Shown here one piece after another: positions 1 to 64,000 of a DNA stretch of 64,000 bases; position 1 is the stretch's first letter, and each line of letters opens with the position of its first letter. This stretch comes from Paludibaculum fermentans (GTDB lineage Bacteria > Acidobacteriota > Terriglobia > Bryobacterales > Bryobacteraceae). The DNA lies in the NCBI RefSeq assembly GCF_015277775.1, contig NZ_CP063849.1, positions 1,302,001-1,366,000 of the forward strand, given 5' to 3'. The translations under genes and the position numbers were made by a program. The notes beneath the pieces were generated by a model that worked only from the letters and a program-made list of their open reading frames with translations, did not search any database and was not told the origin of the DNA.

Positions 1-569
1 GTGCGGCGGACCGCCTGAAGGAAGTGCTGTGCGAGGTCCCGCGGGTCCGCAAGGACGCCGGCTATCCCCCGCTGGTCACGCCTTCCAGCCAAATCGTTGG
101 AACGCAAGCTGTTTTCAACGTCATGATGGGCCGCTACAAGGTTCTGACGGGCGAGTTTGCTGACCTGATGCTGGGCTACTACGGCACCACGCTGGGACAG
201 CGCGACCCCGAAGTCATCAACCTGGCCCACAAACAGGCCAGGAAGAATCCCATCACCTGCCGGCCGGCCGACCTGCTGAAGCCGGAATGGGACCAGCTCC
301 GCTCCTCGGGTCTCGCGTTGAAGGGCTGCAACGGCTCCGATGAAGATGTCCTGACCTACGCCATGTTCCCCCAAGTGGCGCCTAAGTTCTTTTCCACCAG
401 ACAGGAGGGTCCGAAGAACCTCGGTAAGGACCCCTCGGCCAAGCCAGCCGCCGCTCCGGCGCCCGGCGGAAACGCCGAGACCGGCAAGGGGCCGGTGATG
501 TCCACCATCTCCTATGACGTCAAGCTGAACGGCAAGACGCACAAGGTGACGGTGGCGCCTTCCGCCTGA
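1..569 (+). CDS. Transcarboxylase 5S-like / oxaloacetate decarboxylase alpha-like subunit, C-terminal part
   Basis: This is the 3' end of a gene that enters from the left; the reading frame is open from base 3. The visible residues match the conserved C-terminal PYC/OADA region of pyruvate carboxylase, oxaloacetate decarboxylase alpha and transcarboxylase 5S (VPRVRKDAGYPPLVTPSSQI, then VFNV...GEF, then CRPADLL). In the Wood-Werkman cycle this subunit moves carboxyl groups between carboxybiotin and pyruvate/oxaloacetate. After an Ala/Pro/Gly linker the protein ends with a short beta-strand sequence, YDVKLNGKTHKVTV, resembling the start of a biotin-carrier domain, but no biotinyl domain or EAMKM motif follows; the carrier is a separate gene at 2599. 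The 12S gene starts 100 bp downstream on the same strand. Confidence 0.85.
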   Translation, partial: AADRLKEVLCEVPRVRKDAGYPPLVTPSSQIVGTQAVFNVMMGRYKVLTGEFADLMLGYYGTTLGQRDPEVINLAHKQARKNPITCRPADLLKPEWDQLRSSGLALKGCNGSDEDVLTYAMFPQVAPKFFSTRQEGPKNLGKDPSAKPAAAPAPGGNAETGKGPVMSTISYDVKLNGKTHKVTVAPSA

Positions 570-669
570 AGCGGAAGTTGAGGTTCGATACGGCCCGGGC
601 CGGGGCGCCAGTAACGGGAGTTCTCCGGCCTGGCAGGAATCTGGAAATTAAGAGTTTGAGGTAGGATTC

Positions 670-2223
670 ATGTCGATTAAATCGATGGATATTCGGGTTG
701 AAGAACTTCGCAAGAAACGCGAGCAGGTGATGCTTGGCGGCGGCGCGGACAAGCTGGAAAAGCACCGTGCCAGTGGCAAAATGACGGCGCGGGAACGGGT
801 GGACGGGCTGGTGGACAAGGGTTCGTTCATGGAGACCGGCCTGTTTGCGCAGCACCGTGCGACGCTGTTCGGAATGGCCGGAAAAGAGACGGCGGCCGAC
901 GGTGTGATCACTGGTTCGGCGGCGATCCATGGGCGGCTGGTTCACGTGGCCAGCCAGGACTTCACGGTCCTGGGCGGCTCGGCCGGCGAACTGCACTCGA
1001 TCAAAGTGTCGGAAGCGATGATGCAGTCGCTGAAGACCGGCTCCCCCTTCGTTTTCATCAACGACTCAGGCGGAGCGCGTGTGCAGGAAGGGATCGACTC
1101 GCTCTCCGGCTACGGTAAGGTTTTTTATACCAACGTGATGCTGAGCGGCGCGGTGCCCCAGATCTCTCTCATCTGCGGACCCTGCGCCGGCGGCGCGGCC
1201 TACTCCCCGGCGCTGACCGACTTCATCATCCAGACACGCAAGGCGCAGATGTTCATCACCGGTCCGCAGGTCATCAAACAGGTGACCGGCGAGACGGTGA
1301 CGGCCGACGACCTGGGTGGACCCGACGCGCACATGGCGAAGTCGGGCGTGATTCACTTCATCGCCGAAGACGACAAAGACGCGCTGCTGCTGTGCCAGAA
1401 GCTGCTCAGCTTCCTGCCGTCGAACAACCTGGAAGATCCGCCCGAGATCCCGGGTGAGTATAGCTGCGAGCCGAATCCGGAACTGGCCGACATCGTGCCG
1501 GTGGACGGCAAGAAGGGCTACGACATCCGCGACGTGATCCTGCGGATCATCGACAACGGCGACTTCCTGGAAGTCCAGGCCGGCCACGCGCCGAATATCG
1601 TCATCGGCTTCGCCCGCATCTGCGGCCGCAGCATCGGCATCATTGCGAACCAGCCCGCGGTGCAGGCCGGTGTACTCGACATCGATGCCAGCAGCAAGGG
1701 TGCGCGCTTCATCCGCTTCTGCAACGCCTTCAACATCCCGTTGGTGACCCTGGTGGACGTGCCCGGCTTCCTGCCCGGCGTGCAGCAGGAATACGGCGGC
1801 ATCATCCGCCACGGCGCCAAGATGTTGTTCGCTTACTCCGCCGCGACGGTGCCCAAGATCACCGTCATCCTGCGCAAAGCCTACGGCGGTGCCTATCTCG
1901 CCATGTGCTGCAAGGACCTGGGCGCGGACCGCAGCTATGCCTGGCCCACCGCCGAGATCGCCGTCATGGGCGCTGAAGGCGCGGCCGAGATCGTCTTCCG
2001 CAAAGAGATCAGCGAAGCCACCGATAAGGCGGCCAAGCGCAAGGAGATGATCGATCAGTACCGCGAAGCATTCTCCAATCCGTTCGTCGCCGCCGGCCGC
2101 CGGCTGGTCGACGACATCATCGAGCCGGCCGACACCCGCAAGGTGATCGCGCAGGCGCTGGAATACCTGCACACGAAGCGCGAACTCAGGCCTGGCAAGA
2201 AGCACGGTCTGATGCCGCTGTAG
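670..2223 (+). CDS. Acyl-CoA carboxyltransferase (transcarboxylase 12S / propionyl-CoA carboxylase beta)
   Basis: 517 residues, the usual length for the methylmalonyl-CoA/propionyl-CoA carboxyltransferase family. The N-terminal crotonase-like half carries the acyl-CoA/oxyanion region (GGSAGELHS at 102-110, GGARVQEG near 134-141). The C-terminal half has VDVPGFLPG and GGAYLAM, typical of the biotin-side site. It transfers a carboxyl group between methylmalonyl-CoA and biotin on the carrier encoded at 2599. ATG 670 is preceded by GAGG about 9 bp upstream. No biotin carboxylase gene lies in the operon, which favours transcarboxylation over ATP-dependent carboxylation. A propionyl-CoA carboxylase role cannot be excluded from this subunit alone. 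Confidence 0.93.
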   Translation: MSIKSMDIRVEELRKKREQVMLGGGADKLEKHRASGKMTARERVDGLVDKGSFMETGLFAQHRATLFGMAGKETAADGVITGSAAIHGRLVHVASQDFTVLGGSAGELHSIKVSEAMMQSLKTGSPFVFINDSGGARVQEGIDSLSGYGKVFYTNVMLSGAVPQISLICGPCAGGAAYSPALTDFIIQTRKAQMFITGPQVIKQVTGETVTADDLGGPDAHMAKSGVIHFIAEDDKDALLLCQKLLSFLPSNNLEDPPEIPGEYSCEPNPELADIVPVDGKKGYDIRDVILRIIDNGDFLEVQAGHAPNIVIGFARICGRSIGIIANQPAVQAGVLDIDASSKGARFIRFCNAFNIPLVTLVDVPGFLPGVQQEYGGIIRHGAKMLFAYSAATVPKITVILRKAYGGAYLAMCCKDLGADRSYAWPTAEIAVMGAEGAAEIVFRKEISEATDKAAKRKEMIDQYREAFSNPFVAAGRRLVDDIIEPADTRKVIAQALEYLHTKRELRPGKKHGLMPL

Positions 2224-2236
2224 AGCGAGGCATTCA

Positions 2237-2584
2237 ATGAGCAAAGTCACACTGAAGAGTCTCAGCGAGGAGTTGGACGCATTACGCCAGCACCTGGCGG
2301 CGTTGACGGCCAAGATCGGCGAACTGGAGGGAGTGGCGGCCTCCGCTCCTTCCGGCAGTGTCGAAGTGGAAGCCGAAGAGAAGGTGGTCCCGCAGGAGCC
2401 GGAAGTGATTTCGGATGAAATCATGCTGGCGATTTCCGCCGCGGTCGCTGCCTATCTCGGTACACGGGCTCCCATCCGCACCGTCCGTCTGCTGGGTTCC
2501 ACGGCGTGGGCCCAGGAGGGTCGCGTCAGCATCCAGGCCTCGCACCGCTTGAACGTACAGCATCACACTCTGAGGGTCAGGTAA
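2237..2584 (+). CDS. Small accessory subunit of the transcarboxylase (OadG/epsilon-like, soluble)
   Basis: 115 residues between the 12S and biotin-carrier genes, 13 bp after the 12S stop. Residues 1-35 look like a short coiled coil (LSEELDALRQHLAAL), 36-60 are an acidic Pro/Glu linker, and 60-110 contain ISDEIMLAISAAVAAYLG and a conserved-looking STAWAQEGRVS. This layout resembles the soluble C-terminal part of delta/gamma or epsilon subunits of Na+-pumping decarboxylases and small subunits of acyl-CoA carboxylases. No clear membrane helix is present, so the Na+ pump beta-subunit partnership is unlikely. I infer a role in assembling the 5S/12S/carrier complex. The exact family name is uncertain. 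Confidence 0.75.
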   Translation: MSKVTLKSLSEELDALRQHLAALTAKIGELEGVAASAPSGSVEVEAEEKVVPQEPEVISDEIMLAISAAVAAYLGTRAPIRTVRLLGSTAWAQEGRVSIQASHRLNVQHHTLRVR

Positions 2585-2598
2585 GCAGGAGAGCAGCC

Positions 2599-2985
2599 GT
2601 GAAATTGAAGATTACGATTGACCAGAAAGTCTATGAAGTCGAGGTGGAAGCCTCGGCGCCGGAGCAGCCCCAGTTGCCGCCGGTGGGCTACCTCATGCAG
2701 CCTGCCGCCGTGCGCGTGCCCGCCGCTCCTCAGGCGCCGGCCGCTGCCCATGGCGGCGCCCCGGTGAACGAAGATAAGGTTTGCCGCAGCCCCATCTCCG
2801 GCATCGTTGTGAAGATCTCGGCGCAGGAAGGCCAGAGCATCCAGACCGGCGACACCATCCTCGTACTGGAAGCCATGAAGATGGAGACCAATATCACCGC
2901 CCCCGTGGCCGGCAAGATCTCCAAGATCAACGTGAATCCGGGCGACGGCGTCCAGGCGGGCGTTGTCCTGGTGGAATTCGAGTAA
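2599..2985 (+). CDS. Biotin carboxyl carrier protein (transcarboxylase 1.3S-type)
   Basis: 128 residues. A short N-terminal strand (KLKITIDQKVYEVEV) is followed by an Ala/Pro hinge (about residues 25-52) and a C-terminal biotinyl domain with the biotinylation motif EAMKMET; the acceptor lysine is K94. It shuttles CO2 as carboxybiotin between the 12S and 5S subunits. The start is taken as GTG 2599 because AGGAG lies 7 bp upstream and the protein then begins directly at the first strand; a longer frame upstream overlaps the preceding gene and adds nothing family-like. The stop lies 11 bp before the epimerase ATG. Confidence 0.95.
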   Translation: MKLKITIDQKVYEVEVEASAPEQPQLPPVGYLMQPAAVRVPAAPQAPAAAHGGAPVNEDKVCRSPISGIVVKISAQEGQSIQTGDTILVLEAMKMETNITAPVAGKISKINVNPGDGVQAGVVLVEFE

Positions 2986-2996
2986 GGAGGCACATC

Positions 2997-3446
2997 ATGG
3001 TAAACGAACTGATTGCCGCCGGCTTCGAATTTGTCGACCACGTCGCCATCGCCGTGAAGCAGGGTGAACTCGACGCGCAGGTACTGAAGTACAAGGCTCT
3101 GGGCTTTACTGAGCTGCACCGGGAAGAAGTCTACGGCAAGCACCAGGTGCGCGAAGTCCTGCTGCAGATCGGCGCGGGTCCGAACCTGATCCAGTTGCTC
3201 GAGCCGCTGTCGCCGGAGTCGCCGGTGGCCAAGCAGATCGAAAAGAGCGGCGGGCGGGGCGGTTTCGCTCATCTCGCTTTCCGGGTGAAGGACATCAACG
3301 TCGCCTACGCCGTCATGAAAGAGAAGGGCTTCAACCTGACGCAGGAACCCGGCCCCGGCTCGCGCGGCACGATGATCTTCTTCGTCCATCCGAAGGATTT
3401 CAGCTACCTCATCGAAGTGGTCCAGGAGGGCACAACTCATGCCTGA
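2997..3446 (+). CDS. mce: Methylmalonyl-CoA epimerase
   Basis: 149 residues, a standard size for the vicinal-oxygen-chelate family epimerase. It interconverts (R)- and (S)-methylmalonyl-CoA, linking the mutase to the transcarboxylase. Candidate metal ligands sit at the expected spacing: H15 (VDHVAIAV), Q66 (LIQLLEP), H92 (GFAHLAFRV) and E140 (YLIEVV). ATG 2997 follows AAGGAGG, which overlaps the carrier gene's stop region, so translation is probably coupled. Its 3' end overlaps the next gene's ATG at 3439 by 8 bp. Confidence 0.95.
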   Translation: MVNELIAAGFEFVDHVAIAVKQGELDAQVLKYKALGFTELHREEVYGKHQVREVLLQIGAGPNLIQLLEPLSPESPVAKQIEKSGGRGGFAHLAFRVKDINVAYAVMKEKGFNLTQEPGPGSRGTMIFFVHPKDFSYLIEVVQEGTTHA

Positions 3447-4794
3447 TGCATCACCGGGCACCGATACACTGCGCCTGAAGGAAGAGTTCCCGCCGGTCTC
3501 CACGGCCGACTGGGAAGCGACCATCATCGCCGACCTTAAGGGCGCGGACTACGACAAGCGGCTGGTTTGGAAGACGGAAGAGGGCATTGCCGTACGGCCC
3601 TACTACCGGAAGGAAAACCTGCCCGCGCAGACAGCGCGTGCGTTGAATGCCGGCCCGTGGGCGATTGCCCAGGGGCCCGCCCCGGAAGGCGCCATTCAGG
3701 CCGCCGCCCACCACGAAGCGGGCGCCACCGCCGTCCAGGAGTTGGCCTACGCCATCGCCGAAGGCGCTGATCGTCTCGCCGCCGGCGCGGATCCAGCCCA
3801 GTCGTTTGTCTTCGCTGTCGGCTCCAACTACTTCGTCGAAATCGCCAAGCTGCGCGCCGCCCGCCTCCTCTGGAAGCGGGTGGTTTCCGCGTTTGGCCTG
3901 GCGGATGCGCCAGTGAAGATCCACACCGTCACGGCGCTGGAGAACAAGAGCATCTACGACCCCTACACGAACCTGCTGCGGGTCACCACCGAGGCTCTTT
4001 CCGGCGTACTGGGCGGAGCGGACTCGTTGAACGTGCAGGCGACCGGATTCCCCGATCGCCTGGCAAAGAACGTTCAACTCGTCATCAAGGAAGAGGCGCA
4101 CCTGGATAAGGTGGCCGATCCGGCCGGCGGGTCGTATTACATCGAGGCATTGACGGACGCCCTGGCCCAGGCTGCCTGGAAGCTCTTCCAGCAGATTGAA
4201 GCCGAGGGTGGCTTTGCCGCTGCCCAGGGCACCATCTCGGCGGCCATCGCGGTCTCTCGCGCGGCCAAGGAGAAGGCGATCGCTTCGCGCCGCCGCGTTC
4301 TCGTCGGTGTCAACAATTACCCGGACATTCACGAGAAGGAACTGGATCACGCCGGCGCCTTGAGCGGCTGGCATCTGGCCGAGCCCATCGAACACATCCG
4401 GCTGCGCACGGAACGGTATGCCAAGACGGCAGGCAGGACGCCAAAGGTCCTGCTGTTGAAGCGGGGCGACCTCAAGATGAAGATGGCCCGCGGCCAGTTC
4501 TGCCAGAACTTCTTCGGCTGCGCCGGCTTCGACATCGAAGAGAGCGAAAGCTACGAAGGAACGGACGCGGCGCTGATTGTGTTGTGCAGTTCCGATCCTG
4601 AGTACATCGAGTTCGCCCGCGAAGTCTGCTCCAATGTGAAGGTGCCGGTGGTGGTTGCCGGTAATCCGAAGGAGCAGATCGAGGAGCTGAAGGTTCTTGG
4701 TGTGGCCGGCTTCGTTCATGTCCTCTCGAACATGGTGGACACCCTGAACGAGTGGCAGGACAAGCTGGGTATCGGCGGAAAGGAGGAGAAGTAA
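3439..4794 (+). CDS. mutA: Methylmalonyl-CoA mutase small (beta) subunit, shortened
   Basis: 451 residues, clearly homologous to the following 713-residue large subunit (compare HEAGATAVQELAYAIAEG and YFVEIAKLRAARLLW with the large subunit's [18 protein letters not shown] and [15 protein letters not shown]). The N-terminal motif VRPYYRKENL is kept, but roughly 150 residues forming the first part of the substrate-binding TIM barrel are missing between about residues 60 and 90. The C-terminal 130 residues are B12-domain-like but lack DxHxxG, as expected for a structural, non-catalytic subunit. Known MutA proteins run to about 640 residues, so this is an unusually short form. It starts 8 bp inside mce and ends 3 bp before mutB. 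Confidence 0.88.
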   Translation: MPDASPGTDTLRLKEEFPPVSTADWEATIIADLKGADYDKRLVWKTEEGIAVRPYYRKENLPAQTARALNAGPWAIAQGPAPEGAIQAAAHHEAGATAVQELAYAIAEGADRLAAGADPAQSFVFAVGSNYFVEIAKLRAARLLWKRVVSAFGLADAPVKIHTVTALENKSIYDPYTNLLRVTTEALSGVLGGADSLNVQATGFPDRLAKNVQLVIKEEAHLDKVADPAGGSYYIEALTDALAQAAWKLFQQIEAEGGFAAAQGTISAAIAVSRAAKEKAIASRRRVLVGVNNYPDIHEKELDHAGALSGWHLAEPIEHIRLRTERYAKTAGRTPKVLLLKRGDLKMKMARGQFCQNFFGCAGFDIEESESYEGTDAALIVLCSSDPEYIEFAREVCSNVKVPVVVAGNPKEQIEELKVLGVAGFVHVLSNMVDTLNEWQDKLGIGGKEEK

Positions 4795-4797
4795 GCC

Positions 4798-6939
4798 ATG
4801 CGTCCGGATTTCACAAAGATTGACTATGCGGCTCCGGCCCCTGAGGCCGCTCCTGCGTCCGCTGCGGCCCAGAACTGGATCACGAACGAACAGATCGCGG
4901 TGAAGCCTTACTACACCGAGGCGGATCTGGCCGGGCTCGAGCATCTCGAGTACGCGGCCGGCCTGCCTCCGTATCTGCGCGGACCTTACTCCACGATGTA
5001 CGTCATGCGGCCCTGGACCATCCGGCAGTATGCCGGGTTCTCCACCGCCGAAGAGTCCAACGCCTTCTACCGCCGCAATCTCGCAGCCGGCCAGAAGGGT
5101 CTCTCGGTCGCCTTCGACCTGGCGACGCACCGCGGCTACGACAGCGATCATGAACGGGTGACGGGCGATGTCGGCAAAGCCGGCGTGGCCATCGATTCCG
5201 TCGAGGACATGAAGATCCTCTTCAATCAGATCCCGCTGGACCAGATGTCGGTGTCGATGACCATGAATGGGGCCGTGCTGCCCATCATGGCATTCTACAT
5301 TGTGGCCGCCGAAGAGCAGGGCGTGCCGACGCAGAAGCTGAGCGGAACCATTCAGAACGACATTCTGAAAGAGTTCATGGTCCGCAATACGTATATCTAC
5401 CCGCCGGCCCCGTCGATGCACATCATTGGCGACATCTTCCGGTATTGCTCCGAGCGGATGCCCAAGTTCAACTGCATCTCGATCTCGGGCTACCACATGC
5501 AGGAAGCGGGCGCGACGGCCGATATCGAGCTGGCTTACACGCTGGCCGATGGGCTGGAGTACCTGCGTACCGGCATCAAGTCCGGTTTGAATGTGGACGA
5601 GTTCGCGCCGCGCCTGAGCTTCTTCTGGGCCATCGGCATGAACCACTTCATGGAGATCGCCAAGATGCGCGCGGCTCGCGTGCTGTGGGCGAAGATCGTG
5701 AAGTCGTTTAACCCGAAGAACCCGAAGTCGATGGCTTTGCGGACGCATTCCCAGACCTCGGGCTGGTCGCTGACGGCGCAGGACGTGTTCAACAACGTGG
5801 TGCGTACGGCTGTCGAAGCCACTGCCGCCGCGCTGGGGCACACCCAGTCTCTGCACACCAACGCACTGGACGAAGCCATCGCGCTGCCCACCGATTTCTC
5901 GGCGCGCATCGCCAGAAACACCCAGATCTACCTGCAGGAAGAGACCGGCATCTGCCGCGTGGTGGATCCCTGGGCCGGCAGCTACTACGTCGAATCGCTG
6001 ACCAATGAGCTGATGCAGAAGGCGTGGCATCTAATCCAGGAAGTGGAAACCCTGGGCGGCATGACCAAAGCCATCGAAACCGGCCTGCCGAAGATGCGCA
6101 TCGAAGAGGCGGCGGCCCGCCGTCAGGCGCGCATCGACTCCGGCAAGGAGACGATCGTCGGCATCAACAAATACCGGTTGGAGCAGGAAGAACAGCTCGA
6201 CGTGCTGATGGTTGACAACCAGGCCGTCCGCGAGAGCCAGGTCCGCCGGCTGAACGAAGTGAAGGCCTCGCGCGATTCCGCCGCGGTCCAGGCCTCTCTC
6301 GACGCGCTGACCAAGTGCGCTGAGACGGGCGAAGGCAACGTGCTGGAACTCGCCGTCACCGCCGCCCGCCTACGGGCGACGCTGGGCGAGATCTCGATGG
6401 CGCTCGAGAAGGTGCATGGGCGGTATCAGGCCGTGAACCGCACGATCTCCGGTGTCTACTCCAGTGAGAGTCAGAGCGATCCTGAGTTCCAGAAGGCCAG
6501 CAAGGCCGCTGAGGACTTCTCCAAGCTCGAAGGCCGGCGTCCGCGCCTGCTGGTTGCCAAGATGGGCCAGGACGGGCACGACCGCGGAGCCAAAGTGGTG
6601 GCCACCGCCTTCGCCGATCTCGGCTTTGACGTCGACGTCGGTCCGCTGTTCGCCACCCCCAAGGAAGTGGCGCGCATGGCCGTCGAAAACGATGTGCATG
6701 CGGTGGGCGTCAGTTCGCTCGCCGGCGGTCACAAATCGCTGGTGCCTGAGCTGGTGGCTGAACTGAAGCGGCTGGGCCGTGAGGACATCGTGGTATTTGT
6801 GGGTGGCGTGATTCCTCCCCAGGACTACGACGAGCTCAAGGCGGCCGGCGCGATCGATGTGTTTGGACCGGGTTCGGTGATTCCTGTCTGCGCGCAGAAG
6901 GTGCTGGCGGCATTGATGGAGATGCCGAGTGCCGCCTGA
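4798..6939 (+). CDS. mutB: Methylmalonyl-CoA mutase large (alpha) subunit
   Basis: 713 residues. It catalyses the adenosylcobalamin-dependent rearrangement of succinyl-CoA and methylmalonyl-CoA. Residues about 30-560 form the TIM-barrel catalytic domain ([32 protein letters not shown]). The C-terminal B12-binding domain has the base-off histidine motif DGHDRG at 592-597, followed by GVSSLAGGH and FVGGVIPP. All hallmarks of the active subunit are present. The gene is packed between mutA (3-bp gap) and meaB (11-bp overlap), so coordinated expression and assembly are expected. Confidence 0.97.
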
Positions 6940-7981
6940 TCCCACGCCAGGCGCAACATCCGGCGGCGGGCGGCCTCGACGGGGCCGCCTGTCCGCTGAA
7001 GCATATGTGGACGGCGTCCTGCGCGGCGATCGAGTCGTGCTGGCGCGCGCCATTACCGTCATAGAAAGCGAACTCCCTTCAGACGGCGACCTGGCCGAAC
7101 GGGTCCTGGAAGGCGTGCTGCCGAGGTCCGGCGGTTCGCGCCGCATCGGCATCACCGGAGTGCCCGGGGCAGGGAAGTCCACCTTCATCGATACCCTGGG
7201 CCTGCATCTTGTCCGTGAACACGGCGAGAAGGTGGCCGTTCTCAGTATCGATCCCTCCAGTCCGATCTCCGGCGGCAGCATTCTCGGTGACAAGACCCGC
7301 ATGGAACGGTTGTCGATGGAGGAGGCCGCGTTCATCCGCCCCTCTCCGTCGAAGTGCCATCTCGGCGGCGTCGCGCGGCGCACACGCGAGACCATCCTGC
7401 TGTGCGAGGCGGCCGGCTTCCGGAATGTCATCGTCGAGACGGTAGGGGTCGGGCAGAGCGAGACCGCGGTCCGGTCAATGACCGATTACTTCCTGCTGCT
7501 GATGATCTCCGGAGCGGGCGACGAGTTGCAGGGCATCAAGCGCGGCATCATCGAGATGATCGACGGTATGGTCATCAACAAAGCGGACGGCGACAACAAG
7601 CCGCGAGCTGAGCGCGCCCGCGTCGAGTATTCGAACGCCCTGCACCTGTTTCCGATGAGCCCGGACGGGTGGTCGCCGAAGGTGCTGACCTGCTCGTCCC
7701 TCACCGGCGAAGGCGTGCCCGAGGTCTGGGAATCGGTGCTCGAGCATCGGGCGCAGATGAAGGCCAACGGCCATTTCCACGATCGCCGCCGCCGCCAGGC
7801 CCTCAACTGGATGCAGGAGTTGATCAGCCTCGGCCTGGAGGCACAGTTCAAGTCAGACCCCCAGGTGAGCGCTCGCCTGCCGTTGATGACGGAGGAAGTC
7901 CGCCGGGGTCACATGAGTTCATTCAGCGCCGCCCGCGAGCTGCTGGCGCTATTTCATCCGGCCCGCAAGGGCTCCGAATAG
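6929..7981 (+). CDS. meaB: MeaB/ArgK-type GTPase, methylmalonyl-CoA mutase chaperone
   Basis: 350 residues of the G3E P-loop GTPase family. Walker A is GVPGAGKST at 77-85; [19 protein letters not shown] and [12 protein letters not shown] (switch/Walker B) and NKADGDN (guanine specificity) follow. MeaB proteins gate cofactor loading and protect adenosylcobalamin in the mutase, matching the position directly after mutB. GTG 6929 lies inside the end of mutB with GGAG about 8 bp upstream; a slightly later start is possible because the first 25 residues are low complexity. The stop is 15 bp before the CoA-transferase ATG. Confidence 0.95.
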
Positions 7982-7996
7982 GAGTTAGGTTCTCGT

Positions 7997-9499
7997 ATGT
8001 CACTACCGTTCCCCATTCTCACCGCGGAAGAGGCGGCTGAGCTGATTCATCATGGCTCCACTATCGGGTTTAGCGGATTTACTCCGGCGGGCGCGGCCAA
8101 GGCCATTCCCTTTGCGCTGGCCGAGAAGGCCAAGCGGGAACACGCCGCGGGACGCGAATTCAAAGTCGGCGTGCTGACGGGCGCCTCCACCGGCAAGTCG
8201 CTCGACGGCGCGCTGGCCGAAGCCGAGGCGATCAGCTTCCGTACGCCGTATCAGTCCAACGCGATCCTGCGCAAGCAGATCAACTCGGGCCAGGTGAAGT
8301 TCGTCGATATGCACCTGTCGCTGCTGCCGCAGAATGTGCGCTACGGCTTCCTGGGTCCAGTGCATTGGGCCGTGGTGGAAGCGTGCGACATTACGCCGGG
8401 CGGCGGCATCGTGTTGTCCACCTCAGTGGGTGCGGCGAACACCTACCTGCGCCTGGCGGACAAGGTCCTGATCGAATTGAACGCCAAGCACCCAGCCACC
8501 CTGCTGGGCATGCACGACATCTTCGAACCGCTGGATCCCCCGGCCCGCCAGGAGATTCCGGTCTACGCGTCGTCCGACCGCATCGGTTCGCCCATCTGCG
8601 TCGTCGATCCCAAGAAGATCGCCGGTGTTGTCCTGACGAACCAGGCCGACGAAACGGCCGGCTTTGACGAACCTACACCCGTGACCGACCAGATCGGGCA
8701 GAACGTGGCGGACTTCCTCGTCGCCGAAATGAAGGCCAATCGTATTCCGCCGCAGTTCCTGCCGCTGCAATCGGGCGTCGGCAACATCGCCAACGCGGTG
8801 CTGGGCGCCCTGGGCCGCAGCAAGGAAGTGCCGGCCTTCGAGATGTACACCGAAGTGTTGCAGGACTCCGTTGTGCCGCTGCTCGAAAGCGGCCGCTGCA
8901 CCTTCGCTTCCACCTGCGCGCTGACCCTGTCGCCCGCGGCGATGAAGAACGTGACGTCGAACATCGAGTTCTTCAAGAGCCGCATTCTCATGCGTCCGCA
9001 GGAGATCTCGAATCACCCTGAGATCGTGCGGCGCCTGGGGATTGTGTCGATGAACACGGCCATCGAAGTCGACCTCGGCGGCAACGTCAATTCAACGCAC
9101 GTCATGGGCAAGACGATGATGAACGGCATCGGCGGTTCGGGCGACTTCACCCGCAACGCCTACCTGTCGATCTTCTCCTGCCCGTCGACGGCCAAGGGCG
9201 GCAAGATCTCCGCCATCGTGCCGCTAGCTTCGCACATGGATCACAGCGAGCACTCGGTGCAGGTCATCATCACGGAACAGGGTGTCGCCGACCTGCGCGG
9301 CAAGGATCCGCGCGAGCGAGCCGAACTGATCATCAACCACTGCGCGCATCCGGACTATCGCCAGCAGTTGCGCGATTACCTGGCGTTCACCGCGCCGACG
9401 AGCCATGAGCCGCTGTCGCTGTCGCTGGGCCTGGCCATGCACCGCCAGTTCACGCGGAGCGGGGATATGCGGAACATTAATTGGGCGGATTACCGATAA
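7997..9499 (+). CDS. Succinyl-CoA:acetate/propionate CoA-transferase (acetyl-CoA hydrolase/transferase family)
   Basis: 500 residues of the Cat1/AarC/ScpC class I CoA-transferase family. The catalytic glutamate is predicted at E286 in EMYTEVLQDS; the C-terminal part has GIGGSGDFTRNA and ITEQGVADLRGKDP. In this operon it would release propionate from propionyl-CoA while forming succinyl-CoA for the mutase, closing the Wood-Werkman cycle without spending ATP. Acetate could also be a partner. It is the last gene of the operon; a rho-independent terminator follows 22 bp after the stop. Confidence 0.93.
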   Translation: MSLPFPILTAEEAAELIHHGSTIGFSGFTPAGAAKAIPFALAEKAKREHAAGREFKVGVLTGASTGKSLDGALAEAEAISFRTPYQSNAILRKQINSGQVKFVDMHLSLLPQNVRYGFLGPVHWAVVEACDITPGGGIVLSTSVGAANTYLRLADKVLIELNAKHPATLLGMHDIFEPLDPPARQEIPVYASSDRIGSPICVVDPKKIAGVVLTNQADETAGFDEPTPVTDQIGQNVADFLVAEMKANRIPPQFLPLQSGVGNIANAVLGALGRSKEVPAFEMYTEVLQDSVVPLLESGRCTFASTCALTLSPAAMKNVTSNIEFFKSRILMRPQEISNHPEIVRRLGIVSMNTAIEVDLGGNVNSTHVMGKTMMNGIGGSGDFTRNAYLSIFSCPSTAKGGKISAIVPLASHMDHSEHSVQVIITEQGVADLRGKDPRERAELIINHCAHPDYRQQLRDYLAFTAPTSHEPLSLSLGLAMHRQFTRSGDMRNINWADYR

Positions 9500-9520
9500 T
9501 AGTTGGATGAGTTCGAGAAA

Positions 9521-9567
9521 GCGCGGCAGGCCCACGTTCAACGGGCTTGCCGCGCATTCGTTTTTTT
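9521..9567 (+). terminator. Rho-independent terminator of the propionate operon
   Basis: A 13-bp stem (GCGCGGCAGGCCC at 9521-9533 with GGGCTTGCCGCGC at 9543-9555, one G-T type mismatch) has a 9-nt loop and is followed by a seven-T run at 9561-9567. It sits just after the CoA-transferase stop. Confidence 0.92.
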
Positions 9568-9867
9568 GTGGCATGCCTCCGAACCGGCTAGGCTGTCCCC
9601 TCCGGCTGCGGCACTGGCGCAGGGTCCTCAAGGCGATCCGTCGTGCGCGCCACCATTGGCCTGATCTGGCCAGTTCAGTGGAACACAAGATCAGGCAGGG
9701 CGCGGCCGTGGAGGCCACGCTATGCGCGGCAATCACAAACCCCTCGGCCGGCCATTTCTGGCGCGGCAGCTCAGCCCGGATCCTGGGGCCTGGGCGCGCA
9801 ATGTGTAGCACCAATCCGTAACGGGCTCAGGCCGCCCCGCGGAATCGAATAGCATGGTGGAGGCACC
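9568..9867. other. Intergenic region, no gene seen
   Basis: About 300 bp between the operon terminator and the SGNH esterase. Short ORFs here have no family resemblance or ribosome-binding site. GGAGG at about 9857 serves the next gene. No repeat or RNA motif was recognised. Confidence 0.5.
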
Positions 9868-10611
9868 ATGAAACTCACATTCCTCCTGCTCGCCTGCGCC
9901 GCCGTACTTTCCGCCCAAACCCCCGCCGCCGAACCCACCGAACTCTCAAAGCTCAAGACCACCGTCGATCGCCAGGAGCGCACGCTCAAGGACTGGCCCA
10001 ACCTCAATCGCTACCGGGCCGAAAACGCCACCGTCGTCGCGCCCGTGGCCGGTGAGGAGCGCGTCGTCTTCATGGGCGATTCCATCACCGATGGCTGGGG
10101 CCGCCGCTATGGCAAGTTCTTCCCCGGCAAGCCGTACATCAATCGCGGCATCAGCGGCCAGACCACTCCGCAGATGTTGCTGCGCTTCCGCGCCGATGTC
10201 ATCGAGCTGCACCCGAAAGTCGTCGTGATTCTCGCCGGCACCAACGACATCTCCGGCAACACCGGTCCCATGACGCTGAAAGAAACCGAGGCCAACCTGA
10301 TGTCGATGGCGGAACTCGCCCGCGCCAACGGCATCCGGGTCGTCCTCTCCGCCTTACTGCCCACCTGCGACTACATCCGCCCGCAGACGGATCGCCGGCC
10401 CAACGAGAAGATCCGCGAACTGAACATCTGGATGCGCGGCTACGCTGCCGGTACCGGCGCTGTCTTCCTCGACTACTTCACGCCCTCCCTCGACGACAAG
10501 CAGGTCCTCAAAAAGGAGCTCACCTACGATGGCCTGCACCCGAACGAGGCAGGCTACGAAGTGATGGGACCCCTGGCCCAGAAGGCCATCGACGTCGCCC
10601 TCGCGAAGTAG
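9868..10611 (+). CDS. Exported SGNH/GDSL-family esterase
   Basis: 247 residues with a signal peptide (MKLTFLLLACAAVLSAQ). SGNH blocks are intact: FMGDSITDGW (Ser nucleophile), NRGISGQTT (Gly), GTNDISG (Asn) and DGLHPNEAGY (catalytic Asp/His). Family members deacetylate or de-esterify carbohydrates, lipids or platelet-activating-factor-type substrates; the substrate cannot be read from sequence. ATG 9868 has GGAGG 6 bp upstream. It ends 7 bp before a second secreted esterase, suggesting a two-gene unit for removing ester groups from plant polysaccharide. Confidence 0.9.
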   Translation: MKLTFLLLACAAVLSAQTPAAEPTELSKLKTTVDRQERTLKDWPNLNRYRAENATVVAPVAGEERVVFMGDSITDGWGRRYGKFFPGKPYINRGISGQTTPQMLLRFRADVIELHPKVVVILAGTNDISGNTGPMTLKETEANLMSMAELARANGIRVVLSALLPTCDYIRPQTDRRPNEKIRELNIWMRGYAAGTGAVFLDYFTPSLDDKQVLKKELTYDGLHPNEAGYEVMGPLAQKAIDVALAK

Positions 10612-10618
10612 GCCATCC

Positions 10619-12799
10619 ATGCGGTACACGCTGCTCGCGCTCATCGGCTCTCTGGCCACGGCCTCCGCCCAGCCGCAACAGGATCTCGACACCCTGCTGC
10701 GTCTGCTGCCCGCGTCCAATACCAAGATCACCGGCCGCATCAATGCCAGGGACAAGAGCTGGGAAGAGTGGCAGCGCCGCACCGGCGAATTGCCACCCGA
10801 CTTCTCGAAACTGCCCAGGCGGCCGTTCCTGCCGGATCCGCTTGTTGACGTCAAGACGGGAGCCGCGATCCACACCCGGGCGGAGTGGGCTGCCCAGCGC
10901 GAGCACGTCCGGGCCCTCTACGAGCAGTGGGTCTTTGGCCGCATCCCACCCAAGCCCTCCAACCTGAAGGTCACAGTTCAGCGCGAGTCCAAGGACGGCG
11001 CGCTGACCATCCGCGAAGTCCTGCTGGAGTTTGGTCCGGAGCACAAGGCCCGGCTCCACGTGCAGCTCATCCTTCCGCCCGGCAAGGGGCCGTTCCCTGT
11101 CTTCCTGACGAATCATCCGCGCACCCGCGCTTGGGTGAACACAGCGGTGCGCCGCGGCTACATCGGAGCCATCTACCAGGCGATGGACCCGGTCTATGGC
11201 TTTGAGGACGACAGCGAGACGTTTATCGAGGCTTATCCCGACTACGACTTCTCCTGCCTCGCCCGCTGGGCCTGGGCCGGCATGCGCGCCGTCGATTTCC
11301 TGCAGACCGTGCCGGAGGTCGACAAGGCCCGCATCGCCATCAGCGGGCATTCGCGCAACGGCAAGCAGGCGCTGCTGGCCGCGGCTCTCGACGAACGCAT
11401 CGGCGCCATTGCGCTCTCCAGCGGCAACACCGGGGAAGGGAATCCGTGGCGCTTCACTACCGACGCGTTCTACAACGAGAGCCTGGACGGCATCACCACC
11501 AACTTCCCGCACTGGTTCCACCCGCGCCTGCGCTTCTTCTCGGGCCGCGAGGATCAGCTGCCCATCGACCAGAATCTGCTGATGGCGATGGTGGCTCCCC
11601 GAGGCCTGCTGCTGGCGTCCGCCTATTCGGAAGGGCAGGGCGCTCCGTTTGGGTTTGAACAGGCCTACCGCAGCGTCAAGCGCGTGTACGATTGGTTCGG
11701 AACGCCCGGCAAGGTCGGCCTCTCCCTACGCGCGGGCGAGCACCCCACCACCGCGGAAGACATCGAGAAGTACGTCGACTTCTTCGACCTCGCCTTCGGC
11801 CGCACCAATGGCAAGCCGCCGGAGACGTGGGTGCTCGGCTACGATTTCGATACCTGGAAGCGGCTCAGCGGGGAAACCGCGGCCAAACCCGGTCCGGATC
11901 CCCTCCGCTACCTTCTCGGCGACGAGCCCGCCGGCCTCACTTACCCGGCCGCCAGCGCAGTCAAGGCTTCGGCGTTCTCCAGCGACGGCTGGCTCGCTGA
12001 CCTCTACCACCGCCCCCTCCAGATCGCCGGAGCCAAATATGCGCCCATCGCGTTTGGCGATGATCTCAAGGCGGATCTCTACCTGCCTGCCTCCCGCGTG
12101 GCCCAGGGCCAGCGCGTACCCGTCGTCATCTGGCTGCACCCCTACAGCCACTCCACTGGCTACTCCCGGCAGGGCCGCCGCCCCATAGAGGAGTTCGTGA
12201 AGCGTGGCTTCGCCGTCCTGGCGTTCGACCAGATCGGCTTCGGTACCCGCATTCACCAGCAGCTCGACTTCTACCGACGCTACCCGCACTGGTCGCTGCT
12301 CGGCAAGATGGTGGCCGATACGCGCGCCGCCGTCGCCGCCATGCGCAGCCTGGATGTGATCGATCCCGGCAAAGTTTATCTGGCCGGATTCTCCCTGGGC
12401 GCCCGGGTCGCCTTGTGGACCGCCGCACAGGAGCCCGCCGTCACCGGCATTGCCATGGTGGGCGGCTTCCAACCCTTGAAGCTCTCCACGCCGGACGACG
12501 GCTCAGAGGGGATCCGCCACTTCTCCCACTTGCACGGCCTGATGCCGCGCATGGGCTTCTACCTCGGCAAAGAAGCGCAGTTGCCCGCCGACGAGAGCGA
12601 CGTGCTGTCGCGCCTCGGCTCGCGCCCGGTCTTCCTGATCAGCGGCACTCTCGACCACTACGCGCCGGTCGATCAGGTGCGCCGCGGAGTGGCCGGCCGC
12701 TCGAATGTGAAGCTTCTGACCCCGGAAGACTTTCACCGTGACACGCCCGCCAGCATCACGGCCACGGCCGACTGGCTGGCGGCCCAGGCACAGAAATAG
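10619..12799 (+). CDS. Exported two-domain esterase: CE15-like glucuronoyl esterase plus second alpha/beta hydrolase
   Basis: 726 residues with a signal peptide (to about residue 18). The first half (about 60-400) resembles CE15 glucuronoyl esterases: nucleophile motif GHSRNGKQALLAAALDERIG and downstream NFPHWFHPRLRFF and GEHPTTAED. The second half (about 470-720) is an independent alpha/beta hydrolase with HPYSHSTGYSRQG and nucleophile elbow AGFSLGARVAL, then ISGTLDHYAPV and FHRDTP for the Asp and His. CE15 enzymes cut the ester between glucuronoxylan and lignin; the second half could be an acetyl or related esterase, which is inference. It lies 7 bp after the SGNH esterase and converges on psuG. 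Confidence 0.85.
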   Translation: MRYTLLALIGSLATASAQPQQDLDTLLRLLPASNTKITGRINARDKSWEEWQRRTGELPPDFSKLPRRPFLPDPLVDVKTGAAIHTRAEWAAQREHVRALYEQWVFGRIPPKPSNLKVTVQRESKDGALTIREVLLEFGPEHKARLHVQLILPPGKGPFPVFLTNHPRTRAWVNTAVRRGYIGAIYQAMDPVYGFEDDSETFIEAYPDYDFSCLARWAWAGMRAVDFLQTVPEVDKARIAISGHSRNGKQALLAAALDERIGAIALSSGNTGEGNPWRFTTDAFYNESLDGITTNFPHWFHPRLRFFSGREDQLPIDQNLLMAMVAPRGLLLASAYSEGQGAPFGFEQAYRSVKRVYDWFGTPGKVGLSLRAGEHPTTAEDIEKYVDFFDLAFGRTNGKPPETWVLGYDFDTWKRLSGETAAKPGPDPLRYLLGDEPAGLTYPAASAVKASAFSSDGWLADLYHRPLQIAGAKYAPIAFGDDLKADLYLPASRVAQGQRVPVVIWLHPYSHSTGYSRQGRRPIEEFVKRGFAVLAFDQIGFGTRIHQQLDFYRRYPHWSLLGKMVADTRAAVAAMRSLDVIDPGKVYLAGFSLGARVALWTAAQEPAVTGIAMVGGFQPLKLSTPDDGSEGIRHFSHLHGLMPRMGFYLGKEAQLPADESDVLSRLGSRPVFLISGTLDHYAPVDQVRRGVAGRSNVKLLTPEDFHRDTPASITATADWLAAQAQK

Positions 12800-12801
12800 C
12801 T

Positions 12802-13716
12802 CTACGGCAAGTCCATCGAGCCAAGAGCCGCTGCGATCCGCGCCCCCACCCGGGCGTTGTTCTTGATCAGCGCGATGTTGCTTTCCAGGCTCCGCCCGCC
12901 TGTGAGTTCTTTGATCTTGGAGAGCAGGAACGGGGTCAGCGCCTTGCCCCTGATCCCCGCGGCCTCCGCCTGCTCCAGCGCTCCGTGAATGGCAGCCCGG
13001 GTCACTTCTTCCGGCAGGGCCTGCTCCTCCGGCAACGGCACAGCCACCAGCAGTCCGCCGTCCAGCCCCAACCTGCGCTTGGCTGCAAAGACGCTTGCCA
13101 CCTCTTCCGCGTCATCCACTCGCCAGCCGCTGCTGAACCCACTGCGTCTCGAGTAGAACAGCGGAAACTGGTCACTGCCCCAGGTCGCCACCGGTACGCG
13201 CTGCGTCTCCAGCCATTCCAAGGTCGCGCCGATATCCATGAACGCCTTGGCGCCGGCGCACACCGTGATCACCGGGTAGCCGGCGATCGCAGGCAGATCC
13301 GCTGAGATATCGAAGTCCCTGGAAGCATGCGGACCCACTGCCCCGATTCCGCCCGTCACGAAAACCCGGATCCCCGCCGCCGCCGCGATGGCGATACTCG
13401 CACCGGCCGTGACCGCCGCATTTCGACCCTGCGCCACCGCCAGCGGGATATCCCGCTCGCACGCTTTCAACACGCCCGGCTCCGAACCCATCCGCCGGAT
13501 CTCCGCCTCGCTCAAGCCCACGATGATGCGGCCATCCAGGATCCCCAGCGTCGCCGGAGTCGCGCCTTGCGCCGCGACAATCGACTCCACCTCCAGCGCC
13601 GTCTCCACATTCACGGGATACGGCATGCCATGCGCGATGATCGTGGACTCCAGCGCCACCACGGGCAGCTTCGCCCCCCGCACGCGCGGCGCAATCCACA
13701 GTTGATCGGACTTCAT
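12802..13716 (-). CDS. psuG: Pseudouridine-5'-phosphate glycosidase
   Basis: 304 residues from ATG 13716. It reversibly splits pseudouridine 5'-phosphate into uracil and ribose 5-phosphate. Family signatures are present: VVALESTIIAHGMPYP, FVTGGIGAVG, VCAGAKAFMDIGATLEWLET (catalytic Lys) and a C-terminal LTPFLLSKIKELTGG. The chosen ATG overlaps the gluQRS stop as ATGA, suggesting translational coupling; another ATG at 13734 would add six residues and has a weak GGAA upstream. No pseudouridine kinase gene is adjacent. Confidence 0.93.
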   Translation of the reverse strand: MKSDQLWIAPRVRGAKLPVVALESTIIAHGMPYPVNVETALEVESIVAAQGATPATLGILDGRIIVGLSEAEIRRMGSEPGVLKACERDIPLAVAQGRNAAVTAGASIAIAAAAGIRVFVTGGIGAVGPHASRDFDISADLPAIAGYPVITVCAGAKAFMDIGATLEWLETQRVPVATWGSDQFPLFYSRRSGFSSGWRVDDAEEVASVFAAKRRLGLDGGLLVAVPLPEEQALPEEVTRAAIHGALEQAEAAGIRGKALTPFLLSKIKELTGGRSLESNIALIKNNARVGARIAAALGSMDLP

Positions 13717-14558
13717 CCCCTCAGGATGGCCCATTTCAACAGTTCCGCGTGCGACAAGCCTTCCGGCGGATCCAGCCCCAGGAACCGCAGAGCCTCCTCG
13801 ATGGCGGGCCCGGGCCGTGTCGAATCCACAGGGGCGGCCCCGGTCTGTTTACTCAGCTTCTCCCCGGCGGCGTTGCGAACCACCGGAACGTGCAGGTAGC
13901 GCGGCTCCGGATGTCCCAGCCGCCTCTGCAGGTAGATCTGCCGAGGAGTGGAGGCCAGCAGGTCCTCCCCGCGCACGACATCCGTAATCCCCTGGTCCGC
14001 GTCATCCACCACCACGGCGAGTTGATAGGCGAAGAACCCATCGGCCCGCCGCAGGACGAAGTCCCCCACCTCCGCCAGCAGATTCTGTTCCTGCGGACCC
14101 ATTGCCCGGTCGGTAAACCTGACCGCCTCATCCGGCACCCGCACCCGCCACGCCCGCGCCGCGCGCCCTTCTGGCAGCCCGTTCCGGCACGTCCCCGGAT
14201 ACGGCTTCTCGCCACTGGCCGCAACCGTGATGGCCGAGTCCGCGATCTCCTTCCGCGTACATCCGCAAGGGAAGACCTGCCCGGCTGTCCGCAATCGCTC
14301 CAGCGCGGCGCGGTACAGCTCTTTCCGCTGGCTCTGGTACACCACCGGCCCGTCCCAGGTCAGCCCGAACGCCTCCAGCGTGCGCAGGATCTCGTCCGCC
14401 GCGCCGGGCACGCTGCGCGGCTCATCCACGTCCTCCATCCGCACCAGCCACGCGCCGCCTGCCCGGCGCGCGTCGACATAGCTGGCCACGGCCGCTACCA
14501 GCGATCCCTGGTGCAGCGGACCCGTCGGCGAAGGTGCGAATCGTCCTCGATACGGCAT
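13713..14558 (-). CDS. gluQRS: Glutamyl-Q tRNA(Asp) synthetase
   Basis: 281 residues from ATG 14558, the start that gives the family N-terminus MPYRGRFAPSPTGPLHQGSL; the upstream in-frame ATG at 14591 adds only a non-family peptide. The HIGH-like motif is HQGS and the KMSKS-like motif is EKLSKQTGA. A Cys-rich zinc region (FPCGCTRKE) is present and the anticodon-binding domain is absent, as in GluQRS. The enzyme attaches glutamate to queuosine at position 34 of tRNA(Asp). Together with psuG it makes a small tRNA-modification/nucleoside unit. Confidence 0.93.
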   Translation of the reverse strand: MPYRGRFAPSPTGPLHQGSLVAAVASYVDARRAGGAWLVRMEDVDEPRSVPGAADEILRTLEAFGLTWDGPVVYQSQRKELYRAALERLRTAGQVFPCGCTRKEIADSAITVAASGEKPYPGTCRNGLPEGRAARAWRVRVPDEAVRFTDRAMGPQEQNLLAEVGDFVLRRADGFFAYQLAVVVDDADQGITDVVRGEDLLASTPRQIYLQRRLGHPEPRYLHVPVVRNAAGEKLSKQTGAAPVDSTRPGPAIEEALRFLGLDPPEGLSHAELLKWAILRG

Positions 14559-14730
14559 GCAGGGCGGCCCCGTTCCGGCCGCTCCCCACATTGTCCCAAA
14601 GCCCGCCCCGCAGCCGCGCGAAGCTCGTGGGAATGCCCCCGCCGCATGCTGTAAACTCGTCGGAAGTGGGTGCTTTCAGGCCGTCCAACCCGTGCACCCT
14701 CCACCCGTGCGTTGAAGGGAAGGGTCCGTC

Positions 14731-17385
14731 ATGAAAGTCCGCTCCGCCTGTCTTGCCGCCGTCTGCCTGCTGGGCACGCTGCCCGTTGCCACCGCCCAAC
14801 AGGAGGCGACACCCCCGGCCGGAAACTACAGCGCCGACCGTCCCGTCGACTTCCTCCACATGAAGCTCGAATACCGCTTCACCGCCAAGGAAATCGCTGA
14901 ACGAGTCGCCGAAGGCCGCGTCACCTTCACCCTTACGCCGATCGCCCAACCGGTCCGCTCCCTGCGTCTCGATGCGGTGGACATGCGGATCCTCGACACC
15001 CAGGTCAACGGCGAGACCGTCACGTTCAGCTACGACGACAAGTCCCTCGAAATCCCCTTCGCCGCCCCGGTCGAGCCCGGCCGCAACGTCGATGTCACCG
15101 TGCACTTCCGCGTCGAGCGCCCCGATCGCGGTCTCCACTTCATCCTCCCCAACGCCAACGACCCCCAGAAACAGACCGTCGTCTACACCATGGGCGAAGG
15201 CATGGACGCCCGCCACTGGCTGCCCGCCCACGACTGGCCGAACGAGCGCTGGACCTCCGACCTGCTCATCACCGTGCCCAAGGGCTTCTCCGCCGTTTCC
15301 GTCGGCAAACTGGTAGGTTCCACTCCGGCCGGCGACGACGTCACATGGCACTGGAAAAGCGACCAGCCCACGGACCCGCACATGCTCGGCTTCGCCGTCG
15401 GCCGCTACGTCAAGCTCGAGAACACCTGGCGCGGGCGCCCGGTCCTCGCCTTCGTCCCCGCCGGCAAAGAGGCCGCGGGCCGTTACACCTTCCGCCGCGT
15501 GAACCAGATCCTCGACTTCTACTCCGAGCTCACGGGCGTCGAGTATCCTTACGACTCCTTCGCCCACGCCGCCGTCACCGACCATCATCACCGCGGCATG
15601 GAACACGCCGGCTTCTCCATGATCGATCCGGCCATGTTCAGCACCGGACCCAACGACGATGGCCTGGAGCCGCTGGAGCCCGGCTGGCCCGGTTACACCA
15701 TCGAGACCAACCTCGTTGCCCACATGCTCGCCCATAGCTGGTTCGGCGGCATCGCCAGTTACCGCAACGCCTCCCAGGGCTGGCTGAACGAGGGCTTCGG
15801 AACCTACCTCCACATGCAATGGGCCGGCCACGCCGACAATGAGGCCGTCTTTCTCTCTCTCATGCGCGGAGCCGCCCAGGGCCTCTCCTTCACCGACTCC
15901 AGCGAAACCGGACGTCCCATGGTCTGGCGGCAGTTCAACCAACCCATGGAGGTTTTCCAGTACGATGGCGGCAAGATCTATTGGAAGGGTGCCTGGATCG
16001 TCCACATGCTGCGCAGCCAGCTCGGCGACAAGGTCTTCTGGGGCGCGGTCAAAAACTACTTGAACGATCATCGCTGGGGCAGCGTGGAAACGGCGGATCT
16101 GCGCCGCGCGTTGGAAAAGGAATCGGGCCGCGACCTCGAGCGCTTCTTCGATCAATGGGTCTACGGCAAGGGTATCCCGCGCCTCAAGGCCGCCTACCGC
16201 TGGGATCCCGTGAAGAAGTCCGCCACTCTCACCCTGCAGCAGACACAACGAATTGCCGCTGACAGTCCCGTCTTCAACCTCCCCATCGAGTTGTACTTCC
16301 GCGTCGCCGGCAAGGACGAGTGGCGCACTGTGGAACTGGACCGCGCTACGCAGGACTACCCGTTCTCCTTCGACTCCGCCCCCGAGGCCTTCGCCATCGA
16401 CGCCCACGGCAAGCTGCTCTCCACTCTCACGGTGGAAACCCCGCGCGCCATGCTCGAATGGCTCGCCACCAGCGGACCCACGCCCCTGGCCCAGATCCGC
16501 GCAGCCGAGGCGCTCGGCACCCAGACGGCCAGTTCCTCCACCGCCGCCCTTTCCCGCCTGCTGCTCTCACCGACCGCCCTCTGGCCGGTCCGCCAGGTCG
16601 CGGCGACGGCCCTGGGCCGCCTCCAGATGCCCGAGGCCGCGCAGGCTCTCCTCGATGCGGAGAACTCCGGCATCGCCGATCCGAGAGTGCTCAGCGCCGT
16701 CCTGGCCGCGCTATCGGCCTATCCCTTCAACACGCCCGCCCACCAGGTTCTCCTCCGCTACGCCGCGGCCAGCCCGGTCGACAAGCTCCAGGCGATGGCC
16801 GCCCGCCAGTTGGGCCGCATGAAGGCCTCCCCTGAACTCCAGAAGGCTAGCCTGGCGCTGCTGGTGAACACGGCGAAGTCCTCGCCCCGGCCCATGGTCC
16901 GCGTCGCCGCCATCCAGTCGCTGGAACAGGCGGACGCCATCTCCGCCTACGACACTCTCTCAGACCTGGCTACCAAGCCGGGCGATCCCAACATCCGCAG
17001 CCGCGCCATCACGGCCCTGGGCGTGTTGGGCCGCGATGAGAAGCTCCGCGAGCGCACGTTCATCGCGCTCTGCGGGTGGCTCGACGATCCCGACTACGCT
17101 GTCCGTCCCTCGGCCGCCCGTGCCCTCGGCCGCCTGGGTGATGCACGAGCCCTGGGGCAGCTCACCACCGCGGCCGGCAGCCCGCGTACTGTGCTGGAGA
17201 AGGAAGCCCTGGAAGGCGCGCTCCGCAGCTTGCGCACTGCCCCCGATCCGCGCGTGTTGCCCGCGGGCGTGGTCGACCGCCTGGCCAGTATGGAGAAGGA
17301 GAATGCGCAGTTGAAAGAGCGTCTGGCGGATGTCACAAAGCGCCTGGGTGCGCTGGAATCGAAGAAAGAGACGCCCGCGAAGTAA
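14731..17385 (+). CDS. Exported M1-family peptidase homologue with HEAT repeats; catalytic Glu replaced
   Basis: 884 residues with signal peptide (cleavage near residue 22). Residues 40-570 are M1 aminopeptidase-like. The zinc-binding histidines H331 and H335 and third ligand E354 (WLNEGFGTY, 18 residues on) are intact, but HExxH reads HMLAH, so the general-base Glu is Met332; the GAMEN exopeptidase loop is also degenerate (HHRGMEHAG). The proton-donor Tyr region (KIYWKGAWIVHML) remains. Residues about 590-850 are HEAT-like repeats and the tail (MEKENAQLKERLADVTKRLG) is a coiled coil. It most likely binds peptides or proteins at the cell surface rather than cutting them. The codons cac atg ctc gcc cat at 15721 leave no frameshift ambiguity. 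Confidence 0.88.
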   Translation: MKVRSACLAAVCLLGTLPVATAQQEATPPAGNYSADRPVDFLHMKLEYRFTAKEIAERVAEGRVTFTLTPIAQPVRSLRLDAVDMRILDTQVNGETVTFSYDDKSLEIPFAAPVEPGRNVDVTVHFRVERPDRGLHFILPNANDPQKQTVVYTMGEGMDARHWLPAHDWPNERWTSDLLITVPKGFSAVSVGKLVGSTPAGDDVTWHWKSDQPTDPHMLGFAVGRYVKLENTWRGRPVLAFVPAGKEAAGRYTFRRVNQILDFYSELTGVEYPYDSFAHAAVTDHHHRGMEHAGFSMIDPAMFSTGPNDDGLEPLEPGWPGYTIETNLVAHMLAHSWFGGIASYRNASQGWLNEGFGTYLHMQWAGHADNEAVFLSLMRGAAQGLSFTDSSETGRPMVWRQFNQPMEVFQYDGGKIYWKGAWIVHMLRSQLGDKVFWGAVKNYLNDHRWGSVETADLRRALEKESGRDLERFFDQWVYGKGIPRLKAAYRWDPVKKSATLTLQQTQRIAADSPVFNLPIELYFRVAGKDEWRTVELDRATQDYPFSFDSAPEAFAIDAHGKLLSTLTVETPRAMLEWLATSGPTPLAQIRAAEALGTQTASSSTAALSRLLLSPTALWPVRQVAATALGRLQMPEAAQALLDAENSGIADPRVLSAVLAALSAYPFNTPAHQVLLRYAAASPVDKLQAMAARQLGRMKASPELQKASLALLVNTAKSSPRPMVRVAAIQSLEQADAISAYDTLSDLATKPGDPNIRSRAITALGVLGRDEKLRERTFIALCGWLDDPDYAVRPSAARALGRLGDARALGQLTTAAGSPRTVLEKEALEGALRSLRTAPDPRVLPAGVVDRLASMEKENAQLKERLADVTKRLGALESKKETPAK

Positions 17386-17393
17386 CGGGCTGC

Positions 17394-18149
17394 TTAGGCG
17401 AGCAGAACCCGCACGCCCTGGGCTTCCAGCATCTGCCGGTGCTCCAGGCTGAGCTCCGTATCGGAGATCACGATGTCGGCCACATCCAGCGGAGCCAGCG
17501 GCACCATCGCCGCCCGGCCGAACTTGGTATGATCGGCCACCAGGATGACGCGCCTTGAGGCTTCGATCATCTTGCGCTCCGATCCCACCAGCAGGGTGTT
17601 GTTGTTGCTGAATCCGGCCTCGGTGACGCCGCCGATGCCCATGATCAGGACATCCGCGCTCACGCTGGCCAGCATCTGCTCGCACAACTGGCCCAGCATC
17701 ACACGCAACCTGGGGTACAGATACCCGCCTGTGAGCGTCAGCTCGATCTGCCGCGACTGTTCAAACACCTCGGCAATCGCCAGTGAATTCGTCAGCACGT
17801 GCAGCGAGCGCGAGACGAGCTCCCGCGCCACGGCTGCCGCCGTCGACCCGCCGTCCAGCAGGATGGTCTGCCCGTCTTCCACCAGGCCTGCCGTGACGCG
17901 CGCAATGCGGCGCTTCTCTTCGGCCATGCGGCCGCTTTGCCACGTGTAGTCGAGTAGTTGGTCGTGCGTCTGCAGCGCCAGCGCGCCGCCGTGCACCCGC
18001 TTCAGGACGCTGTCTTTTTCCAGCAGGCTGAGATCCCGCCGCACCGTCGATTCCGAGGCGTTGAGCAGGCTGCACAGCGTCTCGAGATCGACGAACTCCT
18101 GAGATTCAAGGATCTCCCGGATTTTCAGCAGGCGCCCAGCCGCTTTCAT
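17394..18149 (-). CDS. DeoR-family transcriptional regulator of the microcompartment operon
   Basis: 251 residues. The N-terminal winged helix (LETLCSLLNASESTVRRDLSLLEKD...RVHGGAL) is classic DeoR. The C-terminal sugar-phosphate sensor domain has LDGGSTAAAVAREL, VLTNSLAIAEVF, MGIGGVTEAGFS and ADHTKFGRAA. It starts 7 bp after the aldolase stop and closes the BMC operon, so it is probably an autoregulator. DeoR proteins usually sense phosphorylated sugars, which fits an operon whose aldolase acts on a sugar phosphate. The ligand is inferred. Confidence 0.92.
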   Translation of the reverse strand: MKAAGRLLKIREILESQEFVDLETLCSLLNASESTVRRDLSLLEKDSVLKRVHGGALALQTHDQLLDYTWQSGRMAEEKRRIARVTAGLVEDGQTILLDGGSTAAAVARELVSRSLHVLTNSLAIAEVFEQSRQIELTLTGGYLYPRLRVMLGQLCEQMLASVSADVLIMGIGGVTEAGFSNNNTLLVGSERKMIEASRRVILVADHTKFGRAAMVPLAPLDVADIVISDTELSLEHRQMLEAQGVRVLLA

Positions 18150-18156
18150 TGGGAGA

Positions 18157-19236
18157 TCAGCTGGTCTTCTTGTTCAGTGCGGCGAGCACCGCATCGGCTA
18201 CGCTCTGCACCAGCGACTCCATGTCGTCGGTCTGTGCGGCTGCTGGTTTCAGTCCACCCGCGCCGGGGCGCGGAGGCAGGGAAATGGGCGTTTCCGGACT
18301 CATCACGTCGCACACCTGGCATTCGTCCAGGCCAAAGCGGGCATCGGGGATCCCCAGCTTCTGCTTGATCGCCAGCAGGTCGGTCGCCTTCGCGCCCGGA
18401 ATCTGCGAGATCGGCGCGCCCAACTGGCTCGCGATCAGCAACGTGTGGCAGTAGGTCTCCACCACCTCGGCATACCACTCGGCATGCGTCACCGTATCGG
18501 CCCAGCACACGATGCCGTGATTGCCCAGAAGCACGGTATTGTGCGTCCGCACATAGGGAATCACGGTCTCGGCGAACTTCTGCGTACCCGGAGTCTCGTA
18601 CGGCGACACCGCAATGCTGCCCACGAACACTTCGTATTCAGGGATCACACAGTTCGGAGGCACGCGGCCCGTAATCGCATACGCGGTCGCATGCGGCGGA
18701 TGGCAGTGCACCACACCCTTGGCGGCCGGCACGGCCTTGTAGATCTCCAGGTGCAGCAGGATCTCGCTGGTGCGCGGACGGGCGCCATACAACTGCGTAC
18801 CCTTCAGGTCCACAATGCACAGGTCCGCCGGAGTCAGGTCGCCCTTGCTGATCAGCGTAGGCGTGCAGATCACCGCGTCCTCGCCAATCCGGTAGCTGAT
18901 GTTGCCGCCGTTGCCGTCCACATACTGCCGGTGCCACAGCTTGTGTCCGGCATGCACGATTTCAGCCTTGATCGCTTCCGCTTCGGGCGAGTAGAACAGC
19001 TTCTCCCACTGCGTGCCCGCGCCCACCACATTCGCACCCGCTGCCGGAGCAGATGCCGCGGCAGCCGGACTGGAGCCGCTGTTCAGCTTCAACTGATTCG
19101 AAGCCACCAGATCCTGGGCGGCCGGCGTAAACACGGCGTTCTCGCGGACCAGCAGCTCTTTCGCGCCGCTGCGCACCGCTGCTTCCACGTCCTCGGCGCA
19201 GATCACCTTCAGGTCCTTCAGATCCGCACTCTTCAT
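18157..19236 (-). CDS. Class II (zinc) aldolase of the microcompartment, fuculose/rhamnulose-1-phosphate type
   Basis: 359 residues from ATG 19236 (GAGGTAA upstream); an in-frame extension to 19293 runs into the previous gene and is not family-like. The core has the zinc ligands H177 and H179 (VHCHPPHATAY), H240 (LLGNHGIVCW) and the catalytic Glu region (TSEILLHLEIYK). Reaction: retro-aldol cleavage of a deoxy-ketose 1-phosphate to dihydroxyacetone phosphate and lactaldehyde. An extra 90-residue N-terminal segment and an Ala/Pro linker precede the core; after another linker the protein ends in an amphipathic helix (MESLVQSVADAVLAALNKK) resembling an encapsulation peptide. Fuculose versus rhamnulose phosphate cannot be told from sequence. 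Confidence 0.9.
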   Translation of the reverse strand: MKSADLKDLKVICAEDVEAAVRSGAKELLVRENAVFTPAAQDLVASNQLKLNSGSSPAAAASAPAAGANVVGAGTQWEKLFYSPEAEAIKAEIVHAGHKLWHRQYVDGNGGNISYRIGEDAVICTPTLISKGDLTPADLCIVDLKGTQLYGARPRTSEILLHLEIYKAVPAAKGVVHCHPPHATAYAITGRVPPNCVIPEYEVFVGSIAVSPYETPGTQKFAETVIPYVRTHNTVLLGNHGIVCWADTVTHAEWYAEVVETYCHTLLIASQLGAPISQIPGAKATDLLAIKQKLGIPDARFGLDECQVCDVMSPETPISLPPRPGAGGLKPAAAQTDDMESLVQSVADAVLAALNKKTS

Positions 19237-19264
19237 GCTCTTACCTCGAATTCCATATGTCCCG

Positions 19265-20713
19265 CTAGATGACCCGCAACGCCCCGCCGCCAATCGTCAG
19301 TTGGCGCTCCCGGGTAAATGTCAGCGGTGTCGTCACGCCCTCGCCCGTGGGCGTCGCAATGCTGAAGCTGAGATAGCCGGCGCCATCCGTACCCAGCGCC
19401 GCCGTACACGGGGCGTTGTGCACAAACAGCGTGGTGTTCATGGCCCTGGCCATCTTCGTCACGTTCTCGATGTTGCGCGAGTGGATCAGCGCCGTGTGCC
19501 GGTAGCCGTGCTCGGCCTTCACCGAGGCGGCGATGCCCGCATTCACGTCTTTCACCTTCACCAGCGGCAGGAACGGCATCATCTGCTCTTCCTGCACGAA
19601 GGCGTGATCCTCGTTCGTTTCACCGAACAACAGCGGAGTGCCCGCCGGCACCTTCACGCCGGCCGCCGCCGCCAGCACGGCCACGTCCTTGCCGATCAGT
19701 TCCTTGCGCACATGCGCATGGCCGCAGCCCTTGCCTTCGCCATCCCAGCGGAAAGCCGCTTCGGTCAGCCGCTCCACCGCCGCAAAGTCGAGTTCCACCG
19801 CGCCTGCGCGCTTCATGGCGGCAATGAACGCATCCCACACCTGCGCCACGACGAAGACTTCCTTCTCGCCGATGCACAGCAGGTTGTTGTCGAACGAAGC
19901 GCCCGCGATGATCGCCTTCGCCGCTTCATCCAACTGCGCGGTCTCGTCCACCACCACGGGAGGATTCCCGGGACCCGCTGCAATCACGCGCTTGCCGGAC
20001 TTGCCCGCCGCGCGCACCACCGCCGGACCGCCCGTCACGCACAACAGCGCGATGCCCGGATGATGGAACATCTCTTCCGCCGCGCGGATGCTCGGATCCT
20101 GCATCGTCACCAGGGCATTCGTGATGCCTGTGGCCTTCTCGATCTCGCGGTTGAACACCTGCAGCGCCCGTGCCGCCACCTTGGCCGCGGCCGGATGCGG
20201 GCTGAAGACCGCCGTGTTGCCCGCCGCGATGATGTTGATCGCGTTGCTGGCCATGGTCGGCACGGAGTGCGTCGCCGGCAGCACCATCCCGATCACGCCC
20301 CACGGAGCGCGCTCAATGATGCACAGCCCCGAAGCATCGCTCCGCGACTGGCTGGTCATCGCTTCCACGCCCAGCACGTACTTGACGTTCTCGAGCTTCG
20401 CAATCTTGTGGTCCAGCCGGCCCAGGCCCGTCTCTTCCAACTCCAGCCGGGCCCACTCCTGCTTATTCTGTTCGCACAGCCGCCGGATGATGGTGATGAT
20501 CTGCCCGCGTTGTTCCAAGCCCAGCGCCGCGACCTTTACCTGCGCCTCAGCCGCGGCCTTCACGGCGGCGTCCACTGAAGGCAATACACCGTCGCCCAGC
20601 GCAGCGACCGCCTTGGGCGAAACCTGTGCAGCCGCGGGCTTTGCCTGTTGCTGCAAGCGGAGCAATACCTGCTCGGCGATCTCGGCAACCAGTTGATCCC
20701 GATTCATGGTCAT
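19265..20713 (-). CDS. CoA-acylating aldehyde dehydrogenase, PduP/EutE type
   Basis: 482 residues. Catalytic cysteine C280 lies in NNLLCIGEKEVF; ERAPWGVIGMVLPATHSVPT and AAGPGNPPVVVD are typical of microcompartment aldehyde dehydrogenases. The first about 22 residues (NRDQLVAEIAEQVLLRLQQQ) form an amphipathic helix followed by an Ala/Pro linker, the layout of a PduP-type encapsulation peptide. It would oxidise lactaldehyde or propionaldehyde to the acyl-CoA with NAD+ and CoA inside the shell. ATG 20713 or 20707 could be the start. It lies 28 bp upstream of the aldolase and 23 bp downstream of BMC-H. Confidence 0.92.
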   Translation of the reverse strand: MTMNRDQLVAEIAEQVLLRLQQQAKPAAAQVSPKAVAALGDGVLPSVDAAVKAAAEAQVKVAALGLEQRGQIITIIRRLCEQNKQEWARLELEETGLGRLDHKIAKLENVKYVLGVEAMTSQSRSDASGLCIIERAPWGVIGMVLPATHSVPTMASNAINIIAAGNTAVFSPHPAAAKVAARALQVFNREIEKATGITNALVTMQDPSIRAAEEMFHHPGIALLCVTGGPAVVRAAGKSGKRVIAAGPGNPPVVVDETAQLDEAAKAIIAGASFDNNLLCIGEKEVFVVAQVWDAFIAAMKRAGAVELDFAAVERLTEAAFRWDGEGKGCGHAHVRKELIGKDVAVLAAAAGVKVPAGTPLLFGETNEDHAFVQEEQMMPFLPLVKVKDVNAGIAASVKAEHGYRHTALIHSRNIENVTKMARAMNTTLFVHNAPCTAALGTDGAGYLSFSIATPTGEGVTTPLTFTRERQLTIGGGALRVI

Positions 20714-20736
20714 GATGTCTTAGCCTGCCCCGCTGC

Positions 20737-21012
20737 CTACTTCGGCAGGACGTTCTTTACATCACTGTGGGGCCGCGCAATCACGTGGACGCTGACCACT
20801 TCGCCCACCGGCCGTGCCGCCGCCGCGCCCGCTTCCACGGCCGCTTTCACCGACGCGACGTCGCCCGTCACAAACGCCGTGCACAGGCCGCTGCCCACTT
20901 TCTTCCAACCCTTGAATTCAACGGTCGCCGCCTTCAGCATCGCGTCCGTGGCGTACACCAGGGGCACCAGACCCTTGGTCTCGATCATTCCAATCGCTGC
21001 TGTGATTTCCAT
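20737..21012 (-). CDS. BMC-H shell protein (PduA/PduJ type hexamer)
   Basis: 91 residues, one canonical BMC domain (PF00936): [25 protein letters not shown]..., pore region [16 protein letters not shown], and HVIARPH near the end. It forms the hexameric tiles of the shell; the pore loop with GSG followed by Cys would line the metabolite pore. AAGGAA lies 7 bp upstream of ATG 21012. This is the only single-domain BMC protein in the window. Confidence 0.96.
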
Positions 21013-21033
21013 GTGAGTTTCCTTGTCCGGCGA

Positions 21034-21609
21034 CTAGCGCAGAATCCCTTCCACCAGGCCGTCATGCGGCCGCGGAATCACGTGCGAGGCAACCAGTTCG
21101 CCTACGCGCCGGGCCGCATGCGCGCCGGCATCCACCGCCGCCCGTACACTGCCCACATCGCCGCGCACCACCGACGTGACGAAGCCGCCGCCAATCTCGA
21201 TGCTGCGGATCAACTGCACGCTGGCCGCTTTGCACATCGCGTCGGAGGCTTCAATCAGGCCCACCAGGCCGCGCGTCTCAATCAGGCCCACCGCCAGTTG
21301 GCTGTCCGGTTCCGCCGCCGCGCCGTTGCCCTTGCGGGCCGCCTGCTGCAGGAACAGATCCAGACCGTCGTGCGGACGGGGGATGACTTGCACACAAGAG
21401 AGTTCGCCGACGCGGCGCGCCGCTGCCGCGCCCACATCCGTGGCCGCCTTTACCGCCGCCACATCACCTTCCACAAACGCCGTCACCAGGCCGCTGCCCA
21501 CCGTTTCCCAGCCGACGAACGTCACGTTCGCCGCCTTCAACATGGCGTCCGAAGCCTCAAACAGGGCGACCAGGCCTTTGGTCTCGATCATGCCCAACGC
21601 TTGTCTCAT
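21034..21609 (-). CDS. BMC-T shell protein (tandem BMC domains, trimer)
   Basis: 191 residues with two non-permuted BMC domains: the first from [20 protein letters not shown] to [10 protein letters not shown], the second from [20 protein letters not shown] to [10 protein letters not shown], separated by a 15-residue linker. The two pore loops differ (VGSG in the first, GGG in the second), giving an asymmetric pseudo-hexamer. It is the first gene of the operon; AAAGGA is 5 bp before ATG 21609. Tandem BMC proteins often carry larger gated pores or cofactors; no obvious Fe-S cysteine cluster is visible here. Confidence 0.95.
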
Positions 21610-21729
21610 CAGTCCTTTTCTCCTGTACGGCCGGCACCGGGGCCGCCGTCCGTCTTCCCGAAATCAAATCCTCGACCGGTGCTGCCGGACACTCCCGCTG
21701 CCATGGAGCTCGCGCACGAGTCTGCGCTT

Positions 21730-21759
21730 ATCCTATCGACCTTTCCTTTTCAAAGTCAA
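21730..21759 (-). promoter_or_regulatory. Sigma-70-type promoter of the BMC operon
   Basis: On the minus strand TTGACT (21754-21759) and TAGGAT (21730-21735) are separated by 18 bp and point at the BMC-T gene 120 bp downstream. Just upstream, CGAGC (21767-21771) and GCTCG (21785-21789) form an inverted repeat inside the end of the deacetylase gene that could be a DeoR site, but this is weak. Confidence 0.55.
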
Positions 21760-22494
21760 TCAGAAGCGAGCAAAAGGAATCATCGCTCGAATCCGCCGCA
21801 AAGACCGCCTCATGGCCACATACTGCTGCGCCTCGCCCGCGATCAAACCGGCAAAATGCTCCGCCGCCTGGAAGTAGTACATGTCCAGCCGCGGCAGGAA
21901 CGCCGGATCGGCGCCGCTGCGTACAAAATCCAGCTCCACGCTGCAGCACCAGTCAAACCGCTCACCCGCCATCCGCCTGGCCTGGGCATCGGCGGCGCCA
22001 TAGGGATAGGCGAACGTCCGCACTTTCCGGCCGGTCCGCTGCTCGATCTCGCAGCGGCTCTCGTCCAGTTCTTCCGCCACGCTGGCCGCAGTGAGGTTCC
22101 GCAGGTCAGCATGCGTCGCTGTATGCGCGCCGACACTCACGCGGTGGCTCCACAACTGCCGCAACTGATTCCAATCCATTAGCGGCCGACCAGGACCCGA
22201 CCCCGCCCACGCCGATTGCTGCCCGCACAGTCGCGTCACGGCAAACACGGTGGACGGGAATCCGAAATCGTCCAGCACCGGCAGGGCGTGCTCAAAGAAG
22301 TTCACATAGCCATCGTCGAAAGTGATGGCCGCCGCATTCGACGTGGCCGCGATCAGTTCCAGCGGCACCACCTTCCGGCCGCTCGCGTTCAGGGCGGCCA
22401 TCTGGCGCCGGAACAACTGGGGTGTGACGGAAATGACTGACCCGGATTCGTCCAGGGAGTGATAAGTCAGGATGAACGAATCAGCGCTGGCCAT
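21760..22494 (-). CDS. NodB-type polysaccharide deacetylase
   Basis: 244 residues. NodB-domain motifs are in order: FILTYHSL, ITFDDGYVNF (catalytic Asp and metal Asp), VGAHTATHADL (metal His pair HxxxH) and FAYPYGA. It removes acyl groups from N-acetylated or O-acetylated surface sugars. No signal peptide is visible. Its start overlaps the end of the glycosyltransferase gene by 14 bp, so the two are co-translated, probably for a surface polysaccharide. Confidence 0.9.
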   Translation of the reverse strand: MASADSFILTYHSLDESGSVISVTPQLFRRQMAALNASGRKVVPLELIAATSNAAAITFDDGYVNFFEHALPVLDDFGFPSTVFAVTRLCGQQSAWAGSGPGRPLMDWNQLRQLWSHRVSVGAHTATHADLRNLTAASVAEELDESRCEIEQRTGRKVRTFAYPYGAADAQARRMAGERFDWCCSVELDFVRSGADPAFLPRLDMYYFQAAEHFAGLIAGEAQQYVAMRRSLRRIRAMIPFARF

Positions 22495-23824
22495 GGTCGG
22501 AAGTGGCCTGCACCGTGGATCGCTGGAACGCGTGCCGCCACGTATGCCGCACGAGCCCCATTGCGAACGACAGGCCGTTATAGAAGTGGTACAGCAGATG
22601 GAATGGAATCGCCGCCAGCGTGAACCACCGGCCGCGCTTTTCCGCCAGGAAAATGTAGAACTGCGAATTCAGCACCAGCACCAGCAGCAGAATCAAGGCC
22701 GCGGGCAGCGCCAGAGGGTGGTGGGGCAGGTACTTGCCGATCACCGCCAGCGCCAGCACGAAGTACAGCACCGTGACGATCTTCAACATCAGCCCGCGGG
22801 TTCCGTGCTTCAATTCGTAGCGGTGGCGCAACAGCAGGGCGGGGAACGTCAGCACCACCAATGGGATGATCCCCATCATGCGGTGCCACCAGGCCAGCCC
22901 CACAATCAGCAGGCCCGTCCCGAACATCGTCAGCAATACGGCCTTCGACCGTTTCGCCGCGCCATCCAGCCAGTAGCGGCCCAGCAGGAAAAAGACAAAG
23001 GCGAATAGCGGCGTCAGGAAGTAGCCCCGCCAGTAGATGGAGCACGCCATGCCGAACAGCGTCAGGACATACACCAGCGCCACGCTCACTCGCTGGCTCA
23101 ACTGGATGTTGAGGTCGTTGGGCATGTGCTTGTCGCGCAGGATCAGTTCCGTCCACGGGATGCCGCGGTCGAAGATATCGGTCTTCAGCAGATTCCAGAA
23201 ACTCCAGCGTTTCAGGTGCTTCACTTGCACATTGCGGTCCAGCACGATGCGCCGCCCTGCTTCGGTCAGCCGGTAGCCCAGTTCGATGTCTTCAATCGCG
23301 GGCCGGTCATAGCTTTCGTTGAAACCGCTATAAGCGAAGAACACTTCTCGCCGGATCGCGCCGCAACCGCTCCAGAACGTGCAGGCCTCGCTCCGCGAGG
23401 TGTGGTGCACAAAGCAGTGCATGAGATTCTTGTACTGCGACAGGAAGTCCGGCTCGGCGGGGTCGTCATCATACGATCCGATCAGGGCATCCAACCCCGC
23501 ATCGGCAAAGGCGTCCGACACCAACTCCATCGTATTGGGATGCACGCAGACATCCGCGTCGAGAAAGAAGAGCACATCGCCCGTGGCGCTTTGAGCCCCG
23601 AGATTCCGGGCATGCGCGGGACCGGACTGTTTCTCGGTGTGGAGAACCCGCGCCCAGTACCGTTCCGCCACGGCGGCCGAATCGTCGGTGGAACCGTCAT
23701 CCACCACCAGCAATTCGTACGGCTTCACCCGCGACGCGGTGAGCGCCGTCAATGCCTGTGTGAGGACAGCGCTGCCGTTGTAAACCGGGATGATGACCGT
23801 CAGCTTGGGAGCAATTGCGCTCAT
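22481..23824 (-). CDS. Membrane-anchored family 2 glycosyltransferase
   Basis: 447 residues from ATG 23824; an in-frame GTG at 23851 is an alternative. The N-terminal GT-A domain has VIIPVYNGS, LLVVDDGSTDDS, the DxD motif FFLDADVCVHP and IEDIELGYRL. The C-terminal third contains several hydrophobic membrane helices (about residues 250-440). Such enzymes build exopolysaccharide or glycolipid at the inner membrane from nucleotide sugars; donor and acceptor are unknown. It is coupled to the deacetylase downstream. Confidence 0.9.
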   Translation of the reverse strand: MSAIAPKLTVIIPVYNGSAVLTQALTALTASRVKPYELLVVDDGSTDDSAAVAERYWARVLHTEKQSGPAHARNLGAQSATGDVLFFLDADVCVHPNTMELVSDAFADAGLDALIGSYDDDPAEPDFLSQYKNLMHCFVHHTSRSEACTFWSGCGAIRREVFFAYSGFNESYDRPAIEDIELGYRLTEAGRRIVLDRNVQVKHLKRWSFWNLLKTDIFDRGIPWTELILRDKHMPNDLNIQLSQRVSVALVYVLTLFGMACSIYWRGYFLTPLFAFVFFLLGRYWLDGAAKRSKAVLLTMFGTGLLIVGLAWWHRMMGIIPLVVLTFPALLLRHRYELKHGTRGLMLKIVTVLYFVLALAVIGKYLPHHPLALPAALILLLVLVLNSQFYIFLAEKRGRWFTLAAIPFHLLYHFYNGLSFAMGLVRHTWRHAFQRSTVQATSDHGQR

Positions 23825-23941
23825 CTGGGAGACCGAATGAACTATCTTCACACACTCCGGCTGGATTATCGCCGCAATTGCAGCCTGGATGAAGGAACCG
23901 AAATGTTTGAGAAGCGGCCGGCGTCAGCGTCCGGGCGCGAT

Positions 23942-26602
23942 TCAGTTCACCGCGTTGCCCTCTACGTTCCACCCGTCCACTGCCACCACGGGCTGCCCGT
24001 GCTTCACTTCCGTCAGCCGGTAGGACGCCGAAACCGTCCGCTTCTCCCCCGGCATCAGCACGAAGTAGTTGTCCTCCCACAGCACCGGCAGGATCTCCAC
24101 TTCATGCGCCGGATCGGTGGGATTGTCCGGATCCAACTCACTCGTGTTCACCTTCAGGTGCACGGAAAACGCCAGGCTCCGGGACGGATTCTCCAGCGTC
24201 ACCCGCGTCCAACCCCGCTCGCCGTCCTTTTCATTGCGGAAAGAAAAGTTCACTTTCACCGGCGGCAGGCTATTCAGTCCCTTCAGATCCGCGAATTCCT
24301 TGGTAGGCGTCACATACCAGGTGGACTTCGCCCAATCCAGCACTTCCGGCTTGGTCGACAGCCAATAGAAATTCGTGCTGACCGTCTTGCCCGAGGCATC
24401 CTCCAGCGCCAGCCGCACAAAGTAGGTTGTGGACAGCCCCTCCAGGGCAGGCAGCGTCAGTACCCGCGTGGACCTGTCCGCCCCCGCGTCCACCACCGCC
24501 ACCTTTGACCACTTCTCCGTCATATCCAGGTTGTAGACCCAGGCCTTTGCCTTCAGCCCCGCAAACCCCTGATACAGCGAATTGACGACAACAATCGAGC
24601 CATCGTCGTAACTGTACTGGATGTGCAACGGTTCACAGCCCTTCTTGGCCCCGAAGTAACTGCCGCCCGGCCGCAGATACCAGTCATACAAGTGCCAGAT
24701 CATCGACGGCCAGGCGTTGTTCAGCATCCACTGGATGACTCCCGTCGATTTGTACTTATTGCGCCCGAAGGCTTCGAACATCGCCCGGTGTCCCTCGTAG
24801 GCCATCACCTGGGCCTTTCGGGAGTACTCCTCGACACCCGCCGATGGTCCGTAGCGGGCGTTCAGCGCTTCCGTAAACACCTTTACGTCCTTGAACACAG
24901 AGCCGCCGGAATGGAAGTCCCAAACCTCGTTGATGGGCCACAGCTTGTCCTCGGGCAGCATCGCCCGCAGGCTGTCCACCGGCGGCACCGCCGGTCCCGG
25001 GCTCGTCTCTGTATTGAACCCGTGAGCCCCGCCGCGGTCCTTGTCCAGCAGCCAGTAGCTGGGCGCGATGTATTCGTACGGTCCCGTCATCTTGATGCCG
25101 GTCTGCCCGGTCACCTCGGTGGGCTTCGAAGTGGCCGACGACTGGAACGGATTCGGCCAGTTCAACTCTTTCAGGATCTGGACGTACATCTTCTCCACTG
25201 CGGGCACCGGCGGCCCATCGCTGCCGTTCAGCCAGGTGAACACCGCCGGATGGCTCCGCAGCCGCCGGATCTGGTCCCTCAACGACGCGCCGGCAATCGA
25301 GTGATCTTCTTCCTTCCAGTTCTCCCACTTCTCCCAGTGGTCGCAGCAGCACCAGCCGGCCATCACCAGGATCCCCATCTCGTCGCACATCTCCAGGAAA
25401 TGGTCGTCCTCGATCTTGCCTTCCATGCGCACCGTGTTCAGGTTCATGTCGCGGACATACTCGAGATCGGCGCGCTGGCGCTCCGGTGAACTCCGGAGCA
25501 GCATATCGAACGAATAGCCCGCGCCTCGAATCAGGATGTTCTTCCCGTTCACCTGGAAGATGCGGTGATTCTCCTCGTTCAACCGAGAGGTGACTTCCCG
25601 GATTCCGAAACGAAGCGAACTCGAGTCAGAGACCGACCCGCCGGTTTCAAACTCCAGCTTCAGCGGATACAGGTTCTGCGGACCCGTCTGCACCGGCCAC
25701 CACAGCCTCGGGTTATCGAGCCTGAGCTGTGCGAACTCGCCCGGCTCCAGGCTGACGACCTTGGTTTCTCCCGCGCCCAAATGCACGGCCTTCGCAAACG
25801 TGATGCCCTCAATCTGTCCCTTCAGGGTCCCTTTCACCGGCTTGGTCGACCCGTTCCGCAACTCCGCCGTCACCGTCAACTCAGCCTTGGTGTTCTCCGG
25901 CAGGTTCAGGTGCGAAATGACCTGCGGAAACCGGATGGAAACCGGACCCGTAGCGTCCAGATGCACGTTGCGCCACAAGCCCATGCCCTTGTCCGCCGGC
26001 GTCGGATTCCAATCGACAAACGTGATGCCCAGGTCGTCCGGTTGCGGCGGGAAGATCTCCACTGCCAGCGCGTTCTTCGCTCCTGCCTTGACCAGCCCGC
26101 TGACATTGAACTCGAACAGCCGCCAGGCTCCAGCCATCTTGTCCGCGTCCGCCACCTGCCGCCCGTTCAGCCACACATTGGCGCGGTAGTTGATTCCGTC
26201 GAAACGAAGCCACAGCGTCTTGTCCCGGAACTCGGCCGGCGTGGTGAACTCGGTCCGGAACCACCACGAGCCCCGGAACGGGCTCTCCGGCGGCATGGCC
26301 AGGTTCGAGAAGTTGCCGGCGATGGGATACGTCGTGCCCGCGATCTGGCGCAGGTTCATGCCGTAGTAAGGATCCGCGTAGATGCCCAACTGCGCCAGGG
26401 CGCTCACCACGGTGGAGGGCATGGTGGCTTTGTACCACCCCTTCACGCTGAATCCCGGCGTCGAGACCACGGCGCCGGAACTTGCCGCGGCCGACGTGGG
26501 TTGAATCGCCCAATTCTCTTTCAATGTCAAAGTTGCACCGCGAGGGCCTTCGGCGGCCGTGGCCGCCAGGGATACCGCTACCAACAGATAAAGAAGCTTC
26601 AT
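23942..26602 (-). CDS. Exported GH2 exo-beta-D-glucosaminidase-like enzyme
   Basis: 886 residues from ATG 26602, where a signal peptide begins (MKLLYLLVAVSLAATAAEG); a longer in-frame extension upstream is not family-like. GH2 architecture: sugar-binding jelly roll (GSWWFRTEF, WLRFDGINYRANVWLNG), immunoglobulin-like domains and a TIM barrel. The acid/base is D462 in WLNGSDGPP and the nucleophile E532 in FNTETSPG, the Asp/Glu pair reported for exo-chitosanase-type GH2 enzymes such as CsxA, rather than the NE pair of beta-galactosidases. It should remove glucosamine from chitosan-like chains. Aromatic and Cys-rich AGWCCCDHWEKW is also characteristic. Confidence 0.88.
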   Translation of the reverse strand: MKLLYLLVAVSLAATAAEGPRGATLTLKENWAIQPTSAAASSGAVVSTPGFSVKGWYKATMPSTVVSALAQLGIYADPYYGMNLRQIAGTTYPIAGNFSNLAMPPESPFRGSWWFRTEFTTPAEFRDKTLWLRFDGINYRANVWLNGRQVADADKMAGAWRLFEFNVSGLVKAGAKNALAVEIFPPQPDDLGITFVDWNPTPADKGMGLWRNVHLDATGPVSIRFPQVISHLNLPENTKAELTVTAELRNGSTKPVKGTLKGQIEGITFAKAVHLGAGETKVVSLEPGEFAQLRLDNPRLWWPVQTGPQNLYPLKLEFETGGSVSDSSSLRFGIREVTSRLNEENHRIFQVNGKNILIRGAGYSFDMLLRSSPERQRADLEYVRDMNLNTVRMEGKIEDDHFLEMCDEMGILVMAGWCCCDHWEKWENWKEEDHSIAGASLRDQIRRLRSHPAVFTWLNGSDGPPVPAVEKMYVQILKELNWPNPFQSSATSKPTEVTGQTGIKMTGPYEYIAPSYWLLDKDRGGAHGFNTETSPGPAVPPVDSLRAMLPEDKLWPINEVWDFHSGGSVFKDVKVFTEALNARYGPSAGVEEYSRKAQVMAYEGHRAMFEAFGRNKYKSTGVIQWMLNNAWPSMIWHLYDWYLRPGGSYFGAKKGCEPLHIQYSYDDGSIVVVNSLYQGFAGLKAKAWVYNLDMTEKWSKVAVVDAGADRSTRVLTLPALEGLSTTYFVRLALEDASGKTVSTNFYWLSTKPEVLDWAKSTWYVTPTKEFADLKGLNSLPPVKVNFSFRNEKDGERGWTRVTLENPSRSLAFSVHLKVNTSELDPDNPTDPAHEVEILPVLWEDNYFVLMPGEKRTVSASYRLTEVKHGQPVVAVDGWNVEGNAVN

Positions 26603-26735
26603 GGTCCAGACCTGGATGTCACACCATAATAGCGGCCCGGCCGCAGCCCGTAGAAGTTCGAAAACGCTACACTGATGGGATTCGCTCATGCTCCGCCACC
26701 GCGGATCATGTTGTGGGGAAAGACCTGCTTCCGCC

Positions 26736-28729
<1,994 letters not shown>

Positions 28730-28733
<4 letters not shown>

Positions 28734-29242
28734 ATTGGCGGCCCGTAGCGGACAGCCGCCCGCTTCATCTGGCGGAATGCGTCACACAACTGAGCCTCGG
28801 ACTCCGGTCCGCGCAGTGCGCCCCAGCGCGCAATGTCAGCCTTGGCGATCACCCAATCGGTGAGCGCCCCCATCCGGAACTCCCCGCCAGCCTGCTGCCG
28901 GCAGTAGCGGACCTCCCCAAAGACCGCAACGTCACCAAATTCGACCCGGATCCACGAACCGGCCGGAATCTCTTCCGGCAACACAATCCCTAGCCCGGAG
29001 TGGGAGACGTCCAACAACCTGCCTTCCCGGGCATGGGCCTGCCGGGGATGCAATACCCAAAGAACAGCCTTCTCTTCGCGGACGGCAAATCGAGGTTCCG
29101 TGCGCGCGTCTTTGCCACCCAACGCCGCGCGGCGGATGGCAAAGGAGATGGGGTTGCCGGGCCGGTGTAGCGATTGCGACGTTTCAGATTCCTGGCCCGT
29201 ACTCCCGCCTATGACAGGTTTCGTCTGCTGCTGCGATTCCAT
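28730..29242 (-). CDS. PilZ-domain protein
   Basis: 170 residues from ATG 29242, chosen because GGGAGG lies 10 bp upstream; an in-frame GTG at 29260 would place the start on top of that site. The central PilZ domain has the c-di-GMP-binding signature: an Arg-rich stretch (RTEPRF) followed by DVSHSGLGI about 30 residues on. The N-terminal 50 residues and C-terminal 40 residues are unlike known effectors. Likely a c-di-GMP receptor affecting motility or surface polysaccharide. Confidence 0.85.
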
Positions 29243-29531
29243 TGCCCACTTTCCTCCCACGAATGCCGCTGATTGACCGAATTAGCGGCGCTTAATACGT
29301 TGCACTCCATGGACCAACGCAAAAGTCATTTAGAATCAGTGAGCCATCGCGTGGGGGTGGTGCCCCATTTTGAATCAATTTCCCAACATGATACATGGCA
29401 GAATTTCCCCTAAGTAGATTCCGTTTCCAGGGGTTAGGGGGAATCGCTGAGTGCCTGCTCGGTACAATTGGGTCGGTACGTATAGTACTATGCTAAATAG
29501 GCCGATAGGAATACAGGAGGTAGTCAGGGGC
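29243..29531. other. AT-richer regulatory intergenic region
   Basis: About 290 bp between the divergent PilZ gene and a possible short ORF. It is visibly lower in GC than the surroundings, with TATAGT and TATGCT hexamers near 29481-29492 that could be -10 elements, and a strong AGGAGG at 29515-29520. No structured RNA or sigma-54 promoter could be recognised with confidence. Confidence 0.4.
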
Positions 29532-29723
29532 ATGCCCAACCCGACCAAACGCGTTTGCGCAAACGAAACAAACCCATTCCCATCGGCACTCCGGCCCATT
29601 GAATCCCCGGCCCCCTGTTGCGTCGTCCCGCTTCCGCGGGTCCCCGTTCAACCCGTTGCTATGCGGTCACTTACCCTCGCTCGTCCTTTCAGCACTTCGT
29701 GCATTCAGGCGGAATCCCTATGA
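29532..29723 (+). CDS. Possible 63-residue upstream ORF coupled to the sigma-54 regulator
   Basis: ATG 29532 follows AGGAGG (29515-29520) at 11 bp and a nearer GGGG. The ORF ends TGA at 29721-29723, overlapping the regulator's ATG at 29720 as ATGA. The peptide (begins MPNPTKRVCANETNPFPS) is Pro/Arg rich and matches no family known to me. It could be a leader peptide providing translational coupling, because the regulator itself has only a weak ribosome-binding site. Confidence 0.35.
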   Translation: MPNPTKRVCANETNPFPSALRPIESPAPCCVVPLPRVPVQPVAMRSLTLARPFSTSCIQAESL

Positions 29724-31132
29724 GCTACTCAGCAGAGACACCTCTGGCCCAAACAGCCAGTTCTCAATGCGAACAGCGCGCTGGAGATCTGCCCCGCCTC
29801 CTAGTCGCGGATCGGGAACAACTCGCGCTCGAAACAACTCACGCCGCTGTCCGCAACCAACCCTGGGCCGTTTCCTGGGCTTGCGACGCGGCGGATACGA
29901 TAGCGGTCGTGAAGAAATTCCGGCCCCATCTGGTCCTTTTGGACCTGGCGATACCCGGATCTGACGGAATCCAGCTCATTCGCCGGATTCACGAGCTCAA
30001 TCCTGAAACTCAAATCATCATTCATACGGCGAACCATTCCACGGAATCGGCCGTCCATGCCATGCGCGCCGGAGCCGTCGACTACCTGAATAAACCGCTG
30101 GCTTCGAACGTCCTCAGCGACCGGCTCACCTATTGGCTGGCCCAACGCGAGATGCAGACCCGTGAGGTCCAAACAGAGCTGGATCTGCTGGATTCCTTTA
30201 CCTTTGGCGGCGTGGTGGGGCGCAGTCCCGCCATGCTCCATCTGCTCGCCCGGGTGCGCCGCGTAGCCCCGCACTTCACCACCGCCCTGGTGAGCGGCGA
30301 AACCGGCTCAGGTAAGGAACTGGTGGCCCGCGCACTGCACACCTGGAGCGGTGAATTGGGTTCGTTCGTCACCTGCAATTGCGCCTCGATTGTCGATACA
30401 CTCTTCGAAAGCGAGTTATTCGGCCATAAGCGCGGCTCATTTACGGGCGCCACCGACGACCGGCCCGGTCTTGTCCTGGCCGCCGCCAACGGCACCCTCT
30501 TTCTGGACGAGATCGGGGAGATGCCCCTGCTGCTGCAGGCCAAGCTGCTGCGCTTGCTGCAGAATCGCGAAGTCCGCCCCCTTGGCGACAACAATGCGGT
30601 CAAAGTGGAGCTGCGGATTGTGGCCGCCACCAATCGGGACCTGCGCAAGCAGGTGGCCGACGGCACCTTCCGCGAGGATCTGTTCTACCGGCTGTCCACC
30701 GTGCACTTCCCGGTTCCGCCGTTGCGCGAACGCCAGGAAGACCTGCCGCTGCTGATCCGCCATTTCCTGATGGATTGTGCCGCCCGGTACAGCAAACCAG
30801 GACTCAATCTGAGCCGCCGGGCCGAGATTGTCCTCAACCGCTATTTCTGGCCGGGCAATATTCGCGAGTTGGAAAACTCGTTGAATTACGCCTGCATGAT
30901 GGCCCAGAACTCGGTTGTCGACATCGGCGATCTGCCGGACTATCTGCTGACACCGGCCGAATCCGAACAGAAAACCACCCCCATGACCATGGCTGAAGTG
31001 GAGTATCAACACGCACTCCACGTACTACAGTTGTGCGATGGGAACCGGGTGCGGGCGGCGGAGCTTCTCGGCATCGGCCGCGCCACGCTTTACCGCATGC
31101 TGGCGCGCCACGAAACGCCCGTGCGCAGCTAA
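29720..31132 (+). CDS. NtrC-type sigma-54 response regulator
   Basis: 470 residues from ATG 29720. Receiver domain about 25-150 with phosphoacceptor D75 in LLDLAIPG and a conserved Lys in LNKPL. The AAA+ domain follows: Walker A GETGSGKE at 193-200, sigma-54 contact loop GSFTGA at 239-244 (Ser in place of the usual first Ala), NGTLFLDEIGEM and RELENSLNYA. A Fis-type helix-turn-helix ends the protein (GNRVRAAELLGIGRATLYRML). It activates sigma-54 promoters when phosphorylated. No histidine kinase is adjacent. Confidence 0.93.
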   Translation: MSYSAETPLAQTASSQCEQRAGDLPRLLVADREQLALETTHAAVRNQPWAVSWACDAADTIAVVKKFRPHLVLLDLAIPGSDGIQLIRRIHELNPETQIIIHTANHSTESAVHAMRAGAVDYLNKPLASNVLSDRLTYWLAQREMQTREVQTELDLLDSFTFGGVVGRSPAMLHLLARVRRVAPHFTTALVSGETGSGKELVARALHTWSGELGSFVTCNCASIVDTLFESELFGHKRGSFTGATDDRPGLVLAAANGTLFLDEIGEMPLLLQAKLLRLLQNREVRPLGDNNAVKVELRIVAATNRDLRKQVADGTFREDLFYRLSTVHFPVPPLRERQEDLPLLIRHFLMDCAARYSKPGLNLSRRAEIVLNRYFWPGNIRELENSLNYACMMAQNSVVDIGDLPDYLLTPAESEQKTTPMTMAEVEYQHALHVLQLCDGNRVRAAELLGIGRATLYRMLARHETPVRS

Positions 31133-31182
31133 CGTCTTTCTCACTTTGCCGCGCCGCCAGCCGGCGGCATAAGATGTACTGC

Positions 31183-33354
31183 ATGTCTGAACCGAAGCGG
31201 GATGAGGTCGAAGCCCAGCTCCGCCTCATCCTCGCAACGCCCGCGTTCGCGCGCTCTCCCCATCTGTGCCGGTTCTTACAGTTCACGGTGGAGCGCGCCC
31301 TGGACGGCCGGGCGGAGGAGATCAAGGAATACCTCATCGGTTCCGAGGTGTTGGGCCGCGGAGCCGGCTTTGATCCCAGAACCGACACGATTGTCCGGAC
31401 CCAGGCGCACCGCCTCCGGACCCTGCTCCAGGCGTACTACGCGGACAAACCCGATTCGCCGGTGGTGATCGGCTTCGCCAAGGGCGCCTACGTCCCCATC
31501 TTCCGCCGGCCCTCCGTGCCCGATGCTCCGCCGGCGGCAGGACGCATTCATACAGGTTGGCTGCTGGCCGCTGCCGCCGCTGTCGTGGTCGCTGGAATTG
31601 GCGGCTGGTGGGTGGGCGCCCGCAGTGCCGTTTCCGGCCTCGAGCCGGCTCCGGCCCGCTTCACCGTGGATCTCTCCCCGCAGGGCGCCCTGGATGTCGA
31701 CCGCGGATCGCTGGTCCTGCCGCCTTCCGGCCGCAGCGCCCTGTTTCCCCTCATTGAAACCAATGGCGTGCGGCGGCTTTGGATCCGCAGCCTGGCGTCC
31801 GGCGTCTCGCGGCCCCTGGTGGGCAGCGATGGAGGCTATCTGCCCTTCTGGTCGCCCGACGAGTCGCAGATCGGCTTCTTCCAGAACGGGCGATTGAAGG
31901 TCTACCGCCTCAGTGACGGCCAGATGCGCGACCTGGCCGAGGCGCCGCTGGGCCGGGGCGGGGCCTGGAGCCCGCAGGGCACCATCCTGTATGCTCCACG
32001 ATCCAGTGGGTTTATCTACCAGATCCCGGAGCAGGGCGGACAGCCCGCGCCGGCTACGTTTCTGGCCCCCGGAACCGATGAGAACGACCATCGCTGGCCG
32101 GAGTTTCTGCCCGATGGCCGGCGATTCCTCTACTCCGTGCGTGCCAGGAATAAAGACCACAATTGCGTCAGGATGGGCAGCCTCGATTCGCATGAGACGA
32201 CCCGCATCTTTGACCACAACTCGCAGACCCGGCTCGCCCACACGCGGACGGGCGACTTCCTGGTCTTTGCGCGCGATGGTTCGGCCTGGGCGCAGCCCTT
32301 CGATGTAAAGGCGGGCCGTGTGACCGGGCAGCAGATCCTGCTGCTGGAAGGCGTACGCTACTCGAACGTCTCCGGCGCCACCTTCTCGATCGCGGGCGAG
32401 CACTATCTCGTCTACCACGACACGGAATACTCCCGGACCGCCGTGTCCCTGCTGGATCGCACCGGCCACGTTCTCAAGGAACTCACCCAGCCGGCGCTGC
32501 TGATGGGCGTCAGCGCGAACGCGGCCGGGAGGATGCTGGCCCTGGAATTCGGCGGGCAGTCGCGCGAACCCGGCGACGTCTATGTGGGTGAAACGGCCAA
32601 CTTTGCGCCCGTTCGCTTGACCTTTGGCGGCGCCGGCTACGCCGCATGGGAGGCCGACGGCCACGCGCTCATCTACCTCGCCATGCGCGACGGTCTTTCG
32701 ATCCTCGCCCGCAAAAGCACCCAGGCCGGGGCGGAAGAGACGGTGCTGTGGAAACCGGCCCACCCCATCTTCCCCACCAGCGTTTCGGCTGACGGCCGCT
32801 GGCTGGCGTTCCACGAAGACCGCCCCGACACCTTGATGGATCTGTCCCTGCTACCACTGGACCCGCTCACCCATACCGTCAGGGGGGAGCCGGTTTCGAT
32901 CCGCAAAACGCGGTTCAACGAGACACATGGCTTCCTCGCTAACAGCGGGCGGTATCTTGCGTTTGTTTCCGACGAGTCCGGGCAATCGGAAGTGTATGTG
33001 ACCGAACTCGGTTCGGATGGGCATCCTGGATTCACACGTAAGGTATCCCTTGACGGCGGTGTCCACCCGCGCTGGCGGCAGGATGACGGCGAGCTCTATT
33101 ACCTGTCCCCCACCCGGAAGTTGATGGCGGTGCGGATTGAGCACCTCTCCAGCGGCACCCAGTTCGCCAAGCCGGTCAAGCTGTTCGATACGCTGGCGTT
33201 TGGGGCGGGCGACTCGAAAAGTCCCTACGCCGTGTCCGGTGATGGCCGCTCGTTCATCATTAACACCCTGCGGGTGGATCCACAGGGGTTAACAGTACAC
33301 GCGGTAGCAGATTGGGTTGGCCTGTTGAAAACACGGCACTTGACAGTCAATTAA
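31183..33354 (+). CDS. Winged-helix / TM / PD40 beta-propeller protein
   Basis: 723 residues from ATG 31183 (ATG 31174 is possible). Residues 1-110 form an acidobacterial-type winged-helix-like domain (PHLCRFLQFTVERALDGRAEEIKEY, FDPRTDTIVRTQAHRLRTLL). A single membrane helix spans about 125-146. The remaining 570 residues are TolB/PD40-type propeller repeats (FWSPDESQIGF, WSPQGTILYA, SADGRWLAFHED). The layout suggests a one-component membrane regulator with an outside sensor propeller and a cytoplasmic DNA-binding head, comparable to CadC/ToxR in logic but not homologous in detail. It lies 76 bp upstream of the Oar receptor gene. Confidence 0.8.
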   Translation: MSEPKRDEVEAQLRLILATPAFARSPHLCRFLQFTVERALDGRAEEIKEYLIGSEVLGRGAGFDPRTDTIVRTQAHRLRTLLQAYYADKPDSPVVIGFAKGAYVPIFRRPSVPDAPPAAGRIHTGWLLAAAAAVVVAGIGGWWVGARSAVSGLEPAPARFTVDLSPQGALDVDRGSLVLPPSGRSALFPLIETNGVRRLWIRSLASGVSRPLVGSDGGYLPFWSPDESQIGFFQNGRLKVYRLSDGQMRDLAEAPLGRGGAWSPQGTILYAPRSSGFIYQIPEQGGQPAPATFLAPGTDENDHRWPEFLPDGRRFLYSVRARNKDHNCVRMGSLDSHETTRIFDHNSQTRLAHTRTGDFLVFARDGSAWAQPFDVKAGRVTGQQILLLEGVRYSNVSGATFSIAGEHYLVYHDTEYSRTAVSLLDRTGHVLKELTQPALLMGVSANAAGRMLALEFGGQSREPGDVYVGETANFAPVRLTFGGAGYAAWEADGHALIYLAMRDGLSILARKSTQAGAEETVLWKPAHPIFPTSVSADGRWLAFHEDRPDTLMDLSLLPLDPLTHTVRGEPVSIRKTRFNETHGFLANSGRYLAFVSDESGQSEVYVTELGSDGHPGFTRKVSLDGGVHPRWRQDDGELYYLSPTRKLMAVRIEHLSSGTQFAKPVKLFDTLAFGAGDSKSPYAVSGDGRSFIINTLRVDPQGLTVHAVADWVGLLKTRHLTVN

Positions 33355-33430
33355 CTGATAATCGACTGCCTTCGGCCCCCTTTCGCCGGGTACAACGGAA
33401 GGCGTTGGACCCGTTTGAAAGGAATTCTGA

Positions 33431-36400
33431 ATGCCACGTTTGCGACGCATCCCCAGTTGGCTCTGCCTGGCCCTCGGCGCCCTGGTCTCCGCCCCCTCCG
33501 CTCTGCCCCAATCCAGCATGGCGACCGTCATCGGCAGTGTCGCCGACACCTCGGCCGCCATCCTGCCCGGCGCCCGGGTGACTTTGTCCAGCCTGGATGG
33601 AGGGCAAACCTCTACGGCTGTAGTGAATGAAAGCGGACTCTTCACCCTGCTGAACCTGAACCCCGGCCGCTACCGTCTAACCGCCGAGGCAAAGGGGTTC
33701 AAGACGCACACCCGCCCCGAGGTCGTGCTGGAGACGGGCGCCAAGCTGAGGATGGATCTCGTCCTCCAGGTGGGTGACGCCGCCGAGTCGATTACCGTCT
33801 CGGAATCGACTCCGCTGTTGCAGACCGCCACCTCCTCTTTGAATGCAGTGGTGGAGAACAAAACGGTGGTCAACATGCCGCTGGCCAGCCGGCGGATGGG
33901 CTCGCTGGTGCGCCTGCTGCCCGGCGTCACCTTTGGAAGCGAGGATACGCAGGAAGGCGCGGTGAACTTCACCATCGCCGGAGGACGCAGCCGCCAGCAG
34001 ATGTGGACCCTCGACGGCGGCGTGATCCAGGGCAATGCGATGCTGACCGGGATTCTCGAGTTCAATCCGCCGGTGGAGGCGCTGCAGGAGTTCCGGGTGG
34101 AAGCCCTGGGCTACCCGGCCGAGTATGGCCGCAGCATGGGTGGCTTCATCGCCATGACGACCAAGTCCGGCACGAATAATTACCATGGCGTCGCCTATCA
34201 CTACCTGCGCAACGACGCCTTCGATGCGCGCAACTTCTTCTCGCCGTATGTCGCTCCGCGCAAGTACAACGTGTTCGGCGGCACGTTGGGCGGACCCATC
34301 CGCAAGGACAAAACGCACTTTTTCGCATCGTATGAAGGCACGCGGCGCCGCGACGGCGTGACGCGCATCTACAATGTGCCGACGGCGGCGGAACTGCAGG
34401 GCGACTTCTCAGCCCGCAGCGGCACGCTGCTGGACCCGCTGACGAAGACGCCCTTTCCCGGCAAGATTGTGCCGGTGAGCCGCATGGATCCGGTGGGTAG
34501 CGCGCTGTCCAAACTGTACCCGGCGGCCAATGTGGCGGGACGCGGCTCCGGCGACAACAACTTCCTGGCGAATGTGGTGAATACGAACTCCGCCCACAGC
34601 CTGGTGACGCGCATCGACCACCAGTTGACCGCCAAGGACCGGCTCTCCGGCCGGTATGTCCAGTACATCAGTTCGACTGCCGGCGGTTCCGCCACACCGG
34701 TCTTCTCGGCCGATCCGAATGCGATCACCAATACGCTGAATATCGCGAACATCAGCCCGGCGTGGTTCCACGAGTACACGCCTTCCATGTTCCAGGAGAC
34801 ACGCTTCGTGGCTTCGCTGCGCGGAGCGGATGTGCCCAAGTATCAGCCGGATGCGATTACCGGGCAGGTTGGCTTGAAGGGCGTTCCGGCCACCGGCATG
34901 CCGCAGGTGAACGTCACGGGTTACAGCAGCCTGGGCACCGGCAACCAGTTCCGAGCCCTGCGGCCGCAGTATACGTTCCAGGCGTCGAACTCCATCTCGT
35001 GGTTCCACGGCACGCATACTGTGAAGTTCGGCGGGGAGTATCGTTATACACGCAATGTCGAGGACTGGGGGACGGCCCGCTTCGGCATCTTCGGCTTCAA
35101 CGACATCGCCACGGGCGCGGGCTTCGGAATGGCATCGCTGCTGCTGGGCTGGACCAACTCCACCAGCATTGAGAACGGAGCCACCGACACCCGTACCGAC
35201 TACTACGGATTCTTTGTGCAGGACGACTGGAAGATCTCGAAGCGCCTGACGCTCAACTATGGCCTGCGCTACGACCTGGACACGCCGCGCTGGGAACGCC
35301 AGAACCGGCAGTCGGGTTTCGATCCCTACGGCTTGAATCCGGTTTCCAACACGCTGGGCACCATCACCTATTCTGGCGTCAACGGGTTGTCCAAGTACGC
35401 CCATCCCTTTGATCGCAACAACTTCGGGCCGCGGTTCGGCCTGGCTTACCGGGCTCCGCGGGAGATAGTGGTACGCATGGGCTACGGCCTGATGTACGGG
35501 GGCATCTACGATGCGTCGCTGGGCCGGGCCCTGAACGTGGGCTTCGGCGATGTGCGCTCTTACTCCTCTTCCGACAATGGCTTCACGCCGGTCTTCCAAC
35601 TGAAGGATGGCGTCCCGGCGCCGGTACAGGAGCCGCTGACGCCGGGCTACGGGGCCGTGCCGGTGGGCCAGCGGGTCCGGGTGAGTCCTGATTTCCTGGC
35701 ACAGGATCACCGCAATCCCTATTCGCACCAGGTGACATTCACGCTGCAGAAGCAGATCTTCGGCAACTTCCTGGTGGAAGGCGGGTATGGAGCGAATCTG
35801 GCGCATCGCATTGCTGCGCCGGGCGTGAATATCAACGAAGTGCGGCCGGAACTGCGCGGTGTCCGGCAGGACCAGACCCTGCGGCCGTTCCCGCAGTACA
35901 ACGGGGTGACGCTGCGATCGGCCAACTGGGGCAACTCCAGCTATCACGCGCTGAACCTGAAGGCGGAGAAGCGCTTCTCGGCCGGATTGAACCTGCTGGC
36001 CACGTACACTTTCTCAAAGTTCCTGGACGACGTGAAGGCGAACTCGGAAGCCGGCGGCACCCCGACCAACGGAATCCAGACCGTCTATGAAAGAGCGTTG
36101 GACAAAGCGATCTCGGGCAACGACGCCCGCAACCGGTTCACGACCAGCCTGGTGTACGAACTGCCGGTGGGTAAGGGGCGCAAGCTTGACCTGAGCAACC
36201 GGATTGCCGATGCGGTGGCGGGCGGTTGGACGCTGGGGACCATCACGGAACTGCGGTCCGGCCTGCCCTACGGCGTGGTGGAGAACACGAACCGGTTGAA
36301 CGCATTCTCCTCCGTACAACGGCCGAACCTGGTGTCGAACCCGGTGCTGGATCCCGGCCGGTCCAGGGCGGATCTGGTGTCCCGCTGGTTCGATACGAAC

Positions 36401-36673
36401 GCCTTCGTCTTTCCCGGTGACGGCAAGCTGGGCAATGCACCGCGCAACGTAGCGGCGGGGCCGGGCTTCGCCAATGTGGAACTCTCCATGCTGAAAGACT
36501 TCCATTTCACCGAGCAGCGCTTCCTGCAGCTGCGCGGCGAGTTCTTCAACGTCTTGAACCGGCCGAACTTCGCCTTGCCCAACGGCAATCGGGGCGCGGC
36601 GGCCTTCGGCCGAATCAGCGGCACCGTCAACGACGGCCGCTTCATCCAGATCGCGCTGCGGCTGGTGTTTTAA
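33431..36673 (+). CDS. Oar-like TonB-dependent outer-membrane receptor
   Basis: 1080 residues. Signal peptide (to about residue 27), then a carboxypeptidase-regulatory-like domain (ATVIGSVADTSAAILPGARV...NPGRYRLTAEAKGF), a plug-like region with FTIAGGRSRQQMWTLDGGV and a large beta-barrel ending in RLVF with a terminal Phe. This architecture is abundant in Acidobacteria and usually handles large glycans or peptides. ATG 33431 has AAAGGA 8 bp upstream. The stop lies 11 bp before the sialidase-like gene, implying joint capture and processing of a substrate. Confidence 0.93.
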   Translation: MPRLRRIPSWLCLALGALVSAPSALPQSSMATVIGSVADTSAAILPGARVTLSSLDGGQTSTAVVNESGLFTLLNLNPGRYRLTAEAKGFKTHTRPEVVLETGAKLRMDLVLQVGDAAESITVSESTPLLQTATSSLNAVVENKTVVNMPLASRRMGSLVRLLPGVTFGSEDTQEGAVNFTIAGGRSRQQMWTLDGGVIQGNAMLTGILEFNPPVEALQEFRVEALGYPAEYGRSMGGFIAMTTKSGTNNYHGVAYHYLRNDAFDARNFFSPYVAPRKYNVFGGTLGGPIRKDKTHFFASYEGTRRRDGVTRIYNVPTAAELQGDFSARSGTLLDPLTKTPFPGKIVPVSRMDPVGSALSKLYPAANVAGRGSGDNNFLANVVNTNSAHSLVTRIDHQLTAKDRLSGRYVQYISSTAGGSATPVFSADPNAITNTLNIANISPAWFHEYTPSMFQETRFVASLRGADVPKYQPDAITGQVGLKGVPATGMPQVNVTGYSSLGTGNQFRALRPQYTFQASNSISWFHGTHTVKFGGEYRYTRNVEDWGTARFGIFGFNDIATGAGFGMASLLLGWTNSTSIENGATDTRTDYYGFFVQDDWKISKRLTLNYGLRYDLDTPRWERQNRQSGFDPYGLNPVSNTLGTITYSGVNGLSKYAHPFDRNNFGPRFGLAYRAPREIVVRMGYGLMYGGIYDASLGRALNVGFGDVRSYSSSDNGFTPVFQLKDGVPAPVQEPLTPGYGAVPVGQRVRVSPDFLAQDHRNPYSHQVTFTLQKQIFGNFLVEGGYGANLAHRIAAPGVNINEVRPELRGVRQDQTLRPFPQYNGVTLRSANWGNSSYHALNLKAEKRFSAGLNLLATYTFSKFLDDVKANSEAGGTPTNGIQTVYERALDKAISGNDARNRFTTSLVYELPVGKGRKLDLSNRIADAVAGGWTLGTITELRSGLPYGVVENTNRLNAFSSVQRPNLVSNPVLDPGRSRADLVSRWFDTNAFVFPGDGKLGNAPRNVAAGPGFANVELSMLKDFHFTEQRFLQLRGEFFNVLNRPNFALPNGNRGAAAFGRISGTVNDGRFIQIALRLVF

Positions 36674-36684
36674 GAAAGGCGAGA

Positions 36685-37932
36685 ATGTACAGAACACTGA
36701 GCTGTATTGCGAGCAGTGTGCTTTGTTGCGCGGCCCTGCTGGCGGATCCGCCGGCGGCGCCGCGCACAGCGGAAGGCTTCCCTGACCTGGCTTTGGTCCC
36801 TCCGCCGCTGAATACGCGGCCCGGCCCGGAGTATGGCAATGACATGCGCAAGTTCCAGGGCATCCCGACCATCGAACGGGCGTCGAACGGGCGGCTGTGG
36901 GCGGCGTGGTACGGCGGGGGCTCCGGGGAAGATCCCTTCAACTACCTGGTGCTGGTGACCAGCGGCGACGATGGGGCTACGTGGTCGAAGCCGGTGTTGG
37001 TGGTGGATCCGCCCGGGTTCGTTCACACCTGGGAGCCCAGCTTGTGGCACGATCCTTCGGGCCGGTTGTGGTTCTTCTGGTCGCAGAGTTTCGGCCGCTG
37101 GGATGGCCGCGGCGGAGTGTGGGCGATCACCGCGGACGATTCACGCTCGGCCACGACGGGTTGGTCGCAGCCGCGCCGGATCGCCGACGGCGACATGCTG
37201 AACAAACCCACCGCGTTGTCGACGGGCGAATGGCTGCTGCCGGTGGCGTTCTGGCCCATGCCCGCGGATCACGCCACGGTCAACGCGAAATACAACCTGG
37301 GCTGGACGCCCACGTTGATGAGGTACATGACGCACGACTTCGGCGCGGATCGCGGAGCCTCGGTCGTCATCGTTTCGCGAGACAAGGGCAGGAGTTTTGA
37401 ACGCCTGGGGCACGCAGTGGTGCCCGACGTCGGCCATAACGAACCGATGATCGTGGAGCGCAATGACAAGTCCCTGTGGATGCTGATCCGGACGACCTAC
37501 GGCATCGGCGAGAGCATTTCGACGGACCGGGGGCGAACCTGGTCAGAGGGCAGGGCATCGGGGATTCCGCATGTGGTGGCCCGTTTCCACATCCGGCGGC
37601 TGGCTTCCGGAGCGTTGCTGCTGGTGAGGCACAATCCGCAGGAGTTTGGGAAGGTGATCGGCAAAGGCCGGTCGCATTTGTCAGCGTTCTTGTCCCAGGA
37701 TGACGGCAAGACCTGGAGCGGAGGGCTGCTGCTGGATGAGCGGGAGAATGTGTCGTATCCGGATTCGACGGAAGGGCCCGGAGGGCGGCTGTATATCATC
37801 TACGATCGCGAACGGACCGGCGCTCGGGAGATTCTGATGGCCCAGGTGACGGAGAAGGAAGTTGCGGCCGGCAAACTGGCGGAAGGTTCCGGAAGCCGGT
37901 TGACGGTGTTGATCAACAAGGCTGTGGATTGA
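36685..37932 (+). CDS. Exported sialidase-like (BNR/Asp-box) protein
   Basis: 415 residues with a signal peptide (to about residue 21). Three Asp-box repeats are visible (SGDDGATW, STDRGRTW, SQDDGKTW), as in six-bladed sialidase propellers. Candidate active-site residues include Arg in the GIPTIERA region and Glu in HNEPMIV. Many acidobacterial and planctomycete homologues are annotated exo-alpha-sialidase without tested activity, so the substrate is open. AAAGGCGAG precedes ATG 36685. A G/C-rich hairpin (GGGGGC...GCCCC) without T-run follows at about 37939-37961. Confidence 0.85.
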   Translation: MYRTLSCIASSVLCCAALLADPPAAPRTAEGFPDLALVPPPLNTRPGPEYGNDMRKFQGIPTIERASNGRLWAAWYGGGSGEDPFNYLVLVTSGDDGATWSKPVLVVDPPGFVHTWEPSLWHDPSGRLWFFWSQSFGRWDGRGGVWAITADDSRSATTGWSQPRRIADGDMLNKPTALSTGEWLLPVAFWPMPADHATVNAKYNLGWTPTLMRYMTHDFGADRGASVVIVSRDKGRSFERLGHAVVPDVGHNEPMIVERNDKSLWMLIRTTYGIGESISTDRGRTWSEGRASGIPHVVARFHIRRLASGALLLVRHNPQEFGKVIGKGRSHLSAFLSQDDGKTWSGGLLLDERENVSYPDSTEGPGGRLYIIYDRERTGAREILMAQVTEKEVAAGKLAEGSGSRLTVLINKAVD

Positions 37933-38087
37933 AGGGATGCCGGGGGCCCGCGCCCCTGGCGAATCCTCCCCTGTCGTGAGTGCGGGCCTGTACAAACCGG
38001 TCATGCCGGGTAAACAGGAATTCAGATCGATGACTCCGTAATTCACTTCAAACAGGCATAGAATGGTCGCCGAGGCCGAGACCACCT

Positions 38088-38972
38088 ATGCTCCTGCTTG
38101 CGCCGCGCACGCTTTGCGCGATCCTGTTGACTGCCGCGGCGACGGCGTTCGCCGCGGATCCCACCTTTCTGAAGCGCTCCATCGCAGCCGCCTCGCCTCA
38201 AGCGGACGAACTCACCGCTGGCGCTACTGGGGCCGTCTATCGCCCGCTGTTCGGCGCCGGCGATCCGCAGGCCAGGCACCTGAAGAGCATTGCCCGTTAT
38301 GGCGAGCTGACCATCGAGGCTGCAGGGAAATCCGCGCTCGTCTCCTATCCGGCCGAAGAGCAGGTGTACTTCATCCTCTCCGGAACCGGGGCTGTGCTCT
38401 GCGACGGTGTGACGCAAGGCGTCAAACCCAACGACTTCCTCTACCTGCCGCCCGGCAGCAAACACGGCGTCGTCAATACCTCTTCCGCGCCGCTTCACGT
38501 GCTGGTCATGGGCTTCCGGCTGCCCGGCGGAAACATCGTCCCGCCGGCCCGCCGGTTGATGATCGCGAATACCGCCGACGTGCCCCTGCAGCAACTGGCC
38601 AGCCACGGACCCACCACGCAGTTCAAGCTCCTCATGGGCACCACCGAGAGCAAGCGCGACAAGCTGCCGGCGGCCAGTCAGATGGTGAGCCTCTTCGTGA
38701 TGGACTTCGCGCCTGGCGGCACCAACATCCCGCACCACCATGAGACGGAAGAGGAGATCTACTTCATCCTGCAGGGCAGCGGCGAGCTGGTGGCGGGCGG
38801 CGGCATCGATGGCAACGAAGGACGTCATCCAACGCGTCAGGGCGATGCCTGGTTCCTGCGGCTCAACACGACCGTCGGCTTCTACAGTGGCGCCCAGCCC
38901 GGCGGAGCACATGACCTGGTGCTCGCCGTCCGCTCCAGTTTCCCTTTCCCGCCCACCCGGCGCCCGCAGTAA
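38088..38972 (+). CDS. Exported bicupin protein
   Basis: 294 residues with a signal peptide (TAAATAFA). Two cupin domains: about 70-150 (EEQVYFILSGTGAVLCDG...PPGSKHGVVN) and about 200-285 (NIPHHHETEEEIYFILQGSGELV). The second has the full metal-ligand set HHHxxxxE; the first lacks the HxH, so probably only one domain binds metal. Related proteins are oxalate decarboxylase-like or sugar-binding; the reaction is unknown. It precedes a Tat-exported enolase-superfamily enzyme by 26 bp and probably acts with it. Confidence 0.85.
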   Translation: MLLLAPRTLCAILLTAAATAFAADPTFLKRSIAAASPQADELTAGATGAVYRPLFGAGDPQARHLKSIARYGELTIEAAGKSALVSYPAEEQVYFILSGTGAVLCDGVTQGVKPNDFLYLPPGSKHGVVNTSSAPLHVLVMGFRLPGGNIVPPARRLMIANTADVPLQQLASHGPTTQFKLLMGTTESKRDKLPAASQMVSLFVMDFAPGGTNIPHHHETEEEIYFILQGSGELVAGGGIDGNEGRHPTRQGDAWFLRLNTTVGFYSGAQPGGAHDLVLAVRSSFPFPPTRRPQ

Positions 38973-38998
38973 CGATTTAGAAAGGACTCATCCCCATC

Positions 38999-40369
38999 AT
39001 GGCCCGCACTCGTTCCGCCCTCTCCCGCAGACAATTGCTTGCCGCGGCCGCCCTGCCTGGACTCTTCCGCATGACCGAGGACTCCGCGTCGTCGCAGACT
39101 TTGAACAAAAACTCCGCGCCCAGCCAGTTGAAGATCACGGATATGCGCTCCGTGCTGGTGGCCTCGAATTACGACTACCCCATCATCCGCATCGACACGA
39201 ACCAGGGCGTCTACGGCCTGGGCGAGGTGCGCGACGCGGGTAGGGAAGGCACGGCCCTGGTGCTCAAGCCGCATCTGGTGGGACGCAACCCGCTCCAGAT
39301 CGAGCCGATCCTCGACAGCATCCGCAACTTCGCCAGCCAGCAGCGCATGGGCGGCGGGTACAGCGCCATCGACATGGCCCTGCACGACATTGCCGGCAAA
39401 GTCTATCGCGTGCCTGCCTGGCGGCTGATCGGATCGAAATACCGCGACTCCATTCGCATCTACTGCGATACGGACCAGAGCAAGGATCCGAAGATCTTCG
39501 CCGAGCGGCTGCGCAAACGGAAGCAGCAGGGGTTCACGTTCTTCAAGATGGATCTCGGCACCAGCCTGGTAGCCGACCGGTCTGGCGCCGTCACCAGCTA
39601 CAACACGGCCACCACCAAGGGGCTCCAGTATCTCTGCGAATATGTGCAGGCGATCCGCGACCAGATCGGTTGGGAAGCTCCGCTGGCGACTGACCACTTC
39701 GGCCCGCTCAGCCTGAACGACAGCATCCGCTACGCGCGTGCCTTCGAGCCCTACAATCTCGCCTGGGCCGAGGACATGATCCAGGTGGGCCATCTCGGAC
39801 CCGGCGGCGACGCGCCGAAGAATTGGCGCGCCTATCGGGAACTCTCTGAAGCCACCACCACGCCCATCGCCACGGGCGAGAGCCTCTTCGGGCTGGAGGA
39901 AGGCTTCAAGGCGCTGATCGACAACCGTGCGGTGGACATCATTCATCCGGATCCGCTCACCTCCGGCGCCATCCGCGAGACCAAGCGCATCTGCGACTAC
40001 GCTTCCATGAATGGCGTGCAGACGGCCATCCATTTTGCGGGATCCCCGGTGGGCTGCCTGGCGTCCGTCCACATGGCGGCCACGCTGAAAGACATGCTGG
40101 CCATGGAGAATCACGCCGTCGATATCCCGTGGTGGGGCGACCTGGTCACGGGTCCTGCCAAGCCCATTGTGGATCGCGGCTACATCCAGGTGCCCGATGC
40201 GCCGGGCCTTGGCGTCGAACTGAACGAAGCGGTAGTGAAACAGCACATCCGCAAGGGAGGCTACCTGGATCCCACTCCTCAATATGACGACTACATTCTC
40301 GACCGCTTCCGTCTGGGTGGACCCTACCCGCATCTCGACGAGAACGGCAATCCGGTGGTGAAGCAGTAG
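38999..40369 (+). CDS. Tat-exported mandelate racemase/enolase-superfamily enzyme (sugar-acid dehydratase-like)
   Basis: 456 residues. The N-terminus carries a twin-arginine signal (SRRQLLAAAALPG). The MR/MLE fold follows: capping domain with GLGEVRDAG, barrel Lys in FFKMDLG, metal ligands in ATDHFG, WAEDM and TGESLFG, and a C-terminal His in AIHFAG. The arrangement resembles D-galactonate/galactarate-type dehydratases more than racemases. Enolase-superfamily dehydratases are usually cytosolic, so export is notable. It is 26 bp downstream of the bicupin gene and converges on the beta-helix gene. Confidence 0.85.
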   Translation: MARTRSALSRRQLLAAAALPGLFRMTEDSASSQTLNKNSAPSQLKITDMRSVLVASNYDYPIIRIDTNQGVYGLGEVRDAGREGTALVLKPHLVGRNPLQIEPILDSIRNFASQQRMGGGYSAIDMALHDIAGKVYRVPAWRLIGSKYRDSIRIYCDTDQSKDPKIFAERLRKRKQQGFTFFKMDLGTSLVADRSGAVTSYNTATTKGLQYLCEYVQAIRDQIGWEAPLATDHFGPLSLNDSIRYARAFEPYNLAWAEDMIQVGHLGPGGDAPKNWRAYRELSEATTTPIATGESLFGLEEGFKALIDNRAVDIIHPDPLTSGAIRETKRICDYASMNGVQTAIHFAGSPVGCLASVHMAATLKDMLAMENHAVDIPWWGDLVTGPAKPIVDRGYIQVPDAPGLGVELNEAVVKQHIRKGGYLDPTPQYDDYILDRFRLGGPYPHLDENGNPVVKQ

Positions 40370-40373
40370 CTCC

Positions 40374-43300
40374 CTACTTCGTTGCAACCGAGTACAGGCT
40401 CGACTGCGTGAGGATGAACAGCGTCTTGCCCACGGGGCCTCCGAAGACCAGGTGGAGCGGCCTCTCCGGGACTCGGATGACATCGATCACTTTGCCCGCC
40501 GGCGTGTAGACGTAGATCTCACCTGCGGCCAGGTAGACGTTGCCCGCCTTGTCCTGGGCGACGCTCTCGCCGCCCTGCTCGATGAAAGACTCCAGTTCGC
40601 CCAGGGTGCCGTCCGCCTGGATCCTGCCGCGGTAGGTGCGCTGGTCGGATTCATTTGTGACGTAGAACGGCCGGCCCGCGTCCGCCTTCACCAGCCCGTA
40701 GGCTTGCAGGATGTATGCCCACTTGTACCCGAGATAAGCAGGACCCTGGACAATGACCTCGTCGGAAGGAATGAACAGGCTGCCGTCCGGCGAGACATAT
40801 TGATACTTCGTCCGCGTGGTCACCAGCTTGCGAAACATCTGGTCCAGCGTGATGTACTCCAGCTTCGCCGGATCCAGCGTGTTGGTGAAATCGCCGTTTA
40901 CCCAGTAGTTCACCGGCAGAACGGCGGTGGCGCCCGGACGCTCCTGGGCGGGCTGCGGAGCCAGCACCGTGACCTCCTCCTCGGGTCCGTCGGGTTTGAA
41001 TGCATATACGGCCATGCCGCTGCCTCCTGAGGACGTCACGATCAGGTTGCCGGCCTTGTCCATGGCAAGATTGACCGGATCCAGAGGGCTGTCGCGTACT
41101 ATCTTGAGTGCCCGCGTCTCCGGCGAGTAACGGTAGATGCGATGCCAGTGCGCATCCACAAAGTAGAGCCGACCTTGGGCATCCACAATCCCGCCCGCGC
41201 TGTTGTAGAAGCCTCCGGCGAGCTTCTCGATCTTGGCGCCCGGCGCGACCACCGTGCCGGGGTACGCCGCGGGCGGCGTGGGCCGCGCAGTGGTCCAATC
41301 CAGAAGGGCGAACTCCCGGTCGCGTACTTCGGTGTTGTAGGTGGGATCCCAGATCGCGGTGCCATAGGAGACCTTGCCCTGCCGCACATACTGGCGGCAT
41401 CCCTCTTTCTCCGTGCACATCATCAGCGAGCTGTTGTTGTCCACGTGAATGTTGCGGAAGCGGATGCCGGTTGAGTCGGTCACTTTGATGGCATAGGGGA
41501 AGGGGCGGTAGCTGCGCACCACCCGGTAGCCGTGGAAGTTCGCAATCGTGACGTTCTTGGAATAGCTGATCTCCAGCGCGGAGGCCGACTCGCTTTCGCC
41601 GCGTTCCCCTTCGGTCTGCAGCGCGTAAAAGTCCCAGTTCTCCACGTGGTCGAGCTTTACCTCTGTCCGCATATGGTGCTCGCTGGACACCTGGTACACC
41701 TTGCCCGGGGTCGTGGTATCCGACACATACAGGCCCGTGTGCGCGAAGGTGCTGGGTGTCCACAGATTGGAGAACGTGCCGCCGCCTCCATGCGTCACCC
41801 ACAGGCTGGGATACTGGCTGTCCCAGCGGCGTCGCGGATCGGGGTCGGCGCTCAGGTTGCTGTTGTAGGGCTGTTCCCGCTTGCCCGATGGTCCTCGCGT
41901 CCCATGCCCGCCCAGGAACCGCACATCGTCCATCTGCGAGTCTTTGCCGGACATCCACAGCGCCGCCACCGCGCGGCTATTCACCCCGCCGGTGTAGAGG
42001 CCGATGCCGGTGACGAGATTTGTTCCGCCTTGCGGCGCCAGCAGCAGCGCTTTCGGGCTGCCGGGCCCCTGGAACGCCGCCGTGCCATCCAGCACATCGA
42101 ACTGCGTCTCATCCGGATGCAGGCCAATCAGGATGCTGTCCGGCCGCAGCTTGAGCGTGTCGCTCACCACGTAGCGCCCCATGGGTACGTACAGCACGGG
42201 GTTCTCATTAATGGCCTTTTGCAGGGCAGCCGTCTCGTCGGTCGCTCCGTCGCCCTTCAAGCCCAGCGATTTCAGGTTCACCCATCTTTCCGTGGAAGGC
42301 GGATCCTTCAGCGCATTCGGCCCCGCCGGCGGCATCGCCTTCAAGGGATCCGTGACATAGTCCGTCCTTCGCTCGGCCACAGCCCCCGGACGGTTGATCG
42401 CGTACCCGTGCGAGAGCGTCTTCACCTGGTATACCGGGCCCTGGCCTGCGAGTTGCTTTCCGCTTTCGCGAAAACGCGCGAAGACCGGTACGTTCCGGCA
42501 GTGGCTGCTCTCCACGTTGATCTGTGTCAGGCGGCTCTTCTCGTTGCTGATGATCAAGGCCGGACCGCTGATGTCCACGAACCGGGCGTCCTTCACCCAG
42601 AATTGGTCGGAGTAACCGGTGTCGATCGCGATCGCCGTCGGCACGTTGCGGAATTCGCAGTGCACCAGCGTCAACTGCGCTTCGTTCTCGCGGATGGCCG
42701 CCTCGTGCTGCCCGTCGAAGGTGGCATCGATGACCGAGAACTGCCAGGCGGGCGACGGCTTCTTGGTCAGGATGCCGTAGCGTCCGCCATGGAAATGTAC
42801 GTCGTAGGCGATATTGCCGGCATCGTGGATCCCGGCCAGGCCGGAGCCAAGCTGGAAGTCCATGTGCGCCAGGTAGCCATGCTGGGCGACATGGAATCGC
42901 ACGGCCACCGCGGCGGCGTTATCATTGCCGATCTCGAAATCGATGTTGCTCATCGCCGAGTAAAACGTGCCGGGGTTCGCATCCCCGATGTTGTTGTTCG
43001 GCGGCACTGTACCGGGCGGCGGCGGAGGCAGCCGGAAGCCGCGGCCCTGCATCGGCCGCATGCCCGCGAAGAAGAACATCGTCCCGATGCCTTGCTGGAA
43101 GCCCGGAGTGTGGTCCGCCAGGACGAACACCGGCCGCTGCCCGCCATAGCCCATCACCCGGATGCCCGGCCATACGTAGATCGTCCGGGTGACCCGGTAG
43201 CGGCCTTCGGGCACAAACAGGATGCCCTCGCCCGTGGTCTCCTGGACCTTGTCGATTGCGGCCTGGATCCCCGCGCTGTCGTCCGCCAGGCCGTCGGCCC

Positions 43301-43430
43301 GCACGGCGAAGCGGTCCTGCGTCAGGTACACGGCCTGCGCGTCGTCCAAGCGGGTCTTGTAGTAGGAAGCTCCACTGCAGGGCAGCAGCAGGCCGCCGAG
43401 AATCATGCCAATGAGAATGAGTCGCGCCAT
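40374..43430 (-). CDS. Giant exported tandem beta-helix (pectate-lyase-3-like) protein with C-terminal NHL/SMP-30-like propeller
   Basis: 1018 residues with a signal peptide (MARLILIGMILGGLLLPCSG). Two pectate_lyase_3/GH55-like beta-helix modules each begin with a DG/Asp-containing start motif (RADGLADDSAGIQAAIDK; LKGDGATDETAALQKAINE) and a VPEGRY or VPMGRY strand. The last about 280 residues (from AGGFYNSAGGIVDAQGRLYFVD) are NHL/SMP-30-like propeller blades. Such double helices occur in GH55 laminarinases and phage-tailspike-like lyases; adding a propeller is uncommon. Probably a surface polysaccharide-binding or cutting enzyme. Confidence 0.82.
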   Translation of the reverse strand: MARLILIGMILGGLLLPCSGASYYKTRLDDAQAVYLTQDRFAVRADGLADDSAGIQAAIDKVQETTGEGILFVPEGRYRVTRTIYVWPGIRVMGYGGQRPVFVLADHTPGFQQGIGTMFFFAGMRPMQGRGFRLPPPPPGTVPPNNNIGDANPGTFYSAMSNIDFEIGNDNAAAVAVRFHVAQHGYLAHMDFQLGSGLAGIHDAGNIAYDVHFHGGRYGILTKKPSPAWQFSVIDATFDGQHEAAIRENEAQLTLVHCEFRNVPTAIAIDTGYSDQFWVKDARFVDISGPALIISNEKSRLTQINVESSHCRNVPVFARFRESGKQLAGQGPVYQVKTLSHGYAINRPGAVAERRTDYVTDPLKAMPPAGPNALKDPPSTERWVNLKSLGLKGDGATDETAALQKAINENPVLYVPMGRYVVSDTLKLRPDSILIGLHPDETQFDVLDGTAAFQGPGSPKALLLAPQGGTNLVTGIGLYTGGVNSRAVAALWMSGKDSQMDDVRFLGGHGTRGPSGKREQPYNSNLSADPDPRRRWDSQYPSLWVTHGGGGTFSNLWTPSTFAHTGLYVSDTTTPGKVYQVSSEHHMRTEVKLDHVENWDFYALQTEGERGESESASALEISYSKNVTIANFHGYRVVRSYRPFPYAIKVTDSTGIRFRNIHVDNNSSLMMCTEKEGCRQYVRQGKVSYGTAIWDPTYNTEVRDREFALLDWTTARPTPPAAYPGTVVAPGAKIEKLAGGFYNSAGGIVDAQGRLYFVDAHWHRIYRYSPETRALKIVRDSPLDPVNLAMDKAGNLIVTSSGGSGMAVYAFKPDGPEEEVTVLAPQPAQERPGATAVLPVNYWVNGDFTNTLDPAKLEYITLDQMFRKLVTTRTKYQYVSPDGSLFIPSDEVIVQGPAYLGYKWAYILQAYGLVKADAGRPFYVTNESDQRTYRGRIQADGTLGELESFIEQGGESVAQDKAGNVYLAAGEIYVYTPAGKVIDVIRVPERPLHLVFGGPVGKTLFILTQSSLYSVATK

Positions 43431-43479
43431 CGAGCAACACTCCTGAACCGCGAGCGTTTTGTCGCGTACTCATCATATG

Positions 43480-43514
43480 CCCGAGGTCCGTCCCGCGCGA
43501 GGACGGCCCTCGGG
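43480..43514. terminator. Strong intergenic hairpin after mgtA
   Basis: Arms CCCGAGG-t-CCGTCC (43480-43493) and GGACGG-c-CCTCGGG (43501-43514) pair over 13 bp with one internal mismatch and a 7-nt loop, just past the mgtA stop. There is no T-run on either side, so it may be a weak terminator or an mRNA-stabilising hairpin. Confidence 0.5.
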
Positions 43515-43534
43515 TTCTACCGCCGTCCACTTCC

Positions 43535-46180
43535 CTAGTAGTAGCCGAAGCGGCGCGCAAACCAGTTCTTCATCAACTGCGCCATCACACCGTAGGCCGT
43601 GAGCGCCGCCACCAGCCACACGAAATACACGCCGGGCAGCGGGGTCAAACCGATCGTCTTTCCGAACGGCGAAAAGGGGATCGCCAGGCCGGCGCAGATC
43701 ACCACGCCAGTCAGCAGGCTCAGCGGCAGGGCTGCGCGGCTCTCCAGAAACGGGATCTTGCGCGTCCGGATGATGTGGACTATCAGCGTCTGAGAGATGA
43801 GCCCCTCGACAAACCATCCGGTCTGGAAGAGAGACTGGCCCGCATGCGTGTTCGCCCCGAACACGAACCACATCAGCGCGAAGGTGGCGTAGTCGAACAG
43901 CGACGACACGGGTCCCAGAAACAGCATGAAGCGCGCGATCGCCGGCACGTTCCATTTGCGCGGCTCTTTCAGATACTCCTCATCGACGTTGTCGAAAGGA
44001 ATGCCGATCTGCGAGAAGTCGTACAACAGGTTCTGCACCAGCAACTGCACAGGCAGCATGGGCAGGAACGGGAGCCAGGCGCTGGCGCCCAGCACGCTGA
44101 GCATGTTGCCGAAGTTCGAGCTCGTGCCCATACGGATGTACTTCACGATATTGCCGAACGTGCGCCGTCCCTCCAGGACACCCTCTTCCAGCACCATCAG
44201 GCTCTTCTCCAGCAGGATGATGTCGGCCGACTCCTTCGCGATGTCTACGGCCGTATTCACAGAAATCCCGATGTCCGCTTCACGCAGGGCCGCCGCGTCG
44301 TTGATTCCGTCGCCCAGGAAGCCCACCACATGGCCGCGGGCTTTCAACGCCGCGATCACGCGCGCCTTCTCCATCGGCGATACCTTTGCGAAGACGGCGG
44401 TGGTGTCCACTGCCTGCTGCAACTCCTCGGTGCTCATCCGCGCGATCTCCCGGCCCAGCAGGATGCGCCCGGCTTCGATGCCCACCTCCGTGCAGATCCG
44501 GCGCGTCACGGTGTCGTTGTCGCCGGTGAGGATCTTCACCGAGACTCCGTGGGCCTTCAGCGCCTGGATGGCCGGGGCGGCAGACTCCTTGGGCGGGTCC
44601 AGGAAAGCGACGAAGCCCGCCAGGATCAGCTCGGTCTCATCGGCAACGGAATAGACGGCCTTGCCCAACGGGAACTTGCGGTAGCCTACCGCAATCACGC
44701 GGAACCCCTCTTCGTTCAACTCGCGGGCCATGCGGAGCGCGCCTGCCCGCAACTCGTCTTTCAAGGGGACCAGTTGCCGGTCGACATCCACCAGCGTCGT
44801 GATCCGCAGCATCTCCTCCACTGCGCCCTTCGTGATGAGGAGCTCTTCCGCTTTCTCCGTTTCCACGGCGACGGACATGCGGCGCCGCCCGAAGTCGAAG
44901 GGGATCTCGTCCACCAACCGGTAATCTGTTGCCACGTGCAGGCCCTGCTCCAGTTCGGCATGCTGCAGCACCGCGACATCGAGCAGGTTCTTCAAACCCG
45001 TCTGGTAATAGCTGTTCAGGTAAGCCAGTTGCAGCACCTTTTCCGATGCCCGGCCCAGCACGTCGAGATGCCGTTCCAGCACGACGCGGTCCTGCGTGAG
45101 CGTGCCGGTCTTGTCGGAGCAGAGGACGTCCATCGCGCCGAAGTTCTGGATGGAGTGCAGCCGCTTCACGATCACCTTCTTGCGCGACATGTTCACCGCG
45201 CCGCGCGCGAGGTTTGCGGTCACCACCATCGGCAGCATCTCCGGAGTCAGGCCCACGGCTACCGAGAGCGCAAAGAAGAACGCCTGCCCCCAGTCGCCCT
45301 TGGTCCAGCCATTGAGGACGAACACCAGGGGGACCATGACGAGCGTGAACCGGATGAGCAGGCGGCTGACGCGGCTCACGCCCCGGTCGAACTCCGTCTC
45401 CACCCGGCGTCCGGTGACTTCGCGGGCCAGTTCGCCCAGATGCGTGGCAGCGCCTGTCTGGAGGACGAGCCCCGTTCCCGTGCCGCTAATGACGTTCGTG
45501 CCCATGAAGCAGAGCATGGGCCGCTCAGTCAGTTCCAGGGTGTCCGCCGAATCCTCCTGGGCCGACTTTTCCACCGGCATGGATTCGCCCGTCAACGCCG
45601 CCTGGCTGACGAAGAGATCCTTGGCCGCCAGCAGACGCAGGTCGGCGGGAATCATGTCGCCGGCCGAGAGATGCACAATGTCGCCCGGCACCAGTTCATC
45701 CACCGCGATTTCGGCTTTCCCTCCGTCACGCGTCACCGTGGCGGTGGTCTGGACCATCTCGTTCAACTTCTCCGCCGCTTTGCTCGACCGGAACTCCTGG
45801 GCAAAGCGTAGAATGGCGCTCACCAGCACCATCGTCGAGATGATTGTGGCGGCCTCGGAGTCTCCGCTGATGGCGGCTATGCCGGCCAGCGCCAGCAGCA
45901 GCAGGATGAAGGCGTTGTTGAACGCATGCAACAGATGGCGCCACCACCCGTTCGACTCTTCCCGCACAACCGTATTCGGACCGTACTCGCCCAGGCGCTG
46001 TTCAGCGGTTTCGAGAGACAGCCCCTGGAGGCCGGCTCCGAATTCATTCATGAGCGTCAGGGCGTCGGTTTGGGACGCGTGTTCCAGCACCCTCTTGTCA
46101 TTCTTCAGGGCGCGGCCCGCGGGTTTCACCTTGAGGCCGTTGATCTTCTTGAGCTCGAGCTCCACGAGTGGTTTGAGCAT
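43535..46180 (-). CDS. mgtA: Mg2+-importing P-type ATPase, MgtA/MgtB family
   Basis: 881 residues. P-type ATPase hallmarks: phosphorylation site CSDKTGTLTQD with D356, actuator motif LTGESMPVEKS, FLGDGINDAAALREADIGISVNTAVDIAKESADIILLE in the hinge, and about ten membrane helices including LFQTGWFVEGLISQTLIVHIIRT typical of type IIIB Mg2+ pumps. It moves Mg2+ inward at the inner membrane. AGAGGAG lies 9-10 bp before ATG 46180. The 660-bp upstream region can form several hairpins, so leader-based control is possible. Confidence 0.95.
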   Translation of the reverse strand: MLKPLVELELKKINGLKVKPAGRALKNDKRVLEHASQTDALTLMNEFGAGLQGLSLETAEQRLGEYGPNTVVREESNGWWRHLLHAFNNAFILLLLALAGIAAISGDSEAATIISTMVLVSAILRFAQEFRSSKAAEKLNEMVQTTATVTRDGGKAEIAVDELVPGDIVHLSAGDMIPADLRLLAAKDLFVSQAALTGESMPVEKSAQEDSADTLELTERPMLCFMGTNVISGTGTGLVLQTGAATHLGELAREVTGRRVETEFDRGVSRVSRLLIRFTLVMVPLVFVLNGWTKGDWGQAFFFALSVAVGLTPEMLPMVVTANLARGAVNMSRKKVIVKRLHSIQNFGAMDVLCSDKTGTLTQDRVVLERHLDVLGRASEKVLQLAYLNSYYQTGLKNLLDVAVLQHAELEQGLHVATDYRLVDEIPFDFGRRRMSVAVETEKAEELLITKGAVEEMLRITTLVDVDRQLVPLKDELRAGALRMARELNEEGFRVIAVGYRKFPLGKAVYSVADETELILAGFVAFLDPPKESAAPAIQALKAHGVSVKILTGDNDTVTRRICTEVGIEAGRILLGREIARMSTEELQQAVDTTAVFAKVSPMEKARVIAALKARGHVVGFLGDGINDAAALREADIGISVNTAVDIAKESADIILLEKSLMVLEEGVLEGRRTFGNIVKYIRMGTSSNFGNMLSVLGASAWLPFLPMLPVQLLVQNLLYDFSQIGIPFDNVDEEYLKEPRKWNVPAIARFMLFLGPVSSLFDYATFALMWFVFGANTHAGQSLFQTGWFVEGLISQTLIVHIIRTRKIPFLESRAALPLSLLTGVVICAGLAIPFSPFGKTIGLTPLPGVYFVWLVAALTAYGVMAQLMKNWFARRFGYY

Positions 46181-46844
46181 GGCGTTGCATCTCCTCTCGT
46201 GGCCGCAGTTCGCCGGAATGCGCCCGCTGCTCTACATCACGCGAAGGGAATGTCACCCGGGCGCCGCCTGGTGGCTGGCGCTCGAGCAAGGTCCGCTCAC
46301 GCGCTGAGAGCGCGGGCACAGACTAAAGACCGGAAATGAGTGGTTTGGGGTAGGGGCTGCTGCGCGGCGTATCGTCTTCGCCGCGAGAAACCCGCCTGGA
46401 TGCCCTAGGAAGTGAAGGGCAGGGAAGACCGGTCGAATCTCACGGCGGAAGCGCAATCCGCCAGCAGCAAGCCCACCCGCAAAGGAGGCTCTTTCCGCTG
46501 GGTTATTGAACTACTGCCACTAATCGTTTCCATTTGTCGTTGCACGGAGCCTTTCAGACTCCACCGTAAGGGTAGGCCAATCAGGTAAGGTTCGTCAACC
46601 AGCCAGCTCCACTTTTAGGAGGTGGATGCTCGGTGCCGGCTTGTTTCCTCGATCTCCACCGCTGGCGGGGCGTATCAGCGGCGGGAACGCGGTCTGTGAG
46701 AGTCGGGTAACTAGAAGAAACCAAACAGAAAGGAGCTCTCGGCGGATCGCCGGTCGAGGTCGCTGCCGGTTCAACCGCACGAAGATGTAAAGAATTCGCA
46801 TTTTAGTGTAGTAAATAGATCTACTAAGTCGTATACTTCTTTCA
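46181..46844. other. Structured 660-bp divergent intergenic region
   Basis: No credible gene. Inverted repeats on the mgtA side: GCGCCGCC/GGC-T-GGCGC hairpin (46261-46281) and GCGC-TGAGA-GCGC (46300-46312). Centrally GGCGGA/TCCGCC (46444-46462). On the cytochrome side TCCAC, GGTGGA and TCCACC around 46607-46665 can pair in two mutually exclusive ways. I checked for M-box, GEMM-I and cobalamin riboswitch signatures and could not match them. Confidence 0.45.
46809..46837 (+). promoter_or_regulatory. Inverted repeat and -10 element at the cytochrome gene start
   Basis: TAGTA (46809-46813) and TACTA (46822-46826) form an 18-bp inverted repeat, followed by TATACT (46832-46837), a near-consensus -10 box. 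The GTG start is only 7 bp after the -10, so the transcript would begin at or next to the start codon. The repeat would be an operator placed around the -35. Confidence 0.5.
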
Positions 46845-48248
46845 GTGAACCGTATTCTCTATAGACATCGGTGGCTTTTAGGGCTGTCAGTTGTCCTTCT
46901 CGGCGCCTTGGCCTCTCGCGGCATCCTCGCCGCCAGCGATCGCCAACCCGTTGTGAAGACACAGGGTTTCCTGCCGTTTGCCGATGCGCCCATCTACTAC
47001 CGGACCTCGAAGACCCTCTCAGACCAGATCACTCGCCTGAATCAGCAACTGGAGCGGAACGAGGTAAAGCTGGACTACGACTCCACGAACGGCTATCTCC
47101 GCTCGGTCCTGCAGCACCTTGGGATCCCGGTCAGTTCACAAACCTTGGTCTACTCGAAAACCAGCCTGCAGTTCCAGCACATTTCTCCGGCCACGCCGCG
47201 CGCCCTCTACTTCAATGACAACGTCTACGTCGGCCAGGTGCTCAACGCGAAATCGCTGGAACTCATCGCCTTCGACGCCACGCAGGGCGCGGTCTTCTAT
47301 GTGCTGGGCGAGCAGAAGGTAAGCGCGCCCCGCTTTGAACGGGCCCAACTCGATTGCGTCCAGTGTCACATTGCCGTTGCCACACACGGCATCCCGGGCG
47401 TCATCGTCCGCTCCGTCCTGACGAATCCAGCCGGCTATCCGAAAGGCGGAGCGGCGGTGCACACGATGGGCCAGGAGACCCCCTTTGCCGACCGCTGGGG
47501 CGGCTGGTATGTCACGGGTTCGCCCACCGCTGAAACCCATGCGGGCAACATGAAGACCGGCAACGCGCCCACCGAATTCGGCCGCAATCTGCCCAGCCTG
47601 AAAGGCGTCATCGACACGGGCCGGTTCCTGTCGGACCAGAGCGACATCGTGGCCCATCTGGTCCTGGCGCACCAGACGCAGATGCACAATCTCATCACGG
47701 AAACGAACTACCGCTACCGCCTGGGCGCCCACGCTGATTCGGAAAGAGCTCGCAAGAGCGGCCAGGAGTTCACTGGCAACTCCGAGGAAACGCGCCGCCA
47801 GTACCAGGCCGCCGCCGAAGCTACCCTTCGCTATCTCCTCTTCACGAACGAGGTGCCCCTGGCTGCCCCCATTCAGGGCGGTTCCGGCTTCACGGCCGAC
47901 TTTGCGGGTCTCGGACCCAGGGACCGCCGCGGCCGCTCCCTGCGCGATTTCGATCTCCAGAACCGTATCTTCAAGTACCCGTGCAGCTACTTGGTGTATT
48001 CAGATGCCTTCGACGCGATCCCCGCTCCGGCTCGCGAGTATCTTCTGAATCGATTGTTTGAAGTACTCACCGGACGCGATCAGAGTCACGATTTCGCCGG
48101 GCTCTCCGCCGCCAATCGGCGCGCCATTCTCGAAATCCTGGTCGATACCAAACCGGGGTTGCCCGCGGAATGGACGCAGTTCCTTCAGCAGCAGGCCAAG
48201 TCTCGATACACCACGCCGGGCTCCACCCCGGCTCCTCTCCAACGCTAA
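46845..48248 (+). CDS. Exported or membrane-anchored mono-haem c-type cytochrome-like protein
   Basis: 467 residues starting at GTG 46845, with an N-terminal hydrophobic helix (WLLGLSVVLLGALASRGILA). One haem c motif, CVQCH at 171-175, is present; no second CxxCH was found. Conserved-looking stretches include FLPFADAPIYYRT, GGWYVTGSP and KYPCSYLVYSDAFDAIP. It matches a family seen in Acidobacteria with unknown role. It is followed 22 bp later by a TlpA-like thioredoxin, suggesting an envelope redox pair. No ribosome-binding site precedes the start, consistent with a leaderless message. Confidence 0.8.
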   Translation: MNRILYRHRWLLGLSVVLLGALASRGILAASDRQPVVKTQGFLPFADAPIYYRTSKTLSDQITRLNQQLERNEVKLDYDSTNGYLRSVLQHLGIPVSSQTLVYSKTSLQFQHISPATPRALYFNDNVYVGQVLNAKSLELIAFDATQGAVFYVLGEQKVSAPRFERAQLDCVQCHIAVATHGIPGVIVRSVLTNPAGYPKGGAAVHTMGQETPFADRWGGWYVTGSPTAETHAGNMKTGNAPTEFGRNLPSLKGVIDTGRFLSDQSDIVAHLVLAHQTQMHNLITETNYRYRLGAHADSERARKSGQEFTGNSEETRRQYQAAAEATLRYLLFTNEVPLAAPIQGGSGFTADFAGLGPRDRRGRSLRDFDLQNRIFKYPCSYLVYSDAFDAIPAPAREYLLNRLFEVLTGRDQSHDFAGLSAANRRAILEILVDTKPGLPAEWTQFLQQQAKSRYTTPGSTPAPLQR

Positions 48249-48270
48249 GCAACAAGAAAGGATCGTCTGC

Positions 48271-49611
48271 ATGCGCTTCTTCACGAAATCATTGGCCCTC
48301 ACGGCCAGCCTGGCCTTGGGGCTCACCGCCTCGGCCGCCGATAACCTCGAAGGACGCTGGGCGGCCACGCTCAAGTCGGCCTCCGGCGTCGAGATCCCCT
48401 TCCGCCTCGACATCACCCGTCAAGGCGATCAGGTCGTTGGCACGCTCTACAACGGGCGCGATCCCAAGACCACGTCCAGCGCCTCCATCCACGATGGGAA
48501 GGTAGAGCTCAACTTCGAGCACTACCTCACCTCCATCCAGGCGGATGTGAAAGACGGGGAACTGGACGGCAGGATCATCTCCCTGCGCAAGGCCACCACC
48601 GCCGCCGGCCCGCAGGGCAACCAGCAGTACGCAGGAACCGAGAACCGGAACAACGCGCCGCGCAACGCGCCCACGCCCTTCCACGCCAAGCGGTACGTCG
48701 CGCAGGCCGCGAAGGCCGCCGGCGAGGTCCCGCAGATCGGCGGAGTCTGGGAAGTCGCGCAGGAGACGCCGAAGGGTGAAAAGGCCTGGCGGCTGGTCGT
48801 GGAGCAGAATGGAGCCGAGATCCTCGCCACCGTGCTCCGCATCGACGGCGACGCCGGCGGCCTGACCGGCGAATACCAGGATGGCAAGTTTGTGGCCAGC
48901 CACTATGACGGCGCCCGCCCCGGACTCGTCGTCCTCACGCCCCAGCCCGATGGCAGCCTGAACGTCAAACTCAACGCTGTCCCGCGCGTGGTGGAGCTGA
49001 CCGCCTTTCGCCCTGAAATCGCCCGCGCCAAGGGTCTGCCGGAACCGTCCAATTTCCTCACGCACACCACCGTCCGCGACCCCAATGAAGTCTTCACCTA
49101 CAGCTTCCCCGATGTGAACGGCAAGATCATCTCGAATGAAGATCCCATCGTGAAGAACAAGGTCGTCATTGCCGTGGTCACCGGAACCTGGTGCCCCAAC
49201 TGCCACGACGAAGCGCAGTACCTGGTCCAGCTCCAGAAGAAGTACGCCGATCGGGGCGTGCAGATCATCGCGCTCGACTTTGAGGAAGAAGATCAGTTGA
49301 AGTCGCTGACCCGTGTGAAGTCATTCATCGCCAAGTATGGTGTGCCGTACCCCTACCTCATCGCCGGCACCCCGGCCGAGATGTGGGACAAGGTGCCCCA
49401 GGCCGTGAACCTCAACACCTGGCCGGCGACCTTCTTCATCGGGAAGGACGGCAAGGTGAAGGCGGTCCACTCGGGCTTCGCCGCTCCGGCCAGCGGTCCC
49501 TATCACATCGCGCTGAAGGAAGAGTTCACCTCGATCCTCGAGAAGCTCATCAAGGAACAGCCCGCTGGTGAAAACGCGCCCATCACCACGGCCCGTGCCG
49601 AACTCCGCTAA
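48271..49611 (+). CDS. Exported TlpA-like thioredoxin-fold protein
   Basis: 446 residues from ATG 48271 (AAAGGA 7-8 bp upstream), with signal peptide (SLALTASLALGLTASA). Residues 24-270 form two beta-rich modules of lipocalin-like character (LEGRWAATLKSASG; IGGVWEVAQETP). Residues about 275-420 are a TlpA/AhpC-like thioredoxin fold with redox motif WCPNC (C308, C311) and WPATFFIGKDGKV (cis-Pro region). It should act as a periplasmic thiol-disulphide reductant, perhaps for cytochrome maturation given the neighbouring haem protein. A rho-independent terminator follows the stop. Confidence 0.88.
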   Translation: MRFFTKSLALTASLALGLTASAADNLEGRWAATLKSASGVEIPFRLDITRQGDQVVGTLYNGRDPKTTSSASIHDGKVELNFEHYLTSIQADVKDGELDGRIISLRKATTAAGPQGNQQYAGTENRNNAPRNAPTPFHAKRYVAQAAKAAGEVPQIGGVWEVAQETPKGEKAWRLVVEQNGAEILATVLRIDGDAGGLTGEYQDGKFVASHYDGARPGLVVLTPQPDGSLNVKLNAVPRVVELTAFRPEIARAKGLPEPSNFLTHTTVRDPNEVFTYSFPDVNGKIISNEDPIVKNKVVIAVVTGTWCPNCHDEAQYLVQLQKKYADRGVQIIALDFEEEDQLKSLTRVKSFIAKYGVPYPYLIAGTPAEMWDKVPQAVNLNTWPATFFIGKDGKVKAVHSGFAAPASGPYHIALKEEFTSILEKLIKEQPAGENAPITTARAELR

Positions 49612-49657
49612 GACCTGCTTTTGTTGTTGACCACTGATCCGCCAGATCAGCCATTCC

Positions 49658-49697
49658 GTCCGCCGGAGCCCGACGTGGCACCGGCGGACGCATTTTT
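49658..49697 (+). terminator. Rho-independent terminator after the TlpA-like gene
   Basis: A perfect 9-bp stem GTCCGCCGG (49658-49666) / CCGGCGGAC (49681-49689), then GCA and TTTTT at 49693-49697. It ends 7 bp before the ATG of the next gene, so that gene must have its own promoter inside the hairpin or depend on read-through. Confidence 0.75.
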
Positions 49698-49704
49698 CAA
49701 ACCT

Positions 49705-50391
49705 ATGGTCTCCCGATACATCCTGCTTCTGTTTGCTCCGCTTGCATGGGCCGCCCAGGAGCCCGCCGCCGTCCTGGCTATCACCTCGGATGCTCCAGCC
49801 GCCATCGAGCTCGATGGCAATCCCATTGGACGGCTCGATCCCGGTACGCCCCTGCGCATCCAAACCACGCCCGGCGAGCATATCCTACAGGCCCTGCCCG
49901 CTGGAGGCGCTCCGGCGTGGCGCAAAACCGTCATGGTCTCCTCCGCATTTCCGGCGGATGTCAAAATCCCGCTCCGCAGCCATATGGAGCGCATCGAGAT
50001 TGAGAAGAGCGGGCTCTGGAAGGACGAACGCACCGGACTGACTTGGAGCGCGGCCGACAGCGGCTCCGGAGTCACCGTCAGTCAGGCCCACGCTTACTGC
50101 GGCCGTCTCACCACCGGGGGCTTCCAGGATTGGCTCCTGCCCTCCATCGAGCAGCTCCAGACCCTGTTTGGGGGAGAGGCGGATGAGCGCGGCTTCCGCG
50201 TGATCGCTCCACTGAAACTCACCGGCTGGTCGTGGAGTTCTACCCAGGGCAACGAACCTGCCGAGAACTGGACGCTCGACCTGGGCGACGGTGCGCGGGC
50301 CTCTGTCGCCGCGGGCGATGCCGGGCTGAACCGGGCACTGTGCGTCCGGCCCGCACCGCCGGAATCCGCGAAGTCGACCGTCCGCCGCTAA
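49705..50391 (+). CDS. Exported PEGA-like / Lcl-C (DUF1566) protein
   Basis: 228 residues from ATG 49705, where a signal peptide begins (VSRYILLLFAPLAWA); an upstream TTG in frame is rejected because it would lie before the terminator. Residues 25-75 resemble a PEGA surface domain (AAIELDGNPIGRLDPGTPLRI). Residues about 105-220 are an Lcl C-terminal/DUF1566 domain (SGLWKDERTGLTW...AHAYCGRLTTGGFQDWLLPSIEQLQTLF), a C-type-lectin-like fold in bacterial adhesins. Likely a cell-surface binding protein. Confidence 0.78.
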   Translation: MVSRYILLLFAPLAWAAQEPAAVLAITSDAPAAIELDGNPIGRLDPGTPLRIQTTPGEHILQALPAGGAPAWRKTVMVSSAFPADVKIPLRSHMERIEIEKSGLWKDERTGLTWSAADSGSGVTVSQAHAYCGRLTTGGFQDWLLPSIEQLQTLFGGEADERGFRVIAPLKLTGWSWSSTQGNEPAENWTLDLGDGARASVAAGDAGLNRALCVRPAPPESAKSTVRR

Positions 50392-50518
50392 TCCGCTGCC
50401 CCCCGCTTTGCCCGTGCCGGAACAACTTGGGATAAATCCTCCATTCTTGATATTGGGAGCCTGGGATCGGCATTTTCATCTCCGCAATGTGGGAGAATCA
50501 CGCAAAGGAGTTTTCCCT

Positions 50519-50887
50519 ATGATCCTGCGATCCCTGCTGCTCGCCTTCGTCTGCGCCGCTATGGCGTTCGCGGCCGACGTAACCGGAAAATGGACGGCTG
50601 AGTTCGACACTCAGATCGGTCAACAAAAGTACACCTACGATTTCAAAGTCGCGGGCGATAAGCTCACCGGCAAACTCAAGGGCGGCCCGGGCGACGCAGC
50701 CAACGAGTCCGAGATCAAGGATGGAAAGATCAGCGGCGACGAGATCTCTTTTGTCGAGATCTTCAAGATGGAAGGCAATGAAGTCCGGATCGAGTATAAA
50801 GGCAAAGTCTCGGGCGACGAGATCAAGTTCACTCGCAAGGTAGCCGACTTCGCTACCGAGGAACTGACGGCCAAGCGGGCCAAGTAG
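50519..50887 (+). CDS. Small exported protein of unknown function
   Basis: 122 residues from ATG 50519 with AAAGGAG 9 bp upstream and signal peptide (LLLAFVCAAMAFA). The mature part is a repetitive beta-rich sequence with alternating GKW, GKLKGG, GKISGDE and GKVSGDE units, suggesting a small beta-barrel or lipocalin-like fold. The same GxW/GDE style occurs in the N-terminal module of the TlpA-like protein upstream. I do not recognise a tested function. Confidence 0.75.
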   Translation: MILRSLLLAFVCAAMAFAADVTGKWTAEFDTQIGQQKYTYDFKVAGDKLTGKLKGGPGDAANESEIKDGKISGDEISFVEIFKMEGNEVRIEYKGKVSGDEIKFTRKVADFATEELTAKRAK

Positions 50888-50941
50888 GCTCCGGCCGAAA
50901 TAGGCTGCCTGTCCATGCGTGGCCCCATGTATTCTTCATAC

Positions 50942-51973
50942 ATGGACAGACGCAAGTTTCTCGCCCTGGCGCCTCTTGGTGCCGGCGCCCTCATCGCTGG
51001 CCGCTCCGCCCTGGCCGCCGCCCCGGCCAACAAGCGGGAGCGCATGCTCCAATGGCTGGCAGGCAAGACCGATCCCAACTACACGCCCGCCGCGTTCTTC
51101 CTCCATTTCGGCCCGCAGTACAAGACCGGATCCGCTGCTGCCCGGCGCCACATGGAGTACTTCCGCGCTACGGACATGGATTTCGTCAAGATCCAGTTCG
51201 AGCAGACTTACGACCGCCAGCCCAACCTCAACACTCCGGCCGACTGGGCGAACCTGAAGCTCCAGAAGCTCGATTTCTACGAAGCCCAACTGCAGACAGT
51301 GAGGGACCTGGTCAGGGACGCAAAGAAAGACGCCCTGATCCTGATGACCCTCTACTCGCCCTACATGTGCGCCGGGCACTGCGCGACGGCACCCCTGCTG
51401 CACAAGCATCTGGAGGAGAATCCGGAGGCCGTGAAGCGTGGCATGGAGATTCTCACCGAAAGTCAGATGCTTTTCGTGCGCGCCTGCATTAAGGCCGGCG
51501 TCGACGGCTTCTACATGTCCACCCAGGGGTCCGAAGCGAAACAGTTCAGCACGCCGAAGGTCTTCGCCAACTATGTGAAGCCCTTCGACCTCGTCGCCAT
51601 GAAGGAGATCAGCAGCTCCTGCCCCTTCAACATCCTGCACGTTTGCGATTACAACGCGCCCTACTCCGGCTACGAAGCCACGCTGGACTACCCCGGCCAG
51701 GTCGTCAACTGCAATCCCAAGCTGATCGGCAAACAACTGGCGCTGCCCGAAATCGCGAAGATGTTCAAGCGCCCCTTCATGGGCGGGCTCGACCGGCACA
51801 ACCTGCTGGCCGCGGCGACGCCGCAGCAGTTGAACGAAGAGGTTCAGCGCGTCGTGAAGAGCGCTCCGCCCCAGTTCATCCTGGGCGCTGATTGCACCGT
51901 GGCCGGCGACACGGACTGGAAACGCCTGCGCCAGATCATCGACGCCGCGCATCACTCCGGCCAGAAAGCGTAG
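50942..51973 (+). CDS. Tat-exported uroporphyrinogen-decarboxylase-like protein
   Basis: 343 residues from ATG 50942, starting with a twin-arginine signal (MDRRKFLALAPLGAGALIAG). The body has the UroD-like TIM barrel: FVKIQFEQTYDRQP, LYSPYMCAGHC, FYMSTQGSEAKQF, HVCDYNAPY and FMGGLDRHN. True heme-pathway UroD is cytosolic; this family also includes cobalamin-dependent methyltransferases, but no corrinoid-protein gene is nearby. Export makes a heme role unlikely. Function unknown. Confidence 0.78.
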   Translation: MDRRKFLALAPLGAGALIAGRSALAAAPANKRERMLQWLAGKTDPNYTPAAFFLHFGPQYKTGSAAARRHMEYFRATDMDFVKIQFEQTYDRQPNLNTPADWANLKLQKLDFYEAQLQTVRDLVRDAKKDALILMTLYSPYMCAGHCATAPLLHKHLEENPEAVKRGMEILTESQMLFVRACIKAGVDGFYMSTQGSEAKQFSTPKVFANYVKPFDLVAMKEISSSCPFNILHVCDYNAPYSGYEATLDYPGQVVNCNPKLIGKQLALPEIAKMFKRPFMGGLDRHNLLAAATPQQLNEEVQRVVKSAPPQFILGADCTVAGDTDWKRLRQIIDAAHHSGQKA

Positions 51974-51979
51974 CCGGGC

Positions 51980-53242
51980 TTACAGCCGTACGGGTTGGTG
52001 CTTCTTCACCCAATCGGGGTCGAGATCGGCCCCGAAACCCGGCCCCGTCGGCACTTTGATCTTGCCGTTCACTACCTTCATCGGGGCGGTCTTGCACTCA
52101 TACTTCACGTGGGTCTTGAAGGACTTGAACTCGTGGTGTTCGCCGGCGTTCGGCGCCGCCGAAACGAACTGCACATCGTAGAGGAAGCCCAGCCCGCCGC
52201 CCGACATGTGCGGCACAATCGTCTTGCCGAAGGCCGCCGCCATGCGCGCCACTTTCATCGACCGGATCAGGCCGCCGAAGTAGTAATTGTCCGGCTGCAC
52301 AATATCCAGCCCGTCGTTCGCCATCAGCCAGCGGAAACCATAATAGTCGAAATCCTGTTCGCCGTTGGCGATCGGAATCGTCAGGGTGTCGGCCACCTGT
52401 TTGATCTCTTCGATGTGATCGAACTTCACCGGTTCCTCGAAGTACACGAACTTATACTGCTCCAGCAACCGGCCCACGCGAATGGCCTCCGGCACGGTAT
52501 AGAAACTGTTCGAGTCCGCGTAGAGGGCCATCTTGTCGCCAAACGTCTTGCGCACCAGCGGCACGATCTTTTCAGTCCGTCCGGGCGGTCCCTCCGCATA
52601 CATATCCGTGGTCATGAACATCAGCCCGCCGATTTTGATCTTCAGCGCGTGGATGTCATATTCCGCCACCGCGCCCTGGATCAGCTTGAGTGACTCTTCC
52701 ACCGGCTTCTCACGCCACTCCGTGGCCATGTACACGCCCACTTCCTTGTGGTGAACCTCTCCGATCAGTTCACCCACGGGCTTTTGCGCCATGCGGCCCA
52801 GCATCTCGAGAATCGCGAATTCCACCGTGGCCAGGGGCAGGCCCAGCGCCAGTCCGCTGAACCGGAAATTGAAGCCGAAGATGAAGACCTTCTCCAGGAT
52901 CAGGTCCAGTTCGCGGGCGTCCTTGCCCAGGAAGAACGGCGCCACATCCTTCAGGAAGATCGGGAACAGCCGGTTCATTGTGCTGTGCGCGACCGAGATG
53001 CCCTCCGCGCCATCCTTGGAACGAACCCGGCACAGGTAGGCGCCATCCAGGTGCAGCAACTCCACTGACTCGATGATCACCGGGGCAGTGAAGTACTGCC
53101 GCTTCAGCACCGGCTGTTTCAGAATCGCGTCCAGCTTGTCATAGCGGGCCTGCACCGCCGGGCTCGGCGCGGCCGCGGCAGGCAACGCGGCCAGGCCCGC
53201 GCCGGCGGCAGCGGATAGAAAACTACGGCGATCAGCTTTCAT
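51980..53242 (-). CDS. Tat-exported enolase-superfamily enzyme (MLE-type)
   Basis: 420 residues with a twin-arginine signal ([19 protein letters not shown]). The full acid/base and metal set is visible: KIKIGG (KxK), YADSNS, YFEEPV, NGEQD and a C-terminal His in VPHMSGGG. This KxK-D-E-E arrangement is that of muconate lactonising/dipeptide epimerase/dehydratase subgroups. It is the second enolase-superfamily protein with an export signal in the window. Substrate unknown. It converges on the UroD-like gene with 6 bp between stops. Confidence 0.85.
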
Positions 53243-53573
53243 GCGATGGATCTCCTCGACTCACGGGCCGCCGAAGCACTGGTAACCCGGAGCATCGCTC
53301 CGCCTGGCGCCCTCACGCGGCGCCGGACGAAACCGCCCTCAATCTATCACGCCAGGCCCTCGAGTTCCCCTGGCGTTCCCGGAAAGTCAGATCGCATACA
53401 CCTGCCCCACCGGTTTCTGATACAAAAGTTCACATGCCCGTTTTGCCGTTAGTCTCGGATGCCGCTCGTGTGTCGAGTCATTCTCCGGTCACCAAGCCCG
53501 CGCCCAGCCCGGGGGCAGGGAACCGCCGCGCCCTGGGCAACGCGCAACCTGGGCCTTTCGGAGCTCTCCGCCC
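53243..53573. other. Divergent intergenic region with an inverted repeat
   Basis: About 330 bp between two divergent genes with no credible ORF. A perfect 8-bp inverted repeat, ACGCCAGG (53349-53356) / CCTGGCGT (53369-53376), has a 12-nt loop and may be an operator or hairpin. Nothing else was recognised. Confidence 0.45.
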
Positions 53574-55784
53574 GTGAAAGGGCCCGCCCTCCACGCCCTC
53601 GCCCTCCTGGCGCTCCTGGCCCCGCACGCCGCCGCCCAGAAACAGAACGAGTCCTACCAGCTCCACATCCACCGCGCCCCCTCGCCCGTCGTCATCGACG
53701 GCAGCGCCCACGAACCCGCCTGGGAATCCGCCGACGTCGTCAATAACTTCTGGATGGTCCTCCCCATGGACACGGGCAAGGCCAATGTGCGCACCGATGT
53801 CCGCATGATGTACGACGACAAAAACATCTACCTCAGCGCCATCTGCTTCCACGGCAACGTCCCTGGACCCTTCATGGTCGAGTCCCTCCGCCGCGACTGG
53901 GGCTTCGGCAACAACGACAACTTCATCTTCTTCCTCGACACCTTCGACGACCAGACCAATGGCTTCACCTTCGGCGTGAATGCCGCCGGAGCTCAATGGG
54001 ACGGACTGCTCTACGAAGGCGGTAAAGCCAATCTCAGTTGGGATAACAAGTGGACCTCGGCCGTCAAAACCTACGACGACCGCTACGAGATCGAAATCGC
54101 CATCCCGTTCCGAAGCATTCGATACAAGAAGGGCATCACCCGCTGGGGCGTCAACTTCAGCCGCCTGGATCTCAAGACCACTGAGAAGTCTTCCTGGACG
54201 CCCATCCCGCGCCACTTCCCCACGGCAGCCCTCGCGCTCACCGGAGTCCTCATCTGGGACGAACCGCCACCCTCCCAGGGTCCCAACATCTCCCTCATCC
54301 CCTACGCGCTGGGCGGCATCAGTACGGACCATCAAGCCAATACACCGCGCGAGATCCGCCACGATATCGGTCTCGACGCCAAGATCGCCATCGGCTCCGC
54401 CCTGAACCTCGACCTCACCGCCAATCCCGACTTCTCCCAGGTCGATGTCGACCAGCAGGTCACCAATCTCGACCGCTACGAGCTTTTCTTCCCCGAAAAG
54501 CGCCAGTTCTTCCTCGAAAACGGCGACCAGTTCGCCAACTTCGGCTACGCCACCATCCGCCCCTTCTTCAGCCGGCGCATCGGCCTCGGCGGCGTCCCCA
54601 TCCGCTTCGGAGCCCGCCTCAGCGGCAAACTCAATAAGGATTGGCGCCTCGGCATCATGGACATGCAGACCGGAGCCGAGGACGGCCAGGGCCTGCCTCC
54701 GCAGAACTTCTCCGTCTTCGCCCTGCAGCGCCGCCTGTTCAGCCGCTCCAATATCGGCATACTCCTCGTCGACAAGGAGTCCGCCTCTTACCAGTCCGCC
54801 ACCCGGCCGCCCGCGCCTTCCACCTATAACCGCAACGCCGGCCTCGAGTACAACCTTGCTTCCGCCGACAACCTCTGGACCGGCAAACTCCTCTATCTGA
54901 GGTCCTTCCAGTCCGGCAATCAGAAAAGCGGCTCGGTCTACGCCGGCCACCTGCAGTACAACAGCCGCCGCTGGCTGCTCCTCGGCCAGTCGGAGAATAT
55001 CGATCCCCACTACACCGCCGAAGTCGGCTACGTCCCCCGCAACGGCTACCGCCGCGGTCTCACCAGCATCGGCTACACCTTTCTGCCGGAAGGCGGACGC
55101 ATCCTCAGCCACGGCCCCATCCTCAACAGCAGCAATTTCTTCGACTGGCAGGGGAAACTCAGCGACTACGAGACCACCCTCGGCTACACGGTCACCACCC
55201 GCGGCTTGAACGTCTTCACCGCCACCGCCGGAACAGATTACGTCCGCCTCTTGCAGCCCTTCGATCCCACCAACTCCGGCCGCGAAAAGCTGGAAACCGG
55301 CACCGTCCACCGCTGGAACTTCTGGACCACCAAGTTCGACTCCAAGCCGCAAAGCGTCCTGCGCTACGGCTTCTCCACGCTCTATGGCGGCTACTACGCC
55401 AATGGCACGCGCCTCAACCTCACCAGCACCATCGGCTACCGCATCCAGCCCTACGTCAGCCTCACCGGCTCAGTCAGCTACAACGACATCCGCCTCAAGG
55501 AGCCCTGGGGCCACAACACCTTCTGGCTGATCGGCCCGCGCTTCGACGTGACGCTGACCAACACGCTCTACTTCACGACGTTCGTGCAGTACAACGAGCA
55601 GCAGAAGAACATGAACGTGAATACGCGCATCCAATGGCGCTACAAGCCGGCCTCGGACGTCTTCCTGGTCTGGACCGACAACTACATGCCGGAGTACCTG
55701 CAACCGGGCCAGAACGCCCCCGGCCTGTTCGCAGTCAAGAACCGTGCCCTCGTCCTGAAGTGGACCTACTGGTGGAACCTGTAG
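53574..55784 (+). CDS. DUF5916-type outer-membrane protein with CBM9-like N-domain
   Basis: 736 residues from GTG 53574 with signal peptide (ALALLALLAPHAAAQ). Residues 30-220 form a CBM9-like beta-sandwich (VVIDGSAHEPAWESADVVNNF, YDDKNIYLSAIC, EIEIAIPFRSIRY). The following region (NPDFSQVDVDQQVTNLDRYELFFPEKRQFFLENG) and the long beta-strand-rich remainder are typical of DUF5916 barrels. Likely a surface glycan-binding outer-membrane protein. Substrate unknown. A bidirectional hairpin terminator follows. Confidence 0.85.
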   Translation: MKGPALHALALLALLAPHAAAQKQNESYQLHIHRAPSPVVIDGSAHEPAWESADVVNNFWMVLPMDTGKANVRTDVRMMYDDKNIYLSAICFHGNVPGPFMVESLRRDWGFGNNDNFIFFLDTFDDQTNGFTFGVNAAGAQWDGLLYEGGKANLSWDNKWTSAVKTYDDRYEIEIAIPFRSIRYKKGITRWGVNFSRLDLKTTEKSSWTPIPRHFPTAALALTGVLIWDEPPPSQGPNISLIPYALGGISTDHQANTPREIRHDIGLDAKIAIGSALNLDLTANPDFSQVDVDQQVTNLDRYELFFPEKRQFFLENGDQFANFGYATIRPFFSRRIGLGGVPIRFGARLSGKLNKDWRLGIMDMQTGAEDGQGLPPQNFSVFALQRRLFSRSNIGILLVDKESASYQSATRPPAPSTYNRNAGLEYNLASADNLWTGKLLYLRSFQSGNQKSGSVYAGHLQYNSRRWLLLGQSENIDPHYTAEVGYVPRNGYRRGLTSIGYTFLPEGGRILSHGPILNSSNFFDWQGKLSDYETTLGYTVTTRGLNVFTATAGTDYVRLLQPFDPTNSGREKLETGTVHRWNFWTTKFDSKPQSVLRYGFSTLYGGYYANGTRLNLTSTIGYRIQPYVSLTGSVSYNDIRLKEPWGHNTFWLIGPRFDVTLTNTLYFTTFVQYNEQQKNMNVNTRIQWRYKPASDVFLVWTDNYMPEYLQPGQNAPGLFAVKNRALVLKWTYWWNL

Positions 55785-55794
55785 ACGAAGAAAT

Positions 55795-55818
55795 GGGGGC
55801 GTTCCGTGGAATGCCCCC
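55795..55818. terminator. Bidirectional terminator between convergent genes
   Basis: GGGGGCGTTCC (55795-55805) pairs with GGAATGCCCCC (55808-55818) over 11 bp including one G-T, with a two-base tip (so the closing pairs open). On the minus strand it is followed by ATTTCTTC, a T-rich tail suited to ending the aldo-keto reductase transcript; the plus side lacks a T-run. Confidence 0.6.
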
Positions 55819-55828
55819 GCTTCAGGAT

Positions 55829-56860
55829 CTACGCCAGGATCCGATCCCGCAGCCCGCCATGCCGGATCGCCTGCACGATGGGCATCCGGAACATCTTCTC
55901 CGGGAATCCCGGCAGAATCTTCGATGCGTCGTCCAGCGTCTTCACCTGCTCCGCCGTCAGTTTGAGTTCCAGGCTGGCCAGGTTGTCCTGGAACTGTGAC
56001 AGCTTCCGTGCGCCGAGAATCGGGATCACCGGTACAGGCCGGGACTGTAGCCAGGCCAGCGCCACCTGGGCCATACTCTGCCCCACTTCCTCCGCAACGC
56101 TCTTCACGGCCGCCACCACGCCATCCGTATCCACGCCCGCCGGTTGGAAGTCCTTCATCATCTCGTGGTTCATGCGGCCGTCCAAGGCCCCGCCACCGTG
56201 GTACTTCCCGGTCAGCACGCCTCCGCCCAGCGGCGACCACGCCGTCACTCCAATATTCAAAGCCTGCGCCATCGGGATCAACTCGCGCTCCACCGTCCGC
56301 TCTATCAGGCTGTACTCGATCTGCAGCCCCGCGAACGCCGTCCACCCGCGCAGTTGCGCCAGCGTGTTCGCCTGCGCGATCCACCATGCCGGAGCATCCG
56401 AAATCCCCGTATACAGCACCTTGCCCGAACGCACCAGGTCGTCCAACCCCCGCATCACCTCTTCCACCGGCGTCAGCCCATCCCAGATGTGCACCCAATA
56501 CAAGTCGATGTAGTCCGTCTTCAGCCGCTTCAAGCTCGCGTCCACCGCCTGCATCATGTTCTTGCGCTGATTGCCCGCCGCATTGGGATCCGTGCCCGGA
56601 AATGCGTTCGAATACTTCGTGGCCAGCACGACGCTTTCCCGGTGGCCCTCCATGAATTCGCCCAGCAGGCTCTCGCTCGTCCCGTTCGTATAGATGTTGG
56701 CGGTGTCGATGAAATTGCCGCCGGCCTCGCGAAACGCGTCATAGATTGTGCGCGCTTCCTGCTTGCCGGAGCCCCAGCCCCAGTCGTCGCCGAAAGTCAT
56801 CGTGCCCAGCGCTGCTTCGGAAACCCTCAGCCCGCTATTGCCCAGTAGTCTGTATCGCAT
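55829..56860 (-). CDS. Aldo/keto reductase
   Basis: 343 residues from ATG 56860 (GGAG 6 bp upstream); an in-frame start at 56902 would lie in the operator. Catalytic tetrad residues are visible: Asp in FIDTANIY, Tyr in IYTNG, Lys in ATKYSN and His in YWVHIWD. The C-terminal NADPH-binding strand IPILGARKLSQFQDNL is typical. It reduces aldehydes or ketones; the substrate is unknown. A TetR gene lies directly upstream and its palindromic site sits in this gene's promoter, suggesting inducible detoxification. Confidence 0.93.
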   Translation of the reverse strand: MRYRLLGNSGLRVSEAALGTMTFGDDWGWGSGKQEARTIYDAFREAGGNFIDTANIYTNGTSESLLGEFMEGHRESVVLATKYSNAFPGTDPNAAGNQRKNMMQAVDASLKRLKTDYIDLYWVHIWDGLTPVEEVMRGLDDLVRSGKVLYTGISDAPAWWIAQANTLAQLRGWTAFAGLQIEYSLIERTVERELIPMAQALNIGVTAWSPLGGGVLTGKYHGGGALDGRMNHEMMKDFQPAGVDTDGVVAAVKSVAEEVGQSMAQVALAWLQSRPVPVIPILGARKLSQFQDNLASLELKLTAEQVKTLDDASKILPGFPEKMFRMPIVQAIRHGGLRDRILA

Positions 56861-56881
56861 GGTGATCTCCTGTTTCCTGCA

Positions 56882-56910
56882 GTTATATGAATGCGTACGC
56901 ACTCATGTAA
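56882..56910 (-). promoter_or_regulatory. Aldo/keto reductase promoter with TetR operator in the spacer
   Basis: Minus-strand -35 TTACAT (56905-56910) and -10 TATAAC (56882-56887) have a 17-bp spacer. The imperfect palindrome TGAATGCGTACGCACTCA (56888-56905) fills it exactly, so a bound repressor would block RNA polymerase. Confidence 0.75.
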
Positions 56911-56921
56911 GTTTCAAAAAA

Positions 56922-57494
56922 CTACTTGCGCGCCACGCCGGCCCAGAACAACGCAAACCCCTGCGCGCGGTACTCCGCCGCCTGTTCCGGCTGCCGCCGC
57001 GTGAACTCCATCGTCATGTCCGCCAACGAAACCAGTGCGGCCCAGATGAACGGCATCGGCATGTCACGAAACACCCGTTGCTCCGCGGCATCTTCCGCAA
57101 TCCTGTCGAACTCGCCAAACGCGGCGGCCGTCGCCGCTTTCACTTCCTCTGTCAATCCACCCCAGACCTGGATCTGCCGCAGCACCAACTGCCCCTCGGG
57201 ATGCGCCGAACCCCAATCCACATAGCCATTCCACACATGCTCCAACCGGTGCCGGACACCCTGTTTGCGAGGGAACCCGGACATCATCGCATCGCTGAGC
57301 TCCAGCTTTAGAGTCCGGTACAACGCATTGATCAATTCGTCTTTGGTCTTGAAGTACGTGAACAGCGAACCCTCGGCCACCCGCGCCTCGCTGCTGATCG
57401 CCGCAGTCGGAGCACTCAAGCCCCGCTCCGCAAACACCTGCGTCGCCGCCGCCAGAATCGCATTCCGTTTGTCTTCACTCTTCGGCTTAGCCAT
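56922..57494 (-). CDS. TetR-family repressor of the aldo/keto reductase
   Basis: 190 residues. The N-terminal TetR helix-turn-helix is clear (ILAAATQVFAERGLSAPTAAISSEARVAEGSLFTYFKTKDELINALYR). The C-terminal ligand domain is divergent with Trp-rich WNGYVDWG and IQVWGG. It lies 61 bp upstream of the aldo/keto reductase start on the same strand, with a palindrome in both promoters. The ligand is probably a small hydrophobic aldehyde or drug, by inference. Confidence 0.92.
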   Translation of the reverse strand: MAKPKSEDKRNAILAAATQVFAERGLSAPTAAISSEARVAEGSLFTYFKTKDELINALYRTLKLELSDAMMSGFPRKQGVRHRLEHVWNGYVDWGSAHPEGQLVLRQIQVWGGLTEEVKAATAAAFGEFDRIAEDAAEQRVFRDMPMPFIWAALVSLADMTMEFTRRQPEQAAEYRAQGFALFWAGVARK

Positions 57495-57512
57495 ACTTCA
57501 ATCGCCTGTAGC

Positions 57513-57543
57513 TGAGTATATACTCACGTAATGGAAGTAACAA
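57513..57543 (-). promoter_or_regulatory. TetR promoter with palindromic operator over the -10
   Basis: Minus-strand -35 TTGTTA (57538-57543) and -10 TATACT (57515-57520) have a 17-bp spacer. The perfect palindrome TGAGTATATACTCA (57513-57526) covers the -10, 18 bp before the TetR start. It shares TGAGT/ACTCA-type ends with the site upstream of the aldo/keto reductase. Confidence 0.72.
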
Positions 57544-57593
57544 CACTCCGTCTACGTCTCCATTCCGGAGCCCCAACCCTGTGCGGCTCCGTC

Positions 57594-58958
57594 CTACCGC
57601 ACGCCCATCACCCGTAGCGCCGCCGCAATTCCAGGATCCCGCCCATCCCGCAAATCCTCCTCCGCAAACCCCACCACCGGCACATCCGGAGGCAACCCCG
57701 CCACATCGAAAGCCCGCCCCTCCGCGTCCCGGTACACCGCATTCGGCAGCGCGAAACTCCAACCATTTGGAAGACGCCGGGGCAGGGAATCGCAGAACAC
57801 TCCCTGCGTGCTCTCCCCCACTCGCACCACGTGGGGCGCCCGCCCCATCAGGGCCTGGGTAAACGTCTCCGCCGCGCTCATGGTAATCGGACCCGTCAAC
57901 ACCACCACGGGTCCCCCAAACCGCGGACCCCGCCCCACCCGCACCGGAACCTCCACCGCCGGACTGAACCGGCTCGCCTCTGCCCCGTCCGACCGCCCTT
58001 GAATCGCGTAAGCCGTATACTCGCGCTCCGTCAGCCGCCCCGCGATCGCCAACCCCAGCCGGTCATCCCCGCCAAACGAGAGCCGCACATCGATCACCAG
58101 ACCGCGCAGCCCGGCATCGCCCAGAATCACATCGAGAGCCTGTTCCAGGGCCCGTACATTGCCCGCATATCCGCTGCGCCGCGAATAGTCCCCAAATGCG
58201 AGAATCCGCAAATACCCGACATGCCCGTCCGCCACGCCATACAGCCACTGCCCGCGGCAGAACGGCCGCACCCGCCCGTGCAGATACACGCGGTCCGTCA
58301 CGGCCGCCAACTCGCGCCGCCCCGACTTTTCAAACCGCGCGACATCTCCGCGAACCAGCCGCTCGCTACCCGGCTTCAGCGGAGCATCAAAGCTCTTCTT
58401 CAGCGCGGGCGCGTCGAGTCCGGTATGAATATCCGCCAGGGGCCGGATCAGCCCCGACAGAATCTCGAACAGTTGCGCGGGCGTAGTCGCCGTACCAATC
58501 CGCCCCCGCTGTTCCGCGACGTTCCTCTCCCAGTCCACCCCGCGCAACGCGAACGCGACGTAATGCTCGGCGAAGGTCCGGGTAAATACATCGAAATTAC
58601 CCAGCGGCGTATTGGCGGTAGGAGGCGAGCAGACCGCGGGCAGTCCGTCGGCCGGCTCCAGCATAACCCGGTTGATATCGCCCTCCCGGACCAGCCAGTG
58701 ACGAGGCCTCTCCTCGACCACCGAGAACCGTGACCCATCCCGGGCGCGAAACCGGTTCGAGGTTGGGGCCACCCGCCGCGCCGCAAACCCCTCGACGCAA
58801 GTGGAGGCCGTCACTTCAAACGTCCGCCAGGAATCCCCCTCGACGACATACACGTCCCCCCACCCCACGCTGCGCCAAACCCCATTCGCGGGCGCATCCG
58901 CCCCGAACGCAAATCCAGCGAGTACCGCCATTAAGAACAGAAGCTGCCCAGCCGCCAT
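57594..58958 (-). CDS. Exported S41-family (tail-specific-like) peptidase
   Basis: 454 residues with signal peptide (LLFLMAVLAGFAFG). The S41 core is in the C-terminal half: YLRILAFGDYS, LVIDVRLSFGGDD, TGPITMSAAETFTQAL with the predicted nucleophile Ser, and RVGESTQGVF. A Lys general base after GxxTxG, as in CtpA, is not obvious here, so it is closer to the tricorn-core/IRBP-like subgroup. The N-terminal 120 residues are not a PDZ. Function: envelope protease of unknown substrate. Confidence 0.8.
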   Translation of the reverse strand: MAAGQLLFLMAVLAGFAFGADAPANGVWRSVGWGDVYVVEGDSWRTFEVTASTCVEGFAARRVAPTSNRFRARDGSRFSVVEERPRHWLVREGDINRVMLEPADGLPAVCSPPTANTPLGNFDVFTRTFAEHYVAFALRGVDWERNVAEQRGRIGTATTPAQLFEILSGLIRPLADIHTGLDAPALKKSFDAPLKPGSERLVRGDVARFEKSGRRELAAVTDRVYLHGRVRPFCRGQWLYGVADGHVGYLRILAFGDYSRRSGYAGNVRALEQALDVILGDAGLRGLVIDVRLSFGGDDRLGLAIAGRLTEREYTAYAIQGRSDGAEASRFSPAVEVPVRVGRGPRFGGPVVVLTGPITMSAAETFTQALMGRAPHVVRVGESTQGVFCDSLPRRLPNGWSFALPNAVYRDAEGRAFDVAGLPPDVPVVGFAEEDLRDGRDPGIAAALRVMGVR

Positions 58959-59024
58959 AGGTCGTGCTTCGATGATAGAACCATCGCCGCCGGGCAGCTA
59001 CCCGGAATCGGGGCCCCTCCGCCC

Positions 59025-61604
59025 TTACTGCAGCTCCGCCCGCGCCGCCGTTGCCTTCGCCTGGATCGTCACCGCGGCGTCAGCCAGACCCGGTGCTGTC
59101 GCACTCAGCCGAATCGTGCCGCCCTGCTTGGCTGCCCGCACGATCACCAGCGCCCGGCCCTGGTAGAGCTTGCGCTGCGTACCCTGGTACGAATCGCTAT
59201 CCCGCCCATCGGCATTGCCCACCGCCGCGATCGCGCCGGGCCCGCTAATCGCAAAATGCGCCTCCTGGTCCGCGTTCATCTGCAAGCGGCCCTCTGCATC
59301 CACGGCTTCCACCGTCACAAAGGAAAGATCCTGGCCATCGGCCTGGACCACCGTGCGATCGGCCTTCAGCCGCAGTTGCACAGGCCGCCCCGCCGTCGTC
59401 AGCACACTCTCCGCGACAGCACGCTCCCCACGCACGCCCACCGCCTTCAACGTGCCGGCAGCGTAGGGGACGTCGAACATCGCTCGGAACTCCTGTTCGC
59501 GGCCCGTCGGCTTCTCCCCAATCAGTTTGCCGTTCAGAAAGAGCCGGACCTTTTCCGCGCCGGAATACACTTCCACCTGCAGCGTCTTTCCTTCCTGCCC
59601 CGGCCAGGTCCAGTTGGGCAGCGTGGGAAACACCGCCCACCCGGCCACAACTGTCTTCTTCCCCTCGGGCTCGGGCAGCCGCACCGTCGCATACACACGA
59701 TCCCCGCCATTCCACAGAATGTCGCGATAGAAGGACTGCGGTTTGCGATACCCAATGAGATCGAGATCGCCGCACTGCGCCGCGTGCCAGGGGAAGCCCG
59801 GGAACAGGGTGCTGAGCGGCGACTCGCCACCCTGTGCCGCGCCCTGCGTCATCAGCGCCGACATATCCACGCCATTCGCCATGGCCAGGAACATCTTGTC
59901 CACCATCGACTGCATGCCGGCCATTGCCTTGCTCGCCATGGCTGCCAACTCAGGAGCCCCGTAGCTCCACGAGCCAATGCCCGACTCGCCCAGGTAATCC
60001 ATCGCCGTCCACACAAACTCACCGAGGATGTACGGGTGGTCCTTCGCCAGGCTCCACTCCGTGAACGCCGCGCCCGGGAACGACTCCGTGGTCATCATCA
60101 CCCTCGACGGGAGCCGCCGGTGGTCTTCCTCATGATGGGCGGCCAGGTTGTAGTTGTAGCCCGTGACATCCAGATGGGCGATCACCCCGTCCGGGAATTC
60201 GCCCGACGTGCTGGTGGGAAATGCCTGGCTCACCGGACGGCTGCCATCGAGCGCGCGCACCTGCGCAGCCAACTGCTTCGCGATCGCGGGCCCTCTCTCC
60301 ACCAGCACCTCGGGAATCTCGTTCCCAATGCTCCAGAAGATCACGGACGGATGATTGCGATCGCGCATCACCATCGCCGAAATATCGCGCTGCCACCACT
60401 CCTCGAAGTTACGCCCATAGTCGAACTTCGCCTTGTTGGCCTTCCAGGTGTCGAACGCCTCGTCAAACACCAGCAGCCCCAGCCGGTCGCAGGCGTCCAA
60501 GAACGCCGGTGACGGAGGATTGTGCGAAGCCCTCACCGCGTTGAACCCCGCGGCTTTCAGCAGTTCCACGCGTCGCTCCTCCGCACGGTCGAACGCCATC
60601 GCCCCCAACGGCCCGTTGTCGTGGTGAACGCTCCCGCCCGCCAGCTTGATCGGCTTGCCGTTCAGCAACAGTCCCTGGTCCGCTGACCACGCCAGCGTTC
60701 GAATGCCAAAGGGCGTCACCACCTCGTCCACCACCTTGCCGCCCTGCAACACACGGGTCACGACTCGGTAGAGCGCCGGCGATCCCGGCGACCACAGCAC
60801 GGGCCGGGCCACCGTCACCTCCTGGGCCGCCTCCGCCGCGCCGCTCGCCGGTACGGCCAGGGTCGCCTTCGCTGATCCGCTCAACTGCCCGGCCTTATCG
60901 ACGATCCGCGTCTCCACCGTGAGCCCCGAGCTCGCGGTCCCTTCGTTCACCACGCGCGTACGCACCAGAACGGTGGCGGTCTCCGCCGCGGCCTGCTTCG
61001 TCGTCACAAACACGCCCCAGTCCGCGACATGGGCGGGATGGTTCACGACAACGCGCACATGCCGGTAAATCCCTGACCCGCTGTACCAGCGGCTGTTGGG
61101 CAGTTGCGAATTGTCCACCCGCACCGCCAGCACGTTGGGCCCCGGGAAGTCCAGGTCCGCTGTCAGGTCGAACCGGAAGCTCGTGTACCCATACGGCTGG
61201 TTGCCCAGCTTGTGCCCGTTCAGGTAGACCGTCGCATCCCGGTACACCCCGTCAAACTCGACGTTGACGCGCCGTCCCTTCCACTCCGCGGGGGCGCGGA
61301 AACTCTTGCGATACCAGCCCGTGCCCGCCGGATAGAAGCCGCCGCCCGAGCCCGTCAGGTTGTCCTTGGCCGGCCGCCCCTCAATGCTCCAGTCGTGCGG
61401 CAGATCCACGTGGCGCCAACTCGCGTCATCAAACCCGCGCGCTTCGGCCCCACCGGGATCCCCCAGCAGAAACTTCCAATTGGAATCCGCCTGCAGTTCC
61501 AGTCGAGGCGGACTAGATTGAGCCATAGCCATTCCAATTGATGTGAGACAGGCCAGCAACAACGGCAACACAACGGAGCCGCGAAAAGCCCGCCGGCCCG
61601 CCAA
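59025..61604 (-). CDS. Exported GH2 beta-galactosidase-like enzyme
   Basis: 859 residues from TTG 61604, which gives a normal signal peptide (MAGRRAFRGSVVLPLLLACL...AMA); GTG 61571 and ATG 61532 are alternatives, and the frame stays open upstream through DNA repeats to 61901. GH2 signatures: GTGWYRKSF, VYLNGHKLGNQPYGYTSF, RASHNPPS, acid/base Glu in WSIGNEIPE and nucleophile Glu in ILGEFVWTAMDYLGE. Later domains (VEVYSGAEKVRLFLNGKLIGE) are beta-galactosidase-type. It should release beta-galactose or a related sugar from plant polysaccharide. A TetR gene lies 305 bp upstream on the same strand. Confidence 0.88.
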   Translation of the reverse strand: MAGRRAFRGSVVLPLLLACLTSIGMAMAQSSPPRLELQADSNWKFLLGDPGGAEARGFDDASWRHVDLPHDWSIEGRPAKDNLTGSGGGFYPAGTGWYRKSFRAPAEWKGRRVNVEFDGVYRDATVYLNGHKLGNQPYGYTSFRFDLTADLDFPGPNVLAVRVDNSQLPNSRWYSGSGIYRHVRVVVNHPAHVADWGVFVTTKQAAAETATVLVRTRVVNEGTASSGLTVETRIVDKAGQLSGSAKATLAVPASGAAEAAQEVTVARPVLWSPGSPALYRVVTRVLQGGKVVDEVVTPFGIRTLAWSADQGLLLNGKPIKLAGGSVHHDNGPLGAMAFDRAEERRVELLKAAGFNAVRASHNPPSPAFLDACDRLGLLVFDEAFDTWKANKAKFDYGRNFEEWWQRDISAMVMRDRNHPSVIFWSIGNEIPEVLVERGPAIAKQLAAQVRALDGSRPVSQAFPTSTSGEFPDGVIAHLDVTGYNYNLAAHHEEDHRRLPSRVMMTTESFPGAAFTEWSLAKDHPYILGEFVWTAMDYLGESGIGSWSYGAPELAAMASKAMAGMQSMVDKMFLAMANGVDMSALMTQGAAQGGESPLSTLFPGFPWHAAQCGDLDLIGYRKPQSFYRDILWNGGDRVYATVRLPEPEGKKTVVAGWAVFPTLPNWTWPGQEGKTLQVEVYSGAEKVRLFLNGKLIGEKPTGREQEFRAMFDVPYAAGTLKAVGVRGERAVAESVLTTAGRPVQLRLKADRTVVQADGQDLSFVTVEAVDAEGRLQMNADQEAHFAISGPGAIAAVGNADGRDSDSYQGTQRKLYQGRALVIVRAAKQGGTIRLSATAPGLADAAVTIQAKATAARAELQ

Positions 61605-61713
61605 AGAGGGCAAATCCGCAAATTGAGCCGCGACCGTAAGGGAGCGGATAGCCCGCCGAAAGCCCCCAATCAACCCAGCAGCCCGTCCCGTCGACCGCGC
61701 GTCCTCAATGCAG
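61596..61713. repeat. 118-bp direct repeat, copy 1
   Basis: 111 of 118 positions match copy 2 (period 135 bp). It contains CCGCGACCGTAAGGGAGCGG at 61628-61647, able to fold (plus-strand RNA) into a hairpin with a GUAA tetraloop and a GA/GA internal loop. It covers part of the possible N-terminal extension of the GH2 gene. Confidence 0.9.
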
Positions 61714-61730
61714 TCGTCAATACCCCGCCA

Positions 61731-61848
61731 GCCCGCCAAAGCGGGCAAATCCGTAGATTGAGCCGCGACCGTAAGGGAGCGGATAGCCCCCCGAAAGCCC
61801 CCAATCAACCCAGCAGCGCGTGCCGTCGACCGCGCGTCCTCAATCCAG
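61731..61848. repeat. 118-bp direct repeat, copy 2
   Basis: Same unit as copy 1 with seven substitutions and no indels, separated from it by 17 bp. The identical hairpin core is at 61763-61782. The surrounding sequence to 61909 has no gene. These look like dispersed intergenic repeats rather than coding sequence, although the minus-strand frame is open through both. Confidence 0.9.
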
Positions 61849-61909
61849 CCCCCACCGGTTGCACGCCAGCCAACCCCGAAGTTGGGAAAAATCTGTCTCA
61901 CAAAGACCT

Positions 61910-62629
61910 CTATTTCTGTTTGCGAGCTTTCGGACGGTTACTGTCGCGCACGTCCACTGTTTGGGCGGGCGCGCGCAAACCAAGCAGCAGAATGCGAATG
62001 GTCTCGCGGAACAGGCGGTCGACCGGTTGTCCATACTCCAACTCCACCCGGTTGCCCAGCGACGCCAGCCGCCGTTGTGCGCCAACCACGGCATTGATCA
62101 CCGCGTGCATCGTGAGCTCCGGATCCAAGTCGGGCCGCAGTGTGCCGTCCGCAATCCCCTCGCGGACCAAAGTGCTGAAGTACTCAAGCCCCTCGGGGTT
62201 CACCCGCGCCTCGAGCGACAGCAGGCGTTCCGGGGACCACTGCCGCGCATACAGCGCGTCAAACTGCGCCATGAACCGGATCTTCGAGGGACTGTGCGTA
62301 AACCCATCGGCCATGAACTCGAACAGCGCCGAGATCTTGGCCAGCGCCGTGTCGGCCGCATCCATGAACTTCTTCGCCCGCACCGCCCCATCCGCAAACA
62401 CGTCCGCGACGATCCCCCACACAACATCGTCCTTGTTGGAGAAATACTCGTAGAGCGTGGAGGGACGGATCCCTGCGCCTTTGACGATGTCGGCGATCGT
62501 CACCCGGTCGATGCCCTGTTCGTCGAACAGCTTCTCGGCCGCGTCCAGGATACGTTGGCGCTGGCGGACCCGGTGGGAACTGTAAGTCCCCCGTTTAGGT
62601 GCTTCATCCATCTGGGCAACCTGAGCCAT
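61910..62629 (-). CDS. TetR-family transcriptional regulator
   Basis: 239 residues from ATG 62629 (an in-frame TTG at 62647 and ATG 62611 are alternatives). The helix-turn-helix is RILDAAEKLFDEQGIDRVTIADIVKGAGIRPSTLYEYFSNKDDVVWGIV. The C-terminal 190 residues are a ligand-binding helical domain with no recognised subfamily. It has its own promoter and a palindromic site 23 bp before the start, suggesting autoregulation. Control of the downstream GH2 gene is possible but unproven because the repeats lie between them. Confidence 0.9.
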   Translation of the reverse strand: MAQVAQMDEAPKRGTYSSHRVRQRQRILDAAEKLFDEQGIDRVTIADIVKGAGIRPSTLYEYFSNKDDVVWGIVADVFADGAVRAKKFMDAADTALAKISALFEFMADGFTHSPSKIRFMAQFDALYARQWSPERLLSLEARVNPEGLEYFSTLVREGIADGTLRPDLDPELTMHAVINAVVGAQRRLASLGNRVELEYGQPVDRLFRETIRILLLGLRAPAQTVDVRDSNRPKARKQK

Positions 62630-62651
62630 CGTAAAACCGAAGATCAATCCA

Positions 62652-62703
62652 AATTCGAATAGGTCTTCCGAATTACCTTATAGCGCAAAGGAACCCGTGT
62701 CAA
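62652..62703 (-). promoter_or_regulatory. Promoter and candidate operator of the second TetR gene
   Basis: Minus-strand -35 TTGACA (62698-62703, consensus) and TATAAG (62677-62682) are 15 bp apart; TAAGGT two bases on gives 17 bp. Just downstream AATTCG (62652-62657) and CGAATT (62669-62674) form a perfect 6-bp inverted repeat with 11-bp spacing, a plausible TetR site at the transcription start. Confidence 0.65.
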
Positions 62704-62885
62704 TGGAAATCTCGAAAGAGAGAGGCGGCTCCTGGCAGTGGAAACCCCAACCGGCAACGCAAACCCGCAGCGGGGACGTTGATCCCCTGGCCCAAAACGC
62801 ACAGGCGCCGCCAATCGCCGGCCGGCTCCAGGTGGCCAGGGCGGCAACGTCCCCCGCCCCCGCAAAGCCCCAGCGGCACCGTCGT

Positions 62886-64000
62886 CTACTCGATGCCATC
62901 CTCCGGGTCCGCGACAGCCGCCCCCGTACCCGCCGGCGCCACGAGCTCCGCGCCTTGCGCCCGGTACGCCTTGATCCTCGCGTGGATCGTCTTCACGCAG
63001 ACGCCAGTGATCCGCGCCGTCTCCTGGCGATCGTTCTCGGTGAGGGCCAGCGTGGCCAAAATGATTGACTCCTCGGCGTCCCGGATGGTTGTGGGGAAGG
63101 GTAGTGTGATCTGGTCCGGAGCCACTTCCGCCTGTTTCGCGGCCGGGGCGGAGCTGCGCACCGGAACGCACAAAGCTGGCGGCAGGTGGCAGGGCAGCGC
63201 GACTTGGCCATCGCTCAGGATCAGCGCCCGCTCCAGCACGTTCCTCAGCTCCCGGACATTGCCCGGCCAGGCATGCCGCAGCAGCAGCTCCATCGCATTC
63301 TGCCCGACCCGAAATCCAGGATGCCCGTACTCCTCGCCCAGCAGGAGACAGAGGCTCTCGGCCAGGTCCGGAATGTCGTCCTTGCGGGCCCGCAGCGGCG
63401 GCACGTGGATCGGAATCACATTCAGCCGGTGGAATAGATCATTGCGGAACGTGCCGTGGCGGATCGCATCGGTCAGGTTGCGGTTCGTGGCCGAGATCAC
63501 GCGGAAATCCAGCTCGTCCGACAGTTCGCCGCCCAACGGCTGCACTCGCGAATCCTCCAGCACGCGCAGCATTTTCGCCTGCGCGCCGGCCGGCATCTCC
63601 CCGATCTCATCCAGGAACAAGGTGCCTCCGTCCGCCTGCTCCACCAGTCCGGTATGATCCGCCGACGCGCCCGTGAAAGTGCCGCGCCGGAAGCCGAACA
63701 GTTCACTCTCAATCAGCCCTTCCGGCAAGCCCGCCGCGTTGATCGCAACGAAGGGGCCGGCCCGGTAGCTCAGCCGGTGAATCGTATGGGCGAGCACGTC
63801 CTTGCCGGTACCGCTCTCCCCGTGGATCAGCACGGCCGCCCGCGTAGCGGCGACCCGTTCAATCGTCTGTTGGACGTGCAGCATCTCCTCGCTGCCGCCG
63901 TATTGAAACACCCGCTTGCCCGGACGGGCGGGCGCAGCTCGCGCCGCTTGGCCCTCTTGATCGCGCATGTGTTCGAAGAGCCGGCGGAGCTCGACGGACA
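62886..64000 (-). CDS. Sigma-54-dependent Fis-family activator (5' end outside window)
   Basis: The frame is open to the right edge, so the N-terminal sensory or receiver part is not visible. The AAA+ domain is complete: Walker A GESGTGKD, the sigma-54 contact loop as GTFTGA (Thr for the usual Ala), GGTLFLDEIGEM, RNDLFHRLNVIPIHVPPLRAR and WPGNVRELRNVLERAL. The C-terminal Fis-type helix-turn-helix is ENDRQETARITGVCVKTIHARI, followed by a short disordered tail. It activates sigma-54 promoters. Whether it is phosphorylation- or ligand-controlled depends on the missing end. Confidence 0.9.
   Translation of the reverse strand, partial: SVELRRLFEHMRDQEGQAARAAPARPGKRVFQYGGSEEMLHVQQTIERVAATRAAVLIHGESGTGKDVLAHTIHRLSYRAGPFVAINAAGLPEGLIESELFGFRRGTFTGASADHTGLVEQADGGTLFLDEIGEMPAGAQAKMLRVLEDSRVQPLGGELSDELDFRVISATNRNLTDAIRHGTFRNDLFHRLNVIPIHVPPLRARKDDIPDLAESLCLLLGEEYGHPGFRVGQNAMELLLRHAWPGNVRELRNVLERALILSDGQVALPCHLPPALCVPVRSSAPAAKQAEVAPDQITLPFPTTIRDAEESIILATLALTENDRQETARITGVCVKTIHARIKAYRAQGAELVAPAGTGAAVADPEDGIE

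Follow-up and report, generated by a model that had tools for sequence, protein, structure and literature searches.

A gene of the M1 peptidase family in the wetland bacterium Paludibaculum fermentans carries methionine (Met332) in place of the catalytic glutamate of the HExxH motif, and it is kept under purifying selection that is strongest around this altered site. The gene has the marks of a pseudopeptidase, in that an essential catalytic residue has been lost and the reading frame has been kept under selection. Judging from the sequence, we give about even chances to the view that it encodes an exported M1 pseudopeptidase, a zinc-loaded natural trap which would capture the amino termini of peptides and leave them uncut. 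The gene lies in a window of 64,000 nucleotides (contig NZ_CP063849.1), which is the whole stretch of DNA that was analysed, and positions are counted from the first letter of this window.

Gene and Domain Structure

The protein belongs to the M1 superfamily both by homology, with scores above the curated Pfam cut-offs, and by the fold of its AlphaFold2 model. It scored 109.5 bits with Peptidase_M1 (PF01433, cut-off 27.7), 38.7 bits with Peptidase_M1_N (PF17900, cut-off 25.8), 80.1 bits with HEAT_2 (cut-off 27.7), and 26.8 bits with HEAT (cut-off 23.5). The original prediction, made from the letters of the DNA, had described a full-length, HEAT-repeat-fused protein. The frame, open across 884 codons with M1 and HEAT matches, bears out the full length. 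Pfam also confirmed the HEAT repeats, but they are not an unusual fusion, because a HEAT-repeat domain IV is described as the usual fourth domain of M1 aminopeptidases in the portion of PMC10343166 available to us.

The protein stayed below the cut-offs of the leukotriene A4 hydrolase (LTA4H) model TIGR02411 (79.4 bits, cut-off 761.7) and of the aminopeptidase N equivalogs TIGR02412 (125.9 bits, cut-off 591.2) and TIGR02414 (58.5 bits, cut-off 718.2). Two relatives with an HELAH motif (L071 and L147) were likewise below the cut-offs of TIGR02412 and TIGR02414. The features of the gene are listed in Table 1.

Table 1. Features of the M1-family gene, with positions in the window.
Feature	Position	Strand	Basis
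M1-family protein gene (M1 peptidase domains I-IV), 884 aa and stop	14731-17385	+	Open frame, Pfam, modelled fold
Signal-peptide-like N-terminus, residues 1-23	14731-14799	+	Judged by eye; residues 1-33 have pLDDT below 50
Peptidase_M1_N match, residues 57-211	14899-15363	+	Pfam
Peptidase_M1 catalytic-domain match, residues 252-476	15484-16158	+	Pfam
Most conserved 91-residue segment, residues 272-362, containing the altered active site	15544-15816	+	Sliding-window identity, omega
GAMEN-equivalent motif R288-G-M-E291-H292, Glu kept	15592-15606	+	Alignment
H331-M332-L333-A334-H335, HExxH with Met for the catalytic Glu	15721-15735	+	Codons, alignment
Glu354 (GAG), third zinc ligand	15790-15792	+	Alignment
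Tyr417, M1 catalytic tyrosine position	15979-15981	+	Alignment
HEAT-repeat domain (domain IV), residues 571-836	16441-17238	+	Pfam HEAT_2 and model helices
C-terminal helix, residues 845-878	17263-17364	+	Model secondary structure

Altered Active Site

The altered motif is encoded by the codons CAC ATG CTC GCC CAT, and 18 residues separate H335 from E354, which is the spacing of M1 enzymes. The codons and this spacing confirm that the three zinc ligands (His331, His335, and Glu354) are retained and that Met332 stands at the place of the catalytic glutamate, as originally proposed. Because that glutamate is absent, the protein was not classified as an active M1 aminopeptidase.

The original prediction had also held that the GAMEN loop was lost. 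The alignment dismisses this, since the RGMEH motif of the protein aligns with GGMEN and keeps its glutamate (Glu291), with His in place of Asn. Among the 139 aligned homologues that retain all three zinc ligands (described below), Glu was found at this position in 137, the trio of orthologues with Met332 included. The catalytic tyrosine is present as Tyr417, which we take to be the equivalent of LTA4H Y383, and Tyr occurs at this position in 138 of the 139 rows.

His285-287 and His292 are invariant across the three orthologues and are located within the GxMEH loop or immediately ahead of it. Two further candidate changes were set aside. R288 was unique to the trio in one alignment, but this depended on the alignment, and L130 showed RGMEH together with HELAH when aligned pairwise. 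Position 154, which is Met in this protein and Gln in 80 of the 139 ligand-intact rows, was dropped as a second loss in the cleft because four other rows also have Met there.

Homologues and Distribution of the Methionine

Orthologues were found in two other genomes of the genus, G002 and G006, which are 95% and 79% identical to the protein, respectively, and both share Met332. Among 237 genomes of the family, near-full-length matches of at least 79% identity occurred in three, all of this genus; the genus has six further genomes, none of which gave a match at E 1e-30, and the next-best match within the family was 34% identical. The contig scan took the best 80 of 249 relatives, which gave 79 distinct loci. 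One of these loci was 95% identical (MAG contig JAFKEE010000027.1, taken as G002), and the others were at most 33% identical in the best segment. The exact DNA pattern for HMLAH-x-WFG was found in 1 of 396 genomes of the phylum, namely the window genome, in a sample that lacked G002 and G006.

The homologue set was made up of the best 80 of 249 relatives and up to 30 loci per genome search, with open frames ended at each stop and trimmed to 1000 residues. Before counting, we left out L004, L009, and L010, which duplicate the query or L068, as well as identical rows, matches over E 1e-20, and matches covering fewer than 380 query residues. All three zinc ligands are retained in 139 of the 159 aligned homologues, and position 332 is Glu in 136 of these and Met in 3, which are the trio. 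The nearest full-length relatives found were M1-HEAT proteins of Acidobacteriota, Verrucomicrobiota, Chloroflexota, Planctomycetota, and other phyla, which have the same domain order. They differ from the trio at this position: in the 83 ligand-intact rows covering at least 60% of residues 571-835, Glu was found in 80 and Met in the trio only. The original prediction had named close homologues all carrying HExxH as the sign of an isolated mutation. Two orthologues share the Met, whereas the next relatives, at 33-34% identity or below, do carry HExxH.

A quick tree built from 64 rows grouped the trio as one supported clade, with an SH-aLRT of 100 and a branch length of 1.14 changes per site. 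A Bacteroidota row placed as its sister (SH-aLRT 93) was not accepted and was flagged as long branches meeting, and no nearer sister group with Glu was found among the homologues gathered. Because the same Met is present in two other assemblies, and because ATG differs from GAG at two positions and from GAA at all three, Met332 is not the product of chance or error. The change to Met is fixed and common to the three species of one genus in which it is known, and the simplest reading is a single event.

The 20 rows without all three ligands comprised L079 (a fragment with gaps there), L126, and 18 rows of a second M1-like group, approximately 610-680 residues long, that lacks at least one zinc ligand together with the Glu of HExxH or that of the third ligand. 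The window genome holds an example (L006, 847-2805, minus strand) that reads NQITR ... WIVNG, matches Peptidase_M1 above the cut-off, and bears TPR-type repeats. The group also occurs in related genomes (L017, L018, L020-L022, L024-L030, L032-L036, and L038), and from these sequences it seems to be a widespread acidobacterial M1 pseudopeptidase. L126 (Gemmatimonadetes MAG contig CADEFN010000001.1, match at 8001-9809) has EAEALAS at the HExxH region and WLSRAF for WLNEGF; judged by these motifs, it lost the zinc site independently.

Purifying Selection

Omega was estimated by Nei-Gojobori counts, with the window genome as the reference against G002 and G006. The whole-gene omega was 0.056 against G002 and 0.119 against G006. 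Residues 272-362 were chosen after the alignment had been seen, and a sliding scan then placed this segment first. Against G006, the segment was 97.8% identical, with an omega of 0.010 over 39.5 synonymous differences at a dS of 1.73, which is near saturation; the remainder of the protein had an omega of 0.138, and the HEAT region (residues 571-845) had an omega of 0.188. Codon 333 reads CTC, CTC, and TTG across the trio, and the neighbouring ATG of codon 332 is unchanged.

Of the seven other Pfam-M1 proteins that the genome encodes, L001, L007, and L006 served as paralogue controls and L002, L003, L005, and L008 were left out; the control pairs were taken as orthologues from the search ranking. 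Against G006, the omega of the matching segment and of the rest was 0.106 and 0.247 in the HELAH paralogue, 0.046 and 0.143 in the HEIAH paralogue, and 0.071 and 0.058 in the zinc-less paralogue, respectively. The identity of the zinc-less paralogue was 93.4% in the segment and 89.4% in the rest. The dN of the segment was 0.0165 in the M1 gene and 0.1077, 0.0566, and 0.0424 in the HELAH, HEIAH, and zinc-less paralogues, respectively. Against G002, where one paralogue was compared, the segment omega was 0.032 in the HELAH paralogue and 0 in the M1 gene. The altered site is constrained at least as strongly as the sites of the two HExxH paralogues of the genome.

Given the low omega around the site and the fixation of Met332 in three species, these data are best read as a sign of a selected role that followed the disappearance of the general base. 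The selection that was originally suggested is thus supported, and the loss of the GAMEN loop is not.

Structure Model

The AlphaFold2 model, built on 32 aligned sequences, has the M1 fold, with a mean pLDDT of 86.7 and a pTM of 0.84. The pLDDT was below 50 at residues 1-33, 310-321, 840-844, and 881-884, and the stretch 310-321 links the GMEH loop to the HMLAH helix. All of the 50 Foldseek matches listed were titled M1 aminopeptidases except 7edx_B, a TFIID chain that we take to be TAF2, which had the highest query TM-score among them (0.77). When the Foldseek matches were compared by VIA-align, the Z score was 42.5 both to tricorn factor F3 (1z1w, 637 residues, rmsd 3.4) and to PepN (2dq6, 722 residues, rmsd 4.0).

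The protein thus resembles E. coli PepN, factor F3, and puromycin-sensitive aminopeptidase in its fold over most of the chain and in its zinc ligands, and it shares the GxME motif, the Tyr, and a HEAT-type domain IV with four-domain M1 aminopeptidases. It differs from the latter in the Met at the general base of HExxH, and the sequence identity in structural alignments to M1 enzymes was 16-18%. The match lists also include, by title, the engineered mutants 6ifg (E323A, with Tyr-Ser-Ala), 6enb (E297Q, with Pro-Gly-Pro), 3b7s (E296Q, with RSR), and 5yo1 (E298A, with puromycin), as well as the E323 mutants 6koy, 6koz, 6kp0, and 6kp1, which are likewise titled as ligand complexes. The residues altered in these entries are presumably the HExxH glutamate, equivalent to Met332. 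The zinc ligands are kept in 6ifg, 6enb, 3b7s, and 5yo1 as in the present protein, but these mutants were made in the laboratory and carry Ala or Gln rather than Met.

Genomic Context

Upstream, on the opposite strand, are a gene for a class I Glu/Gln-type tRNA synthetase fragment (called GluQ-like) and an IndA/PsuG-like gene. Downstream and convergent is a bacterial microcompartment locus (17394-21609, minus strand) with genes for a DeoR-type regulator, a class II aldolase, an aldehyde dehydrogenase, and a shell protein with a double BMC domain. The locus adjoins the M1 gene in all three species, as counterparts of these four genes stand beside it in the same order in G002 and G006. G002 also has counterparts of both upstream genes beside the M1 gene. 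In G006, approximately 8 kb and other open frames separate the GluQ-like gene from the M1 gene, and the region examined stops before the position of the IndA/PsuG-like gene. We do not claim a functional link with the microcompartment genes, because these neighbours are kept in three species but are convergent. A 661-codon open frame opposite the M1 gene (14422-16407, minus strand) is probably a side effect of the high G+C content of third codon positions.

Proposed Function and Alternatives

According to the part of PMC10343166 that we consulted, the water bound to zinc in M1 enzymes is held and deprotonated by the glutamate of HExxH, and the proposed task of the glutamate of GAMEN is to take the amino terminus of the substrate. 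Because the former is replaced by Met332, the protein should be unable to hydrolyse peptides by the M1 mechanism, and because only the general base is removed, binding should remain. From these residues, we infer that the protein, which is probably exported, would bind zinc through H331, H335, and E354, and that the zinc-bound water would lack activation. The amino terminus of a peptide or protein would then enter the cleft and be gripped, uncut, by Glu291 and zinc, while the HEAT domain and the C-terminal helix may scaffold or present the captured chain. Since Glu291 and Tyr417 are kept, most of the substrate-gripping apparatus is present, and the binding role proposed here is more specific than the one originally suggested. 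Taken at the level of residues, the kept set (zinc ligands, Glu291, and Tyr417) with the lost glutamate at 332 is the pattern of a trap mutant. For comparison, LTA4H E296Q is called inactive and shown with PGP in the accessible text of PMC5648829. The neighbouring genes point to no partner for such a trap, and selection on the cleft would appear equally if the site carried out other chemistry.

The protein might instead be a scaffold like TAF2, with a zinc site that is structural only and a function in the HEAT domain and outer surfaces, which we consider rather unlikely. The highest query TM-score among the 50 Foldseek matches listed, to 7edx_B, speaks for this, and TAF2 differs in being a subunit of a nuclear transcription factor whose zinc site we take to be lost. 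Taf2 carries an aminopeptidase homology domain, with four subdomains, according to the portion of PMC6220335 available to us. Against a scaffold, the cleft and not the HEAT region is the most constrained part in the comparison with G006, and in the zinc-less paralogue the omega of the matching segment is not below that of the rest, at a slightly higher identity.

A zinc enzyme with non-peptidase chemistry, resembling the epoxide hydrolase of LTA4H, would need zinc and the GxMEN glutamate and could dispense with the HExxH glutamate; we regard this as unlikely. Mutation of E296 or Y383 in LTA4H selectively blocks the aminopeptidase, and E271 is required for both reactions (PMC3405069, seen in part). 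The present protein keeps the equivalent of E271 (E291) and has lost that of E296, and the tight constraint on the cleft suits an enzyme. However, Tyr417 is kept although Y383 is dispensable for the epoxide reaction, and the LTA4H model TIGR02411 scored far below its cut-off. With a similar degree of doubt, the site may have been rebuilt, such that Met332, His285-287, His292, Arg288, and the zinc ligands form a His/Met-rich site for a metal and ligand, in a non-peptidase zinc enzyme or in an extracytoplasmic sensor of metals or peptides.

It is improbable that the protein is a weak peptidase in which a different residue, such as His292 or any of His285-287, serves as the base. The invariance of these residues in the trio and their place at the GxMEH loop would fit such a base, but His is common at position 292 among HExxH relatives (29 of the 139 ligand-intact rows, the trio included), so it does not indicate a special compensation. 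A decaying gene or a sequencing error, in whose favour the missing catalytic residue is the sole point, is ruled out for practical purposes by the intact frame, the same Met in three assemblies, and the low whole-gene omega against both genomes.

Relation to Known Pseudopeptidases

Among the literature matches listed, the published idea that we consider closest to an uncut capture of amino termini is that of Tma108. Tma108 is a yeast M1 homologue that binds nascent chains via its substrate pocket and is thought to bind the N-terminal regions of proteins in this way (PMC11266112, consulted in part). In contrast to the present protein, it keeps HExxHx18E and has lost a substrate-binding residue (Table 2 of the same source), and it is associated with the yeast translation machinery and is not exported. 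No bacterial M1 protein with HMxxH was found in the titles and abstract openings among the literature matches listed, which does not prove absence. M1 pseudopeptidases as such are already known.

If the proposed capture of uncut peptide amino termini is true, this protein would be a natural counterpart of the Glu-to-Ala and Glu-to-Gln trap mutants, and a peptidase cleft turned into a receptor, in a bacterium that is not known to be pathogenic. As it stands, this bacterial protein has lost the general base and retains the known residues that grip the substrate.
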